62,220 bases of DNA from Candidatus Brocadiaceae bacterium. Lineage in GTDB: Bacteria > Planctomycetota > Brocadiia > SM23-32. The position numbers and the translations under genes were made by a program. Shown here in pieces: positions 1-62,220 of this stretch. The stretch is from assembly GCA_012728835.1 (NCBI GenBank), contig JAAYEJ010000051.1, positions 1-62,220 on the forward strand, in the 5' to 3' direction. The stretch's first letter is position 1. Every line of letters begins with the position of its first letter. Below the pieces are notes generated by a model, which saw nothing but the letters and a program-made list of their open reading frames with translations, did not search any database and was not told the DNA's origin.

Positions 1-125
1 CCGGGCAACCGAGCAGAAGGCTTGAAATCCGGGAGGGAAAACGCTCCAATGTCAGTCAACTACCATACATAAACGGGCTGGTTTTGAAGTGACCACCCGT
101 GGCCGGTTTTGAAGTGACCGGTGAC
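1..125. mobile_element. Probable terminal region of an IS21-like element
   Basis: Two copies of the 15-mer GGTTTTGAAGTGACC lie at 80-94 and 105-119, 25 bases apart, followed by GTGACA at 121-126. Repeated copies of this kind of motif near the element tip are typical of IS21-family ends, and the next sequence is a broken tatD gene, which fits an insertion boundary. No istA or istB coding sequence is visible in the 60 bases available upstream, so only the extreme end can be inside the window. The assignment rests on motif memory rather than a search. Confidence 0.45.
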
Positions 126-154
126 AGCTGAACGTTGGAGACCGTCCACAGGAT

Positions 155-480
155 CGTGGGGGCGAAGTCTTCTGCGTGGGGACGGACCTGGGATCATCGC
201 GCCGGTGCGTCGACCTCGCGCGCCGTCATCCTGATTTGGTCCGGGCGGCCGTCGGGATCCACCCCACGGACTGGGCCGCGTGTTCCGGTGACTTCGCGGA
301 GGTCGAGCGCCTGGCCGCACCTATCAGTATCCGGCGACCGGGGTGGGCACGCGCAACGAGCCGGCCTTCCTGCCGGAGACGCTGACCGCGCTGGCCGGCA
401 TTCGGGGGGAAAGCGCCGCGGCGCTGGCGGAGTCCACGACCGCGGTTGCCAGGCGCCTCTTCTTCCCCGACGCCCCGTAG
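155..480 (+). pseudogene. tatD-family metal-dependent hydrolase remnant with internal deletion
   Basis: Two separate pieces of a TatD-type deoxyribonuclease are visible in different frames. The frame through 176-319 reads CVGTDLGSSRRCVDLA and then RAAVGIHP, the typical N-terminal third including the GIHP motif. The frame ending at the TAG at 478-480 reads RNEPAFLPETLTAL and ESTTAVARRLF, the family's C-terminus. The central part of roughly 130-150 residues with most metal ligands is absent, the two pieces are out of frame, and no start codon or N-terminal HxH segment remains. The gene is therefore dead. The neighbouring IS-like end at 80-119 is a plausible cause of the damage. Confidence 0.7.
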
Positions 481-486
481 GGCGTC
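469..486. terminator. Hairpin between the convergent tatD remnant and glnS
   Basis: GACGCCC (469-475) and GGGCGTC (480-486) form a perfect 7-bp stem with the 4-base loop CGTA. It overlaps the stop codons of both convergent reading frames. There is no T-tract, so it is at best a weak or factor-assisted bidirectional terminator. Confidence 0.35.
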
Positions 487-2185
487 AGGTCGACTGCTGC
501 TGCACGCGCGCCCACTTGTCGCGGAGCGTGACGGTCCGGTTGAAGACGAGGCGTTTCCCGGTCGAATCGGGGTCGACGCAGAAGTAGCCGCTGCGCTCGA
601 ACTGGTAGCGCGCGCCCGCCGCTGCGCCGGCCAGCGAGGGCTCGACTTTCGCGTTCTGGATGACCTGCAGGGAGTCCGGGTTGAGCCGGGCGGCCGGGTC
701 CGGCTCCTCGTCCTCTTCGTAGGTTTCCGCGTCCAGGATCAGGCGGTCGTACAGGCGCACCTCGGCGTCCAGCGCGTCGGCGGCCGAGACCCAATGCAAG
801 GTCGCCTTCACCTTGCGCCCGTCGGGGGCGTCGCCGCCGCGAGTGGCCGGGTCATACGTGCAGTGCAGTTCGACCACCTCGCCCGTATCCGGGTCCTTGA
901 CCACGTCGACGCAGGTGATGAAGTAGGCGTAGCGCAGGCGCACCTCGCGGCCGGGGGCCAGACGGTAGAACTTCCGCGGGGGGGCCTCCATGAAATCCTC
1001 GCGCTCGACGTACAGGACGCGCGAGAACGGCACCGGCCGCGTGCCGGCGGCGGGGTCTTCCGGGTTGTTCACCGCCTCGAGTTCCTCGGTCCGCCCCTCC
1101 GGATAGTTGACGAGGACGACCTTCAGCGGGTCCAGGACTGCCATCACGCGGGGGGCCACCTTGTTCAGGTGCTCCCGCAGGCAGTGCTCCAGGAGCGCCA
1201 TGTCGGCCGTGCTCGGGGTCTTGGAGATGCCCGTCCGCTCCAGGAAGTCGTGCAGGGCTTCCGGCGTGTAGCCGCGCCGGCGCAGGCCCTGGATCGTCAG
1301 CAGCCGGGGGTCGTCCCACCCGCTCACGAGCCCCTGCCGGATCAGCGGCAGGAGACGGCGCTTGCTGGTGATCGCGCCGGAGACGTTGAAGCGGGCGAAT
1401 TCGATCTGCTGCGGATGGTGCACGCCCAGGCGCTCCAGGAACCAGTCGTAGAGCGGACGGTGGTTCTCGAACTCGCTCGAGCAGATCGAGTAGGTGACCC
1501 CCTCGATCGAGTCCTCCAGCCCGTGCGCCCAGTCGTAGCTCGGGTAGATGCACCAAGCGTCCCCGCGGCGGTAGTGCGTCGCGTGCAGGATGCGGTACAT
1601 GACGGGGTCGCGCAGGTTCAGGTTCGGATGCGTCATGTCGATCCTGGCGCGCAAGGTGCGGGCGCCGTCGGGGAACTCCCCTGCCTTCATGCGCGCCAGC
1701 AGGTCCAGGTTCTCCTCCACCGAACGCCCGCGATAGGGGCTGTCGCGTCCGGGCGACGTGGGCGTGCCGCGGTATTCGCGCACCTCGTCGGCGGTGAGGT
1801 CGCATACGTAGGCATCGCCCTGCCGGACGAGCTGCACGGCGTATTCGTACATCTGCTCGAAGTAGTCGGACGCGAAGAACAGCCGGTCCCCCCAGTCGGC
1901 GCCCAGCCAGCGCAGGTCTTCGATGATGGCGTCGACGTACTGGGACTCTTCGGTCAGTGGGTTCGTGTCGTCGAAGCGCAGGTTGAACAGGCCGCCGTGC
2001 TCGCGCGCCAGGCTGTAGTTCAGCCAGCACGCTTTCGCGTGGCCGATGTGGGCGTAGCCGTTCGGCTCGGGGGGAAACCGGGTATGCACCCGGCCGCCGA
2101 AGCGGCCCTGCTCCACCCCGTCCGCCACGATCTGGCGCACGAAGTCCAGGCGACGAGGCTCGGCCTGCCCGCGGTCCGTCCCCAT
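485..2185 (-). CDS. glnS: Glutaminyl-tRNA synthetase
   Basis: This cytoplasmic class I aminoacyl-tRNA synthetase charges tRNA-Gln with glutamine. The 566-residue length matches bacterial GlnRS. The Rossmann-fold HIGH motif is at residues 46-49 in the context PNGYAHIGH. The second signature is ITSKR at 272-276, followed by GWDDPR and the [10 protein letters not shown] block that is strongly GlnRS-like. E. coli GlnRS has MSK here, so the Met is replaced by Thr. The C-terminal half carries the anticodon-binding beta-barrels. A discriminating GlnRS suggests that Gln-tRNA is made directly rather than only by GatCAB, although gat genes elsewhere cannot be excluded. The ATG at 2185 lies just downstream of a divergent promoter. 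Confidence 0.95.
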
Positions 2186-2246
2186 GAGGGGTCCTCCGGT
2201 ATCGTTCCAGGGAAACGCCCGGCGGCACTCCCCCCGGGCCCCCGCG

Positions 2247-2276
2247 ATGGTATGGGAGCGCCCGGCATGCTGTCAA
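2247..2276 (-). promoter_or_regulatory. Predicted sigma70 promoter of glnS
   Basis: On the minus strand TTGACA (2276-2271) is followed after 18 bases by TACCAT (2252-2247), about 60 bases before the glnS start. Confidence 0.55.
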
Positions 2277-2297
2277 CTGCGGGGCGGCGCTCGGGAC

Positions 2298-2327
2298 TTC
2301 GACCGCGCCGTCCGGGCGGGGTATAAT
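2298..2327 (+). promoter_or_regulatory. Predicted promoter of the cysteine synthase gene
   Basis: A perfect TATAAT is at 2322-2327, with a poor -35 candidate TTCGAC at 2298-2303 (18-base spacer). The -10 box overlaps the upstream ATG at 2326, which argues that this ATG is not the translation start. Confidence 0.55.
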
Positions 2328-2373
2328 GCCGGGTTCTCCTGCTTCTCATCCCGTGGGCCGGAGGGGCCATCTC

Positions 2374-3264
2374 GTGTTGACGAACAACATACTGGACCTG
2401 ATCGGGAACACGCCGCTGCTTCAACTGCGCGGCGAACGCGTGTTCGCCAAGGCGGAGTTCCTGAACCCGGGCGGCAGCATCAAGGACCGTGTCGCCCTGG
2501 GCATGCTGGAGGGGGCCGAGCGCGATCACAGGCTGACGCCTGAGAGCATCATCGTCGAGCCCACCTCCGGCAACACCGGCATCGGCATGGCCCTCATCGG
2601 CCGTCGGAAGGGCTATCCCGTGCGCATCGTCATGCCTGCCGGCATGAGCGAGGAGCGCAAGAAGCTGATTGTCGCCCTGGGGGCCGACCTCGTGCTGACA
2701 CCCGACAGCGAGGGCATTGCCGGCGCCGTCGAGCGGGTGCGGCAGATGGCCGCCGAGGATCCCCGGGTCTACGTCCCGCAGCAGTTCGAGAACCCCGACA
2801 ACCCGCGCGTCCACTACGAGCAGACCGCCCCTGAACTCTGGCGTCAGATGGGCGGGCGCGTCGACTGCTTCGTCGCCGGCGTCGGCAGCGGCGGCACGCT
2901 CCAGGGCGTCGGCGCGTTCCTCAAGGAGCACAATCCCGACGTGCACCTCGTGGCCGTCGAGCCGAGGAACGTCTCCGCCCTGCTCGGACACGAGCCGGGC
3001 CTGCACCAGATCCAGGGCATCGGCGACGGGTTCATACCGGCCGTGCTCGACGTGTCGCTGGTCGACGAGGTCATCGAGGTCAGCGACGACGACGCCATCG
3101 AGACGACGCGCGAACTCGGCCGCTCTCACGGCCTGCTGGTGGGCATCTCGTCCGGGGCGAACGTCTGGGCCGCCCGTCGGCTCGCCGAGCGCATGGAGGG
3201 CAGGACCATCACGACCGTCCTGCCCGACCGGGCCGAACGCTACTTCAGCACCGCCCTCCTCTGA
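2374..3264 (+). CDS. cysK: Cysteine synthase (O-acetylserine sulfhydrylase, PLP-dependent)
   Basis: The enzyme condenses O-acetylserine with sulfide to give cysteine. Fold-type II PLP hallmarks are clear: IGNTPLLQL near the N-terminus, the PLP lysine in GGSIKDR (K37), the substrate loop TSGNTG near residue 65, and the glycine-rich phosphate loop GVGSGGT. The reading frame opens at an ATG at 2326, but that codon sits inside the TATAAT box. The GTG at 2374, preceded by GGAGGGG at 2360-2366, gives a 296-residue protein beginning at the conserved region and is preferred. CysK and CysM cannot be separated by eye, and cystathionine beta-synthase-like activity is possible. The C-terminus is a little short but ends in the usual PDRAERY block. 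Confidence 0.92.
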   Translation: MLTNNILDLIGNTPLLQLRGERVFAKAEFLNPGGSIKDRVALGMLEGAERDHRLTPESIIVEPTSGNTGIGMALIGRRKGYPVRIVMPAGMSEERKKLIVALGADLVLTPDSEGIAGAVERVRQMAAEDPRVYVPQQFENPDNPRVHYEQTAPELWRQMGGRVDCFVAGVGSGGTLQGVGAFLKEHNPDVHLVAVEPRNVSALLGHEPGLHQIQGIGDGFIPAVLDVSLVDEVIEVSDDDAIETTRELGRSHGLLVGISSGANVWAARRLAERMEGRTITTVLPDRAERYFSTALL

Positions 3265-3380
3265 GGGCCGGCGCCCCCGCGGCGCGCTGCCCGGGGGGCG
3301 TGTGCACGCGCTGCCGGGACACACGTGCCCCTGCAGCGAAGGCTCAGACGGCGCACGCGCAGTGTGCAGGCGGGCGGGAG

Positions 3381-3458
3381 TGGGGTGAGCAACGGGAGTC
3401 GAACCCGTAACCCCCAGAGCCACAGTCTGGTGCTCTGACCAATTGAGCTATGCTCACC
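3381..3458 (-). tRNA. tRNA-His (anticodon GTG)
   Basis: The minus strand folds as a complete cloverleaf. The anticodon loop is CTGTGGC with GTG. The extra 5' G (3458) faces discriminator C (3384), the histidine identity pair, and CCA is encoded at 3383-3381. TTCGACTC marks the T-loop. Confidence 0.95.
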
Positions 3459-3470
3459 ACGGCGGACCGT

Positions 3471-3499
3471 ATCGTAGCACAGGGCCGGACGGCCTTCAA
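3471..3499 (-). promoter_or_regulatory. Predicted promoter of tRNA-His
   Basis: Minus-strand TTGAAG (3499-3494), a 17-base spacer and TACGAT (3476-3471) lie 13 bases upstream of the tRNA. Confidence 0.6.
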
Positions 3500-3570
3500 G
3501 TGCGTGGCACACCGCGCGCCGGCGGTGCGGCGCAGATCGGGCGAGGCGTGGGCACAGCCGGGGGCCTGCC

Positions 3571-5229
<1,659 letters not shown>

Positions 5230-5266
5230 TGGGGACGACCTCCGGGGAAGGCGGCGCCGGCGGGTT

Positions 5267-7252
5267 TCAGCCCTGGAGCAGTGCGACGCCATACGGCTGC
5301 AGGGACAGATCGGACGTGTGCTCGTGGCCGGTGATCAGGTCGCGGCGCCTCTGCCCCTCGGGCAGCGGCAGCGCGGCGGGTTCGTCGCCGTGGTTCAGAA
5401 CAAAGGTCAGGGGCGGCTCCCCCCCACGGACCCGCAAGGGCACGACCTCGACCGTCTCGGACGCCCAGGGATGGGCCTCCAGGCGGGCCTCGCCGAGCGC
5501 CTCGCCCAGCGCGCGCTCCAGCAGGTCGATCCCGCCGGCGGCGCCGAGCATGTACAGGGCGCCCTCGCCATGCCGCACGCGCGTGAACGCCGGCCGGCCC
5601 GCGTAGTGCTCGCCGCCGTAAGACGCCAGGGGTTCGGCGCCGTCCGGATCCAGGATGCAGCAGAGGGGGCCGGCGGACAGGACGGCCTCCGGGAAGACCA
5701 CCGAGTTGGACCGGCCGGGCGGCAGCAGGTCCCAGTCCGAAACGCGGCAGCCGACCGCCTCGTCGCACGGATTGGGCAAGGTCGGCTCCACGGTGTTGTG
5801 GACCGTCCTCTGGCCGGCCGGTGAGGTGACGAACACCGTGCCGCCGGCCTCTGCGAACGCGCGCCAGACGGCGGCGTCCTGCTCGCGCAGGATCACGGGC
5901 ATCGGCACGACGAGCAGCGAATGGCCCTCGTCGGGCTTCTGGCCGGGCGCCAGCAGGTCGACGGCGATGCCGCGCCGGCGCAGCAGGCGGTACAGTTGCT
6001 CGAACTGCGCCATGTAGTCGAGGCCGCCCAGCGCCGGCCCGGCCTGGAGCGCCCAGTACGCCGCCAGGTCCAGCACCATGGCGGCCCGCGCCATGGGGGG
6101 CCGCCCCATCCAGCAGTCCGCCGTGGCGGCCAGCTCGGCAGCGGTCGCGGCCACTTCGTCGTAGCGCCGCCCGGGGGGCCCCTCGGGCGTCCACAGGCCG
6201 TCGTTGAGCATCTGCTGTCCGACGGCCAGCGTGTGCCAGGGGCCGTAGACGACCATCTCGGCGCCGTGCGCGGCGGTCTGGAAGGACCAGAGCCGGAGCT
6301 GCCCGGGGCGCGGCACCGACAACTGCCCGTCCCGGGTGACCGCCCCGGTCTGCTGCCCCAGCACCCAGAAGGGCCGGCCCTTCACGCTGCGCGCGAGGTC
6401 CAGCGCCAGGGCGACGCGCGCGGGGTCGCCGACCGGGCCGGGCTCGTTGCTGAGGCCCACGACGTTCAACTGCCCGGCCATCTCGAACCCGTCCACGCGG
6501 TCGGCCTCGAGCAGGGGCGGGTCGGTCGTGATGATCGGCTTCTGGTCGCCGGTGTACTGTTCGATCAGCTCGCGCTGCTCGGCCACGAAGTCGCGGCAGG
6601 TCGCCGAGACGAAACGGTCGTAATCGAGCGCCAGGGACGGATGGGGGCCTCCGGGCGTGCGCCGGGGGGCGGGGATCTCGTGCCAGTCGTTGAAGTGCTG
6701 GCTCCAGGTGCCGGTGCCCCAGAGCCTGTTGACCCGGTCGATGATGCCGTAGCGGCGTTTGAGCCACTCGCGGAATGCTTGCTCGCAGTCGTCGCAGTAG
6801 CAGCGGGTGGCCGGGGGCGCGCCGAGGCCGCTGTGGACCTGCCATGCGTAGATGGAGGGGTTGGCGGCGAAGGCGCGGGCGACGTCGCGCATGATGCGGC
6901 GCACGTAGCGGCGGTACGGGCGGTTGTTCAGGCACACGTGGCGGCGGCTGCCGCGGCACCAGGGCGTGTCGTCGGCGTCGCGGGGCGGTATGCTGGGGTG
7001 GCGCACGAACAGCCAGGGGGGCGGCGCCGCCGTCGGCGTACAGAAGATCACCTTCAGGCCCTGTCCGGACACTGTCTCGATGGCCTTGTCCAGCCACGCA
7101 GAGTCGAACTGCGCCCGGCGCGGTTCAAGCCTCCACCAGGCGTACTCGCCCAGCCGGACGAACTCCACGCCCGCTTTGCGCATCAACCGAGCATCTTCGA
7201 GCCATCGATCCTCGGACCAGTGTTCCGGGTAGTATGTAACCCCGATCTTCAT
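5267..7252 (-). CDS. GH42 beta-galactosidase-like protein lacking both catalytic glutamates
   Basis: The 661-residue protein matches GH42 over its whole length: N-terminal YYPEHW, then an A4-type TIM barrel, a trimerisation-like domain and a C-terminal beta domain. The four cysteines of the GH42 zinc site are kept (C107, C151, C153, C156 in CYCDDC). The acid/base motif, normally an Asn-Glu pair after WQ(I/V)D, reads WQVHSG (137-142), so Asn-Glu became Ser-Gly. The nucleophile motif, normally FWVMEQ, reads FWVLGQ (295-300), with Gly299 in place of Glu. The frame is intact with no stops. A retaining hydrolase of this kind should be inactive; a sugar-binding or regulatory role, or a new chemistry, is possible. 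It heads an operon with mazG and a nucleotidyltransferase. Confidence 0.85.
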   Translation of the reverse strand: MKIGVTYYPEHWSEDRWLEDARLMRKAGVEFVRLGEYAWWRLEPRRAQFDSAWLDKAIETVSGQGLKVIFCTPTAAPPPWLFVRHPSIPPRDADDTPWCRGSRRHVCLNNRPYRRYVRRIMRDVARAFAANPSIYAWQVHSGLGAPPATRCYCDDCEQAFREWLKRRYGIIDRVNRLWGTGTWSQHFNDWHEIPAPRRTPGGPHPSLALDYDRFVSATCRDFVAEQRELIEQYTGDQKPIITTDPPLLEADRVDGFEMAGQLNVVGLSNEPGPVGDPARVALALDLARSVKGRPFWVLGQQTGAVTRDGQLSVPRPGQLRLWSFQTAAHGAEMVVYGPWHTLAVGQQMLNDGLWTPEGPPGRRYDEVAATAAELAATADCWMGRPPMARAAMVLDLAAYWALQAGPALGGLDYMAQFEQLYRLLRRRGIAVDLLAPGQKPDEGHSLLVVPMPVILREQDAAVWRAFAEAGGTVFVTSPAGQRTVHNTVEPTLPNPCDEAVGCRVSDWDLLPPGRSNSVVFPEAVLSAGPLCCILDPDGAEPLASYGGEHYAGRPAFTRVRHGEGALYMLGAAGGIDLLERALGEALGEARLEAHPWASETVEVVPLRVRGGEPPLTFVLNHGDEPAALPLPEGQRRRDLITGHEHTSDLSLQPYGVALLQG

Positions 7253-7398
7253 CTACGCCTCCGACGGCGGCGGGATGCACGGCCGAACGGCGCACACACA
7301 GGGGACGGCCGCGCGCGCTGTGTTCGAACCATGCCACGGGAGCATTATCGGGCCTCGGGCGCCGCGAAATCAAGCCATTTGGCCCCCCCCGCCGCCTC

Positions 7399-7424
7399 CC
7401 CGCCGCCGCTTGGCCGGCGGCGGG
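7399..7424. terminator. Strong GC hairpin in the GH42-moxR divergent region
   Basis: CCCGCCGCCG (7399-7408) and CGGCGGCGGG (7415-7424) form a perfect 10-bp stem with a 6-base loop. It sits 15 bases upstream of the moxR -35 box. There is no T-tract, so it may insulate the moxR promoter or be structural. The remainder of 7253-7537 holds a C-run and the moxR promoter. Confidence 0.4.
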
Positions 7425-7439
7425 CGCGCGCGCGGCTCC

Positions 7440-7468
7440 TTGCGCAGTCCCCGTGGCCGCCATATACT
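7440..7468 (+). promoter_or_regulatory. Predicted promoter of the moxR operon
   Basis: TTGCGC (7440-7445), a 17-base spacer and TATACT (7463-7468) lie 70 bases upstream of the moxR start. Confidence 0.65.
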
Positions 7469-7537
7469 CGATGAGCGCTGGGACTCGCGCCGAGGTGCTT
7501 GGAAGCGTTCTTCGCAGCTCAGAGATGAGGAGCGACC

Positions 7538-8512
7538 ATGCGTGAACCTGACCGGCTGCCCGACATGGCGGCACCCGCCGAACTGCTGCGCCGGCTGATC
7601 GACGAGATCGAGAAGGTCTACGTGGGCAAGAGGGATCGCGTGGAGCTGGCCCTCGTCGCCCTGCTGGCCGGCGGTCACCTGATCATCGAGGACGTTCCCG
7701 GGGTGGGCAAGACGATCCTGGCGCACACGATCGCGCGCGCGCTGGACTGCGAGTTCCGCCGCATCCAGTTCACGCCCGACCTGCTGCCGGCCGACCTTCT
7801 GGGCCTGAACATCTACGACGAGAGCCAGTCGCGCTTCGTCTTCAAGCGCGGCCCGCTGTTCGCCAACATCGTCTTGGCCGACGAGATCAACCGCACCACC
7901 CCGAAGACCCAGAGCTGCCTCCTGGAGGCCATGGACGAGTACCAGATCACGGTCGACGGCGTGGGGCATCCCCTGCCGGTGCCCTTCTGCGTGCTGGCCA
8001 CGCAGAACCCGTTCGAGTTCGAGGGCACCTATCCGCTGCCCGAGTCCCAGCTCGACCGGTTCTTCCTGCGCATGAACCTCGGCTACCCGACCACGGAGCA
8101 GAGCAAGCGCATCGTCCGGGACCAGAAAGTCAGCCATCCGATCGAAGACGTGGAGCCCGTCATGCGCGGCACCCAGGTGCTGGAGCTTCAGATGCTGGTG
8201 CGCCGGATCCGCGTCAGCGACGAGGCCCTGGACTACGTGATCCGCCTGGTGGAGGCGACGCGCCGGCACGAGGGCGTCCTCACGGGCGTCAGCCCCCGGG
8301 GCAGCGTGCACCTCTACCGGGCCGCCCAGGCACTGGCCATCGTGCGGGGACGCGACTACGTGACGCCCGACGACGTCAAGGAACTCGCCGTGCCGGTGCT
8401 CTCGCACAGGATGCGCTTCCGGCGGGCCTCGCGAGGCGCGGGAGCCAGCAGCTTCGAGGAATCGGCACGGATCGTGCGGGAGATCCTCGGCCAGGTGCCC
8501 GTCACGCTGTAG
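7538..8512 (+). CDS. MoxR-family AAA+ ATPase
   Basis: This is a 324-residue AAA+ chaperone-like ATPase of the MoxR/RavA clade. Walker A is GVGKT (55-59), Walker B is ADEIN (114-118), and sensor 1 lies in ATQNPFE; the downstream PLPESQLDRF is a family signature and SPRGS carries the sensor 2 arginine. MoxR proteins are thought to mature or activate partner proteins that often contain VWA or DUF58 domains. The next two genes encode a DUF58 protein and a transglutaminase-like membrane protein, the classic moxR-DUF58-TGase arrangement. ATG at 7538 follows AGGAGCGACC, a good ribosome-binding site. Confidence 0.93.
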   Translation: MREPDRLPDMAAPAELLRRLIDEIEKVYVGKRDRVELALVALLAGGHLIIEDVPGVGKTILAHTIARALDCEFRRIQFTPDLLPADLLGLNIYDESQSRFVFKRGPLFANIVLADEINRTTPKTQSCLLEAMDEYQITVDGVGHPLPVPFCVLATQNPFEFEGTYPLPESQLDRFFLRMNLGYPTTEQSKRIVRDQKVSHPIEDVEPVMRGTQVLELQMLVRRIRVSDEALDYVIRLVEATRRHEGVLTGVSPRGSVHLYRAAQALAIVRGRDYVTPDDVKELAVPVLSHRMRFRRASRGAGASSFEESARIVREILGQVPVTL

Positions 8513-8579
8513 GGCGCCCGGCCCCGGGCGGCGCACGGTGCGCGCGCCTGCCGGCGCGGTTTCGTCGAGGTGCGAGACC

Positions 8580-9926
8580 ATGGCTCCAACGGACAGCAGC
8601 CGCAAGCGCCGACTGGTCGAGGCGGCCCGGTCGATCGCCTTCAGCGTGTGGCTGGCCGCCGTGGCCGTCATCCCGCCGGCCCTGCTGCTGCGCAGCTACG
8701 ACACCGCCCTGCTGGTGGTGATCCTGGCCTTCTTCTGGCAGTTCCTGGCGGTGGTCCTCTCGGCCATGTGGCCGGAGGGCCGCTCCCTGAGCCACACGCG
8801 CTTCCGGGCGCGCCTGACCAGTTGGGGCGGCCTCTACTGCGGCATCGCCGTCGTCTGCGCCTTCATGTCGCTGCACTGGGGCATCAACCTGCTCTACCTG
8901 ACGGCGGCGTTCCTGCTGGCCGCCGCCGTCTGCGCCGCCGCCTGGCCCTGGCTGCTGCTGGCCCACCTGGGCGTTGACTGGGACGTGCCCGAACGGGTGT
9001 TCGCCGGGGAGCCGTTCCGCGTCGGCATCCGCCTCCGGAACGCCAAGCGGTTCTTCAGCGCGTTCGCCCTCTCGCTGGGCTTGAACGCCGTCGGGGAGGG
9101 CCAGGAGGTCGGATGGCTCGTCGGCCGGCTGCGTCCCGGCCGCTCGGAGGGCGTGCCCCTGCCGCACACCCTGCCGAGGCGCGGCCTGCACCCGCTGCAC
9201 GCCCTCGCCATCCGCACGAGCTTCCCCTTCGGCGTTCTGGAGGCCACACGCGAGGTCTACCTCCACCGCGACGTGCTCGTGCTCCCCCGACTCGGCCACA
9301 TCGACACGGACGTCCTGTCCCACTACGGCGGCAGCGAGCCGGAGTGGGCGGTGCCCCTGCGGCGCCGGGACTCCGAGGGGGAGTACCGGGGGCTGCGCGA
9401 ATACCAGCCGGGCGACAACCCCCGCCTGATCCACTGGCCGACGAGCGCGCGCCTGCACAAGCTCTACATCCGCGAGTTCGAACAGCAGCAGTTCCAGAGC
9501 GTGCTGATCCTCCTGGACGCGCACGCGCCCGCCGAGTCGCCGGAACGGACGCGGGCCCGGCAGGAACGCTTCGATCTGGCCGTCAGCTTCGTCGCCACCC
9601 TGGCCGACCTGCTGACGCGCCGGAACGTCTTCTACGCGTTTGCCTCCTACTGCCCCGAGCCGGTCGTCCTGCCCTACGACACGGGCCGCGGCCACCTGGA
9701 CGGCATCCTGGAGGTGCTCGCGCTGGCCGGCATGACGACCGAGCACACCCCGGCCGATCTGGGGCCGGCCCTGGGCGGAGACGGGATGCGCCCCGGCGGC
9801 GCCTGCGTGGTGACGCCGGGCCCCCTTCCGAACGCCGTCGGCCGGGCCATGCCGGGTCTCGATGCGTCCGGATCCCTGATCGTGGACGTCAGCCAATCGG
9901 AGTTCGATGAGCTATTCCGCCTCTGA
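8580..9926 (+). CDS. DUF58 domain membrane protein
   Basis: The N-terminal third has two or three hydrophobic segments, around residues 18-60 and 85-115. The C-terminal half carries the DUF58 signature: EGEYRGLREYQPGDNPRLIHW followed by SARLHKLYIREFE, then VLILLDAHAP, which resembles the MIDAS-like strand of a VWA fold. The frame opens at 8538, but the ATG at 8580 starts immediately before the first membrane segment and is preferred; this is uncertain because the ribosome-binding site is weak. The protein is expected to work with the MoxR ATPase upstream. Its end overlaps the next start by 20 bases. Confidence 0.88.
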   Translation: MAPTDSSRKRRLVEAARSIAFSVWLAAVAVIPPALLLRSYDTALLVVILAFFWQFLAVVLSAMWPEGRSLSHTRFRARLTSWGGLYCGIAVVCAFMSLHWGINLLYLTAAFLLAAAVCAAAWPWLLLAHLGVDWDVPERVFAGEPFRVGIRLRNAKRFFSAFALSLGLNAVGEGQEVGWLVGRLRPGRSEGVPLPHTLPRRGLHPLHALAIRTSFPFGVLEATREVYLHRDVLVLPRLGHIDTDVLSHYGGSEPEWAVPLRRRDSEGEYRGLREYQPGDNPRLIHWPTSARLHKLYIREFEQQQFQSVLILLDAHAPAESPERTRARQERFDLAVSFVATLADLLTRRNVFYAFASYCPEPVVLPYDTGRGHLDGILEVLALAGMTTEHTPADLGPALGGDGMRPGGACVVTPGPLPNAVGRAMPGLDASGSLIVDVSQSEFDELFRL

Positions 9927-12210
9927 CAGCGCGTGCAAGCAGCCGGCCGGACTCCGCCAGACCCGGCTGCTGCTCCTGACCACCTACGCGACCATCGTGA
10001 GCGGGGCGGCCCTGCTCGGGGTCGCCGAGCACGCGCTGGGCTACGCGGCCGTCGCGGTCGTGCTCTGCGCCGGCCATGGTCTGCTCGTGGGGCCTGCGGG
10101 CAAGGCCCTGCTCCCGCCGGCGGCGGGCCAGTTGCTGGCCATCGCAGCCCTGGCGTTCGGGCTCATGCAGGCCGCCTACACGAGCGTCGACGTGAGCTAC
10201 GGACTCGCGCACTTCCTTGTCCTCGTCCAGTTGATCAAGCTCTACGGCACCCATACGGTCCGCGACCTGCGCCTGATTCACGTCGCCGCCATCTTTGTCA
10301 TCCTGGTCGCCAGCATCTGGGCCCAGGAACTCCTGTACGTCCCCGCCTTTCTCCTGGCCGCCGGCTCGCTGATGTGGGGGCTGGCCGTCCTGGCCCTGTT
10401 CCCGCCCGTCTCGCAGGAGACCGAGGCGAACCGCAGGGCGCGGACCTGGGCGACCGGGCGGCACATGGCGAGCGCCCTGCTCCTGCCCGCCGTCGTCGTG
10501 CTCCTCGGCACGGCGGTCTTCTTCGTGCTGCTGCCCAGGTTGTTCCCGTCGCGCAGCCACCACAGGCGGTTCGCCCGGCAGATGGTCGGGTTCTCCGAGA
10601 ACGTCTCGCTGCGAGAGGTCGGCCCGGTTGGCCAGAGCGACCGGGTGGTGATGCGCGTTCAGTTCCGGGCGCTCGAGGACGGACGGGAGACGGCGGCGAC
10701 CCCACGCAGGATGCTCATGCGCGGACAGAGCCTGGCCGGGTATCACGCCGGCCGCTGGTCGAGCGTTGCGCCGCCGGAGTCGGCCCCCGCCCAGCTCTCG
10801 GCGGGCCGGGGCACCACCGGGGAACTCATTTCGAAGGACGTGTATCTCCTGCGCAGCAAGCCGGTTGCGCGACGCAGCGTGTTGCAGAGCGTTGCGATGG
10901 AGGGACGGCCGTCGAACGTGCTGTTCGCCCTCTACCGCCTGACGTGGGCCGACATGGGCGGGAGCGGAATCGAGCGCCTGGCCATGCCGGAACACACGGT
11001 CACCCTCCGGGAGCCCCTGCGCCCGGGCGACTCCTACAACGCCATCTCCCTGGTTCCCCAGTTCGCCGCCGCCGACCTTCGCCGGGTGGGCACGCCGCCG
11101 CCCGATGCCAACTCGTGGATCTACTGGCAACTGCCTCCCTCGATCCGCCCGACACTTCAGGCGGTCGCCGACGATGTGCTCCGCACCTACCCGGCGCAGA
11201 CGGACTACGACCGGGTGCTGGCCGTGCAACGCTACCTGAAGGACGCCGGGCGGTTCCGCTACACGCTGGACCTGCCCCCCTTCGGATCGCTGGACCCGAT
11301 CGAGGCATTCCTGACCGAGACGCGGGCGGGCAGTTGCGAGCAGTTCGCCACGGCCATGGCCCTGATCCTGCGCGTCTGGGGCATCCCCACCCGCCTGGCG
11401 ACGGGCTTCAAGGGCGGCGACTACGAGCCGGCCTCGCAGGCACACGTCTTCCGGGACAAGCACGCGCACGCCTGGGTCGAGGTCTGCTTCCGGGACCGCG
11501 GCTGGGTGGAATTCGATCCCACGCCCGACACGCCCGACCTGTACGAGGAAGCCTCCGAGACCGGCGCGGTGGGCGGCCTTCTGAGCGGCCTCCAGTCGCT
11601 CGCAACGGGCATCTTCCGTCGCATCCGCAGGCACTGGGAGAGCAGCATCCTCGGCTTCAGCCGCGCCAAGCAGCGCCGTGTGTTCGAAGAGCTGTCCGCC
11701 GTGACCTCCAGCCTGGCGGAACGAGCCGGCGGGATCGTCGGGCCCCTGATGCCCGGACTCCCGGGCTCCGGGCTGGTGCAGGTCGCCTCGCTGGTCGTCC
11801 TGCTGACGGTCGGCGGGATGGGGTTCTACCTGGCGGCCCGCTGGACGCTGGCCCGGTTGGGGCACGGGACGCCGGGAGGATCGGCGGTGCCGCCCGTGTG
11901 GTTCTACCGGGACATGGTCGTCATTCTGAACCGCAAGGGGATCCGCCGCCCGCCGCATCTGACCCCCCGGGAGTTCGTCCCGATGGCCGCCGCGCAACTG
12001 GCCGGCCCGCCCGCCGGCGGCGGCCCGTCGCCCCGCGCGGCCCTGGACCTGGTGACCGACCTGTTCTACCAGGTGCGCTTCGGAGGCCGCGAGCCCGCGC
12101 CGGAGCAGTCCGGGCCCCTCCGGGCGGCGCTGGACAGCCTGCGGAAGGCCGCACGAGTCGCCCCGGGCGTTCCCGCCGCTCCGGGCCCCGGCCCGGACAG
12201 CCCTCCGTAG
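9907..12210 (+). CDS. Transglutaminase-like membrane protein (DUF3488-TGc-DUF4129 architecture)
   Basis: The 767-residue protein has an N-terminal block of about six membrane helices (residues 20-220), a periplasmic transglutaminase-like cysteine protease domain, one more helix near 620-640 and a C-terminal cytoplasmic tail of DUF4129 type. The catalytic triad is visible as C477 (GSCEQFA), H521 (HAHAW) and D537 (EFDPTP). Homologues sit with MoxR and DUF58 genes in many bacteria; the substrate is unknown, with peptidoglycan-linked or protein-processing roles often suggested. It overlaps the DUF58 gene by 20 bases, which supports co-translation. The ATG at 9907 has GGAG upstream. Confidence 0.9.
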   Translation: MSYSASDSACKQPAGLRQTRLLLLTTYATIVSGAALLGVAEHALGYAAVAVVLCAGHGLLVGPAGKALLPPAAGQLLAIAALAFGLMQAAYTSVDVSYGLAHFLVLVQLIKLYGTHTVRDLRLIHVAAIFVILVASIWAQELLYVPAFLLAAGSLMWGLAVLALFPPVSQETEANRRARTWATGRHMASALLLPAVVVLLGTAVFFVLLPRLFPSRSHHRRFARQMVGFSENVSLREVGPVGQSDRVVMRVQFRALEDGRETAATPRRMLMRGQSLAGYHAGRWSSVAPPESAPAQLSAGRGTTGELISKDVYLLRSKPVARRSVLQSVAMEGRPSNVLFALYRLTWADMGGSGIERLAMPEHTVTLREPLRPGDSYNAISLVPQFAAADLRRVGTPPPDANSWIYWQLPPSIRPTLQAVADDVLRTYPAQTDYDRVLAVQRYLKDAGRFRYTLDLPPFGSLDPIEAFLTETRAGSCEQFATAMALILRVWGIPTRLATGFKGGDYEPASQAHVFRDKHAHAWVEVCFRDRGWVEFDPTPDTPDLYEEASETGAVGGLLSGLQSLATGIFRRIRRHWESSILGFSRAKQRRVFEELSAVTSSLAERAGGIVGPLMPGLPGSGLVQVASLVVLLTVGGMGFYLAARWTLARLGHGTPGGSAVPPVWFYRDMVVILNRKGIRRPPHLTPREFVPMAAAQLAGPPAGGGPSPRAALDLVTDLFYQVRFGGREPAPEQSGPLRAALDSLRKAARVAPGVPAAPGPGPDSPP

Positions 12211-12230
12211 CGCCGGAACCGCCGCGGCCG

Positions 12231-12260
12231 TTGGCAGCGCTCCCCCTCTTCTGCTACCAT
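12231..12260 (+). promoter_or_regulatory. Predicted promoter of the pilM-like operon
   Basis: TTGGCA (12231-12236), 18 bases, TACCAT (12255-12260). The upstream in-frame ATG at 12259 lies in the -10 box, supporting the start at 12310. Confidence 0.45.
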
Positions 12261-12309
12261 GGAGTCGGCAAGCTGGGAATCGGGTAAGTTCCGGCCAGGG
12301 GTCAACCAT

Positions 12310-14298
12310 ATGCTCAAGAAGCGGGTTTGGGGACTCGACCTGGGTCGGTCGGCCGTAAAGGGTGTTCTGATCGATGCTTCGGACGAAGGCATCCAGATCA
12401 TCCGGGCCGATTCGGTGCCCCTGGAGGGCCCCCCTCCCGATCCCGCCCAGGACCCGACGCGCGACGGCCGCCTGTGGCGGGCGCTGCACGAGTTCCGCAA
12501 CCGGCATCCCCTGCACAAGGCGCCCGTCTGCGTCGCCATCCCCGCCCAGAACACCTTCGTCCGCGACCTGACCCTGCCCAGCGTGGGCAGCCGGAAGATC
12601 GACGAGATGGTGCGCTATGAGGCCGCCAACGAGATCCCGTTCGTCCTGGACGAAGTGGCGTGGGACTACCTCCTGTTCGACGAACGGCCCGGGGAACCCA
12701 CGCGCCACGGCCTGCTGCTGGCCGTCAAACGCAACGTGATCGAGACCTACGTCGGCCTCTTCTCCCAGTTGGAGATCGGGCACGTCGACATCATCACGCT
12801 GGCCCCCCTGGCCCTGGTCGACTTCCTCCGCCTGGAGTGCGGAGACACGGGGCGCACGCTCGTCCTGGACATCGGGGGCGAGAACACGAACATGCTCCTG
12901 ATGTCCGACGGCCGCTTCTGGCTCCGCAGCATGCTGACGGGCGGCAACCGCATCACCGCGCAGTTGCAGGAGGAGTTCGAGCTGTCGCATGAGGACGCCG
13001 AGCGCGCCAAGCGGAACATCGCGCGCTCGCGCATCGGCCCGCAGATTGCCGGCACGATGCGCCCCACCCTGCACGAGCTGGTGCGCAACGTCAAGGCCAA
13101 CATGACCTACATCGAGCGCATGGGGGGCCCGACGGAGCTGGACGCCGCCCTCGTCGTGGGCGGCACGAGCCATCTGCCCGGCGTTCGAACGGTGCTCGGC
13201 AAAGCCCTGCGCCACCCCGTCGGCGGCATCGACGAACTCAAGCACATCGTGGTCTCGCCCGACGCGGACGCGCAGTTCATCGGCGCCCACCTGGACGAGC
13301 TGGCCGTCGCGATCGGCGCGGCGCTCTGCGCGGCCGACCGGGATACGGTCGGGGTCTCCTTCCTGCCCAAGAAGGGCGTGCGGGTTGGCCGCATCTCCCG
13401 CGCCAAGGGGCTCCTCCTGGCCGCCGCCCTGGTGCTCTGGGGCGTGATGCTGACGTTCTACGTCCTGAGCCGCATGGCAACGGCCGCCATCCGCGAGCCG
13501 CTGGACGACTACCGCATGCTGGCCACGATCGCCACGCAGAACCAGCAGGAGCTGGCCCGGGCAATGGCCAGGGAGCCGGAGGAGAAGGAGCTGAGACGCC
13601 TCCTCTCGCTCTCGCGCGGGCGCACGCAGTCGGTGCAGATTCTCATGGAAATCGTCGACGCACTCGCGCAGGCCGGGCGGGAGTCGCAGCACACGTTCCT
13701 GCTGTCCGACTACCGCTGCCGCGACACGGCGGCGCTCAAGGAGCTGGAGGCGGCCCGGGCCGGGGCGGCCCCGGCCATGCGGCGCGATCATTCCATGCTC
13801 GACGTCGCCTCCGAGCCGGAGCCGGAACCCACCGAGGACCAGGGCCCGCCGATGCTCGTCGGGAGCCTGAACGGCATCATCCGCATGCCGCGGCGCGGCA
13901 ACCCGCGCGACGCCTACAGCACGTTCGTACGCGTGCTGCTGCCCCGCCTGCAGGGGCTGGCCTCGCTGCGAAAGGCGTCGGCCCGGGGGACGTTCGTCAA
14001 GGGCAGCAAGACGGTCGAACTGGACGAGGGCGCCTGGTTCGCGACGGTCGCCCCGGGCGACCTCGTGCGTGTGCTCCCGGCAGGACAGTGGCAGGAGGTG
14101 GAGGAGGTCGCGTCCGAAACCCGCATCGTTCTGGCCGAACCGTTTCCCGAGGAGGACGGCGAGGGGCTGTGCGTCTTCTCGGCCGTGGCGCCGACCGCGT
14201 TCGACGACGAGACGCTGGAGTTCGGCGTACGCTTCGCCGTGCCGAAGACGCCGCCCGCCGGACTGCCCGTGCTGAGTCCCGGAGGATCCCGGCCTTGA
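12310..14298 (+). CDS. PilM-like actin-fold ATPase fused to a PilN-like membrane segment
   Basis: Residues 1-350 are a PilM/type IV pilus assembly domain of the actin/FtsA fold: GLDLGRSAVKGVL (phosphate 1), VLDIGGENTNMLL (phosphate 2) and ALVVGGTSHLPGV (adenosine motif), with MVRYEAANEIPF, which is typical of PilM. A single transmembrane helix follows at about 366-387, then about 270 residues of mixed helical and beta sequence, as expected for PilN. In most bacteria PilM and PilN are separate proteins joined by a short cytoplasmic tail, so this 662-residue protein looks like a fusion. The frame is open from 12259, but ATG 12310 with AGGGGT upstream begins right at the domain. Its stop overlaps the next start. 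Confidence 0.82.
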   Translation: MLKKRVWGLDLGRSAVKGVLIDASDEGIQIIRADSVPLEGPPPDPAQDPTRDGRLWRALHEFRNRHPLHKAPVCVAIPAQNTFVRDLTLPSVGSRKIDEMVRYEAANEIPFVLDEVAWDYLLFDERPGEPTRHGLLLAVKRNVIETYVGLFSQLEIGHVDIITLAPLALVDFLRLECGDTGRTLVLDIGGENTNMLLMSDGRFWLRSMLTGGNRITAQLQEEFELSHEDAERAKRNIARSRIGPQIAGTMRPTLHELVRNVKANMTYIERMGGPTELDAALVVGGTSHLPGVRTVLGKALRHPVGGIDELKHIVVSPDADAQFIGAHLDELAVAIGAALCAADRDTVGVSFLPKKGVRVGRISRAKGLLLAAALVLWGVMLTFYVLSRMATAAIREPLDDYRMLATIATQNQQELARAMAREPEEKELRRLLSLSRGRTQSVQILMEIVDALAQAGRESQHTFLLSDYRCRDTAALKELEAARAGAAPAMRRDHSMLDVASEPEPEPTEDQGPPMLVGSLNGIIRMPRRGNPRDAYSTFVRVLLPRLQGLASLRKASARGTFVKGSKTVELDEGAWFATVAPGDLVRVLPAGQWQEVEEVASETRIVLAEPFPEEDGEGLCVFSAVAPTAFDDETLEFGVRFAVPKTPPAGLPVLSPGGSRP

Positions 14299-15116
14299 GA
14301 GGCGTCAACACCAGTTCGGCACGGCGCCGCAGATACCTGTTCAACGCCGTCCTCGGGCTCGTCGGCCTCGGGATCCCCGTGTTCGCCGCCCTCGGGCTCT
14401 ATCCGGCCATGGCGGACTGGCGCGACCGCTCGCGGGAGCTGGCCGAGGCGGAGGAGTCGCTTGCCCGGTGGCTGCGCACCGCGGCGCTGCCGACACAGAC
14501 GCAGATCGACGCCGAACGGCGTTTCACGGCGGCCCTGGCGGAGGAGATCGAGCGGACGCGCGGCTTCTACCGGAGCCGCGACCGCATGCTGGAACGGAAC
14601 ATCCTGGACAGCCTCTCCGGCGACGCCATGGCGGTGAAGCTCAAGTACGTCGATCTGCGGGCCGCGCTGGCCGCCCGGGCGCGCTGCCCGAATCCCAGGA
14701 AGTTCCTCCCCGTCTACCCCTGGGAGGCCCCCCGGCAGGTGCCTCCGCGCTCCGACTTCAAGAGCATCGAGAAGCGGGCCTGCATCGTCGACGTCCTGGT
14801 GTCGCTGCTGGCGCCGGTGGGCTCCTGCGCCGTGGACCAGATCGTCGTGGGCGACCCCGTGCGGCCGGCCCCGGAGCAGGCGGCCTTCAGCGAGGGATGG
14901 CAGGAGCCGGGCGACGATGATGCCGTGGACTACGCGTACTGGCCCGTCGACCTCCAGGCATCCGTGTCCTTCCCGTTTGCCGGAGCGGCCCTGGCCGCAC
15001 TGGCCACGCCGGACGGCCGCTCTCCCCTGCTGCTCATCCACTCGCTGCGCGTGACCGGAGCCGACGGCGACACCGTAACGCTCCAGGTGGGCCTGCGCGT
15101 GCTGGACTTCGACTGA
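14295..15116 (+). CDS. Membrane protein, PilO-like partner of the PilM/N fusion
   Basis: The protein has a basic N-terminus (SARRRRYLF), one transmembrane helix at about residues 14-36, an alpha-helical, charge-rich stretch that could form a coiled coil (residues 40-100), and a C-terminal globular part. That layout resembles PilO and GspM inner-membrane assembly proteins, though sequence identity cannot be judged by eye. I chose the TTG at 14295 because GGAGGA (14281-14286) is well placed and the TTGA overlap with the upstream stop gives coupling; the longer frame upstream is a shadow of the pilM-like gene. The length is 273 residues. The family call is tentative. Confidence 0.6.
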   Translation: MRGVNTSSARRRRYLFNAVLGLVGLGIPVFAALGLYPAMADWRDRSRELAEAEESLARWLRTAALPTQTQIDAERRFTAALAEEIERTRGFYRSRDRMLERNILDSLSGDAMAVKLKYVDLRAALAARARCPNPRKFLPVYPWEAPRQVPPRSDFKSIEKRACIVDVLVSLLAPVGSCAVDQIVVGDPVRPAPEQAAFSEGWQEPGDDDAVDYAYWPVDLQASVSFPFAGAALAALATPDGRSPLLLIHSLRVTGADGDTVTLQVGLRVLDFD

Positions 15117-15128
15117 CGGAGAACCGCA

Positions 15129-15443
15129 ATGCTGGGCAGATACGTGGGCCTGATACTGATGACCCTGCTGGTCGGCCTGTGGCTGGCGGGCGGCGTGTTC
15201 GGCGTCCTGCGCCTGTCCGCGACCCGGGATACGGCGGCCAAGGTCCGCGCGGGCGTCCAGACGGTGCGCACGAACCTGGAGAGCCGGGAGGACGAGGACA
15301 TCGCGCGGGTTCCGTTCCCCGAAGGCGAGATCGCACGCATGGTTCAGTCGAGTTGGAGCACGGGCCTCCCGGCCGTCGGCTTCCCCCGCGGCCTCTCCGC
15401 CGCGCCGACCTCGCCCTCCCCGCAGGGCGGCACAGTGCACTGA
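15129..15443 (+). CDS. Small single-helix membrane protein of the pilM-like operon
   Basis: The 104-residue protein has one N-terminal transmembrane helix (residues 5-27, VGLILMTLLVGLWLAGGVFG) and a hydrophilic tail rich in Arg, Glu, Pro and Ser. GGAG lies 7 bases upstream of the ATG, and the gene follows the PilO-like gene by 12 bases. PilP or a pilus-biogenesis accessory lipoprotein would be the expected position, but there is no lipobox cysteine and I do not recognise the family. Confidence 0.6.
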   Translation: MLGRYVGLILMTLLVGLWLAGGVFGVLRLSATRDTAAKVRAGVQTVRTNLESREDEDIARVPFPEGEIARMVQSSWSTGLPAVGFPRGLSAAPTSPSPQGGTVH

Positions 15444-15477
15444 CGCCGGGAGCGCCTGCGCCTCGATTCGGCCCCGC

Positions 15478-16401
15478 CTACTGCCCCGGCGCCATCGCGG
15501 CCGAGGCGGCCGCATCGGCATCCATCCCCTGGCCGTGCTCCCTGTAGAGGCAGAAGGCCTGCGGAAGGCACTCCAGCAGGTCCTCGGCCATCAGGGACAG
15601 CTCGCCCAGGCGCCGTGCGGCCAGGTCGCCGGCCAGGCCGTGCACGAACACGGCCACCTGGAGCGCCTCGAACGGCTCGATGCCCTGCGCCAGCAGGCCG
15701 GCCGCCATGCCGGTCAGGACGTCGCCCGAGCCGCCGGTGGCCATGCCGGGATTGCCGGTGGGGTTCACGTAAACGCGGGCGCCGTCGGTCACCACGGTGC
15801 CGGCCCCCTTCAGGGCCACCAGCACGCTGTGCTCCCTGGCGAAGCCGACGGCGGCCGCCCGGCGGTCCGCCTGCACCTCGGCGGTCGCGCAGCCCAGAAG
15901 GCGGGCCATCTCCCCCGGATGCGGCGTCAGCAGGCGCGCGGCGGGCGCGTGCCGGAGGACGCGGCCCGGCCCCTCGGCCAGCGCGTTCAGCGCGTCCGCG
16001 TCGACAACCGCAGGCAGCGCCAGGGACGCCGCCAGGGTGCGCATGGCCTGGCCGGTCGGGCCGGCCCGGCCCACGCCCGGCCCGATCGCCGCCACGTCGA
16101 ACGCCTCCGCCCCCTGCAGGATGGACCGGGCCGCATCGGGCCCCAGGATCGGCCCGTCGGGGTCCGGAAGCGGGCGGGACATCGCGCTGGTCAGCTTAAC
16201 CTCCGCGATGAAGTTCAGAGCGGCCGGCAGCGCCAGCGTGACCAGCCCTGCACCCGCCCGTTGCGCGGCGATCGCCGCCATGCAGCCGGCGCCCGTCATG
16301 CCCGGCGAACCGGCCACGATGAGCACCCTCCCGAACTGGCCCTTGTGGGCGTCGGGCCGCCGACCCGGCATCCGGGGCAACCTGTAGACGTCCTCGGCCA
16401 A
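15478..16401 (-). CDS. nnrD: ADP/ATP-dependent NAD(P)H-hydrate dehydratase
   Basis: The enzyme repairs hydrated NAD(P)H, using ATP or ADP. Ribokinase-like motifs are clear: KGQFGRVLIVAGSPGMTGA near the N-terminus, GPGVG, VDADALN, LTPHPGEMARLLG, KGAGTVV and the anion-hole motif NPGMATGGSGDVLTG. Only the dehydratase domain is present; the epimerase half found in fused NnrDE proteins is missing. The reading frame extends to 17049, but that part is antisense-like shadow of larB. The TTG at 16401, with GGGAGG upstream, is the likely start and gives 307 residues. It lies 20 bases after larB and closes the tsaD-larB-nnrD operon. Confidence 0.88.
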   Translation of the reverse strand: MAEDVYRLPRMPGRRPDAHKGQFGRVLIVAGSPGMTGAGCMAAIAAQRAGAGLVTLALPAALNFIAEVKLTSAMSRPLPDPDGPILGPDAARSILQGAEAFDVAAIGPGVGRAGPTGQAMRTLAASLALPAVVDADALNALAEGPGRVLRHAPAARLLTPHPGEMARLLGCATAEVQADRRAAAVGFAREHSVLVALKGAGTVVTDGARVYVNPTGNPGMATGGSGDVLTGMAAGLLAQGIEPFEALQVAVFVHGLAGDLAARRLGELSLMAEDLLECLPQAFCLYREHGQGMDADAAASAAMAPGQ

Positions 16402-16421
16402 CGCCCTTCCCCTCCCGGCCC

Positions 16422-17189
16422 TCAGGCGTCCGGTTCGCTCCGGACGCTCAGGGCGTTGATCAAGGCGGCCATGTAGCCGGCGCCGAAGCCGTTGTCGATG
16501 TTGACGACGGCGACCCCGGCCGCACAACTGTTCAGCATGGTCAGGAGCGGGGCCACCCCGCCGAAGCTGGCCCCGTAGCCGACGCTGGTGGGCACGCCGA
16601 TGACCGGCCGCGCCACCAGGCCGGCGACGACGCTGGCCAGTGCGCCCTCCATGCCCGCGACCACGACGAGCACGCGCGCCCTCTGCAGGTCCGCATGGTA
16701 TGCCAGGAGCCGGTGCAGGCCGGCCACTCCGACGTCGCCGATCACGCGGGCGCGCGCGCCGAGCGCCTCGGCCGTGGTGGCGGCCTCTTCGGCAACGGGC
16801 AGGTCGCTGGTGCCGCCGGTCACGACGAGCACGTCGCCCTCGAGCACCGCCGGCTCGTGGCGAGCCAGGATGCAGCCGGCAACGGGCCGGTACTGCGCCT
16901 CGGGCCACACCCGGCGCACGGCCTCGTAGTGCTCGGCGCCGGCGTGCGTCGCCAGCAGGTCGCTGCCGGCATCGCGCAGCCGCGCCGCGATGGCGGCCAC
17001 CTGCTCGGGCGCCTTGCTGCGGCAGAAGATGACCTCCGGCACCCCGCACCGGAGTGCCCGGTGATGGTCGATCTTGGCGAAGCCGATGTCCTCAAAGGGC
17101 AGCCGACGCATGGCCTCGAGGGCCTCGTCCGGCCCCAGGGTCCCGGCGGCGACGTCTCCCAGCAGCTTTCTGATGGCCGACTCTCTCAC
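16422..17189 (-). CDS. larB: LarB, pyridinium-3,5-biscarboxylic acid mononucleotide synthase
   Basis: LarB carboxylates and hydrolyses nicotinic acid adenine dinucleotide in the first step of nickel-pincer cofactor synthesis. The 255-residue protein shows the family pattern: FEDIGFAKIDHHRALRCG at the N-terminus, the PurE-like half with VVTGGTSDLPVAEEA, and the C-terminal GMEGALASVVAGL, PVIGVPTSVGYGA and NIDNGFGAGYMA blocks. No larC, larE or larA lies in the window. It sits 16 bases after tsaD and 20 before nnrD in one transcription unit. Confidence 0.93.
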   Translation of the reverse strand: MRESAIRKLLGDVAAGTLGPDEALEAMRRLPFEDIGFAKIDHHRALRCGVPEVIFCRSKAPEQVAAIAARLRDAGSDLLATHAGAEHYEAVRRVWPEAQYRPVAGCILARHEPAVLEGDVLVVTGGTSDLPVAEEAATTAEALGARARVIGDVGVAGLHRLLAYHADLQRARVLVVVAGMEGALASVVAGLVARPVIGVPTSVGYGASFGGVAPLLTMLNSCAAGVAVVNIDNGFGAGYMAALINALSVRSEPDA

Positions 17190-17205
17190 GATCGTCCGAT
17201 ACCTC

Positions 17206-18219
17206 TCAGGGAACGGCTTCCACCGTCAACGGGGCGGTGCGACCGGCCCGCAACATCGGACAGGCCACGCCCGCGATCATGGCGGCATTATCGGTGCAGA
17301 GCCGCCGGGGGGCAAGGCGCAGGGCCAGCCCCAGGGCGTCCGCCTCGGCCGCCAGACGCTCGCGCAGGCGCCCATTGGCCGCCACCCCGCCGCCGACGAT
17401 CAGCGTGCGCACGCCCTCCTGCCGGGCCGCCGCGCAGGCCTTGGCCGCCAGCACGTCCACCACCGCCTCCTGGAAGGCCGCCGCCACGTCGGCCACGAAC
17501 GAGGGCTCGTAGACGGCGCCCTCGATGTCCTCCCGCGATGCGTTGGGGCCGACGCAGTGGTAGAGCACGGCCGTCTTCAGGCCGCTGAAGCTGAAGTTGG
17601 CATTGCCGGACCTCAGCATGCTCCGGGGAAAGGACACGGCGTCGGGCCGGCCGCCGGCGGCCGCCCGCTCGATGGCCGGCCCGCCCGGATAGCCCAGCCC
17701 AAGGATGTGTGCCACCTTGTCGAAAGCCTCCCCCGCCGCGTCGTCCACGGTGCTCCCGAGCAGGGAGTGCTCGATCGGGCCGTCGGTACGGAACAGGCTC
17801 GTATGCCCCCCGCTCACGACCAGGGTGACGGCGGGGAGTTCCGGCGGCTCGTCCGACAGCCACGCGGCGTAGGCATGCGCGTGGAGGTGGTTCACGGCCA
17901 CCAGGGGCACGTCCAGCGCCCAACTGAGCGACTTGGCCGCCGTCACGCCCACCAGCAGCGCGCCGATGAGTCCCGGCGTGGTGGTCACGGCCACGGCGTC
18001 GATCCGGTCGATCGGGACGGCGGCGACCTCCAGGGCCCTGCGTATGACCGGCAGGACGGCCTCCACGTGCGCACGGCAGGCGACCTCCGGAACCACGCCC
18101 CCGAACTGCTCATGCACCTCCTGCTGGGACGCCACGATGCTGGACAACACGCGCGTTCCGGCCTCCACAACGGCCGCCGCCGTCTCGTCGCACGATGTCT
18201 CGATGCCCAGTATGCGCAT
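17206..18219 (-). CDS. tsaD: tRNA N6-adenosine threonylcarbamoyltransferase
   Basis: TsaD transfers the threonylcarbamoyl group to A37 of ANN-decoding tRNAs. The 337-residue length is standard. The N-terminal GIETSCDETAAAVV is the ASKHA phosphate motif of this family; EVACRAHVEAV and NHLHAHAYA hold the metal-binding histidines, VVSGGHTSLF and DDAAGEAFDKVA follow, and TLIVGGGVAANGRLR is the C-terminal nucleotide-binding motif. It is the first gene of the tsaD-larB-nnrD operon and is divergent from hisH. A possible -10 box TAGAAT (minus strand, 18264-18259) lies 40 bases upstream, but its -35 is poor. Confidence 0.96.
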   Translation of the reverse strand: MRILGIETSCDETAAAVVEAGTRVLSSIVASQQEVHEQFGGVVPEVACRAHVEAVLPVIRRALEVAAVPIDRIDAVAVTTTPGLIGALLVGVTAAKSLSWALDVPLVAVNHLHAHAYAAWLSDEPPELPAVTLVVSGGHTSLFRTDGPIEHSLLGSTVDDAAGEAFDKVAHILGLGYPGGPAIERAAAGGRPDAVSFPRSMLRSGNANFSFSGLKTAVLYHCVGPNASREDIEGAVYEPSFVADVAAAFQEAVVDVLAAKACAAARQEGVRTLIVGGGVAANGRLRERLAAEADALGLALRLAPRRLCTDNAAMIAGVACPMLRAGRTAPLTVEAVP

Positions 18220-18372
18220 GGCGTGCCCGTCAATGCCCAGGTGCGATACAGGCCCTCCATTCTACCGCGGGCGCCGCCGGCCGGAAAGGCGCCCGGCCTC
18301 GCGTTGCCAGTCCGGCCCGACTATGCTACCCTGCTGGCGTCGGATTGCAGGCCCGCCTTCGGGGACAGAGAC

Positions 18373-18990
18373 ATGACGGAGACGGTCACCATTGTGGACT
18401 ACGACGCCGGCAACCTCACGAGCGTCCGGCTGGCCCTGCAGCGGCTCGGGCGCGACGTGCGGGTCACCGGCGACCCGGACGAGGTGCGGGCGGCATCGCG
18501 GCTGGTCTTCCCGGGAGTCGGCGCGGCCGGCGCGGCCATGGCCACGGTGCGGTCGCTCGGCCTGGCCGAGGCGATGCACGACTACTGCCGCACCGGGCGC
18601 CCGCTGCTGGGCATCTGCCTCGGCGCCCAGATCATCCTGGATCACAGCGCCGAGAACGACACCGCCTGCCTGGGGTTGATCGCGGGCCGAACCCGCCGGC
18701 TGGACGTGCCGCCGGATGCCAAGATCCCGCACATGGGATGGAACACCGTCCGGCAGGTGCGCCCGCACCCGATCTGGCGCGGCATCGGCGACGACTCGCA
18801 CTTCTACTTCGTGCACAGCTTCGCCCCCGAGCCCGCCGACCCGGAGGCCGCCATCGGCACGACGGATTACTGCCGGCCGTTCGTCAGCGCACTGGCACGC
18901 GACGGCATCGTGGCCTGCCAGTTCCATCCGGAACGGAGCGGGCGCGCGGGGATGGCGCTGCTGAACAACTTCCTGGACTGGAATCCCTGA
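18373..18990 (+). CDS. hisH: Imidazole glycerol phosphate synthase, glutamine amidotransferase subunit
   Basis: HisH supplies ammonia from glutamine to HisF for histidine biosynthesis, also releasing AICAR. The 205-residue class I glutamine amidotransferase has [15 protein letters not shown] at its start, the nucleophile C82 in GICLGAQ, and H185/E187 in [14 protein letters not shown] is the oxyanion region, and HFYFVHSF is a HisH signature. HisF follows with a 1-base gap, as expected for the heterodimer. No other his genes are in the window. The start ATG at 18373 follows GGGGACAGAG, a weak ribosome-binding site. Confidence 0.95.
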
Positions 18991-18991
18991 C

Positions 18992-19792
18992 ATGCTCAGC
19001 AAGCGCATCATCGTCTGTCTGGACGTGCGGGACGGCAAGACGACCAAGGGCGTCCGCTTCCAGGGCAACGTGGACGTGGGCGACCCCGTGGCCATGGCCG
19101 GCGACTACTACGAGCACGGAGTCGACGAACTGGTCTTCTACGACATCGGCGCCTCGCCCAGCCATGCCGACATCATGATCGACGTCGTGCGGGAGGTCGC
19201 CGGCCGGATCGCCATCCCGTTCTCGGTCGGGGGCGGCCTCCGGTCGGTCGACGACATGCGGCGCGTCCTTCTGGCCGGAGCCGACAAGGTGAGCATCGAC
19301 ACGGCGGCCGTTCGGAACCCGGCGCTCATCGGCGAGGGCGCCGCGCGCTTCGGCAGCCAGTGCATCGTGGTCGGCATGCAGGTCAGGCGCGTCGGCCCCT
19401 CCGTCCCCAGCGGCTACGAGGTCTACATCGAGGGCGCGCGCACGCCCACGGGGCTGGATGCACTGGAGTGGGCGCGCCGCGTGCAGGACCTGGGCGCCGG
19501 GGAGGTCTGTGTGAACTCCATCGACGCCGACGGCACGAAGGCCGGCTACGACGTCGAGATCACGCGCCGGATCAGCGACGCCCTGCACATCCCCGTCATC
19601 GCCAGCGGCGGGGCCGGCGAGCCCGCGCACCTGGCCCGCGTGTTGACGGAAGGCAGGGCCGACGCGGCGCTGATCGCGTCCATGGTCCACTTCGGCACGC
19701 ACACGATCGGGGACATCAAGGCGTTCCTGGCCGCCCGCGGCATACCGGTCCGCCCGGCGTGGTCGCAGGCCGGCATCGAGAGGACAACGTGA
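18992..19792 (+). CDS. hisF: Imidazole glycerol phosphate synthase, cyclase subunit
   Basis: The 266-residue (beta/alpha)8 barrel closes the imidazole ring of IGP. Its catalytic aspartates appear in [15 protein letters not shown] and [13 protein letters not shown]. Phosphate-binding loops are seen in [23 protein letters not shown] and [10 protein letters not shown]. It pairs with HisH directly upstream. A GTGA overlap with the DUF1846 gene suggests coupling to that protein of unknown function. Confidence 0.95.
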
Positions 19793-21306
19793 ACGCGACC
19801 ATCGGATTCGACAACGAACGGTACCTGGAGGAGCAGGCCCGCGCGATCCTGAGCCGGGTGGAGCGATTCGACCGCAAGCTCTACCTGGAGTTCGGCGGCA
19901 AGCTCCTCTTCGACTACCACGCTTCGCGCGTCCTGCCGGGCATCGACCCGAACGTGAAGATGCGCCTGCTGGGGCAGTTGCGCGAGAAGGCCGAGATCCT
20001 GCTCTGCGTGCACGCCGGCGCCATCGAACGGCGCAAGATCCGGGCGGACTTCGGCATCACGTACGACGCCGACGCGATGAAGTTGATCGACGAACTGCGG
20101 GAACGCGCCATCGAACTCCGCGCCGTCGTGATCACGCGCTACGCCGGCGAGCCGGGAGCGCGCGTCTTCAGGAACCGGCTCGAGCGCGCGGGCGTGCCCG
20201 TCTGCGTGCACGGCGCCACCCGGGGCTATCCGAGCGACGTGGACCGCATCGTCAGCGCCGAAGGTTACGGGGCGAACGAGTACATCTCCACCTCCAGGCC
20301 GCTGATCGTCGTGACCGGCCCCGGCCCCGGCAGCGGCAAGCTGGCCACCTGCCTGAGCCAGATGTATCACGACCATCTGCACGGAATCCGCTCGGGATTC
20401 GCCAAGTTCGAGACGTTCCCGATCTGGGACCTGCCCCTGAACCACCCGGTCAACGTGGCCTACGAGGCGGCCACGGCCGAACTGGCCGACGTGAACATGA
20501 TCGACCCGTTCCACCTGGAGGCCTACGGAAAGACCGCCGTCAACTACAACCGCGACGTCGACGCGTTCCCCGTCCTGCGCAGCATCCTGGAACGCATCAC
20601 CGGCGGCGACCCCCTCTACCGCTCCCCCACGGACATGGGCGTCAACATGGCGTCCCGCGGCATCGTGGACGGCGCGGTCGTGGCCGAGGCCGCCCGCCAG
20701 GAGGTCATCCGGCGCTACTTCCGCTACTCCGCCGAGTACGTCATGGGGCTGGTCGACCAGCCCGCCGTGGAACGCACCCGGCGCCTGATGCAGGCCCTGA
20801 GCCTGCGTCCGGAAGACCGCACAACCGTCGAACCGGCCCGGCAGGCGGCCCGCGACGCCCAGGCGACCGCAAAAGGCGATGCCGGCATCTGGTGCGGCGC
20901 GGCCATCGAGCTGAAGGACGGGGCGATCGTGACCGGCAAGAACTCCCCCATCATGCACGCAGCCTCCAGCCTGGTGCTCAACGCCGTCAAGCACCTCGCC
21001 CGCGTGCCCGACGAGATCCACCTGCTGGCGCCGGCCCTGATGGAGGCCGTCGGCCGGCTCAAGATCGACGTGCTGGGCCAGGCCAGCGTCAGCCTGGACG
21101 TGGAGGAGACGCTGACCGCCCTGGGCATCAGCGCCGCCACCAGCCACGTGGCGCAGGTCTGCGTCGAGCAACTGAAGAACCTCAGGGGCTGCGACGTGCA
21201 CCTGACGCACATACCGACGCCGGGCGACGCCGCCGGACTGCGCCGCCTCGGCGTGTACGTGACCAGCGGCGCCGCCTTCGCCTCCAGGGGCCTTTTCGTC
21301 CCGTGA
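19789..21306 (+). CDS. DUF1846 (UPF0371) family protein
   Basis: The 505-residue protein matches the UPF0371/DUF1846 family by overall length and conserved blocks: [12 protein letters not shown] at the N-terminus, [21 protein letters not shown], and [22 protein letters not shown], which looks like a nucleotide- or phosphate-binding loop. Structures of the family exist, but its biochemical role is not settled to my knowledge. The GTG start overlaps the hisF stop (GTGA), so it belongs to the hisHF unit. I infer a link to phosphorylated metabolites only from context. Confidence 0.88.
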
Positions 21307-21324
21307 TTCCCTCTTGCGCGGTGC

Positions 21325-21353
21325 TTGCGCAGGGCGGGCCGCTTGCGTAGAAT
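21325..21353 (+). promoter_or_regulatory. Predicted promoter of pyrG
   Basis: TTGCGC (21325-21330), 17 bases, TAGAAT (21348-21353), 40 bases before the pyrG start. Confidence 0.6.
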
Positions 21354-21392
21354 CCCGCCATTCGGTTCCCCGGCCGCATTCGGATGGGCGCA

Positions 21393-23030
21393 ATGACAAA
21401 GCACATATTCGTGACCGGCGGTGTTTGTTCCTCCCTCGGCAAGGGCCTGAACGCCGCGAGCATCGGGCTCCTGCTGGAGCGACGCGGCCTGCGCGTCCGC
21501 CTCCAGAAGCTGGACCCCTACGTGAACGTGGACCCGGGCACGATGAACCCCTACGAGCACGGCGAGGTCTACGTGACCGACGACGGCGCCGAGACGGATT
21601 TGGACCTGGGCCATTACACGCGCTTCACCGATGCACCGCTGAACCGCGACTCCAACGTCACCACGGGAAGCGTCTACCAGGCCGTGATCGGGAAGGAACG
21701 ACGCGGCGAGTTCCTCGGCAAGACCGTCCAGACGATCCCCCACGTCACGGCGGAGATCAAGTCGCGCATCCGTCGGCTCGACGGCCCTGACGTCGACGTC
21801 GCCATCAGTGAGATCGGGGGCACCGTGGGCGACATCGAGGGGCTGGCATTCCTGGAAGCCATCCGGCAGTTCGGGCACGAGTGCGGCCACGGCAACGTGC
21901 TGTACGTGCACCTCACGCTGCTCGTCTACGTGCGCGCGGCCCAGGAGCTGAAGACGAAGCCCACGCAGCACAGCGTCGGCACGCTGCGCCAGATCGGCAT
22001 CTTCCCGGACGTGCTTGTCTGCCGCACCGAAGTGCCCATGGAGCCGGACCACCGGGAGAAGGTGGCGCTGTTCTGCAACGTCGAGCCGGAGTGCGTCATC
22101 GAGGAACTGGACGCGAAGCCGAACATCTACCAGATCCCGCTGATGCTCAGGAAGCAGGGGCTGGACGCGCTCATCTGCGACAGGCTGGGCCTGCCGCCGG
22201 GCCGCAGCAACCTGCAGGCGTGGCGGCGCATGCTCAAGGCACTCGACGAGCCCGCGGCGTCGGTCGAGGTCGCCGTCGTGGGCAAGTACATCAGCCGCCA
22301 GTCCGCCTACGAATCCGTCTACGAGGCGCTCCGGCATGGCGGGATCGCCCATCGGGCCCGCGTGGACGTGCGACGGGTCGAATCGGAGGACGTGGAGGCC
22401 CGCGGGGCCGAGGCCTGCCTGGACGGCGTGCACGGCGTGCTGGTGCCCGGCGGCTTCGGCGTCCGGGGCATGGAGGGCAAGATCCGGGCCGTGCGCCATG
22501 CCCGCGAGCACGGGATCCCGTACTTCGGCATCTGCCTGGGGATGCAGTGCGCCGTGATCGAGTTCGCCCGGAACGCCTGCGGACTGGCCGACGCCGACTC
22601 GGCCGAGTCCCGCCCCGACACGCCGTGCCCCGTCGTCAGCCTGATGGAGGAGCAGAAGAAGGTCTCCGGCCTGGGCGGCACGATGCGCCTGGGCGCTCAG
22701 CCCTGCGTTCTGACGCGGGGTTCGCGGGCGCGGCGGCACTACGGGCGCCGCGAGATTCGCGAACGCCACCGGCACCGGTATGAGTTCAACAACGCCTACC
22801 GCGACGCGCTGACGTCCCGCGGGCTCCGCTGCACGGGGCTGTATGCCGAGCACGACCTGGTCGAGATCGTGGAGCTGGAGGGCCACCCCTGGTTCGTGGG
22901 GGTGCAGTTCCACCCGGAGTTCCTGAGCAAGCCGACGGCGCCGCACCCGCTGTTTGCGGGGTTCATCGGGGCCGCACTCGCACACGCCGGCGCGGCCGGT
23001 GGCCGTCAGGAGCCGCTCAACGGCAGGTAG
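21393..23030 (+). CDS. pyrG: CTP synthase
   Basis: CTP synthase aminates UTP to CTP with ATP and glutamine. The N-terminal synthetase domain holds the P-loop [10 protein letters not shown] (9-18), the [11 protein letters not shown] block and ETDLDLGHY; the C-terminal glutamine amidotransferase has C381 in GICLGMQ and the later FHPEF. The P-loop usually reads GGVVSSLGKG, so the Cys at position 12 is unusual. An ATG at 21384 is three codons upstream; I take 21393 because homologues begin MTK-IFVTGG. Length is 545 residues. The 3' end overlaps the convergent cysteine desulfurase gene by 25 bases. Confidence 0.95.
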
Positions 23031-24472
23031 GCGTCGTAGTTGATGTCGCAGCCGCTGGGCACGTAGTCGTGGTGCTGGGGGTGAAGCACGTACTCGGTCC
23101 GCGGACCGTCCCGGAGGATCGCCCGCAGGGCCTCGACGAACCGGTCGATCTCCTCCTCCGTGTTGTAGACGCCCAGGCTGGCCCGGACGAGCCCCGGAAC
23201 GCTGGAGTGATCGCCCTGCACGAGGCGCAGGACGGCGGCCTGCTCCTCGCCCGGGGAGACGTTCAGCAGCTCGCGCACGTACGGCTGGGCGCAGAAGCAA
23301 CCGTTGCGCACGCCGATCCCCCACTCGTAGCCGAGCACCGCCGCCAGCAGGCCGTGGCTGTAGCCCTCGGCCTCCAGGGCGAAGACCCCCAAACGGTCGA
23401 CGGCCAGGTCCGGATCGGTCCTGCCGAACACGCGGAGGCCGTCGACGGACAGCAGGCCCGCAAGGAGCCGTCGCGTCAACGTCCGCTCGTGCTCCGCCAC
23501 CTCGTCCATGCCCACCTGCCGGAACACCTGGACGGCCCGGGCCAGCGCGAGCACGCCGAGCAGGTTCGGCGTCCCGGCCTCCTCCCTCTCGGGAAGGCCC
23601 AGCCAGAACACGTTCTCGTCCGTCACCGCGTGCACGGCCCCGCCGCCGACGACGTCCGGATGGGTGTCGCCGAAGACGTCGCACCGTCCGGCCAGCACGC
23701 CGCAGCCGAACGGGGCGTGCATCTTGTGCCCGCTGAAGACGACGAAGTCCACGCACTCAGGGTCATACGGATCGCCCAGCTCGAAGGCCCGATGCGGGAC
23801 CAGTTGCGTGGCGTCGAGCGCGAAGAGCGCCCCGTGGGCATGCGCGATGCGTGCCGCCTGGCGGAAGGGCGGCAGGTTGCCCGTCACGTTGGAGGCGCCG
23901 CTGCAGGTCACCAGGCGCACACGGCCGGCGTGCTTGCGCACGCGCGCCTCCAGGTCCGCCATGTCGAGCGTGCCGTCGGAACGGTTGATCCTCGCCACCT
24001 CGATCCGGCAGCCGCTGCATCGCCACGGAAGCAGGTTCGAGTGGTGCTCCATATGCGTCGTGACCACGACGTCGTCCGGCTGCAGGCGCAGACGGGAGGC
24101 GAGCTTGTTGAGCGAGTGCGTGGCGTTCTGCGTGAACACGAGGCACTGCTCGCTGGCGCGGGCGCCGATGAAGTCCGCCACAATGTGCCGGCAGACGTCG
24201 TAGACGCGGGTGGACAGCAGGGACTTGAACCCCGTCCCGCGGTGGATGCTCGAGTAGTACTGCTGGTACTGCTCGACGCAGTCGACGACCGGCGCGAACG
24301 CCGGCGTGGTGGCCGCGTTGTCGAGGTTGACGTAAGGCACCGAGGAGCCGTCATAGAGCGGCACCACGGCATCCACACCGGCCACAAGTGCGCGCAGCCC
24401 CGCCGCGCTGCACACGGCCGCAGGCGACGCATCGCCCAGGCCGCACCGCGCAATCAGTTCGCCTTCGGCCAC
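23006..24472 (-). CDS. SufS/CsdA-like cysteine desulfurase (class V aminotransferase)
   Basis: This PLP enzyme of aminotransferase class V has [13 protein letters not shown] near residue 46, the PLP lysine K250 in [10 protein letters not shown], and the catalytic cysteine region GCFCAQPYV (about 391-399), consistent with a cysteine desulfurase of the SufS/CsdA group. [12 protein letters not shown] is a strong SufS-type signature. The protein has 488 residues, with a 45-residue N-terminal extension and about 40 extra residues at the C-terminus compared with SufS. No suf genes flank it. The GTG start at 24472 follows GGAG. It could instead be an isopenicillin epimerase-like enzyme, but the HME-HH and Cys motifs favour desulfurase. 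Confidence 0.8.
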
Positions 24473-24508
24473 GCTTCGACTCCAGCAGAAAGCCGGTGCC
24501 GCCGGCGG

Positions 24509-25060
24509 TCAGACGCCGGCGGTCTCGACTTCCGAGCGCACGTCATCGCCCGAGAGGTCGAACGTCGTGAACCCCAGGATGAGGTCGGGCAACTGACCGA
24601 ACTTGCAGTTGAGCGTGAAGCCCAGCCAGCCGAAATGGAACATCTTGGGGCAGTTGACCCGTTGCCTGGCCGGCGGCCTCGGCCCGAGTGCCAGCCCGAG
24701 CGGGCCCACCCTCCACGCATCGGGCGTCCCGGGGTCGTCCGGAGCGAACTCCTCCCCGTAACCGAAGCGCTCCTTCCCCCACAGAAGCACGCCGCAGGCG
24801 CGCTGGCGCACGGGCACGGCGCCCGTCCGGCCGCCGCCCATCCCGTGCAGCGTGCCCTCCACGTTGGCGTAGCCCACGGGCAGGACGTTCAGAAAGCCTA
24901 CGTAGAACGCAAAGGCCGGTTTCGACGTGGTGGTGACGCCGACGTCGAAGAAGTCCTTCACGTCATTGCGCCGATTCGCCCAGTAGTTGCCGCAACCGGT
25001 CGAGGACGCCATGATGCCCAGAAGCCCCAGCAACGCCCACGTACGAACACTTGCCTTCAT
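24509..25060 (-). CDS. Lipoprotein of unknown function
   Basis: The 183-residue protein starts with a lipoprotein signal peptide: basic start MKASVRTW, a hydrophobic core, and lipobox SSTGC with Cys at about residue 22. It is probably anchored to the envelope. The mature part begins NYWANRRNDVKDFFDVGV and contains VLPVGYANVEGTLHG and a WLGFTLNCKFGQ block; I do not recognise a named family, though such short lipoproteins with RxNDxxDxFxxG sequences occur in planctomycetes. The frame is open back through the tRNA region to 25231, but ATG 25060, preceded by AGGGG, is preferred over that shadow. A second ATG is two codons upstream at 25066. Confidence 0.75.
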   Translation of the reverse strand: MKASVRTWALLGLLGIMASSTGCGNYWANRRNDVKDFFDVGVTTTSKPAFAFYVGFLNVLPVGYANVEGTLHGMGGGRTGAVPVRQRACGVLLWGKERFGYGEEFAPDDPGTPDAWRVGPLGLALGPRPPARQRVNCPKMFHFGWLGFTLNCKFGQLPDLILGFTTFDLSGDDVRSEVETAGV

Positions 25061-25201
25061 CAGCATGCCCCTGAGGAAAGTAAGAGGCCAACCCTCCAGG
25101 TCGGATTCGATCTTGCAGCCACCACACTGCAGGCGCGCCCGACCCATCCGGCGACTGATGGGCTGGACGCGTCCCGAACAGATCGGAGTCAGACGGACGA
25201 A

Positions 25202-25278
25202 TGGTACGCCCGGAGGGATTCGAACCCCCAACCTATGATTCCGTAGACCATTGCTCTATCCAATTGAGCTACGGGCGC
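25202..25278 (-). tRNA. tRNA-Arg (anticodon ACG)
   Basis: The minus strand folds as a cloverleaf with anticodon loop CTACGGA, acceptor stem GCGCCCG/CGGGCGT, and encoded CCA at 25204-25202. The first acceptor pair is G-U rather than G-C. ACG would be read as ICG after deamination. Confidence 0.95.
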
Positions 25279-25309
25279 ACCGGATCGGCTGTTCGTCGTC
25301 CACTCGATC

Positions 25310-25338
25310 ACTCTACCCGCACCGGCCCCGTCTGTCAA
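25310..25338 (-). promoter_or_regulatory. Predicted promoter of tRNA-Arg(ACG)
   Basis: Minus-strand TTGACA (25338-25333), 17 bases, TAGAGT (25315-25310). Confidence 0.65.
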
Positions 25339-25427
25339 CGGACAACGGCCCCTCGCCTGTGGCATGATGGCCATGTGCGCGGTTCCCTTCTTCCGGCTGC
25401 GGTCAGCGCGAGCGCCCCGGCCGCCGC

Positions 25428-25456
25428 TTGCCCTGCGAGGGCGCCGGGCATACACT
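25428..25456 (+). promoter_or_regulatory. Predicted promoter of the Gfo/Idh/MocA gene
   Basis: TTGCCC (25428-25433), 17 bases, TACACT (25451-25456), with the start codon 38 bases downstream. Confidence 0.55.
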
Positions 25457-25493
25457 GTTCCGGAGAGCACAGAACCCGAATCGGAGGCTCACG

Positions 25494-26492
25494 ATGGCCA
25501 CGGCCCCGGGCGTCGGCGTGATCGGAATCGGCGTCTTCGGCAGGCTCCATGCCCGCGTCTGTGCCGAATCGGACCGTTTGCGTCTGGCCGCCGCCTGCAG
25601 CCGACGCGAGGCCAGTGTGGCCCCCCTGGCGGAGCGCTACGGGGTCTGGACCACCACGGACTACAGGGAGCTTGTTGCGCGGCCGGATGTGGACATCGTC
25701 ATCGTCTGTTCGCCCGACGGGCTGCACTGCCGTCATGGCGTCGCCGCGCTCGAGGCGGGCAAGCACGTGTTCGTCGAGAAGCCGATGGCCGTCACCGTCC
25801 CGGAGTGCGACCGCATGATCGAGGCGGCCGAGCGCAGCGACGTGCGCCTGACCGTCGGGCAGATCCTGCGGTTCGTGCCGCGGTATGCGGCCGCGCGCGA
25901 GCGCATCGCGGCGGGCGAGATCGGCCGGATCATCCATATGTACGCCCGCCGCAACAACACCCTGGCGGCGGCCCGGCACACCCTGGGCACCACGACGCCC
26001 GTCTTCCGGCTCGGGTCGCACGACCTCGATTTCATGCTCTGGTGCGCCCACTGCCCCGTCGTCTCGGTCTACGCCCGGCAGGTGAATCGACTCCTGAAGC
26101 CCGAGGAAGGGCCGGACTGCGTGCTGTCCCTCCTGACCTTCGCCGACGGCGCCATCGCCGCCCTGGAGACCAGCCACGCCCTGCCCGAAGGCTCCCCCTC
26201 GGTGATGAGCGCCCTGTTCGAGGCCGTCGGCACCGAAGGGAGCCTCGAGATCGACGGCGCCTGGGACGGGATGGAGATCGTGGCCGACGGCCGCCTGCAG
26301 ATGGGGTCCGCCAGGCCGGTGCGCGGCCGCATCGTGGGCCCGATCGTGGACGAGATCGCCGACTTCGCCCGGTGCGTGCGCGAAGGCACCCCACCCGCCG
26401 TGACGCCTGAAGAAGCCCGAGAGGTCGTCCGCGTCGTCTGCGCGATCCACGAGTCCGCGCGTTCGGACCGGCCCGTGGAACTGCCCGTCTGA
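25494..26492 (+). CDS. Gfo/Idh/MocA-family NAD(P)-dependent oxidoreductase
   Basis: The N-terminal Rossmann fold begins VGVIGIGVFGRLHARV, followed by the family's dinucleotide-binding pattern with DIVIVCSPDGLHCRHGVAAL and the lysine motif VFVEKPMAV. The C-terminal half is the typical alpha/beta domain with SHDLDFM. The substrate may be an inositol or sugar; specificity cannot be read from the sequence. ATG 25494 has CGGAGG 6 bases upstream; an in-frame ATG at 25428 overlaps the -35 box and is rejected. Length is 332 residues. It is convergent with the NDH-2 gene. Confidence 0.9.
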   Translation: MATAPGVGVIGIGVFGRLHARVCAESDRLRLAAACSRREASVAPLAERYGVWTTTDYRELVARPDVDIVIVCSPDGLHCRHGVAALEAGKHVFVEKPMAVTVPECDRMIEAAERSDVRLTVGQILRFVPRYAAARERIAAGEIGRIIHMYARRNNTLAAARHTLGTTTPVFRLGSHDLDFMLWCAHCPVVSVYARQVNRLLKPEEGPDCVLSLLTFADGAIAALETSHALPEGSPSVMSALFEAVGTEGSLEIDGAWDGMEIVADGRLQMGSARPVRGRIVGPIVDEIADFARCVREGTPPAVTPEEAREVVRVVCAIHESARSDRPVELPV

Positions 26493-26502
26493 GGGCCGGT
26501 CA

Positions 26503-27735
26503 TCAAGGACTCCCTTCGCCTCCGTTCGCCGTCGCCCGCCTTGGGATTGTGCGCATCAGGTCGCGGATCAGTGCCTGGCGCATGCGCCCGTCCCACGAGC
26601 GCAGTGCGCACATGAAGTAGTGCAGCACGCCGGGCAGCCGACCGCACACGGGGCGGCCGAGGACCTCCCCCGCCGCACGGCCGGGGGCGAGCGGGACGAC
26701 GTAACCGGGATCGGACGGCGCAAAGGCAAGCAGGTCGCGGTCGGTCAGACTCCGGACCGCGTTCTCGGCGGCGCAGCGCCCGCCGGCAATCGCGAACGGC
26801 ACCGACATGCGCAGAGGGGCCCGGCCGCCGGGGAGGAAGGCCCCGGCCACGTCGCCGGCTGCGAAGACGCGCTCCGCACCCGACAGTCGCAGGTACCTGT
26901 CGACGGCCAGGCGGCCTCCGGCCGTCCGCTCGCCGTCCCACCCGGCCACCGCCGGCCCGGGCGCCACGCCGGCGCACCAGACGGCGGCGGCCTCGTCGAA
27001 CACCGTGCCGTCCGAGAGGCGCACGGCGGCGCCCACGCCCCAGGACTCGACCCACGTCCGCGTGCGCACGTCGACGCCGAGGCCGCCAATCAGGTCCAAT
27101 GCCCATCCTCGAATCTCGGGGGCGCAGGCTCGCAGCACCTCGGCAGACCTCTCGACGAGCACGATCGGGCAGCGGCGGCCCAGATCCGCGTATCCGCATC
27201 CGAGCGTCCGCGTGGCCAGCACCGCGAGCTGCCCGGCCAGCTCGAAACCCGTGTAGCCTCCTCCGACCACGATCAACGCCCTGCGTGCCGACGTCTCCGC
27301 CCGCAGCAGCGCGAGCGTCCTGGCGCGCACATCGCGGCCGTCGCGCAGGTCCTTCAGCCCGGGAACCCGCACGCGGGCCTCCGTATCGCCGAAGTAGTTC
27401 GTCTCGCATCCGAGCGCGAGGACCAGGGCGTCCCCGCGGACGGTGCCCTCCTCGGTATGGACCCGGCAGCCGCCCGGATCGACGCCCCGGACGGTTGTGC
27501 GGCGGTATTCGACGCCGAGTCGGCGGCAGTGCTCGGCCAGGGGATGGGCGAGCGCGCGTTCGCGCACGCGCCCGCCGACCAGATCGGGCAGCAGGGGCGA
27601 GAAGACGGCCCGGGCACGGCGGTCCATGAGCCGGATCGTCCACCCCGCCCCGTGGCGCCGCAGCGTGCGCGACAGCCTCTCGGCCGCCGCCAGCCCGGCG
27701 AAGCCGCCTCCGAGCACCAGTATGCGTCGCTGCAT
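26503..27735 (-). CDS. Type II NADH dehydrogenase-like FAD/NAD(P)-binding oxidoreductase
   Basis: The protein has two dinucleotide-binding motifs: ILVLGGGFAGLAAAERLSR (FAD) at the start and ALIVVGGGYTGFELAGQL (NADH) near residue 170, and the FAD-site FAAGDVAGAFLP late in the sequence. That is the layout of NDH-2 and related sulfide:quinone reductases, peripheral membrane enzymes feeding electrons to quinones. The two redox cysteines of SQR are not evident, so NDH-2 is favoured. ATG 27735 gives 410 residues; the frame extends to 27765. It follows lon by 47 bases and is likely part of the stress operon. Confidence 0.82.
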   Translation of the reverse strand: MQRRILVLGGGFAGLAAAERLSRTLRRHGAGWTIRLMDRRARAVFSPLLPDLVGGRVRERALAHPLAEHCRRLGVEYRRTTVRGVDPGGCRVHTEEGTVRGDALVLALGCETNYFGDTEARVRVPGLKDLRDGRDVRARTLALLRAETSARRALIVVGGGYTGFELAGQLAVLATRTLGCGYADLGRRCPIVLVERSAEVLRACAPEIRGWALDLIGGLGVDVRTRTWVESWGVGAAVRLSDGTVFDEAAAVWCAGVAPGPAVAGWDGERTAGGRLAVDRYLRLSGAERVFAAGDVAGAFLPGGRAPLRMSVPFAIAGGRCAAENAVRSLTDRDLLAFAPSDPGYVVPLAPGRAAGEVLGRPVCGRLPGVLHYFMCALRSWDGRMRQALIRDLMRTIPRRATANGGEGSP

Positions 27736-27782
27736 CGGCCCCCCCCGGCGTGTGCGGGCGCCCAACCGGCCGGCGGACCCGC

Positions 27783-30263
<2,481 letters not shown>

Positions 30264-30288
30264 CGGTTGCCCTGCTCGACAAGCGCCC

Positions 30289-30738
30289 CTACAGCCGGAT
30301 CTTCACGGACAGGATGTGCACGACCGGCTGCCCCACCTTGGGCAGCATCACCGAGAGGAACCCGTCCTCATAGCGCCATCGTGCCGCGTGCGGGTCATAG
30401 GCCCTCTGCACGACGACCCGCCGCTCGAAGTAGCCGTTGCGGATCTCCATCTGGTGATAGGCCCGCACGTTCCTCAGGTCGGCCGGCCGGCGCACGCCGC
30501 AGATGGTGACCGCCTCGCCGTTGAAATGAACGGCGACCTGGCTGGCGCGGATGCCCGGCAGGCACATCTTGATCACGACGTCCCGCTCGGTCTCGTACAC
30601 GTCCGTCGGCGGATGCCAGACGTCGGCGTGCGGACTCCGCATGCTCCGGACGATGCTCTCCAGGTCATGCAGCAGTCGCGGGACATTCCGGTCGTCGCGG
30701 GATCCGGCCCTCACGGCACCGCCTGACTTCGTCTGCAT
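30289..30738 (-). CDS. Small heat-shock protein (Hsp20/alpha-crystallin family)
   Basis: The 149-residue protein has an alpha-crystallin domain over about residues 40-149, with PPTDVYETERDVVIKMCLPG and AVHFNGEAVTICGVRR as beta strands and YHQMEIRNGYFERRV before the final DGFLSVMLPK. It is an ATP-independent holdase binding unfolded proteins. The typical C-terminal IxI anchor is weak (ILSVKIRL). It sits between dnaJ (57 bases) and lon (25 bases) in one unit. Confidence 0.88.
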   Translation of the reverse strand: MQTKSGGAVRAGSRDDRNVPRLLHDLESIVRSMRSPHADVWHPPTDVYETERDVVIKMCLPGIRASQVAVHFNGEAVTICGVRRPADLRNVRAYHQMEIRNGYFERRVVVQRAYDPHAARWRYEDGFLSVMLPKVGQPVVHILSVKIRL

Positions 30739-30795
30739 TGCCGCGCTCCTGTGGCGCTGCCCGTCGCTGCCCCGCGCTGCGGCCGGTCCGCTCCG

Positions 30796-31905
30796 TCAGG
30801 ACCGTGCCGGGCTCGGCGTACGGCGCAGCCTCTCAAGCAGCTTCCTCTGTTCCTCTGTCAGCTCCTTCGGAATGCGCACCTGCAGCTCGACGTAGTGGTC
30901 GCCCTCGCGGCCGTCCGAGGTGCGCAGGCCGTGCCCGGGAATCCGCATCTTCTGCCCCGGCTGCACGCCCGGCGGCACCTTCAGGGCGACCAGCCCGTGC
31001 ATCGTGCGCACGTCGACCTCGGTGCCCAGTGCGGCGTCCACCATGTCCAGGGCCAGCCCGCTGTACAGGTCGCGTCCCTTGCGCGTGAACTTCTTGTGGG
31101 GCTGCACGCGCACCTCCAGCAGCAGGTCCCCCGCCCGGCCATGGGCCGTGCCCGGCTCGCCGAGGCCGGCCAGCCGAATCTGCCGGCCGTCCTCGATGCC
31201 GGCCGGTATCTTCACCTCCACGGTGCTCTGCTTCTCGTAGACTCCGGCGCCCCGGCACTGCCCGCACGGCTGCTGGACGATCTTGCCGCGCCCGAAACAG
31301 GCCGGACAGGGCCGCGACACGCTGAAGGCCCCCTGCCCCGTCAGAATCTGCCCGCTGCCGCGGCACTGCGGGCACGTGTCCACACGACTGCCTGGCGCGG
31401 CCCCCGTGCCCCTGCACGCGGCGCACTCCACCTGCCGCGGTATCCGCACCGACATCTTGCCGCCCTGCGCGGCCGTCTCGAACGGCACCGATATGGTGCT
31501 GACCACGTCGTTGCCGCGCTGGGGAGGCGCCGTCTCCGCGTGGCTCCGCCCGCCGCCGAAGATGCGGCTGAACAGGTCGCCGAGACCTCCGAAACCCTCG
31601 AACTCGACCCCACCGGCCCGGCCGCGGCCGGCCCCCTGCGCCCCGCCGAACATCTCCTCGAACCCGCCGAACGCCCCCCCGTGCATCCCCGCCTGGCGCA
31701 GTTGGTCATACTGGGCGCGCTTCTTCGGGTCCCCGAGCACGCTGTAGGCGCCGGTGATCTCCTTGAACCGCTCCTCGGCCGCCTTGCTCCCCTTCTGGCG
31801 GTCGGGATGGTGCTCCTTGGCCAGCCGCCGATATGCCTTGCGGATGTCCTCGTGCGAGGCATCCGGCGACACGCCCAATACGTCGTAGTAGTCCTTTTCG
31901 GGCAT
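30796..31905 (-). CDS. dnaJ: Chaperone protein DnaJ
   Basis: DnaJ is the Hsp70 co-chaperone. The J domain has DYYDVLGVSPDASHEDIRKAYRRLA and the HPD motif (33-35); a Gly/Phe-rich linker follows (about 75-125); four zinc-finger repeats CxxCxGxG are present (CAACRGTG, CPQCRGSG, CPACFGRG, CGQCRGAG), then the C-terminal substrate domains. Length is 369 residues, the normal size. dnaK and grpE are not in the window. It starts the dnaJ-hsp20-lon-ndh2 series; no CIRCE-type inverted repeat is visible upstream. Confidence 0.95.
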   Translation of the reverse strand: MPEKDYYDVLGVSPDASHEDIRKAYRRLAKEHHPDRQKGSKAAEERFKEITGAYSVLGDPKKRAQYDQLRQAGMHGGAFGGFEEMFGGAQGAGRGRAGGVEFEGFGGLGDLFSRIFGGGRSHAETAPPQRGNDVVSTISVPFETAAQGGKMSVRIPRQVECAACRGTGAAPGSRVDTCPQCRGSGQILTGQGAFSVSRPCPACFGRGKIVQQPCGQCRGAGVYEKQSTVEVKIPAGIEDGRQIRLAGLGEPGTAHGRAGDLLLEVRVQPHKKFTRKGRDLYSGLALDMVDAALGTEVDVRTMHGLVALKVPPGVQPGQKMRIPGHGLRTSDGREGDHYVELQVRIPKELTEEQRKLLERLRRTPSPARS

Positions 31906-31978
31906 GAATCGGGACTATCTGCAGAGGATCACCTGAGCCCCACGTCGGTAATCGACGGACAAAACCAGGCATGAGCCC

Positions 31979-32006
31979 ATTGTACACGGCCCCTGCTCCA
32001 ATGCAA
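31979..32006 (-). promoter_or_regulatory. Predicted promoter of dnaJ
   Basis: Minus-strand TTGCAT (32006-32001), 16 bases, TACAAT (31984-31979), then about 73 bases of leader. TACAATGGGC also occurs at the prfB promoter. Confidence 0.5.
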
Positions 32007-32022
32007 GGCAGCACGGAGCGGG

Positions 32023-33417
32023 TCACCCCACCAGGATCTGCCCCTCCGGGTACCGGTAGGTGGCCCGGTCCTTCCGCTGCGCCATGCTCAGGACCAGGGT
32101 GATCGGCCCCAGCCGGCCGGCGAACATGAGCAGCGTGATGATGAGCTTCCCCCCCGTCGTGATGTGCGCATCCGGCCCCGTCAGACCGGCGCTGAGCCCC
32201 ACCGTGCCGAACGCGCTGACGGAATCGAACGCCACCTCCAGGAAGGACGCATCCTCGGTGATCAGCAGAAGGAAGATGCTGCCGGACACCAGGGCCATCG
32301 AGAGCAGGATGATGCTGGCGACGCGATGCACCACCTCGGCCGGCACGGAGTGGTGGAACACCTCGGCCGTCGAACGGCCCCGCAGCGTCGCGACGATGCT
32401 GGCGATCATCACCCCGAGGGTCGTCGTCTTGATGCCGCCCGCCGTCCCGCTGGGGCTGCCGCCGATGTACATCAGCGCCATGAGGACGAACGCCATGGCC
32501 GGCGCCAGCCGGGTGATGTCCACGGTGTTGAAGCCCGCCGTGCGCGCCGTCACGGACTGGAACCCCGACATCAGGATCCGCGACTTGACGGAGACCCCCG
32601 CCATCGTCCCGCCGAATTCGAGCAGGAACACGGCGACGAACCCGGTGACCAGCAGGATGCCCGTCATCGTGAGGGCCAGCTTCGAATGCGTGCTCAGGTG
32701 CACGCGCCGCCCCCGCCGGGAGAACAGCCGCCAGCGTGCCGCGCGCAGAAGGTCGCGCACGACCGGAAAGCCCAGCCCGCCGACGACGATGAGGCCGCAG
32801 ACGGTCAGGTTCACGCCGGTTGAATCCCCGAAACGCACCAGGCTGTCGTCGTTCAGGCTGAAGCCCGCGTTGCAGAACGCCGAGATCGAGTGGAACACGC
32901 TGTGGTAGACGCACAGCGCGCTGCCGTGGAACGCGTTCCGCCAGGAGACGTAGAGGACAACCGCCCCCAGGAGTTCCACCACGGCGGTCAGCAGGCACAT
33001 GAACCGGAGGAGTTCCCAGATGCTGTCCGCGCCGCCCGTCTCGACGATATCCTCCAGCACGACCTCCACTCGCATCGAGACCCGGCGCTGGAACGTGCGG
33101 TAGAGGACAGCCCCCATGGTCATGATGCCCAGCCCGCCGACCTGGATCATGGCCAGGATGGCCAGTTGCCCGAACAGCGACCAGTGCTCCGGCGTGCTCT
33201 TGACCAGCAGCCCCGTGACGCACACGGCGCTGGTGGCCGTGAAGAGGGCGTCGGCCGGCCCCGTCCACCCCCGCGACCGGCTGCTGATGGGCAGCGTGAG
33301 CACGATGGCACCCAGCAGGATGACCAGCGCGAAGCTGCTCACGGCCGCCCGCGGCGCACCCCGGCGGAACGCCAGGGCAAGCAGCATCCGGCCCTTCTCA
33401 GTCAAGGCGCTCTTCAT
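32023..33417 (-). CDS. TrkH/KtrB-family potassium uptake channel subunit
   Basis: The 464-residue integral membrane protein has the four-repeat MPM fold of TrkH/KtrB. Selectivity-filter turns are visible as TSAVCVTGL, SAFCNAGF, TARTAGFN and SAFGTVGLS, four Gly-containing P-loops that select K+. The repeat around SVTARTAGFNTVDI is especially diagnostic. A regulatory TrkA/KtrA subunit is not adjacent. It follows prfB by 28 bases in the same direction. It is probably part of osmotic or pH homeostasis. Confidence 0.9.
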   Translation of the reverse strand: MKSALTEKGRMLLALAFRRGAPRAAVSSFALVILLGAIVLTLPISSRSRGWTGPADALFTATSAVCVTGLLVKSTPEHWSLFGQLAILAMIQVGGLGIMTMGAVLYRTFQRRVSMRVEVVLEDIVETGGADSIWELLRFMCLLTAVVELLGAVVLYVSWRNAFHGSALCVYHSVFHSISAFCNAGFSLNDDSLVRFGDSTGVNLTVCGLIVVGGLGFPVVRDLLRAARWRLFSRRGRRVHLSTHSKLALTMTGILLVTGFVAVFLLEFGGTMAGVSVKSRILMSGFQSVTARTAGFNTVDITRLAPAMAFVLMALMYIGGSPSGTAGGIKTTTLGVMIASIVATLRGRSTAEVFHHSVPAEVVHRVASIILLSMALVSGSIFLLLITEDASFLEVAFDSVSAFGTVGLSAGLTGPDAHITTGGKLIITLLMFAGRLGPITLVLSMAQRKDRATYRYPEGQILVG

Positions 33418-33445
33418 CCGTAGGCTCCGCCCCGGCGACGGCGCG

Positions 33446-34559
33446 CTACTCGCCGTCCGCCGTCCGGGTCTGCTGCGCCATGCGGTAACGCAGGTAGGCG
33501 TCCATGAACGGCATCAGGTCCCCGTCCAGTACGGCCTCGGGATTGCCGGTCTTGTGGTCCGTGCGCGTGTCCTTGACCATCTGGTAGGGCTGGAGCACGT
33601 AGGAGCGGATCTGGTTGCCCCAGGCGATGTCGCCCTTCTCGTCGTAGAGGCGCTCCATCTCCTTCTCGCGCTTCTGCTTCTCGTGCTGGAACAGCTTGGC
33701 CTGCAGGAGCTTGCGGGCCGTGGCACGGTTCTTGTGCTGGGACCGTTCGTTCTGGCAGAAGACGACGATCCCGGTCGGGATGTGCGTGAGCCGCACGGCC
33801 GACGACGTCTTGTTGACGTGCTGGCCGCCCGGCCCGCTCGAACGGGCGAACTCCATCTCGATGTCGGCGTCGTTGAGTTCGACGTCGATGTCGTCGTCCA
33901 GGTCGGGCGCCACGTCCACCGCTGCAAAGGACGTGTGCCGCCGCGCACTGGCGTCGAACGGCGAGATGCGCACCAGCCGGTGCACGCCGATCTCGCCCTT
34001 CAGGTAGCCGAACGCCCAGTCGCCGATGACCCGGATCGTCGCGCTGCGGATGCCCGCCTCCTCGCCCGGATGCAGGTCGATCTGCTCGGCCTTGTAGCCC
34101 TCGCGTTCGGCCCAGCGCAGGTACATGCGCAGGAGCATCTGGGCCCAGTCGCAGCTCTCGGTGCCGCCGGCGCCGGCATGCACGCTCAGGAAGGCGCCGT
34201 TGAGGTCCTCGCGATCGCCCATCATGCTCTTGAACTCGAGCCGGTCGAGGTTCTCGGCCAGTTCGGCCGCCCGCGCCTCGACCTCCCGCAGGGTGGCTTC
34301 GTCGTCTTCCTCTTCGGCCAGATCGGCCAGCACGCTCAGGTCGTCGAGCGCAAGCTCGAGTTCGCGCACGGGGTCGGTCAGTCCCCGGATGAACTTGACG
34401 CGCCGGATCACCTTCTGGGCCGCTTCCTGGTCGGCCCAGAAGTCCGGCGCCCTCATCCGCTCCTCGGCGTCCTTCAGTTCGGCTTCCCTGGTCGCCAGGT
34501 CAAAGAGAGTCCCGCAGGTTTGTTAAGCGGGCCCCCAGGTCGTCAGTAACGGTTGACAT
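33446..34559 (-). CDS. prfB: Peptide chain release factor 2 with programmed +1 frameshift
   Basis: RF2 ends translation at UGA and UAA. The open frame from the internal ATG at 34456 (336 residues) is incomplete. A 20-codon leader starts at ATG 34559-34557 ([19 protein letters not shown]) and stops at TGA 34502-34500, where CTT TGA C (34505-34499) is the classic slippery stop. A +1 shift continues DLATREAEL into the main frame, giving 370 residues. The stop-codon recognition motif SPF is present in RISPFDA, and GGQ is at 244-246. The internal Shine-Dalgarno-like sequence is degenerate (GCGGGA rather than AGGGGG). Expression is therefore self-regulated by RF2 level, as in E. coli. Confidence 0.95.
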
Positions 34560-34626
34560 GGGCGAATGCCCCCGATCGGACGGTCAAAGCGGCGGGCCGC
34601 CCCGACGGCGCCCGCACGGCCAGCCC

Positions 34627-34656
34627 ATTGTATCGAGCAGGCACCGACGGCGTCAA
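34627..34656 (-). promoter_or_regulatory. Predicted promoter of prfB
   Basis: Minus-strand TTGACG (34656-34651), 18 bases, TACAAT (34632-34627); it begins inside the 3' end of the upstream methyltransferase gene. Confidence 0.5.
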
Positions 34657-35492
34657 TCTGCGGGACGCGGTCGAGCGCCCGCCCGCATCTGCCGTGCGCG
34701 CTCGTACAGCAGGACCCCGGCGGCGACCGTCACGTTGAACGAGCCCGCCCCGCCCCGCATCGGGATGGCCACCACAGCGTCGCACGCGGCCTGCAGGTTG
34801 TCGGACAGCCCCTCGGTCTCGTTCCCGACCAGCAGCGCACACCGGCCCGTGAGGTCCGTCTCCCAGCAGGCCGCCGCGGCGTGCGCGGAAGCCCCGATCA
34901 CGCGGATCGACTGCGCACGCAGACCGCGCACACGGTCCGCCAGGTCGCCGGGCAGTTCCACCGGCACCCGGAAGATGGAACCGGTGCTGGACCGCACGGC
35001 CGCCCGCGTCCACGGGTCCGCCGAATCCCCGCTGAAGACCACGTGCGGCTGCGGCCAGGCGTCGGCCGTGCGGACCAGAACGCCCACGTTGCGGGGGTCC
35101 TGGATCCGCTCCCCCAGCAGGATCGTCGCCCCGTCGCCGGCCGGAGGGACGGGGCGCCCGGTCGGACGCCGAATGACGGCCAGCACCTGCACGGACGTCT
35201 CGTAGCCGAGGCCGAGCACGCGGAAAAAGACGCCGCGCCTCACGCGGGACGACGCCAGCCCGTGCGCACGCGCCGCCTGCAGCAGGCGCACGGCCTCCCG
35301 GCCCTCCACCGGGTCCAGGAAGAACAGGTGCTCGATGCCCGCCCCTCCCTCGATCGCCTGCCGGACCAGACGGCACCCGTCGGCCAGGAAGGCGGCCGGC
35401 GGCGCCCCCCGGACGGGCCGCAGCAGCCGACGCGCCTCCACAACGGCCGGGTGCTTCAGACTGTCGATCACGTCGCCGCCGCACATGGACAT
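34653..35492 (-). CDS. TrmH/SpoU-family RNA 2'-O-methyltransferase
   Basis: The C-terminal SPOUT domain has all three family motifs: ERIQDPRNVGVLVRTADA (motif 1), CALLVGNETEGL (motif 2) and IPMRGGAGSFNVTVAAGVLLYE (motif 3), forming the trefoil-knot SAM site. The N-terminal 110 residues resemble the substrate-binding domain of rRNA methyltransferases such as RlmB. Length is 279 residues. The exact RNA target is unknown. Its ATG (35492) lies among weak signals; prfB follows 93 bases downstream. Confidence 0.88.
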   Translation of the reverse strand: MSMCGGDVIDSLKHPAVVEARRLLRPVRGAPPAAFLADGCRLVRQAIEGGAGIEHLFFLDPVEGREAVRLLQAARAHGLASSRVRRGVFFRVLGLGYETSVQVLAVIRRPTGRPVPPAGDGATILLGERIQDPRNVGVLVRTADAWPQPHVVFSGDSADPWTRAAVRSSTGSIFRVPVELPGDLADRVRGLRAQSIRVIGASAHAAAACWETDLTGRCALLVGNETEGLSDNLQAACDAVVAIPMRGGAGSFNVTVAAGVLLYERARQMRAGARPRPAD

Positions 35493-35618
35493 GGACTCCG
35501 TTCGCGCCGGGGGAACGCCGGTCGCCGGGCATCATAGGCGGCCCGGACGGCGCAGTCAAAGGAGGCGCCTGCTGAGTCGTGCGTTCCGCGGCAGGCCGCC
35601 GTTTCCTTCCCGGGCAGC

Positions 35619-35647
35619 TTGACTTCGGCGCCCGGACTGGGTATACC
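35619..35647 (+). promoter_or_regulatory. Predicted promoter of tRNA-Arg(TCG)
   Basis: TTGACT (35619-35624), 17 bases, TATACC (35642-35647), 25 bases before the tRNA. Confidence 0.6.
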
Positions 35648-35672
35648 GTGTCGCCAACCCGTCGTATGTCGC

Positions 35673-35748
35673 GCGCCCGTAGCTCAACGGATAGAGCATC
35701 GGTCTTCGGAATCGAGGGTTGGGGGTTCGAATCCCTCCGGGCGTGCCA
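35673..35748 (+). tRNA. tRNA-Arg (anticodon TCG)
   Basis: Cloverleaf with anticodon loop CTTCGGA, acceptor GCGCCCG/CGGGCGT with the same first G-U pair as the ACG tRNA, and encoded CCA at 35746-35748. The T arm and acceptor are identical to the ACG tRNA at 25202-25278. Confidence 0.95.
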
Positions 35749-35777
35749 AGACATCCCCTGCGAGATGGGTCATCCCG

Positions 35778-36917
35778 ATGCTGCCCCGTGAACGCCTGCT
35801 GGCCGCCCTCCGGCGTCTGCCGGTCGACTACGTCCCCTGTTCCCCGTCCTTCAGCCACCTGACCGAGGTGCAGCGGCACGGGCAGCCCTGGAACTACCCC
35901 TGGCGCCCCGACGAATCCCCGTACCGCTACATGCTGGACGTCCTGGGCGTCGATCCGGTCGTCTCGATGCTGTTCTGGGACGGCACCTACTGCCCCGCCG
36001 ACGAGGTCACCTCGCGCACCTGGCGCGAGGGCGAGGTGCTGCACAAGGTGTTTGAGACCCCGTCCGGCGAGTTGCACGCCGCCGTCGAGGTCAACGAACT
36101 CTGGCCCTTCGGCGATGACATCCCGCTCTACCACGACTTCGTCGCCCACTACCGCGAGCCCTGGCTCCAGACCGAGGCCGACCTGGAGTGCATGCGCCAC
36201 GTCGTCCTGCCCCCGCACACCGACGCACAGGTCGACGCCATGCGCGCGACCATCGTGCGGCAGAAGGCCGTCGCCGACTCCCTGGGCCTGGCCACCAAGG
36301 CCAGCATCGGCCTGGGGCTGACGGGCGCCCTGATGGCGTGTGGCGCCGAGGCGATCTGCACCATGGTCATCGAGAGCCCCGACCTGGTCGACGGCTTCCT
36401 GGAGCTGGAGCACCGCGCCAGCCTGCGGATGATGGAGATCGCGGTCGAGGCGGGCGTCGACATCATCCGGCGCAACGGGTTCTACGAGACCTGCGACTTC
36501 TACAGCCCGGTCATGCTGGAGCGCTTCCTCGGCCGGCGCCTTCGGGCCGAGGTCGAGGCCGTCCACGCCGGCGGCGCGCTGGCCGCCTACACCGTGCATA
36601 GCGGCATCATGCCCATGCTCGACTACCTGGCGGGCATCGATTTCGACTGCATCTGTGACCTGGACACCGGGTTCGCAAACATGGACGCAGCCGGCGTCCA
36701 CTCGAAGCTCGGGGATCGGAAGAGCTTCTGGACCGGCCCGAGCAGCACGTTCCACATGTACGCGAAGGACCCCGAGGTCGTGCGGCAGGCCGTCCGGGAT
36801 GCCTTCACGGCGTTCGGCAAGACCGGCCTCGTCATCGCGACCGTCTCCTCCACGCATCCCATGATGCCCTGGGAGAACACGCTGGCGATGATCGACGAGT
36901 GGCGCGCGCTCCGATAG
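35778..36917 (+). CDS. Uroporphyrinogen decarboxylase-family protein
   Basis: The 379-residue protein has a URO-D/MtaA-type barrel: MLPRERLLAALRRLPVDYVPCSP at the start (the usual RERxxxALxxxPxDRVP block), GLGLTGALMACGAE, then FYSPVMLERFL and a C-terminal TVSSTHPMMPWEN. True HemE motifs are not all visible, and the HxCG zinc motif of MtaA-type methyltransferases is replaced by VHSG, so neither haem synthesis nor cobamide methyl transfer is assured. Such paralogues are numerous in planctomycetes and of unknown substrate. It starts 29 bases after tRNA-Arg(TCG). Confidence 0.75.
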   Translation: MLPRERLLAALRRLPVDYVPCSPSFSHLTEVQRHGQPWNYPWRPDESPYRYMLDVLGVDPVVSMLFWDGTYCPADEVTSRTWREGEVLHKVFETPSGELHAAVEVNELWPFGDDIPLYHDFVAHYREPWLQTEADLECMRHVVLPPHTDAQVDAMRATIVRQKAVADSLGLATKASIGLGLTGALMACGAEAICTMVIESPDLVDGFLELEHRASLRMMEIAVEAGVDIIRRNGFYETCDFYSPVMLERFLGRRLRAEVEAVHAGGALAAYTVHSGIMPMLDYLAGIDFDCICDLDTGFANMDAAGVHSKLGDRKSFWTGPSSTFHMYAKDPEVVRQAVRDAFTAFGKTGLVIATVSSTHPMMPWENTLAMIDEWRALR

Positions 36918-37002
36918 CGCGCAGGCAGGCGGCACAGGGGGATCCGCACGGACCCTCCTCCGGACGGTCGCCCTCCCGACGCAGAGTCTGACAGAGGTCA
37001 CC

Positions 37003-38160
37003 ATGGAAGGCCCCAAACCCGCACAAGGGCAGGAGATCCATTCGGCCGCCGAACTGGCCCGCCGCGTCTTCCACCCCGACACCCCCGCCCCCGTCCGCCC
37101 CGCTCTGCCGGGGGACGCCGTGCGCCCGAACCTGCGCGTCTTCAGCGACCGGGGACGCGTGACGGCGGCCGTGACGATGAACCACCGCCCCGTCGTCCTC
37201 GGCGGCACGCGGCACCTGGCGTGCACGTTCGGCGGCGTCTGCACGGACCCCGAATACCGCGGGCAGGGGCTGGCGACGCAGCTCCTGGAGGACTGCCGGC
37301 GCAAGGCCCTGGCAGACGGCGCGGACCTGGTGCTGATCTCCGGCAGCCGGGGCCTCTACCGCCATTCGGGCTACGCGCCCGTGGGGCACTTCGAGGTCTC
37401 CCGGATCCCCCGCGCCGGCCTGACCGCCGCGGCAGCGCTGAGCGAGCGTTACGATCTGCGCCCGGCCCTCTCGGACGACCTCCCCGCGCTGATGCGCATG
37501 CAGGTGGAGGAGCCGGTGCGGTTCGTCCGCAGCCCGGAGGAGATGCTCCGACTGGTCGGCCAGACCAGCATCGTCAACGGCCGCGGCCGGACGTTCGTGG
37601 TCTGCCGTAACGGCGCCGGCCCCGTCGCCTGGATGACCTGCCAGATCGGCGGCCGCTACGGCGAGGACATGCCGCCGAACTCGACCCGCGTCGTCGAGGT
37701 CGGGGGCTCGCGGTGGGCGGTCCTCTGCGCGCTGCCGGTCCTGATGGACAGGCAGAAGGTCGACGAGGTCGAGCTCTTCTACGGCGGTTGGGACCGCGAT
37801 TTCGCCCGCATGGCCGCCGACCTCGGGTGGCCGTCCGAGCCGCGCAGCTTCCGGGGCACCGTGGGCATCATCGCGCCGCAGCGGTTCTGGGATGCATCGG
37901 TCGCCCTGTTCCGCGAACGGCTGGGACCGGAGCGGTTCGAAACGCTGCGGTTCGAGGTCCGCCCGGACGCGATCGAGATCGCGTCCGGCACCGAGCGCCT
38001 GCTGCTGAAGGACTGGACCGCCCTGACCGAACTCGTGTTCATGCATCCGGCCCAACGAACGGAACGGCCGCTGGACCTGCCCCGCGACTCGGACCTCGCG
38101 ACCGCCCTCGACGAGATCTTCCCCATGCCGCTCGTCAACTACGGCCTGAACTACTTCTGA
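37003..38160 (+). CDS. GNAT-family N-acetyltransferase with C-terminal extension
   Basis: Residues 35-150 form a GNAT fold: TFGGVCTDPEYRGQGLATQLLED contains the acetyl-CoA pyrophosphate loop (YRGQGLA), and LYRHSGYAPVG is the following strand-loop. The remaining 230 residues form a second domain, giving an Eis-like two-domain length (385 residues). The acceptor is unknown. The start codon at 37003 follows a CAGAGGTC element. Confidence 0.8.
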   Translation: MEGPKPAQGQEIHSAAELARRVFHPDTPAPVRPALPGDAVRPNLRVFSDRGRVTAAVTMNHRPVVLGGTRHLACTFGGVCTDPEYRGQGLATQLLEDCRRKALADGADLVLISGSRGLYRHSGYAPVGHFEVSRIPRAGLTAAAALSERYDLRPALSDDLPALMRMQVEEPVRFVRSPEEMLRLVGQTSIVNGRGRTFVVCRNGAGPVAWMTCQIGGRYGEDMPPNSTRVVEVGGSRWAVLCALPVLMDRQKVDEVELFYGGWDRDFARMAADLGWPSEPRSFRGTVGIIAPQRFWDASVALFRERLGPERFETLRFEVRPDAIEIASGTERLLLKDWTALTELVFMHPAQRTERPLDLPRDSDLATALDEIFPMPLVNYGLNYF

Positions 38161-38222
38161 CACCCCGGCCTCGTTGCCGTTGCCGGCTGCCGCAGGACGA
38201 TCGGCAGCCGCGCAGGTTCCGT

Positions 38223-38252
38223 TTGCGATGCCGGCGGCTCCTGCGATATCAT
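38223..38252 (+). promoter_or_regulatory. Predicted promoter of the GGDEF-like gene
   Basis: TTGCGA (38223-38228), 18 bases, TATCAT (38247-38252). Confidence 0.45.
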
Positions 38253-38307
38253 AGTCGATTCGAGCAGCGGTTGGCGCAGCCGCATGACTCAGGGCCGAGA
38301 GGCAGAT

Positions 38308-38796
38308 ATGGACGCATCCGAGAAGTCCCGGCGCAACGGCGGTTCCGAGGCGGAACAGCCTTCACAGGAACTGAGCGAACGGCTCCGAGTCACCGAGTAC
38401 TTCTGGGCCCGGTTCGCCGAGGAGGTCCGCCGGGCGGAGCGTTACGGCCGTTTCCTCACGGTGGTGTTCGTCCACTGCGACAACGTCGGCGCGCGGCACG
38501 TCTTCAACAGCATGCGCCCACTCATGCGCAGCACCGACATCGTGGAGGTCGTCTGCAGCCGGCGGCCCGCCGACGCCGCGGCCGGAGCGCACGATGCCGG
38601 CCGGGACCACGTGGTGATGATCCTGCCCGAGACCGGCCGGAACGGGGGACGGATGATCGTGGATCGGCTGCGGACCCATCTGGCGGACCTGGGCGCGCCG
38701 GGCATCGGGATCGCCCACTACCCCGACGACTCCACCCAGCCCAACACGCTGTTCTCCATCGCCCGGGAGCGGGCGGAGGCGTGCGCGCAGCCCTGA
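38308..38796 (+). CDS. Degenerate GGDEF-domain protein
   Basis: The protein of about 162 residues resembles a GGDEF (diguanylate cyclase) domain without the active site. The first strand TVVFVHCDNVG, the helix ending MRPLMRSTDIVEVV, the strand HVVMILPETGRNGGRMIVDRLR and GIGIAHYPDD follow the family pattern, but the GGDEF turn itself reads GRDHV, so catalysis is not expected. It has no membrane or receiver domain. An N-terminal helix (about 25-50) is charged. It may act as a c-di-GMP-independent scaffold. An upstream in-frame ATG at 38284 is possible; 38308 follows GAGAGGCAG. Confidence 0.6.
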   Translation: MDASEKSRRNGGSEAEQPSQELSERLRVTEYFWARFAEEVRRAERYGRFLTVVFVHCDNVGARHVFNSMRPLMRSTDIVEVVCSRRPADAAAGAHDAGRDHVVMILPETGRNGGRMIVDRLRTHLADLGAPGIGIAHYPDDSTQPNTLFSIARERAEACAQP

Positions 38797-38831
38797 CAGC
38801 CCGTAGAAGAAGTGCGGCACGGGCCGCCCTC

Positions 38832-39389
38832 TCACACCGACGCGCTCCAGCCGGGCAGCCAGGGGCGGTGGACGGGATCGCTCGCGCGGCCCTCGCGCAC
38901 CCTGCGCACGTGTTCCCCGTAGGCCCGAAGGAAGTTGCCCTGGTGCAGTTCGTCGATCATCTGCGCCTGGAGTGACAGCGACAGCTCGGCCGGCCTGGCC
39001 AGGCCGATGCGGTCGATCACCACACGATGTCGCCTCTCCCATCCGCTGCCCGGCTCGCCCGGGCCGGTCTCGGTGTGGGATTCGCAGACCGAGACGTAGA
39101 GCCCGCACTCTCCGGCCGGGCCTTCGGCCGCGCAGACGGCGTACTCGGTCACCCGGCCTTCGGCGGCCTCGATGGCGAACGCAAACCGGCCGGCATGGGC
39201 CTGGTAGTGGCCGCAGCCGTCCGGACCCCAGTCCCGGGCGTCCTCGGCGTAGTGCGAGGCGCGGAACGGGACGCCCAGTTCCCGGATGGCCCGGTCCAGC
39301 GGCCCGACGGCCTCGGCAATCAACCCGCCGGCGTCGCGGGGCAGGCGACGCAGCGCGTCCAGGGGATCCTCTGCAGTCTGCGCGCTCAT
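38832..39389 (-). CDS. Hypothetical protein
   Basis: The 185-residue protein has no signal peptide or membrane helix. It begins MSAQTAEDPLDALRRL, has a central part with FRASHYAEDARDWGPDGCGHY, a stretch AECGLYVSVCESHTE and ends with HQGNFLRAYGEHVRRVREG and PWLPGW. I do not recognise a family. ATG 39389 follows GAGAGGTG. It is on the strand opposite to its neighbours, with 35 bases to the GGDEF-like gene. Confidence 0.6.
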   Translation of the reverse strand: MSAQTAEDPLDALRRLPRDAGGLIAEAVGPLDRAIRELGVPFRASHYAEDARDWGPDGCGHYQAHAGRFAFAIEAAEGRVTEYAVCAAEGPAGECGLYVSVCESHTETGPGEPGSGWERRHRVVIDRIGLARPAELSLSLQAQMIDELHQGNFLRAYGEHVRRVREGRASDPVHRPWLPGWSASV

Positions 39390-39509
39390 CGGCACCTCTC
39401 GGCCAGATGCCTTGCGAATCCGGCCGATGGCCCGAAGCGGGCCACGGGGGCGGCCGGACGATGTCACTGAGATGATAGACCTCCACCGGTCACTACTCAA
39501 GTGCAGGCG

Positions 39510-39538
39510 TTGACGTTCGGCACCGCGGCCCGTATCCT
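39510..39538 (+). promoter_or_regulatory. Predicted promoter of the polysaccharide lyase-like gene
   Basis: TTGACG (39510-39515), 17 bases, TATCCT (39533-39538). Confidence 0.55.
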
Positions 39539-39604
39539 ATCCCCCGGAGGGCTGTCCGGCGCCGGCGCCCTCCCGCCCCTTGCCCCTGCTGAGGTGCAGC
39601 CGCC

Positions 39605-40507
39605 ATGCTCGCGTCACTGCCCGAAGGATACGGCCTGGCCGCCGAGTACCCCCGCGACCGGGGCGTCGAGCGGCACTCCGCCGTCGTATTCGCCGACGGC
39701 TTTGAGCGCTACCAGCCCGGGCCGCTGCCCGGAGGCTTCCGGAAGGCGCAGGAGAAGCTCTGGGACTCCTCCGGCGGCGCCTGTCGCGTCGCGGACGCGC
39801 CCGACGACGTGCACGGAGACGGCCAGGCGCTGGAGATGCGCATCCCGCGCCCCGGCGACGCCCCCGGCGGCGCCCACGTGCAGAAGTTCTTCGACCCGGG
39901 GTTCGACGCCCTGTTCCTGCGCTACTACGCCATGTTCGACGCGTCCAACGACCTCCACCACGGCGGCGCGCACAACGGCGGCGGCATCGCCGCCCGGGCG
40001 CCGGGCGTGCCGCAGGCCTGCCCGGGCATCCGGGCGGATGGTTCTGCCAAGTTCACGGTCGTCCTGGACACGTGGCGCAGCCGCCCCGAGGTCCCTTCGC
40101 CCGGCCCGCTGGTCACCTACGTCTACCACATGGATCAGGGCGGCCGCTGGGGCGACCAGTTCTTCCCGTCCGGCCGCGTCGTCCCCTCGCGCGCCCCCAT
40201 CTTCGGGGAGCACTTCGTCCCCCGGCCGGACTTCATCCCCGAGCAGGGGCGCTGGCACTGCTACGAGCTGATGGTGCACGCCAACGTGCCGGGCCGGCGC
40301 GACGGCCGCATCGCCTTCTGGGTGGACGGCCGACTGCTGGCCGACTTCCCCAACCTGCGTCTCCGCAACGTCTCATCCCTGAAGGCAAACCGCATCGACC
40401 TGGGTGTCTACACGCACAACTCCCGCACGGTCAGGGACGTTGTCATGCGCTTCGACGACGTCGTGGCGGCCACCGCCTACATCGGCCCGCAGGCCGACGT
40501 GCGGTAG
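39605..40507 (+). CDS. PL14-like jelly-roll protein
   Basis: The 300-residue protein resembles polysaccharide-lyase family 14-like jelly-roll domains: FDPGFDALFLRYYAMFD, then GGGIAARAPG, ELMVHANVPGRRDGRIAFWVDGRL with the usual W-CYE-M strand, and a final MRFDDVVAATAYIGP. No signal peptide is visible, so it may be cytosolic, or start elsewhere. Enzyme activity is unproven; it could bind a glycan. The start is the ATG at 39605. Confidence 0.55.
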   Translation: MLASLPEGYGLAAEYPRDRGVERHSAVVFADGFERYQPGPLPGGFRKAQEKLWDSSGGACRVADAPDDVHGDGQALEMRIPRPGDAPGGAHVQKFFDPGFDALFLRYYAMFDASNDLHHGGAHNGGGIAARAPGVPQACPGIRADGSAKFTVVLDTWRSRPEVPSPGPLVTYVYHMDQGGRWGDQFFPSGRVVPSRAPIFGEHFVPRPDFIPEQGRWHCYELMVHANVPGRRDGRIAFWVDGRLLADFPNLRLRNVSSLKANRIDLGVYTHNSRTVRDVVMRFDDVVAATAYIGPQADVR

Positions 40508-40537
40508 CGGCCGCCGGGCGCGCTCGGGCGCCGTCCG

Positions 40538-40567
40538 TTGCGGCTTGCGGCGGGGACGCGGTATCAT
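40538..40567 (+). promoter_or_regulatory. Predicted promoter of the DUF116-radical SAM pair
   Basis: TTGCGG (40538-40543), 18 bases, TATCAT (40562-40567), 62 bases before the DUF116 start. Confidence 0.5.
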
Positions 40568-40628
40568 GCGTCTTTCAGCGAGTCCGGCGCTGTCGGCCGG
40601 AGCGCGCGCCCTGCCGGAGTATGAACCG

Positions 40629-41150
40629 ATGAACAAACCACCGTCCGAAGTGGAGGCACTGGTTGCACGGCTGACCTCGGCGAACGGCCGGGACGAGGAC
40701 ATGGCCGAGACCCTGACCGCCATCGTGGCCGAGAAGAACCGGCGCTACTCCATGCGCTACCTGCGCACGCCCTATGCCGACCGACTGGTTCTGCTGCCGC
40801 AGTGCCTGCGCTCCACGGAGCACTGCCAGGCGACCGAGCACAGCAGCGACTACGTATGCGCGCGGTGCCGGGCGTGCAGGGTGGACGAGATACTGACCAT
40901 CGCCGGTAGCCTGGGCTACAAGGGCGTGCGGCTGCTCAAGGGCGGAAGCGCCGTGATGCGGGTGATCGAGGAGACCCGCCCGAAGGCGCTGCTGGCCGTC
41001 TGCTGCCCGATCGAGGCGGTGATGGGCGTCGTCGTGTGCGAGCGGCTCGGGGTGCCCGCCTTCTGCGTACCCCTGCTGCGGGCCGGGTGCTCGGACACCG
41101 ACGTGGACATGAACGATCTGCGTAGCGTCATGGAGGCCATAGTCACGTGA
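40629..41150 (+). CDS. DUF116 domain protein
   Basis: The 173-residue protein shows the DUF116 cysteine pattern: PQCLRSTEHCQA, then CARCRACRVDEI, followed by GYKGVRLLKGGSAVMRVIEETRPKALLAVCC and a C-terminal LLRAGCSDTDVD. The spaced cysteines suggest a metal or Fe-S site. The function of DUF116 is not established to my knowledge. The stop overlaps the start of the radical SAM gene by 4 bases (GTGA), a tight coupling that points to a shared pathway. The frame is open further upstream; ATG 40629 is chosen. Confidence 0.82.
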   Translation: MNKPPSEVEALVARLTSANGRDEDMAETLTAIVAEKNRRYSMRYLRTPYADRLVLLPQCLRSTEHCQATEHSSDYVCARCRACRVDEILTIAGSLGYKGVRLLKGGSAVMRVIEETRPKALLAVCCPIEAVMGVVVCERLGVPAFCVPLLRAGCSDTDVDMNDLRSVMEAIVT

Positions 41151-42268
41151 ACGACCGCTTCTTCCTCTGCTACTTCGAGACGACGCGCCGCTGCAATCTG
41201 CAATGCGCCTACTGCATGGCCCGCCCGGAGACGCCGCCCGAGGGGCGCGAGCTGACCACCGAGGAGGCCAAGACCCTGGTTCTGGACGAACTGGCCAAGG
41301 TCTCGTCCAACGTCGCGGTCGCCTTCTCCGGCGGGGAACACCTTCTGCGCCCGGACGCCTACGAGCTGCTCGCCTACGCTGCGCAGCTCGGTATCTGGAG
41401 CTTCGTCAACACGAACGGGAAGGTGCTCGTTGAAACGGACGCGATCCGCCGGTCCGTCGAGGCGACCGGCGGGAAGGTCGTCTTCGCCCTGCCCCTGAAC
41501 TCGCTGGACGTGGACACGAACCGGGCCACCCGCGACGACGGCCCGTCCACCGTGCTGGAGGCCGCCGAGCGGTGCCGTGAGGAAGGGGCGGACTACTTTG
41601 CGCTGGTCACCGTCTCGCGACAGAACCTGGACAGCCTGGACCGCACCATGCGCTTCCTGAAGCTGGCCGGGGTGCCCGTGCTTCGGGCTCCCTTCGTGCC
41701 CAGGGGGGCCGGCGCGCAGTTCCGCGAGCTGCTCTTCGACTCGGACGACATGCGCGGCGTCATCCACCCCGCCCTGACGGACAACCCCCTGGCCTACATC
41801 TCCTTCACCCCGTTCTTCGCCGCCCCGGAATCGCTGGAGGACCACTGGGCGAGGTCCAACGTGCGAATCTCGGGCCTTGGCTGCCAGGCCGGGCGGAGCT
41901 TCGCCGCCGTCGGCGCGGAAGGCGGGGTGGCCCCCTGTGTCCAACTGCTCGACAGCGGCGCCGTGTGCGGCAACGTGCGCCAGGCTCCGCTGGCCGAGAC
42001 CATCCTCTCCTCGCCGACCTTCACAGCCCTGCGGGACAGAGGCAACCTGAAGGGGAAATGCGGCCGATGCCGCTACCGGGATGCCTGCGGAGGCTGCCGC
42101 GCACTCGCCTACTACCACAACGGCGACATCCTGGCGGAAGACCCCACGTGCTTCTTCGAACCGCAGGATGAGCAGACGCGCTGCGACCTCGAGGAGTACC
42201 AGACGGCGCAGGTTGCGCAGTTCGTCCAGTCGCTGCGCCGCCTCGAACCGTGGAAATCGATGTTCTGA
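41147..42268 (+). CDS. Radical SAM protein with SPASM-like C-terminus
   Basis: The radical SAM cluster motif is CNLQCAYC (C16, C20, C23), and GGE appears as FSGGEHLL. The C-terminal SPASM-type region has cysteines at GCQAG, PCVQL, VCGN, and CGRCRYRDACGGCRAL, then DPTCF, which could bind two extra Fe-S clusters. Radical SAM/SPASM enzymes modify peptides, make cofactors or act in haem biosynthesis (AhbC/D, PqqE). No candidate peptide substrate could be seen nearby. GTG 41147 overlaps DUF116. Confidence 0.85.
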   Translation: MNDRFFLCYFETTRRCNLQCAYCMARPETPPEGRELTTEEAKTLVLDELAKVSSNVAVAFSGGEHLLRPDAYELLAYAAQLGIWSFVNTNGKVLVETDAIRRSVEATGGKVVFALPLNSLDVDTNRATRDDGPSTVLEAAERCREEGADYFALVTVSRQNLDSLDRTMRFLKLAGVPVLRAPFVPRGAGAQFRELLFDSDDMRGVIHPALTDNPLAYISFTPFFAAPESLEDHWARSNVRISGLGCQAGRSFAAVGAEGGVAPCVQLLDSGAVCGNVRQAPLAETILSSPTFTALRDRGNLKGKCGRCRYRDACGGCRALAYYHNGDILAEDPTCFFEPQDEQTRCDLEEYQTAQVAQFVQSLRRLEPWKSMF

Positions 42269-42454
42269 CCCGCCGTGCACGCGCGCCCGGTTGCCCGCCC
42301 ATGGGCCGAGGGTGTCATGCACGGTCCCTCAATTGCCCCCTTGACGGTGCCGCCCGACGGCGGTATCGTCAAGGAGGATGCAACGGGAGCACGCGGGGGC
42401 TCGCGCCGTTCTGCGGCCCGCCCTTTCAGACTGCGCGGTCAGGGACGGAGCGCC

Positions 42455-43573
42455 ATGCAGTATGTATGGCCGGAAGAGCCGGAGGAAGGGCTGGCCGCGC
42501 ACGACGTGCGCGATCTGATCGTCGCGGGCGTCATGCTCGTAGCGCTGGCGGCCACGGAGCTGCACAGCTACCTGCTCTTCCACGGCCTGGCCGAGACGTT
42601 CAGCATCGTCATCGCCTGCGCGATCTTCATCGTCGCCTGGAACACGCGGCGCTTCACGCCCAACAGCTACTTCCTCCTCCTGGGCATCGCCTACGTGTTC
42701 GTGGCGCTTCTGGATGCCCTCCACATGCTCATCTACGAGGGCATGGGCGTCCTGGCGACCCCCAACGCGGACTACCCGGTGCAGTTGTGGATCGGCGCGC
42801 GGTTCATGCAGAGCGTCTCGCTGCTGCTCTTCGTCGCCTTCCTGGACATGCGGGTGCGGGCCAACGTCGTGGTGCCGCTGTATGCGCTCACCACGGCGGT
42901 GTTCCTTCTGTCCGTCTTCTACTGGGACGTCTTCCCCGACTGCTACGTGGCCGGGCAGGGCCTGACGCGGTTCAAGCGGTTCGCCGAGTATGCCATCTGC
43001 GTGCTCCTGCTGGCGTCCATGGTCTGGCTGTATCGCCGGCGTCGGCACCTGGACCGCCGGGTGATGCAGTTGCTGCTGCTGTCGATCGGCGCAACGGTCC
43101 TCTCGGAACTATCGTTCGCCCACTACCACCACCTCTACGGCTGGCAGAACAAGCTGGGGCACCTCCTGAAGATCGTGTCCTTCTACCTGGCCTACAAGGC
43201 GGTGATCGAACGGACGCTGGTGGCGCCCTACGCCACGCTGTTCCGGGATCTGCGCAGCACGCAGGAGTCGTTGCGCGTCAGCGGCGTGCGCTTTCGCCGG
43301 CTGGTCGAGGAGGTGGGCGCGGGCATCCTGGTGATCGGCCGCACCGGCGAGGTGCGCTACATCAACCCGGCTGCCGAAGCCCTTCTGGGCATGAAGGCGA
43401 GCGAGGTCCAGGACAGACCGTTCGTCTTCCCCGCCGTCGCCGGCCGAACCGCCGAGATCCGCGTCGAGCGGGCCGACAGGCCGCCGGTTACCGCACGGAT
43501 GCGGACCGTGCAGACGTCGTGGGAGGGCGAGCCCTGCCGGCTCGTGTCGCTGCACCGCGTCGAGGAGGACTGA
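42455..43573 (+). CDS. MASE3-type membrane sensor with PAS domain
   Basis: The N-terminal 230 residues form seven or eight membrane helices in the MASE3 pattern (from LIVAGVMLVALAATELHSYLLFHGLAETFSIVI to YLAYKAVIERT), with the characteristic FYLAYKAVIE end. A PAS domain follows (about residues 275-370; GILVIGRTGEVRYINPAAEALLGM). The protein stops after it, with no kinase, GGDEF or phosphatase domain. The 372-residue start at ATG 42455 follows GGACGGAG. Either the output domain was lost or the PAS signals to a partner. Confidence 0.78.
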   Translation: MQYVWPEEPEEGLAAHDVRDLIVAGVMLVALAATELHSYLLFHGLAETFSIVIACAIFIVAWNTRRFTPNSYFLLLGIAYVFVALLDALHMLIYEGMGVLATPNADYPVQLWIGARFMQSVSLLLFVAFLDMRVRANVVVPLYALTTAVFLLSVFYWDVFPDCYVAGQGLTRFKRFAEYAICVLLLASMVWLYRRRRHLDRRVMQLLLLSIGATVLSELSFAHYHHLYGWQNKLGHLLKIVSFYLAYKAVIERTLVAPYATLFRDLRSTQESLRVSGVRFRRLVEEVGAGILVIGRTGEVRYINPAAEALLGMKASEVQDRPFVFPAVAGRTAEIRVERADRPPVTARMRTVQTSWEGEPCRLVSLHRVEED

Positions 43574-43601
43574 GGCGCGGGGACGGCGCGCCGGCGCTCG
43601 C

Positions 43602-44333
43602 CTACCGGCGCAGGGTCCACTCGTCGTTCCGGTACCGGGCCTCGGCCAGGGACTCGACCTCGCGCCGCATGTCCCCCCGGACCTCGAACGGCGGCTGCGC
43701 CCGAGCCGCCTCGAAGGCGACCGCCAGGGCCGCACACAGAGCGGCCGCGCCGCAGGGCAGGTTGGCCACGAAGGCGCCGTGCGGGCGGCCCCCCCGGTAC
43801 TCCGGCCGGGCCTCCGGCTCCCGAAGGTACCGCGACAGGTCGGCGATCCGCAGGCCGTAGAGCAGTGTCCCGTGGTGCAGGACGAAGCGACGGCCGCGCT
43901 TCTGGGCGCTGCCGCCGACCTTCCGCCCGTCCACGGCCAGGTCCGACAGCCCCGCCCGGCCACAGCGGGGGCACTGCGGTGCCAGGGCGGCCGCCAGACG
44001 CCCCACAATCCAGTCGTAGGAGGCGTGCACGCCCCGGAGGGCGGGCCGTGCCTCGGTGTCGAGCGTCACGGAGTAGTTCAGGCAGCCCGGGCCGATCAGG
44101 ACGGTGCCGCCGCCGGAAGCGCGCCGGAGGACCGGCACGCCGTCGCGCCGGCACGCGTCCGTGTGCACGTCGCGCACGCAGCGCGAGGAGACGCCCAGGA
44201 CCACGGCGGGCCGATGGACCTCGTAAACGCGCAGGCACTCGCCGAGGCGGCCGGATTCGGCCCACCGGAGCGTCATCTCGTCGCAGGCCAGGTGGCCGGC
44301 GGGATCGTCGGCATCGAACCGCAGGGGGAGCAT
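43602..44333 (-). CDS. Lipoate-protein ligase A-like (biotin/lipoate ligase family)
   Basis: The 243-residue protein has the lipoate-ligase pattern: RPAVVLGVS, RRASGGGTVLIGPGCLNYSV, and the ligase lysine motif GRKVGGSAQKR. It likely attaches or transfers lipoate (or octanoate) to GcvH. Its ATG overlaps the gcvPB stop (TGATG), so it is coupled to the glycine decarboxylase genes, which fits lipoylation of the H protein encoded upstream. LipB- or LplA-like specificity cannot be told; no lipA is in the window. Confidence 0.82.
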   Translation of the reverse strand: MLPLRFDADDPAGHLACDEMTLRWAESGRLGECLRVYEVHRPAVVLGVSSRCVRDVHTDACRRDGVPVLRRASGGGTVLIGPGCLNYSVTLDTEARPALRGVHASYDWIVGRLAAALAPQCPRCGRAGLSDLAVDGRKVGGSAQKRGRRFVLHHGTLLYGLRIADLSRYLREPEARPEYRGGRPHGAFVANLPCGAAALCAALAVAFEAARAQPPFEVRGDMRREVESLAEARYRNDEWTLRR

Positions 44334-45805
44334 CAGCCGCCGTTCTCGGCCGGAACGGGGGGCACGTAGCAGAGGTCCGGCTTCCGGGCGGCCGCCACCT
44401 CATCGAGCCGTCCCACGGGCGTTGTCGTCGGGCACCGGTGCAGGCTGTCCGGATCGCGCCGGGCCGTCTCGGCGATCTCGATCATGGCATCGGCGAAGGC
44501 GTCGAGCGTCTCACGGCTCTCGCACTCGGTGGGCTCGATCATCAGCGCCTCGGGCACGGTCAGCGGGAAGTAGACCGTTGGGGCATGGAATCCCCTGTCC
44601 AGAAGGGCCTTGGCCACGTCGAGCGCCCGGACCCCGCCGGCGGCCTGCCGCGACGCGCTGAGCACGAACTCGTGCATGCACGTGCGGTCGAAGGGCAGAT
44701 CGTAGTGCGCGCGCAGGCGGGTGCGCAGGTAGTTGGCGTTCAGGACGGCGTTCTCGGCGACGCGGGCCAGCCCCTCGCCGCCGAGTGCGAGGATGTAGGC
44801 GTATGCGCGCAGCACGACGCCGAAGTTGCCGTAGAACGGCGCGAGTTGACCGATCGAGTCCGGCCGGTCGACCGCCAGCGCGAACGTGCCGTCCGGGCGC
44901 CTCTCCACGGCGGGCGTGGGCAGGAAGCGCCGCAGGCGCTCCACAACGCCGACCGGCCCGGCGCCCGGCCCGCCGCCGCCGTGCGGCGTGCCGAACGTCT
45001 TGTGCAGGTTCAGGTGCACGAGGTCGAAGCCCACGTCGCCCGGCCGCACGCGCCCCAGGATGGCGTTCAGGTTGGCGCCGTCGTAGTAGACGAGGCCGTC
45101 CACCGCATGGACGGCGTCGGCGATCCGCCGCACGTTCGGGTTGAACAGGCCCAGGGTGTTGGGGCAGGTCAGCATGAGGGCGGCCGTCTCGTCGTCGACG
45201 AGTTCGCGCACCCCGTCCGCATCGAGCACGCCGCTGTCGTCGGTCGGCGCAACGACGACGTCGAAGCCGGCCAGGGCGGCGCTGGCGGGGTTCGTGCCGT
45301 GCGCCGAGTCCGGGATCAGCACCTTCGTCTTCCGGTTGCCGCGCGCCCGGTGGTAGGCGGCGACGATCATCGCGCCGGTCAGTTCGCCGTGAGCGCCCGC
45401 CATCGGCTGCATGGTGAACTCGGCCATGCCGGTGATCTCGCAGAGCAGCTCCCCTGCGTCGTGAAGGACCTGCAGCGCGCCCTGCGTGCGGGACTCGCCG
45501 CCGGGCAGTTGGGCCAGCAGGGGATGCAGTTGCGCGAACCCGTCCAGCCGCGCCACGTCTTCCAGGATGCGCGGGTTGTACTTCATCGTGCACGAGCCGA
45601 GCGGGTAGAAGTTCGTGTCCACGCAGAAGTTGCGCTGAGAAAGCCGCGTGAAATGCCGCACGGCGTCCAGCTCGGAGACCTCCGCCAGGGCGGCGTCCTC
45701 TGCGCGGAGGCACCCGGGGGGCAGTGCGGCCTCCTCGGGCACGTCTCGGGACGGCAGTCGGTGGGCGCGACGTCCGGCGACGCTCTGCTCGTAGATCAGC
45801 CTCAT
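44333..45805 (-). CDS. gcvPB: Glycine dehydrogenase (decarboxylating) subunit 2
   Basis: The P protein decarboxylates glycine and passes the aminomethyl group to lipoyl-GcvH. This 490-residue beta subunit carries the PLP lysine in LHLNLHKTFGTPHGGGGPG, and PMAGAHGELTGAMI and IPDSAHGTNPASA are family blocks. It starts at ATG 45805 with GAGGAGGTG upstream and overlaps the gcvPA stop by 1 base. Subunit 1 is encoded immediately before it; the split form is typical of many bacteria and archaea. Confidence 0.95.
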   Translation of the reverse strand: MRLIYEQSVAGRRAHRLPSRDVPEEAALPPGCLRAEDAALAEVSELDAVRHFTRLSQRNFCVDTNFYPLGSCTMKYNPRILEDVARLDGFAQLHPLLAQLPGGESRTQGALQVLHDAGELLCEITGMAEFTMQPMAGAHGELTGAMIVAAYHRARGNRKTKVLIPDSAHGTNPASAALAGFDVVVAPTDDSGVLDADGVRELVDDETAALMLTCPNTLGLFNPNVRRIADAVHAVDGLVYYDGANLNAILGRVRPGDVGFDLVHLNLHKTFGTPHGGGGPGAGPVGVVERLRRFLPTPAVERRPDGTFALAVDRPDSIGQLAPFYGNFGVVLRAYAYILALGGEGLARVAENAVLNANYLRTRLRAHYDLPFDRTCMHEFVLSASRQAAGGVRALDVAKALLDRGFHAPTVYFPLTVPEALMIEPTECESRETLDAFADAMIEIAETARRDPDSLHRCPTTTPVGRLDEVAAARKPDLCYVPPVPAENGG

Positions 45806-47136
45806 CACAGCACCTCCTCGAACGCCTGCGCAAGGGAGTCGATCTGGCGTTTGCTGCGCCGTTCGGTCACCGCAACCAGCAGGAGGCGTTCCATGCCGTC
45901 GTAGTAGCGTCCGAGCGGCAGCCCGGCCGCGCAGCCGGCCTCCAGCATCCGGCCGGCGACCTCGGCGGCGTTCTCGGGCAGTTCGCAGACGAACTCGTTG
46001 AACGTGGGGCCGCCGGCGACGACGCGCAGCCCGGGCACGCCGTCGAGCCGCCGGCGGGCGTAGGCCGCCTTGTCGGCGCAGAGCCGGGCGAGGTCCTTGA
46101 GCCCCTGTCGGCCCATCAGTGTCAGGTAGATCAGCGACCCCAGCGCGCAGAGGGCCTCGTTCGTGCAGATGTTGCTGGTTGCCCGCTCGCGCCGGATGTG
46201 CTGCTCGCGCGTCTGCAGGGTCAGGACGAACCCGCGCCGCCCGCGCGAGTCGGCCGTCCGGCCCACGAGCCGGCCCGGCATCTGGCGCACGTGCCGCTGC
46301 CGCGTGGCCATGAAACCGAGGTACGGGCCGCCGAAGGAGAGCGGCAGGCCCAGGCTCTGCCCTTCGCCCGTGACGATGTCCGCACCCATCTCGCCGGGCG
46401 TCTTCAGAAGGCCCAGGGACACGGGGTAGCAGCCCATGAGCGCCAGGGCGCCGCACTCGTGGGCTGCCTCCACGACGTCGGACAGGTCGTCGACGCCGCC
46501 GAAGAAGTCGGGGTTCTGCAGGACCACGGCGGCCGTCTCGCCGTCCAGTCGGGCGCGCACGGCGGCGCGGTCGGTCGGCCCCGGGTGCGGCGGCAGGTCC
46601 ACCAGATCGACCGGCAGGTTGCGGGTGTAGGCGGCGAGCATGCGGCGGTAGATGGGGTTGACGCCGCCGGCCAGGACGACGCGGCTGCGGCCCGTCGTGC
46701 GCAACGCCATCATGACGGCCTCGCAGAGCGCCGTGCCGCCGTCGTAGAGGCTGGCGTTGGCCACCTCCATGCCGGTCAGGCGGCAGATGGCCGTCTGGTA
46801 CTCGTAGATGGCCTGGAGCGTCCCCTGGGACACCTCGGGCTGGTAGGGCGTGTAGGGGGTGTAGAGTTCCCCGCGCCGCAGCAGCGCGTCGACGGCGGCC
46901 GGCACGTAGTGGTCGTAGAACCCGCCGCCCAGGAAGACGGCCAGGCCGGTGTCGTTCTGCTCGGCCAGGTCGCGCAGGTGCGCACGCACGTCCATCTCCG
47001 AACGCCCGGCGGGCAGGCGGAAGCTGCGGGCGCGCAGTTCGGAGGGGATGTCCGCAAAGAGGTCCTCCATGCTCTCGACGTCGATGGCGGCGAGCATCCT
47101 CCGCCGGTCCTCGTCCGTGTTGCTGATGTAGGGCAT
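45805..47136 (-). CDS. gcvPA: Glycine dehydrogenase (decarboxylating) subunit 1
   Basis: The 443-residue alpha subunit begins MPYISNTDEDRRRML, the usual start of split GcvPA. FLGGGFYDHYVPAAVD, ELYTPYTPYQPEVSQGTLQAIYEYQT and ANASLYDGGTALCEA are conserved, as is TSNICTNEALCAL. It forms the heterodimer with GcvPB, to which it is joined by a 1-base overlap. It lies 23 bases after gcvH. Confidence 0.95.
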   Translation of the reverse strand: MPYISNTDEDRRRMLAAIDVESMEDLFADIPSELRARSFRLPAGRSEMDVRAHLRDLAEQNDTGLAVFLGGGFYDHYVPAAVDALLRRGELYTPYTPYQPEVSQGTLQAIYEYQTAICRLTGMEVANASLYDGGTALCEAVMMALRTTGRSRVVLAGGVNPIYRRMLAAYTRNLPVDLVDLPPHPGPTDRAAVRARLDGETAAVVLQNPDFFGGVDDLSDVVEAAHECGALALMGCYPVSLGLLKTPGEMGADIVTGEGQSLGLPLSFGGPYLGFMATRQRHVRQMPGRLVGRTADSRGRRGFVLTLQTREQHIRRERATSNICTNEALCALGSLIYLTLMGRQGLKDLARLCADKAAYARRRLDGVPGLRVVAGGPTFNEFVCELPENAAEVAGRMLEAGCAAGLPLGRYYDGMERLLLVAVTERRSKRQIDSLAQAFEEVL

Positions 47137-47142
47137 GACGAT

Positions 47143-47160
47143 GGGCGCCCGTGGGCGCCC
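47143..47160. repeat. Doubled GGGCGCCC palindrome in the gcvH-gcvPA junction
   Basis: GGGCGCCC GT GGGCGCCC (47143-47160) is a palindrome doubled head to tail, able to form an extended hairpin right at the gcvH 3' end. It could slow ribosomes or protect mRNA ends. Confidence 0.5.
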
Positions 47161-47543
47161 TACTCCTCCTCACTCAGGAAGGCCTCGTACTCGGCGGCCG
47201 TGAGCAGCCCCTCGGCCTGGGCCGGATCGGCGACCGACACGCGGATCAGCCATCCGTTGCCGAAGGGATCGGCGTTGACGAGTTCGGGCTCGGACTCGAG
47301 TGCGTCATTGGCCGCGACCACCTCGCCGTCGAGCGGGGCGTTCAGATCGCTGACGGCCTTGACGGACTCGATCGACCCGAACGGCTGTCCGGACCGGAGC
47401 TTCTGCCCCGGGACGGGCAGTTCCACGAACGTCACGTCGCCGAGCTGCTCGGCCGCATGCTCCGTGATGCCGACCAGCGCGTCGTGTCCCTCGATCCTGA
47501 TCCATTCATGGCTGCGCGTGTAACGACGGTCGTCGGGTGCCAT
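47160..47543 (-). CDS. gcvH: Glycine cleavage system H protein
   Basis: GcvH is the lipoyl carrier shuttling the aminomethyl intermediate. The 127-residue protein has YTRSHEWIR at the start, VGITEHAAEQLGDVTFVELP, and the lipoyl lysine in SIESVKAVSDL followed by PLDGEVVAANDAL; LRSGQPF marks the barrel. ATG 47543 follows AGAAGGAGGC; the longer frame to 47672 includes promoter sequence and is rejected. gcvT (aminomethyltransferase) is not in the window. Confidence 0.96.
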   Translation of the reverse strand: MAPDDRRYTRSHEWIRIEGHDALVGITEHAAEQLGDVTFVELPVPGQKLRSGQPFGSIESVKAVSDLNAPLDGEVVAANDALESEPELVNADPFGNGWLIRVSVADPAQAEGLLTAAEYEAFLSEEE

Positions 47544-47643
47544 CTTGCCTCCTTCTGCCTGGTTGTCGGGTCGGTCCCACGAAGACACCTGCGCCGAGAG
47601 GCGGGCGGGTGCGGCATGCGGGGGACACGGCGGACGCCTCCTA

Positions 47644-47672
47644 TTTGTAAACAAAGGGCTGCGTGCTGTCAA
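47644..47672 (-). promoter_or_regulatory. Predicted promoter of the gcvH-gcvPA-gcvPB-lplA operon
   Basis: Minus-strand TTGACA (47672-47667), 17 bases, TACAAA (47649-47644). The 100-base leader shows no obvious glycine-riboswitch core. Confidence 0.65.
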
Positions 47673-47698
47673 GCAAGCGCCGGCGCACGCACGCGCGG

Positions 47699-47727
47699 TT
47701 GCGCCCGGCCCGGCCCTCTGCTATAAA
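47699..47727 (+). promoter_or_regulatory. Predicted promoter of the secA-like gene
   Basis: TTGCGC (47699-47704), 17 bases, TATAAA (47722-47727), divergent from the gcv promoter. The 47544-47828 stretch otherwise contains only leaders. Confidence 0.6.
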
Positions 47728-47828
47728 GGTCCCTGCGGACGAACCGCCCGGGGTGCACGCCGGAGGCCGCGTGCCGCTTCCGTTCCGCGCGGCGCGCATC
47801 CGCCGCCCGACGCCCTGCATCGGTAGCC

Positions 47829-49727
47829 ATGTGGATCGCTGATCTCCCATACGCAGTCGCCGGTCGAATCAGGCGGCGGGCCATCCGGCCCGCGCTCGAA
47901 CAGGTGAACGCCCTGGAGGCCGAGGTCGGCCGCCGGTCCGATGCCGATCTGAAGGGGGCTGCGGCCCGGCTCCGCCAGCGCCTGAGTCTGGGAGCCACCC
48001 AGGACGAACTTCTGCCGGAGGCGTTCGCCCTGGTGCGCGAGGCAGCCCGGCGCACGGTCGGCCAGCGTCATTACGACGTGCAGGTGCTGGGCGCCGCCGC
48101 GATCCACCGGGGCTGGGTGGCCGAGATGCAGACCGGCGAGGGCAAGACGCTCGTGGCCACCATGCCCGCCTTCCTGAACGCCCTGCCCGGACGCGGCGTG
48201 CACGTGGTGACGACCAACGACTACCTGGCCGGGCGCGACGCCGAATGGATGGGCGGCATCTACCGCGCGCTGGGCCTGACGGTCGGCTGCGTTGTCCATG
48301 GCATGTCCGACGGCGACCGGGTGAAGGCCTACCAGGCGGACATCACCTACGGAACCAACAAGGAGTTCGCGTTCGATTACCTGCGCGACCAACTGCGTCA
48401 GGATGCCGCACGACGCCATCGCCGGGGCGGGATCCTCGAGTCGAGCGCCAACGCCGGACCGCAGCGCGTGCAGCGCTCGCACCACTTCGCCATCGTCGAC
48501 GAGGTGGACAGCATCCTGATCGACGAGGCCCGCGTGCCGCTGATCATCGCCGAGCGCGAGGAGGCGGAATCGCCCTACGCGGCCGCCTATCGCGCGGCGC
48601 GCGCGCTGGCCCTGCAGCTCCGGGCGGGCCGCGACTACACGCTGGACATGGCGCGGCGCAACGTCGAGCTGACGACGTCCGGCATCGCCCAGGCCCGCCG
48701 GACGCCGGCGCCCGCCCTGCCGCCGAACCGCCCGTTCGAGCATCTGGTGCGCCAGGCCCTGCAGGCCGAGCACATGTTCGAGCGGGATCGCGACTACCTC
48801 TTGGTCGACGGCAAGGTGTCCATCGTCGACGAGTTCACGGGCCGCATGCTGGCGGACCGGTCGTGGTCGCTCGGTCTGCACCAGTCGGTCGAGACCAAGG
48901 AAGACGTCGCGGTCACCGACGAGAACCGGACGCTGGCGTCGGTCACGTTCCAGCGCTACTTTCGCCTGTACAAGAAGCTGGCCGGCATGACGGGCACCGC
49001 GCGCGAGTCGCGGGGCGAGCTGCGCCGGGTCTTCAACCTCCCCGTGCTGGCCGTCCCCACGAACAGGCCGCTGATCCGCCGCGCCCATCCCTGCCGCGTG
49101 TTCAGCACATGGGACCGGAAGTACGCGGCCATCCTGGAGCGTATCCGCGAACTGCACGCGCAGGGGCGCCCGGTGCTGGTGGGCACCCGGTCCGTCTACC
49201 GCAGCGAGGTCATCAGCCGGATGCTGACCGACTGCGGCATCGACCACAGCGTCCTGAACGCCCGGCACCACGCCGAGGAGGCCGCCATCGTCGCGGAGGC
49301 CGGCGGGCCCGGCCGGGTGACGATCGCCACGAACATGGCGGGCCGCGGCGTGGACATCATGCTCGGGGCCGGCGTCGAGGCGCTGGGCGGCCTGCACGTC
49401 CTGGGCACCGAGCTGCACGAGGCCGCACGCATCGACCGGCAACTCGGCGGGCGCGCCGCCCGCCAGGGCGACCCGGGCAGCTTCGAGTTCTTCGTGTCGC
49501 TGGAAGACGAACTCCTGGTCCGCTGGAACCGTGCGGTGGCCGCCTGGCTGCGGCGTCGGGCCGCGCGGCGCAAGGGGCGCCCGCCGGGCCGTCACTGGAT
49601 CCTGGTCTTCGAGCTGGCTCAGCGCAGGATCGAGGCCCGCCACCTGCGCATCCGCCTGGACCTGCTGGAGCGGGACAAGAAGCTCGAGGAGATGAAGGGC
49701 ACGCTGGGCGTTCCCTCCTGGGGCTGA
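47829..49727 (+). CDS. Short SecA paralogue
   Basis: The protein has both SecA motor domains: Walker A GEGKT (103-107) in AEMQTGEGKTLVATM, DEVDSILIDEAR (224-235), the cross-linking domain at about 240-390, TGRMLADR, then NBD2 with VLVGTRSVYRSEVIS, VTIATNMAGRGVDIML and RIDRQLGGRAARQGD. It is 632 residues long, versus about 830-900 in housekeeping SecA. The long scaffold helix with wing and the zinc-binding C-terminus are largely missing; only about 60 residues follow the motor. It probably drives export of a special substrate or acts as an accessory translocase, as SecA2 does. It faces, 3 bases away, the M50-HlyD gene. Confidence 0.88.
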   Translation: MWIADLPYAVAGRIRRRAIRPALEQVNALEAEVGRRSDADLKGAAARLRQRLSLGATQDELLPEAFALVREAARRTVGQRHYDVQVLGAAAIHRGWVAEMQTGEGKTLVATMPAFLNALPGRGVHVVTTNDYLAGRDAEWMGGIYRALGLTVGCVVHGMSDGDRVKAYQADITYGTNKEFAFDYLRDQLRQDAARRHRRGGILESSANAGPQRVQRSHHFAIVDEVDSILIDEARVPLIIAEREEAESPYAAAYRAARALALQLRAGRDYTLDMARRNVELTTSGIAQARRTPAPALPPNRPFEHLVRQALQAEHMFERDRDYLLVDGKVSIVDEFTGRMLADRSWSLGLHQSVETKEDVAVTDENRTLASVTFQRYFRLYKKLAGMTGTARESRGELRRVFNLPVLAVPTNRPLIRRAHPCRVFSTWDRKYAAILERIRELHAQGRPVLVGTRSVYRSEVISRMLTDCGIDHSVLNARHHAEEAAIVAEAGGPGRVTIATNMAGRGVDIMLGAGVEALGGLHVLGTELHEAARIDRQLGGRAARQGDPGSFEFFVSLEDELLVRWNRAVAAWLRRRAARRKGRPPGRHWILVFELAQRRIEARHLRIRLDLLERDKKLEEMKGTLGVPSWG

Positions 49728-49730
49728 CCG

Positions 49731-51914
49731 TCAGATCAGGAACCGCCGGTGCAGCACGCGCCGGAGCCGCAGCCAGAACTGCTCGCCCAGCGGCTGGCGC
49801 CCGACCAGGAAGCGCGCGGTGCCCGTCACCCCCACGGGCGGCGCCTCGGAGCCCTGGTCCAGCACCACGTCGACCCGGTACCAGGGCAGCAGCGTCCGGT
49901 CCCGATCGGGCGCCTCCGGATCCATCAGCACATCTCCCCCGCCGACGTTCGTCAGCGAGATGGGCGGTGCCGTGGTGGTGGCCGCGGGGCGCACACGCTC
50001 GATGATGCCTTCGAACACGCGGTCGGGCGTGCTGCGGAACTTGATGCGCACGGGGGCGTCCAGCGCACTGCGGATCACCGGCACGTCGGCGCCGTCCACG
50101 ACGGCGATCACCCGCAGCTTGCCCAGCGACGCCACGGTGAATATCTGATCGCCCCGCTGCAGGAACAGCCCGCCGACGCGCTCCAGTTCCGGCGCGATGA
50201 CCTGCCCGTCGAAGGGCGCCCGGATCGTCAGCGACTCCTTGTGCTCCCTGAGCTGCGCCAGGTCCTTCTCCAGCATCTCCAGGCGGTACGCGACGGCCTG
50301 GGCCGCTGCGGGGTCGCTGCCGACCAGCCGCTGGTAGCGGGCCCGGGCGCCGGCGATCGTCTTCTGCAGCCGCAGGATGCTGAAGTCGAGCTGCTCGTTG
50401 CTCATGACGGCCAGCGTCTGGCCGGCAGTCACGTGCTGCCCGTCGCACACGAACACCCTGTCCAGGAACCCCGGCCAGTCGGCGCGGAGCACCTGCAGTT
50501 CATGCGGCTCCATGGCACAGGGCACGCGCACACTGCTGGCGACCGGCTGCACGCCCAGCAGCACGAAGAGCGCGGCGGCGGTCGCCCCGGTCACCAGCAC
50601 GGCCCGGGCGCGCACCGGCCGGGTCTCCTTCGCGAAGAAGACGTACTTCAGCACCTTCACCAGCGGGGTGAGCACCCACAGGACGGCCACGCCGACCGCC
50701 AGGGCGACCCCGATGAAGAACAGCTTCGAGGCGATGAACAGGATGATCCCCGTGACGATGACGCAGCGATACAGGGTCGAGAGCACTCCGTAGCCCACGA
50801 ACCACGCCTTCTCGCGCGGCGAGTCCGTTGATGCGGGCAGCCGCTGGCCGATGACGTAGCGCTTGACCAGGTAGAGGAGGTACTCGCTGGAGCGCTGGCG
50901 CAGGTTGGCGATCTCCAGGTAGTCCGCCAGGATGTAATAGGCGTCGTAGCGCAGCAGCGGGTTGCCGTTGAACAGGATCGTCGAGACGCTGGCGATGAAG
51001 ATCATGTTGTACAGGATCGTGCGCAGGAGGCTCGGTTCGAGCGACAACCATGCGAACAGCGCCAGGGCGGCGATGAACAACTCCGTCATCATGCCGCCGC
51101 AGCCCACGAGCACCTTGTGCCACTTGCCCGGGAACGCCCAGACGGGCGTCGTGTCCACGTAGAGCAGCGGCATGAAGATGAGGAACATCACCCCCATCCG
51201 ATGCACCTCGGCACCCTGGTTCTTCGCGGCGTAGGCATGCCCCAGCTCGTGGCAGCCCTTGATGAGCATGAAGGACACGTAGAGCAGGACGAGGTTGCCG
51301 GGGGCCAGGATGCCGTTGGCCGGCCGCATGAGTTCGGCGGCGTTGTAGAAGAACGCCACGATCGCCGCCCCGATCGTCAGAAGCCAGACCAGGAGGAACC
51401 CCCGCGAGAACACCCACCGCACGTAGGGCATCGTGGCGTTCAGGAAGCGCTCCGGGTCCACCAGCGGGATCGTCACGTACATGAAGCTGGCGAACTTCTG
51501 CTTCCTGCGGTCGCGCCGCTTCTTCATGGCGCGCTCAACGCCCCAGCGCGACTCCTCCCCCGGGTCGGGCACGGTCAGGTTCGCGTGGCGCAGCATGAGC
51601 GCGAACTGGGCCAGCTCGCGGAAGGAGGGCGCGTCGTTGCCGTGCTTCTTGCGCAGGCGGTCGTAGACCGTGCCGAGCGTCGTCTGGCCGTCCATCTGGG
51701 CCAGGATCTCGCGCTCCACCAGGCCGATGCGGTAGTACTGCAGGCTGACGGGGTCCTGCAGCACGAAGCAGCGCGCGCCGCGGAACGTCTGGGGCACCAC
51801 GTCCGTGTCCGGCCGCAGCCGCGGCTTCTGCTCGCGCAACTGGGGGGCGTACTCCTCGAACTCCAGCTCGCTGGACAGGTCGAAGTCCGGCTTCCTCGGC
51901 CCGAAGAGCATCAC
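49731..51914 (-). CDS. PqqD-like/M50 peptidase/HlyD fusion membrane protein
   Basis: Residues 33-115 resemble a PqqD-type recognition domain (RLRPDTDVV to RHANLTV), a kind of peptide-leader binding module. Then come membrane helices with the site-2-protease zinc motif HELGH (222-226) and the second aspartate D324 in GNPLLRYDAYY, typical of M50 metalloproteases. A further helix near 435-455 leads to a HlyD-type lipoyl/coiled-coil adaptor (about 465-700), with FDGQVIAP and an ISLTNVGGG loop. The 727-residue architecture suggests recognition, membrane cleavage and delivery of a client on one chain. It is last in a minus-strand run, 13 bases after the GAF-HlyD gene. Confidence 0.85.
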   Translation of the reverse strand: MMLFGPRKPDFDLSSELEFEEYAPQLREQKPRLRPDTDVVPQTFRGARCFVLQDPVSLQYYRIGLVEREILAQMDGQTTLGTVYDRLRKKHGNDAPSFRELAQFALMLRHANLTVPDPGEESRWGVERAMKKRRDRRKQKFASFMYVTIPLVDPERFLNATMPYVRWVFSRGFLLVWLLTIGAAIVAFFYNAAELMRPANGILAPGNLVLLYVSFMLIKGCHELGHAYAAKNQGAEVHRMGVMFLIFMPLLYVDTTPVWAFPGKWHKVLVGCGGMMTELFIAALALFAWLSLEPSLLRTILYNMIFIASVSTILFNGNPLLRYDAYYILADYLEIANLRQRSSEYLLYLVKRYVIGQRLPASTDSPREKAWFVGYGVLSTLYRCVIVTGIILFIASKLFFIGVALAVGVAVLWVLTPLVKVLKYVFFAKETRPVRARAVLVTGATAAALFVLLGVQPVASSVRVPCAMEPHELQVLRADWPGFLDRVFVCDGQHVTAGQTLAVMSNEQLDFSILRLQKTIAGARARYQRLVGSDPAAAQAVAYRLEMLEKDLAQLREHKESLTIRAPFDGQVIAPELERVGGLFLQRGDQIFTVASLGKLRVIAVVDGADVPVIRSALDAPVRIKFRSTPDRVFEGIIERVRPAATTTAPPISLTNVGGGDVLMDPEAPDRDRTLLPWYRVDVVLDQGSEAPPVGVTGTARFLVGRQPLGEQFWLRLRRVLHRRFLI

Positions 51915-51927
51915 GCACCTCCCCCCT

Positions 51928-53883
51928 CTACCACCACAGGCGCATGCGGACCCAGTTGAGGAGCTTGCGCGTCCACACCCAGGTCACGTTGCGCCGGTCC
52001 ACCCGCACCTTGGCGGCGCCCTCCATCCCCGGCCGGAGCCAGCCGTCGTCGTTGCGCACGAGGGCCTCGGCGACGTAGACGCTGGCCCCCCCGCGCACCT
52101 CCGGCATGGGGCGCACGTTGCCCACGGTGAACTCGATGGCCTGGTCGGGCTTCGCCTTCGTCGTGAAGCGGCCCGCCTGGCCCCGGGAGAGGTAGTGCAC
52201 GTCTCCCTGGCTGACCTGCACCTCCAGGACCATCTCCTCCAGGGGGGCCACCTCGATCAACTGCTCCCCCTGCTTGACCGGCCGCCCGACGCTGTGCGTC
52301 AGGTCGCCGGCCGTCACGATGCCCGCGAACTCCGCCCTCAGCTCCACCCGCGCCAGGTAGCTCTCCAGAAGGTCGATCTCCGCCCGGAGCATCTCCCCTT
52401 CGGCCTTCGCCTCTTCGTACTCGGACACCTTCTGTTCGCCCAGCAGCGTGCCCATCCGCTTGCGGACGCCGGTCAGCTTGCTCCGTGCCTCGCGCAGGCG
52501 CATGTCCAGCTCCTCACGGTCGAACCCGACCAGCACGTCCCCCGGCGCCACCGTGTCGCCGGGACGCACCGGCGCGCGCCGCATGGTCGTGTCGAACGGG
52601 GCGGCATAGACCTGCCGGTAGTACGGCTCCAGCGTACAGCTTCCCTTGAGGTTGAACTCCACCCGCCCGAACACGGCGAAGGCGACCAGGGCGGCTGCGG
52701 CCAGGGCGCCGGCCTTGCGCCAGGGATGCTCCTTGCCGAACGTCCAGGCGGCCGCCGCCTTCAGGGCGTCGCGCGTGCGCGCGACCGGCCCGCGCGAGTT
52801 CTGACGGGCCAGGTTCATCACGGGGCCGATCTGCCCGGCGGCGATGTCGATGACCTGGCGCAGCTCGTCCGTCAGTGGCGTCGAGCCGAACTCCAGCGTC
52901 CAGGCGCCGATCACCTCGCCTTCGCGCCGCATCGGGACCGTGTAGACGGTCTGCATGCCCCGTCCGGTGGCCAGGAGTTCGTGCTGGGGGTTGCGCACGG
53001 TCTGCTCGGCCCGCGCCTCGCCGGCGGCCGCTGCCTCGTAGAGCCCCGCTTCGGCCGAGACGAGGACCTCCGTCTGCGTGGCGGCGACCTGGCGCACCAT
53101 GTTGCTGCGCGGGTCCAGGATGTCCTCGCCCGAGATGGCCGCCACGGCGATCTTCTGGCCCTTCACGAACCCGACCGACGCGCGCTCCGCCCCGAAGGCG
53201 ACCCGCGAGCGGTCGGCCAGCACCTGCGCCATCTCGTCGTCGCGGGTGAACGCCAGCGTCTCCCCCACCAGTTCCCAGGCGGCCGAGAGCAGGTCGTAGA
53301 ATCGCTGGTAGCGCGCCGACGACTTCACGGCGCCATAGAGCATCCCGAAGTCCGCCAGGAGGCGCAGCATCGCGATGCCGGCGTCGGTCAGGACGGGGCT
53401 GCGCTGGGGCACCACGACGGTGACGCAGCCCTCGGTCTGCTCGTCGCCCCGGACCGGGAAGCCCAGGGCCATGTGCTTTTCGCCCGTCAGCAGTTCGCCG
53501 TCCGCCTCGCCGACGGCCTGGTAGCGGATGATGGTCTGGCGTATGACGCCGGCCGCCATCTCGCCGAGGGTCCGGCCCCACGCCCGGGCGCCCTGCTCGG
53601 ACACCTTCGGGGCGAGTTCGGCCACGGCGTCCAGCACGCCCCGTTCCGCATCCACACGCCAGTAGGCGCCGTAGATGGCGTCCGAGAGCGAGACGAGACC
53701 TCGCAGCACCTCCTCGATGAACGTCTCCGGAGGGGTGCCGGGGCGACAGACCTGCTGGACCGAGTCGATCAGCGCCAGGATCGGCAGGCGCGCATCGGCC
53801 CGGTCCTGCGCCGTCTGTTCAGCGGGGCCCTGGTGCGTCTCTGAGGTGCTCACTGACCGAGCCGCCCTTCCATGCTGGGACAT
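51928..53883 (-). CDS. GAF-GAF-HlyD fusion membrane protein
   Basis: The 651-residue protein has two GAF-like domains (about 35-190 and 200-365), a transmembrane helix (about 388-405, AGALAAAALVAFAVFG) and a periplasmic HlyD-type adaptor (410-640) with the typical GDTVAPGDVLVGFD lipoyl turn, a coiled coil (residues 455-515) and FAGIVTAGD. The GAF domains would sit in the cytoplasm, so a signal or ligand may be sensed there. This coupling of GAF and membrane-fusion domains is rare outside planctomycetes to my knowledge. Confidence 0.85.
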   Translation of the reverse strand: MSQHGRAARSVSTSETHQGPAEQTAQDRADARLPILALIDSVQQVCRPGTPPETFIEEVLRGLVSLSDAIYGAYWRVDAERGVLDAVAELAPKVSEQGARAWGRTLGEMAAGVIRQTIIRYQAVGEADGELLTGEKHMALGFPVRGDEQTEGCVTVVVPQRSPVLTDAGIAMLRLLADFGMLYGAVKSSARYQRFYDLLSAAWELVGETLAFTRDDEMAQVLADRSRVAFGAERASVGFVKGQKIAVAAISGEDILDPRSNMVRQVAATQTEVLVSAEAGLYEAAAAGEARAEQTVRNPQHELLATGRGMQTVYTVPMRREGEVIGAWTLEFGSTPLTDELRQVIDIAAGQIGPVMNLARQNSRGPVARTRDALKAAAAWTFGKEHPWRKAGALAAAALVAFAVFGRVEFNLKGSCTLEPYYRQVYAAPFDTTMRRAPVRPGDTVAPGDVLVGFDREELDMRLREARSKLTGVRKRMGTLLGEQKVSEYEEAKAEGEMLRAEIDLLESYLARVELRAEFAGIVTAGDLTHSVGRPVKQGEQLIEVAPLEEMVLEVQVSQGDVHYLSRGQAGRFTTKAKPDQAIEFTVGNVRPMPEVRGGASVYVAEALVRNDDGWLRPGMEGAAKVRVDRRNVTWVWTRKLLNWVRMRLWW

Positions 53884-53967
53884 CCGATCCCGCCGCAGGC
53901 CGCAGAGCGCGCTCCCGTCGCGCGGGCCGACGGACCCGGCCGCCGGCCGGGCGGACCGAGCCTGCGC

Positions 53968-54309
53968 TTACGTGTTGGGCTCGGCGTCGGCGCCGGGCAC
54001 CGGAGCCACCTGGGGGGTGGTCTCAATCAGGCCGTGGCGTGCTTCATAGCGCTTGATCAGGTTGCCCAGCGTCATCGCCAGACGCTTGGCGGACGGGTAG
54101 GTCATGATGATGCGGTTGGATATCTCGGCGTTGACCTCGCGCTGAGCCGTCGGCGGCGTGATGTTCGTGCCGAAGTTCAGGACGACCTCCTCCGGGGTGC
54201 TCGTCAACACCGCGATGTTCGCATAGGCGGTCGCCGTGTTCTCGTAACGGAGGTTCAGCGTGCCGCGCTGCTGCTCGTCCGACGCCTGATCGCTTCTCTC
54301 TTTGGCCAT
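53968..54309 (-). CDS. DUF3467 family protein
   Basis: The 113-residue protein has the DUF3467 core: LRYENTATAYANIAVLTSTPEEVVLNFGTNI, then NAEISNRIIMTYPSAKRLAMTLGNLIKRYEARHG. The family is small, cytosolic and of unknown function; its sequence suggests a compact beta-alpha fold. It lies 33 bases after the HlyD gene and 84 before the GAF-HlyD gene, so it is part of the operon. Confidence 0.88.
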   Translation of the reverse strand: MAKERSDQASDEQQRGTLNLRYENTATAYANIAVLTSTPEEVVLNFGTNITPPTAQREVNAEISNRIIMTYPSAKRLAMTLGNLIKRYEARHGLIETTPQVAPVPGADAEPNT

Positions 54310-54342
54310 AGCCGCACTCGCCTTCCTGGTTGAATCGCTTGA

Positions 54343-55338
54343 CTACTCGCTGAGTTCAAACCGAAGCGGTCCCCGCGCGCCCGCCGCCACGGACCCGTCG
54401 GGGTTCGGCAGTGTCAGCTTCACACGGTACGTCTCGCTGCCGACATTGGCAACCCTGTCCACCACAACGACTTCGCACTCGAGTTCGCGCTCCAGATACG
54501 GGATGGACAGGCGCGCCGTCATGCCCGGGTGGATGCGTCCGAATGTCTCGATCGGCGCGTTCGCGACCACATACAGCGGGTCCAGACAGACCATCTGCAG
54601 CATCGGATTGTGGATTTCCACGGCCTCGCCCGGGCGCTTGGCAATCCGCAGTATCCGCCCGTCGATCGGCGCACGCACGATCGTCTGTGCCAGCCGTTCG
54701 TCCTCCAGTATGTTGGCGGCCTCACTGGCGGTCAGCGTCGCCTCGGCCGCACGCACCCGCCACTCGGCCAGGTCCCGATCGAGCCGGGCCTTCACGCACT
54801 CCACCTCCGGAATCACCTTCTGCGCAAACAGGTCGGCCGAACGCTCATACTCGGCCGTGATGACCTCGCAGTTGGTCTGCTCAGCCTTCAGTTGCACCTC
54901 GGCCGCCTCCGTCTGGGCCTGCTGCCACCGGCGCCGCGCCTCCACCACGCCGGCCGCAAACCGCACCAGCACCTGTCCCCTGGTGACCCGATCGCCTTCC
55001 TCCACATCCACGGCACCGATCACACCGCCGATCTCGGCAGCGATCTCCAGGTCGCGAAACGGCAGCGTGATGGCGTCGCACACCACCACGGAGACGCCAT
55101 CGTCCGCGGAGGGCGCGGCCGGGGATTCCTCCGGCGTGAAGGGCCGCTCGGGCTCCTGCCGGGCCGACACCGTCGGCCGCATGGCGGCGTGGGCGACCGC
55201 CCCGATCGCGGGAGGATCGACGGGGGGTGTTCCGGCCGGCTGCATGGGGCCGCCGCGCGGGACGCACAGGGCCAGGGCGCCCAGAAGAGCGACGCCGAGC
55301 ATGACCGCCATGTGCCTTCGTGCACTGGACTGCGCCAT
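54343..55338 (-). CDS. HlyD/RND-type periplasmic adaptor protein
   Basis: The 331-residue protein has a signal anchor (about residues 10-27, MAVMLGVALLGALALCV), a lipoyl hairpin (GGVIGAVDVEEGDRVTRGQVLVRF), a coiled-coil hairpin of about 75 residues, the second lipoyl half IVRAPIDGRILRIAKRPGEAV, and beta-barrel strands. It is a membrane-fusion protein, but no RND or ABC partner is adjacent. The start at 55338 gives the typical signal anchor; the frame extends upstream to 55461. Confidence 0.85.
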   Translation of the reverse strand: MAQSSARRHMAVMLGVALLGALALCVPRGGPMQPAGTPPVDPPAIGAVAHAAMRPTVSARQEPERPFTPEESPAAPSADDGVSVVVCDAITLPFRDLEIAAEIGGVIGAVDVEEGDRVTRGQVLVRFAAGVVEARRRWQQAQTEAAEVQLKAEQTNCEVITAEYERSADLFAQKVIPEVECVKARLDRDLAEWRVRAAEATLTASEAANILEDERLAQTIVRAPIDGRILRIAKRPGEAVEIHNPMLQMVCLDPLYVVANAPIETFGRIHPGMTARLSIPYLERELECEVVVVDRVANVGSETYRVKLTLPNPDGSVAAGARGPLRFELSE

Positions 55339-55535
55339 TCCGTCCGTACCCCGCTCCTTACCGCAACGGCCCGTGCTGTCTGGAACCCGACGCGCTGCCC
55401 GGCAGCCCCGCCCCATCAGGCTGCTGCAGCACCGGCCGCCACACCCAGAGGGGGAACGCACACCACACCGGGCAAGGACATCCGCCGCCCCGGCACGGCA
55501 CCCGACAATCCGCCATCAAAGGCTCACGCAGCCGC

Positions 55536-58316
55536 TCACAGGACGGTGTAGTAGACGGGCAGCGCCGGACCGAAGAACATCCTCCTCTGGATCCGGCTGA
55601 TCCCTCCGACCTTCAGCGATCCGAACGTGTAGGCGCCGATGCCCGGTCCGTCGATCTGCCCGGCGATGTCCACCTTGCCGATGGACCCGAGCAGGAAGCC
55701 CGCGTATGCCTCGGCGTACGCGAGGTTCAGCTCTCCCATCACGGGGGTCGCTCCGGCGGCGATCAGCGAGTTCGTCACGCTCCCCACGCCGCCGTACAGG
55801 CCGAATGAGTGCTTGACGCGGAAACTGCCGATACTGGCGGGCCGGTAGGTGTCCGCATCGGCGCCGAGCCCTCCGACCTGAAGGTCCGCACCCAGCTCGG
55901 CGCCGGCCAGCATGCGGAGGCCGGAGACCGTTCCGCCCACGTCCACCTTCCCGATCGAGAAGCCGGCCAGCACCTGAACACCCAACATGTTGACGCCCCC
56001 TTCAGAGACGTCGAATCCCATGATCGAGGCGCTCCGGAGCGCTCCCAGCGTGCCGCCCATCACGATGTGGGAACCGAACCAGATCGCGCCGCCGACACGG
56101 ATGTCGGCCGCCGAACCACCGATGTCGATGGTGCTGACCAGGTTGCTGTCCCAGTAACCCTCCATCGCGCCCCCAATGGACAGCTTCCCGGAGTTCCCGC
56201 CGACGCGGATCGGCATCCACTGACTGCCGCCGATGTCGATCTGCGAGCTGGAGCCGGCGACCGTGATCGCGCCGATGGCGGTCCCCGCCATGGAGATCTT
56301 CCCGGAGTTCCCGTCCACCACGGTGTCGCCCAGAACCGAGCCCTTGACCTTCAACTGGCCCAGGCCGCCGAAGTAGAGGTCCGCCGGGACAAACCGGGGG
56401 ATGTCGACCTTGCCGGCCTGCCCGTCGATGTAGATCCCGGTGAAATCGCTCGTCACGCCGTCGCCGTCGATGTCATCCGGCAGTATCTGCCCGTCGAGCA
56501 CGGCCCCGTTCAGGTTTGCGCCGGTGACGCCGGACCTCAGCTTGATGCTCCCGACCGGGCTGTTGGAGACGACGTATGTGATGTTCGCCATGCCGGCGCG
56601 GTTGTCCTGGATCTTCTTCACGAACGACGCACCGGAGATCACCACGCCCACGCCGTCCTGCCCGGGGCCGCCACCGAACGTGACGCTCTTGATCTGCTGG
56701 CCGCCTCCGAACCGCACGTCGACCGCCAGCGGGTCGACGTTCACGAACCCCTGGGTGTCGTAGATCGTCACCGAGACCGGAGCGCTCACGAACGCGGCCA
56801 CCGGGATGTTGATCGGGTCGTCGAACATCACCCGCTGGACCGTCGCCAGCGCGTTGACCCGCCCGCCGGTGGCAACCAGTCCGTCCAGCCACGGCATGTA
56901 CTCCGCCCCGGCCAGGATGGCGTCGCGCACCTGTTCCATCGAGGCGGCCGGATTGGCCGACCAGGCCAGCACGGCGATGCCGGCGACGACCGGCGTCGCC
57001 ATGCTTGTGCCACTCAGGAAGCTGGCATACGTGCCCGCCAGCCACGTGCTGTAGATGCCGTGCCCCGGCGCGGCCACGTCGACCGACCGCACGCCGTAGT
57101 TGCTGAAGCTGGCCAGCCGGTCGTTGTGGTCCGTGGCGGCGACGGAGATGATGTTCGGCAGATCGTAGCTGGAGGGATAATGCGGCAACAGGTCGTTCTC
57201 CATCCCCTCGTTGCCCGCCGCGGCGATGAACAGGCCGCCCACCGCGCCGTAGGCGGCGATGGCCGTCTGCAGGTCCGGCTCGAATCCGCCGCCTCCCCAG
57301 CTGTTGTTCGTGACCAGCACGTTGGCGCCGGGGTTGCCGTCGCCGTCGCCGTTGTCGAACTCCGCCTTCATCATCGTGGCGTAGTTGATGGCCGCAATGG
57401 CCCCGGAGGTCAGTCCGCCCTCAGGGCCAAGGAAACGCAGGGCCATGATGCTCACGTCCCATGCCACGCCCGTCACGCCCATCGCGTTGTTGCCCGCGGC
57501 CCCGATGGTGCCGGCCACGTGTGTTCCGTGCCCGTTCTCGTCCATCGGGTCCGCATCGTCCGCAAAGAAGTCCCAGCCGTAGACGTCGTCGATGAACCCG
57601 TTCCCGTCGTCATCCACACCGGGGGTGCCGCCCAGTTCGAGCTGGTTCACCCAGATGTTGTCGACCAGGTCCGGATGCGTGTAGTCCACGCCCGTGTCGA
57701 TCACGCCGACAACGATGCCCGAGGAGCCGGTCGTGGTGTCCCACGCCTCGACGGCGTCGATGTCCGCGTCGAAGATGCCGCCGCTCTGCCCGGTGTTGTT
57801 CAGATGCCACTGATTCGGCGCGAAGTTGGTGTCGTCCGGCACCGCCAGGGGCTGGATCAGCGCGTTGGGCGTGTACATGGCGACGTTCGGGTTCGCGCTC
57901 AGCCAGCTCTCCACGGCCCCGGCCTCGGCGCCCCGCGTGGAGATCAGGATCTGCCCCTGCATCCCCAGCCCCTGCAGGACGGTGAACTCGATGCCACCGG
58001 ACAGCAGGGTCGCGCTCTCGGCCACGCCGGCGACGCTCTGGGCGGCCTGGCCGGTGAACTGCACGATCCACTGGTCCTTGACCACCTCGACGGTCCGCCC
58101 GCGCAACTCCCTGAGTTCGGTCCCGTAGTCGCCCAGTGTGCCCTGGACGCCGCCGCTGTAGTCCGGCGTCCGCTCGAACCAGGCGGGCGCCACGACCAGC
58201 GACGCGGTGCTCAGCCAGCCGTCGCCACTGAGCATCACCCGCGGCTCCAGCGGCTGCAGAGAAAGAGAGACCTTCGCGTGCTTCGCAGTCCGGATGTCCT
58301 TGCCCACAAACCCCAT
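55536..58316 (-). CDS. Secreted LEPR-type subtilase (S8 family) with repeat-rich C-terminus
   Basis: The N-terminus has LEPR at residues 23-26 in LEPRVMLSGDG, a planctomycete N-terminal motif thought to mark exported proteins, without a classical signal peptide. The peptidase domain has the catalytic triad D207 (VIDTGVDYTHPDL), H263 (NGHGTHVAGT) and S438 (SGTSMATP), plus N338 in NNSWGG as the probable oxyanion-hole residue. From about 560 on, the sequence is Gly/Val/Ile-rich with recurrent GGxxGK-I/V-I-G units, suggesting a beta-solenoid or cell-surface stalk. The 926-residue protein starts at ATG 58316 after GGAGGTTTGAC. A strong promoter lies at 58470-58442. It precedes the HlyD operon by about 200 bases on the same strand. 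Confidence 0.92.
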   Translation of the reverse strand: MGFVGKDIRTAKHAKVSLSLQPLEPRVMLSGDGWLSTASLVVAPAWFERTPDYSGGVQGTLGDYGTELRELRGRTVEVVKDQWIVQFTGQAAQSVAGVAESATLLSGGIEFTVLQGLGMQGQILISTRGAEAGAVESWLSANPNVAMYTPNALIQPLAVPDDTNFAPNQWHLNNTGQSGGIFDADIDAVEAWDTTTGSSGIVVGVIDTGVDYTHPDLVDNIWVNQLELGGTPGVDDDGNGFIDDVYGWDFFADDADPMDENGHGTHVAGTIGAAGNNAMGVTGVAWDVSIMALRFLGPEGGLTSGAIAAINYATMMKAEFDNGDGDGNPGANVLVTNNSWGGGGFEPDLQTAIAAYGAVGGLFIAAAGNEGMENDLLPHYPSSYDLPNIISVAATDHNDRLASFSNYGVRSVDVAAPGHGIYSTWLAGTYASFLSGTSMATPVVAGIAVLAWSANPAASMEQVRDAILAGAEYMPWLDGLVATGGRVNALATVQRVMFDDPINIPVAAFVSAPVSVTIYDTQGFVNVDPLAVDVRFGGGQQIKSVTFGGGPGQDGVGVVISGASFVKKIQDNRAGMANITYVVSNSPVGSIKLRSGVTGANLNGAVLDGQILPDDIDGDGVTSDFTGIYIDGQAGKVDIPRFVPADLYFGGLGQLKVKGSVLGDTVVDGNSGKISMAGTAIGAITVAGSSSQIDIGGSQWMPIRVGGNSGKLSIGGAMEGYWDSNLVSTIDIGGSAADIRVGGAIWFGSHIVMGGTLGALRSASIMGFDVSEGGVNMLGVQVLAGFSIGKVDVGGTVSGLRMLAGAELGADLQVGGLGADADTYRPASIGSFRVKHSFGLYGGVGSVTNSLIAAGATPVMGELNLAYAEAYAGFLLGSIGKVDIAGQIDGPGIGAYTFGSLKVGGISRIQRRMFFGPALPVYYTVL

Positions 58317-58441
58317 GTCAAACCTCCGGCGCGCGTAGATTGCTGGGATGACGGCGATCAGAGCAGTTCGCTATTCCACCTGAAGAGGAACGTACACCAT
58401 TCCCCGGATCTTCCCAACTACTCGGACTTATTGCTGCGCAC

Positions 58442-58470
58442 AGTGTATCGCCTGACTACGGCAACGTCAA
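58442..58470 (-). promoter_or_regulatory. Predicted promoter of the LEPR subtilase gene
   Basis: Minus-strand TTGACG (58470-58465), 17 bases, TACACT (58447-58442), giving a leader of about 120 bases. Confidence 0.65.
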
Positions 58471-58506
58471 GCCCTTTCAGAGCTTGCGCGCGGGGGCCCC
58501 CCCGCC

Positions 58507-58536
58507 CTGACGCCCCGCCCCCCGGGCGTGTATAAT
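58507..58536 (+). promoter_or_regulatory. Predicted promoter of the GH5-like gene
   Basis: CTGACG (58507-58512), 18 bases, TATAAT (58531-58536), 40 bases upstream of the preferred start. Confidence 0.55.
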
Positions 58537-58576
58537 AATGGGGACACCGTCCATTCCAGCGAACACGGGAGACTGC

Positions 58577-60940
58577 ATGCGCGCCGCACTCCTCCTGGCA
58601 GCCGTCCTCGTCCTGGCCCCGCCGGCGCAGGCGGCCGAACACCTCTCCGGCCCCCACGCCGAAGGTTGCCGATGGCACATGCTCGACGGCGGCCGCCTGT
58701 CCGAAACCCCCGCCCCCGCCGCCGGGGCCTCGGACGCCCCGGCGGAGGGCCTCTGCGTCCGCGCAAGCCTGCCCGGCGAGGCCGGCATCGGCTGCGCCTT
58801 GACCGACGGGCGGGGACGCTGGCACGCCTTCACGCACCTGGCCCTCCGCCTGTACGTCCCCCCGGACGCCCCGGCAGGCATCCGCCCCATCGTCTACCTG
58901 CGGGACGCCGAGCTGGCCTACTTCCAGCACCTGCCGCCGGGCGCCCTGACCGTCGGCGCCTGGACCGATCTGGAGATCGACCTGACCGATCGCAGCCCCC
59001 ACTGGCAGCCCGCCGGCCACTACATGCCCTGGCACGGATACTGCCGCCAGGACGTCCAGGAGGTCGGCGTCAAGTTCTTCGGCGACGTCGACTACGACGG
59101 CCCCCTGTTCGTGGACCGCGTCCGCCTGTGGCAGGACCCGGAGGCCCTGCCGACCCGGAACGCCATCTACAACCTGCGCGCCAATGCGGCCACCATCGGC
59201 CGCTACGAGTGCTTCGAACTCTCCTTCCACCTTGCCCGCATCTACGACAACCCCTTCGACCCCGACGAGGTGGACGTCCGGGCGCTCATCACCGACCCCG
59301 ACGGGGCCACGGTCCGCGTGCCCGGCTTCTTCTACCAGGGCTACGTGCGACGCATGGAGCGCGGCGCCCAGGTGCTCGTGCCCATGGGCCGGAGCCAGTG
59401 GAAGGTGCGCTTCGCCCCCCGCCGGCCGGGCACCTACACCTACCGGATCGAGGTCGACGACGGCCAACTCCTGCAGAGCGACCCCGGGCAGTTCGTCTGT
59501 GTCGAGAGCGGCGGCCGGGGCTTCGTCCGCCGCAGCGCCGCGGATCCGGACTACCTGGAGTTCGACGACGGCTCGTTCTACTACCCCATCGGGCACAACA
59601 TCGCCGCCACCTTCGACGTGCGGGCCCGCAAGCTCGGCGTCAACATCCCCGCCGCCGAAGGCACCTTCGCCTACGACCGCTTCCTGCAGCGCATGGGCGC
59701 CGCCGGCGAGAACTTCGCCCGCATCTGGATGTCCCCCTGGAGCTTCGGCATCGAATGGACCCGGGACTACGACACCCACTTCAAGGGCCTCGGCCGCTAC
59801 AGCCTCCAGCGCGCCTGGTGCCTGGACCACGTCCTGGACACCGCCCGCAAGCACGGCGTCTACATCATGCTCCTGCTCACATCCCATGGGGAACTCGGCA
59901 CGGTCGAGAGCGACTTCAAGGGCAACGACCCCCAGCAGCGCCAGGGCAGCCCCTACTGGAGCCGCTACGGCGGCCCCCTGGACGAGGCCGTCGAGGTCTA
60001 TGCCTCCGAAGAGGCCCGCAAATACTACCTGCGCAAGGTCCGCTACATCGCAGCCCGCTGGGGCTACGCAACCTCCATCATGGCCTGGGAGGTCTTCAAC
60101 GAACCGGACCTGGCCTTCTCCCGCGGCCCCCAGGCCGTCGAATACGGGCGGCAGGTCGCCGAGTTCGTGCGCCCCGTCTTCGAACACCTGAAGGCGCACG
60201 ACCCGTCCGGACGCCTCCTGACCACCAACTACTGGCAGCCGCTTGCGCGCCACGCCCTCCCCGTGCTGCAACTGGACGACATGGACCTGTTCGCCGCCCA
60301 CGTCTTCAGCCCCGACCTCAGCAGCGAACTGGCCTCCATGCGTCGATACATCAAGACCCAGTTCGACCTCCTCCTGCTGGTCACCGAGGCCGACGTCACC
60401 GCACATGCCGAGAACGCCGAACACACCATCCGCGTCATGCACGAGACCCTCTGGGCCTCCTGCACCCTCCCCATGGCCGGCACCGCCTGCCCGTGGTGGT
60501 GGGTGCTGATCGACCGCAGGGACCTCTACGGCATGTTCTCAGCCGTCGCCGCGTTCACGCGCGGCGAGGACCGGCGCGGCATGGGCTACGACGCCGCCGG
60601 CGCCATCGCCAACGACACGGACCGGCGCCGACGCCGCCTGCGCGCCCAGTGCCTCCGTGCCCAGGCCCCGGGCGTCCCCTACCGCGCCCTCTGCTGGATC
60701 TGGGCGCCCGACTACTTCACCGCCCACGCCATCGGCGAGGAGGAGACCGCCACCCCCGCCACGCTCCGCCTGCCGGGCACCCCGGACGGCCGCTACGCCG
60801 TCGAGGTCTGGGACACGCGCGCCGGCCGGCCCATCGAGCGCAAGGAGGTCGCCTGCGAAGGCGGCACACTCATCTTCGACCTGCCCGCCTTCGTCGGCGA
60901 CGTCGCGTGCAAGGTCTGGGCGCTCCCGGAGCAACCGTAA
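58577..60940 (+). CDS. Secreted GH5-like glycoside hydrolase
   Basis: The 787-residue protein starts with a cleavable signal peptide (MRAALLLAAVLVLAPPAQAA). A 200-residue N-terminal beta domain precedes a DUF5060-like domain (about 205-320; YECFELSFHL, TYTYRIEVDDG), then a TIM barrel with the acid/base E509 in VFNEPDL and the nucleophile E604 in VTEADV, typical of clan GH-A. A C-terminal beta domain follows. Specificity is unknown; the family often acts on plant or algal polysaccharides. The frame opens at 58538, but ATG 58577 preceded by GGGAG starts the signal peptide. Confidence 0.88.
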   Translation: MRAALLLAAVLVLAPPAQAAEHLSGPHAEGCRWHMLDGGRLSETPAPAAGASDAPAEGLCVRASLPGEAGIGCALTDGRGRWHAFTHLALRLYVPPDAPAGIRPIVYLRDAELAYFQHLPPGALTVGAWTDLEIDLTDRSPHWQPAGHYMPWHGYCRQDVQEVGVKFFGDVDYDGPLFVDRVRLWQDPEALPTRNAIYNLRANAATIGRYECFELSFHLARIYDNPFDPDEVDVRALITDPDGATVRVPGFFYQGYVRRMERGAQVLVPMGRSQWKVRFAPRRPGTYTYRIEVDDGQLLQSDPGQFVCVESGGRGFVRRSAADPDYLEFDDGSFYYPIGHNIAATFDVRARKLGVNIPAAEGTFAYDRFLQRMGAAGENFARIWMSPWSFGIEWTRDYDTHFKGLGRYSLQRAWCLDHVLDTARKHGVYIMLLLTSHGELGTVESDFKGNDPQQRQGSPYWSRYGGPLDEAVEVYASEEARKYYLRKVRYIAARWGYATSIMAWEVFNEPDLAFSRGPQAVEYGRQVAEFVRPVFEHLKAHDPSGRLLTTNYWQPLARHALPVLQLDDMDLFAAHVFSPDLSSELASMRRYIKTQFDLLLLVTEADVTAHAENAEHTIRVMHETLWASCTLPMAGTACPWWWVLIDRRDLYGMFSAVAAFTRGEDRRGMGYDAAGAIANDTDRRRRRLRAQCLRAQAPGVPYRALCWIWAPDYFTAHAIGEEETATPATLRLPGTPDGRYAVEVWDTRAGRPIERKEVACEGGTLIFDLPAFVGDVACKVWALPEQP

Positions 60941-60999
60941 GTCATTGGCCGCCGGAGAGTTCGGACTTCGACTCGGCCTCTGGGCGATGGATGAACGCA

Positions 61000-61028
61000 T
61001 TGACAGCAGCCCCCGCCCCGGCTATAAT
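61000..61028 (+). promoter_or_regulatory. Consensus sigma70 promoter of ssrA
   Basis: TTGACA (61000-61005), a 17-base spacer and TATAAT (61023-61028) are a perfect sigma70 consensus, 16 bases before the mature 5' end of tmRNA. Confidence 0.85.
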
Positions 61029-61121
61029 GGGGTTCAAGTCACCGGGGGCGAAAGGGCTTCGACCTGGCTCCGGAGGCGGAAGTGGCGCACCGAGGTTGTC
61101 AGGAGGCCTCGTAAAACACCT

Positions 61122-61172
61122 GGCAAAACCAAACATGCCGAGCCTACACCGGCATACGCAATGGCTGCGTAA
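61122..61172 (+). other. tmRNA tag-peptide reading frame
   Basis: Frame GGC to TAA encodes 16 residues ending in AMAA. Upstream in-frame codons (AAA ACA CCT) might also belong; the resume codon cannot be fixed by eye. Confidence 0.7.
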
Positions 61173-61352
61173 ATGCAGCCGCGCCTTCGTAGTCCGTGCC
61201 TGTCGGGCTGCGTGAGGCGAAAAGAATGCAGGCTGACCCGCTCTGAGCGCGGCCACGTCGCCGGCGGGGAACCCGGCAGAACCGGGCAAACGGGCTGGTC
61301 GGCGGCGCATCCCGTCAATCGGAGGCGCGCCGACGAGACAAACGTAGGTTGA

Positions 61353-61419
61353 CTACGTGCGTAGAAGCTTCGGCCAGAAGGGCCATGGGACGCGGGTTCG
61401 ATTCCCGCCGCCTCCACCA
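61353..61419. other. Probable attachment site (attL-type) at the ssrA 3' end
   Basis: The integrase gene ends within the tmRNA acceptor/T-arm sequence, and tmRNA 3' ends are classic integration targets. The exact core would have to be found by comparison with the other end of the element, which is outside the window. Confidence 0.55.
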
Positions 61420-62042
61420 TCCCCTGTCTTCCGTAAATCGTTGCTGGCTAAGGAGTTAGGGTTTTCATCCGGTCCCTCTGGGGCGTCCGAGTGCACGGAT
61501 AGGGCACGATTTGTGCCTGACAGGATAGTCTCCCCCACCTTCTCCACCACTTCCCAGAGACGTTCGTCGCGCGCCTTCGCGTATACGTTCATGGTGAGTT
61601 CCGGAGTAGCGTGGCGAGCCAGCGTCTGCCCTTCCTTTGCCGTCGCGCCGGCTTCCATCACGAAGGTGACATAAGCTGCGCGGCAGGCGTGGAAGTCCAC
61701 TCTGCCTTCTCCCGGCTTGACATCGGGAACGCCTGCGGCTTTGAGATCCTTGCGCAAGTCTCTGGCTGTCTGCGTCGGCACGAAGAGCAACGGGTTCTCC
61801 GGAATGCCCTTCGGCCTTGCGTCCCTGGGGCCGTAATGCCGCTCGTAAAGAGGCTTAGCCTTCTCAGCCTTTCCGAACTCAATGAGTTTCCCGACCAATG
61901 GCCGCGGGATGGGCTGCAGCCCCGGCTTTCGGTTCTTGGTCCAGGCCGGATCGAGAATCAGAGCCCCCGCCTGAACATCCACGCTCTCCAGCGTCAGTGA
62001 CCGCAGTTCCCCCGCACGCAGTCCTGTGGTGAAGGCCTGCAC
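61353..62042 (-). pseudogene. Tyrosine recombinase (phage-type integrase), 5'-truncated by IS3
   Basis: Only the C-terminal catalytic domain of about 180 residues remains. Catalytic residues are visible: Arg in TTGLRAGELRSL, Lys in TKNRKPGLQPI, HxxR in DFHACRAAY, the second His in LARHATPELTM and the Tyr in MNVYAKA. The reading frame begins at GTG 62042, but the true gene should start to the right; an IS3-type end at 62051 cuts it. The 3' end of the frame runs into ssrA on the opposite strand, ending GGGGNRTRV, peptide produced by reading the tmRNA 3' end. This is the layout of an ssrA-site integrative element extending rightward. Confidence 0.85.
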
Positions 62043-62050
62043 TGCACCCC

Positions 62051-62220
62051 TGAAACTGGACAGGTGCCTTAGTTCGGGGTACCGTCCTGACAGAGGAGGG
62101 AGCAGTCATGCCGAAGCGACGCAAGTTCATGCCGGAGTTCAAGGCCCGCGTGGCACTCGCCCTGCTGGCCGGGGAACACACGCAGGCCGAGGTCTGCAAG
62201 TCACACCACGTCCTGCCCCA
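62051..62220 (+). mobile_element. IS3-family insertion sequence, left part
   Basis: The element starts at about 62051 with TGAAACTGGACAGGTGCC, a terminal repeat of IS3/IS150 type. It disrupts the integrase and continues beyond the window. Target duplication cannot be checked. Confidence 0.75.
62108..62220 (+). CDS. IS3-family transposase OrfA, partial
   Basis: The frame starts at ATG 62108 after GAGGAGGGAGC and reads MPKRRKFMPEFKARVALALL, AGEHTQAEVCKSHHVLP, the helix-turn-helix start of OrfA (IS3/IS911 type). It runs off the right edge after 37 residues, so the rest, including OrfB with the DDE domain, lies outside. Confidence 0.85.
   Translation, partial: MPKRRKFMPEFKARVALALLAGEHTQAEVCKSHHVLP

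Follow-up and report, generated by a model that had tools for sequence, protein, structure and literature searches.

What would a bacterium do with a single polypeptide that joins a PqqD-like domain, an M50 protease and a HlyD adaptor, and on what would such a protein act? The question is raised by a gene at positions 49731..51914 of the minus strand (read from 51914 to 49731) in a contig of a Candidatus Brocadiaceae bacterium (JAAYEJ010000051.1, assembly GCA_012728835.1; the whole 62,220-nucleotide stretch analyzed is here called the window). The gene starts with GTG, the next codon being ATG, and encodes 727 amino acids. A preliminary description had proposed that one chain combines leader recognition, intramembrane cleavage and periplasmic delivery, which are functions of separate proteins in peptide natural-product systems. 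The three-part build is borne out by profile searches, predicted folds and conservation. We consider it likely that exoproteins with the LEPR-XLL motif are exported by a SecA2-linked, type I-like secretion system, and that this fusion protein is its central component in the inner membrane.

The N-terminal domain (about residues 32-116; 51567..51818, minus strand) had been called PqqD-like from its length and its start (RLRPDTDVV), and this assignment has held. The window's own domain by itself falls short of a match to Pfam PqqD, and matches TIGR03859 weakly (0.0071). When it was aligned with the domains of 50 related loci, 45 of the resulting 51 matched the Pfam family PqqD (PF05402; best 2e-9), and the recurrent NCBIfam matches were mostly to PqqD-type chaperones. 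A profile of the domain found three matches among PDB sequences, all of them PqqD (3g2b at 1.5e-3, 5sxy and 5vrd). An AlphaFold2 model of residues 21-136 (pLDDT 84) has three strands followed by three helices, which is a PqqD-like fold. Searched against the PDB with Foldseek, this model gave as its top six matches chains of B1 proteins with a bound leader, which act in the synthesis of lasso peptides (6jx3, 5v1u/5v1v), followed by the RRE-bearing enzymes ThcOx, CteB and LynD; E-values were modest (4e-3 at best), with a probability of 1.00 and a TM-score by target of up to 0.74. On these profile matches and the model, the domain is predicted to be an RRE of PqqD fold. Because solved RREs with the same fold bind leaders, the matched PDB entries being leader complexes, we propose that the RRE of the fusion would likewise bind a leader peptide.

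The middle of the fusion is predicted to be an M50 site-2-type protease. Its Pfam match (residues 213-353, 5e-6) scores 26.4 bits, slightly below the cut-off of 27.2. The zinc motif HELGH (residues 222-226; 51237..51251, minus strand) and D324 both lie exactly where they had been placed earlier. The latter residue is a candidate third zinc ligand within NPLLRYD (residues 318-324; 50943..50963, minus strand); in alignments of 30 and of 40 homologues it varies hardly or not at all. Loss of the zinc motif, which would have counted against the assignment, was not seen: H, E and H are kept in 77/77 homologues, and HExxH lay outside the pattern used to retrieve this set. D323 and N317-P318 (in 726-aa numbering) are also invariant in the 77 homologues, but the retrieval pattern, NPL..DGY, had preselected them; the D and NP positions are nearly invariant also in a Planctomycetota set gathered by similarity. 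In an AlphaFold model of the full-length protein (pLDDT 88), the membrane core around the site is helical, and HExxH and the distal NPxxxxD are both present.

Residues 471-648 (49971..50504, minus strand) form a HlyD/MacA-MexA-like adaptor domain, with Pfam matches to HlyD_D23 (6e-13) and HlyD_3 (1e-9). For the C-terminal part of the full-length model, the best Foldseek matches were MacA (3fpp, 2e-13) and MexA. Phage and defence readings of the fusion were dropped, as PHROGs and PADLOC returned nothing useful.

The fusion gene is the last of a minus-strand operon, transcribed in the order LEPR-XLL subtilase, HlyD, DUF3467, GAF-HlyD and fusion. The first gene (55536..58316) encodes a 926-aa subtilase of family S8 (Peptidase_S8, 2e-54), which is a candidate cargo. 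Near its residue 23 is the LEPR-XLL segment LQPLEPRVMLSGD (58218..58262, minus strand), a candidate leader. The motif (LEPR-8K profile, NF012209) scores 18.3 bits against a cut-off of 17, and 23 bits in a search of the genome. The following genes encode a stand-alone HlyD/RND-type adaptor of up to 372 aa (54343..55461; NCBIfam RND_mfp, 114.5 bits, over the cut-off), a 113-aa DUF3467 protein (53968..54309; Pfam 5e-18), for which a search for a relative of known structure found none, and, directly upstream of the fusion, a 651-aa protein with the Pfam domain order GAF-GAF-HlyD (51928..53883). Converging on the fusion gene and 3 nt from it is a plus-strand gene (47829..49727) for a secondary SecA of 632 aa, which by Pfam is without the wing/scaffold and SEC-C domains. 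The single other SecA of the source genome has 882 aa, including wing/scaffold and SEC-C, and is 45.5% identical to the window copy. The OEP genes of this genome lie away from the module.

Next to the SecA gene are glycine cleavage genes, assigned by sequence alone (43602-47543, minus strand; gcvH at 47160-47543, gcvPA/gcvPB at about 44333-47136), and beside them, at 43602-44333, a gene whose sequence suggests a probable lipoate-protein ligase. Past these is a radical SAM/SPASM gene (41147-42268, plus strand), considered as a possible maturase of ribosomal peptide products (RiPPs) and rejected: it is closest to the haem enzymes AhbD/NirJ2, far below cut-offs, some 7.5 kb separate it from the fusion, and it does not accompany the module in other loci.

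The module is kept in Planctomycetota, Verrucomicrobiota, Pseudomonadota, Nitrospirota and other phyla. In 70 of 77 relatives, the M50 gene is directly preceded on its strand by a GAF-HlyD gene, and in 57 SecA2 is the next gene downstream (median gap 5 nt). In 80 loci of named organisms (Pseudomonadota, Desulfobacterota, Nitrospirota, Verrucomicrobiota, Fibrobacter, Elusimicrobia, Omnitrophota and others), an HlyD gene was found in 51, DUF3467 in 19 and an OEP/TolC-type gene in 10; neighbor genes were called with a simple home-made gene caller, and partner counts are approximate. The recurrent neighbors of these 80 loci include no ABC exporter, and SecY2 does not recur beside the module. In 40 Planctomycetota regions, counted as homology clusters that include the window, GAF-HlyD appears in 33, HlyD in 28, a short SecA in 15 and DUF3467 in 10. 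In many Pseudomonadota loci, DUF3467 stands directly between giant proteins and GAF-HlyD, and could be a cargo chaperone. A SapC-family protein (Pfam 1e-67; L102:7868-8734) is present in six loci, mostly of Alphaproteobacteria, and may be an additional component.

These partners bear on two explanations other than protein secretion. In the first, the GAF domains would sense a signal, the M50 site would release a regulator, and the HlyD parts would be structural. The GAF domains and the zinc site of S2P type speak for this view, and Kamneva et al. (PMC4452313) suggested that the GAF protein is regulatory. However, no further gene family, and hence no regulator, recurs in the way that SecA2, the adaptors and OEP do, and those indicate export. 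We therefore give site-2-protease signaling very little credence.

In the second, the fusion would be a RiPP maturation and export protein that binds a leader, cleaves it with the M50 site and delivers a small modified peptide. Residues 32-416 match the NCBIfam model NF041824, "daptide intramembrane metalloprotease" (1.6e-46), and the RRE-M50 part also matches NF058609 (1.5e-8), so that this part resembles the daptide and YydH/LiaK/epipeptide proteases; moreover, M50 proteases work in epipeptide and pearlin pathways (PMC10885120). Yet both scores are far under the curated cut-offs (159 bits versus 300 for the first), and the conserved partners of the fusion are SecA2, HlyD proteins and LEPR giants. 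Short peptide genes near homologues, for which the preliminary description had advised a search, were sought as conserved ORFs of at least 60 aa in 120 neighborhoods. No precursor gene was found, the sole short conserved neighbor being DUF3467 (~110 aa), and no peptide-modifying enzyme recurs in these neighborhoods. The tight spacing of the core operon, both in the window (3-84 nt) and between M50 and SecA2 genes in relatives (median 5 nt), also leaves no space for a precursor gene. RiPP maturation is, in our judgment, highly improbable. Of the original proposal, then, leader recognition is supported by profile, fold and conservation, whereas the implied peptide natural-product setting is unsupported.

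What, then, is the cargo? The LEPR-XLL motif of the window's subtilase prompted a test of whether LEPR co-occurs with the module. Among 294 Planctomycetota genomes, 66 have the fusion, 26 have LEPR-XLL and 25 have both; the exception (G165) has LEPR-XLL without a detected M50-HlyD, in an assembly that may be incomplete. Conversely, 41 of the 66 fusion-bearing Planctomycetota genomes gave no LEPR match at E <= 0.01. The motif is short and has variants such as LESR and LEER; a LESR copy in the source genome scores 13.9 bits, which is under the threshold. Missed variants may account for some of the LEPR-negative genomes, although perhaps not for all. When genomes of many phyla, mostly from outside Planctomycetota, were picked solely for having the fusion, LEPR was present in 41/43, versus 0/14 controls at the same threshold. 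In 199 genomes from the family of the Shimia locus L102, LEPR is found in 17/17 with a full-length fusion (E < 1e-149) versus 5/182 others. M50-HlyD is present in 89 of 398 Pseudomonadota genomes, including 40 of the 41 with LEPR; in the 309 genomes without it, LEPR occurs once (G740, whose assembly may be incomplete). The Fisher p-values for Planctomycetota (2e-17), the Shimia family (2e-20) and Pseudomonadota (7e-29) are merely descriptive, and they overstate independence because the sampled genomes are related. The recurrence of the association in several phyla is the stronger argument.

The association extends to gene position. In a Rhodobacteraceae sample, 19/22 strong LEPR copies are on the contig of the M50 gene, 18 of these 19 on the same strand, and most giant LEPR ORFs end 0.9-4 kb from that gene. 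Similarly, 22/28 same-contig LEPR copies in Pseudomonadota are less than 10 kb from the M50 gene. The longest LEPR ORF beside the module has 17,824 aa; the largest open frame with LEPR-XLL in these searches, of 19,427 aa, is in another Pseudomonadota genome (G594:C115:112865-112924). In Planctomycetota, LEPR genes lie no more than about 16 kb from the fusion in G000, G160, G173, G199, G230, G231 and G155, and many others are scattered. The source genome itself has at least three further LEPR candidates (618, 914 and 2549 aa); the two longer ones have Ig-like domains, and the 2549-aa candidate also has FG-GAP repeats. Since there are several candidates, one module may serve multiple cargos.

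The link to LEPR differs between forms of the fusion. In Pseudomonadota, LEPR is present in 32/37 genomes with the form closest to that of the window and in 8/52 with a divergent form. Divergent M50-HlyD loci (L211-L218 and L220; Rhodobacteraceae) have no SecA2 alongside, and other giant proteins are present. Because the divergent set in Pseudomonadota rarely has LEPR and these Rhodobacteraceae loci lack SecA2, the fusion family is not bound to LEPR alone, and the cargo rule may be broader. In L215, L216, L217 and L220, a divergent M50-HlyD gene with GAF-HlyD and DUF3467 is located by giant proteins; SecA2 is absent there and no RRE match could be detected. These loci are possibly a sister export system. 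Where no RRE is matched, the domain may simply have diverged. A giant protein by another divergent M50-HlyD gene (L212:3-8297) has the variant leader YPLEERILFDAAAAAD at its start, which suggests that related systems have other leader types.

LEPR N-termini have the same layout in both phyla: a basic stretch of roughly 10-40 residues, then [FLI]E[APT]LEPRxLLSAD. A hydropathy scan of the 32 of 36 LEPR sequences that could be parsed found no hydrophobic core, with no 19-residue Kyte-Doolittle window above about 1.5 from -40 to +120 of the motif. Judged by sequence, these N-termini do not resemble signal peptides of the Sec pathway. An RRE on the membrane part fits a conserved cargo N-terminus that is without a signal peptide, and we therefore propose that the RRE recognizes LEPR. 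The "leader" in this system is probably the LEPR segment that starts proteins of 600-18,000 aa. Whether the RRE of the fusion reads this leader is, in our estimation, evenly balanced. That the M50 site removes it is a proposal we make with a shade less confidence: S2P-type proteases usually cleave inside membrane segments and LEPR leaders have none, which weakens the case for removal.

What we observe are the domains, an operon that is conserved, and LEPR genes that co-occur with it and lie nearby; on these observations we base a model of secretion. The cytoplasmic RRE would bind the short basic LEPR segment at the N-terminus of the cargo, which here would include the subtilase, product of the operon's first gene. 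The secondary SecA would push the unfolded chain, and the membrane part of the fusion would form or gate the inner-membrane passage, while the M50 site would take off the LEPR leader. In the periplasm, an adaptor built from the stand-alone HlyD protein, the GAF-HlyD protein and the HlyD part of the fusion would connect to an outer-membrane channel of the TolC type. The steps of this model (export itself, binding and cleavage of the leader, transport driven by SecA, and passage through a pore) are inferred; that the module exports LEPR proteins is, in our view, very probable.

A different account is that LEPR proteins exit by a canonical type I system or by Sec, and that the role of the module is confined to their processing, anchoring or release at the envelope. 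The best-supported feature is indeed association rather than transport, and the module has a protease and no identified known pore. On the other side, LEPR N-termini are without a Sec-like hydrophobic core, and the module's three HlyD proteins and SecA-type ATPase, joined in some loci by an OEP channel, suit transport better than processing alone. We consider this account unlikely, and favor secretion by the module.

We further suggest, more tentatively and short of calling it probable, that the module represents a distinct, widespread and unnamed class of Gram-negative secretion system, in which an RRE on a protease-adaptor fusion selects LEPR-XLL giants, a truncated SecA powers their passage, and the leader is cut during exit. 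LEPR-XLL proteins include some of the largest bacterial ORFs, and the secondary-SecA locus described in 2015 had no known cargo; linking them gives each a testable role, and predicts that the LEPR motif is a leader rather than a signal peptide. If this is true, a leader-binding domain of natural-product pathways is used for sorting very large proteins.

The locus type itself has been known since Kamneva, Poudel and Ward (2015; PMC4452313) described secondary SecA_DEAD genes with M50/HlyD, GAF/HlyD and HlyD genes; among the carriers they name is Methylobacterium extorquens AM1 (META1p2402-2399). They proposed T1SS-like secretion, with SecA as the ATPase and the M50 protein as a possible pore, called the role "completely unknown", and found the secondary SecA clade to be related to actinobacterial SecA2. 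Their locus and ours share a SecA without wing/scaffold (SecA_SW), the M50+HlyD, GAF+HlyD and HlyD proteins, sometimes OEP, and overlapping phyla. However, the text of that paper has no PqqD, DUF3467 or LEPR; what the present analysis adds is the RRE domain and the link to LEPR-XLL cargo, both of which appear to be new. In open-licence PMC text we found no paper that links LEPR-XLL to this locus or explains the export of LEPR-XLL proteins.

Other comparisons concern the parts. The daptide, YydH/LiaK and EpeP M50 proteases align in their N-terminal region and M50 core with fusion residues 32-416, and EpeP is believed both to cut its peptide and to export it (PMC10885120); the fusion differs in scoring far below the cut-offs for these proteins, in its added C-terminal HlyD domain and in having no RiPP genes. 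With PqqD and other RREs (lasso B1, LynD, CteB, ThcOx), it shares fold and profile, and solved examples bind leader peptides; the RRE of the fusion, for which such binding is presumed, instead sits in a protein-secretion locus and is joined to a protease and an adaptor. Type I secretion (HlyB-HlyD-TolC) likewise involves HlyD-family adaptors, an OEP channel (here in some loci) and giant cargo, but the module has SecA2 and the M50 protein in place of a conserved ABC exporter, and its candidate signal is N-terminal rather than C-terminal. In the accessory SecA2 systems of Gram-positive bacteria, a second SecA serves special large surface proteins. The module resembles them in its second, reduced SecA, apparently dedicated to such proteins, and differs in that its partners are HlyD proteins rather than a recurrent SecY2.
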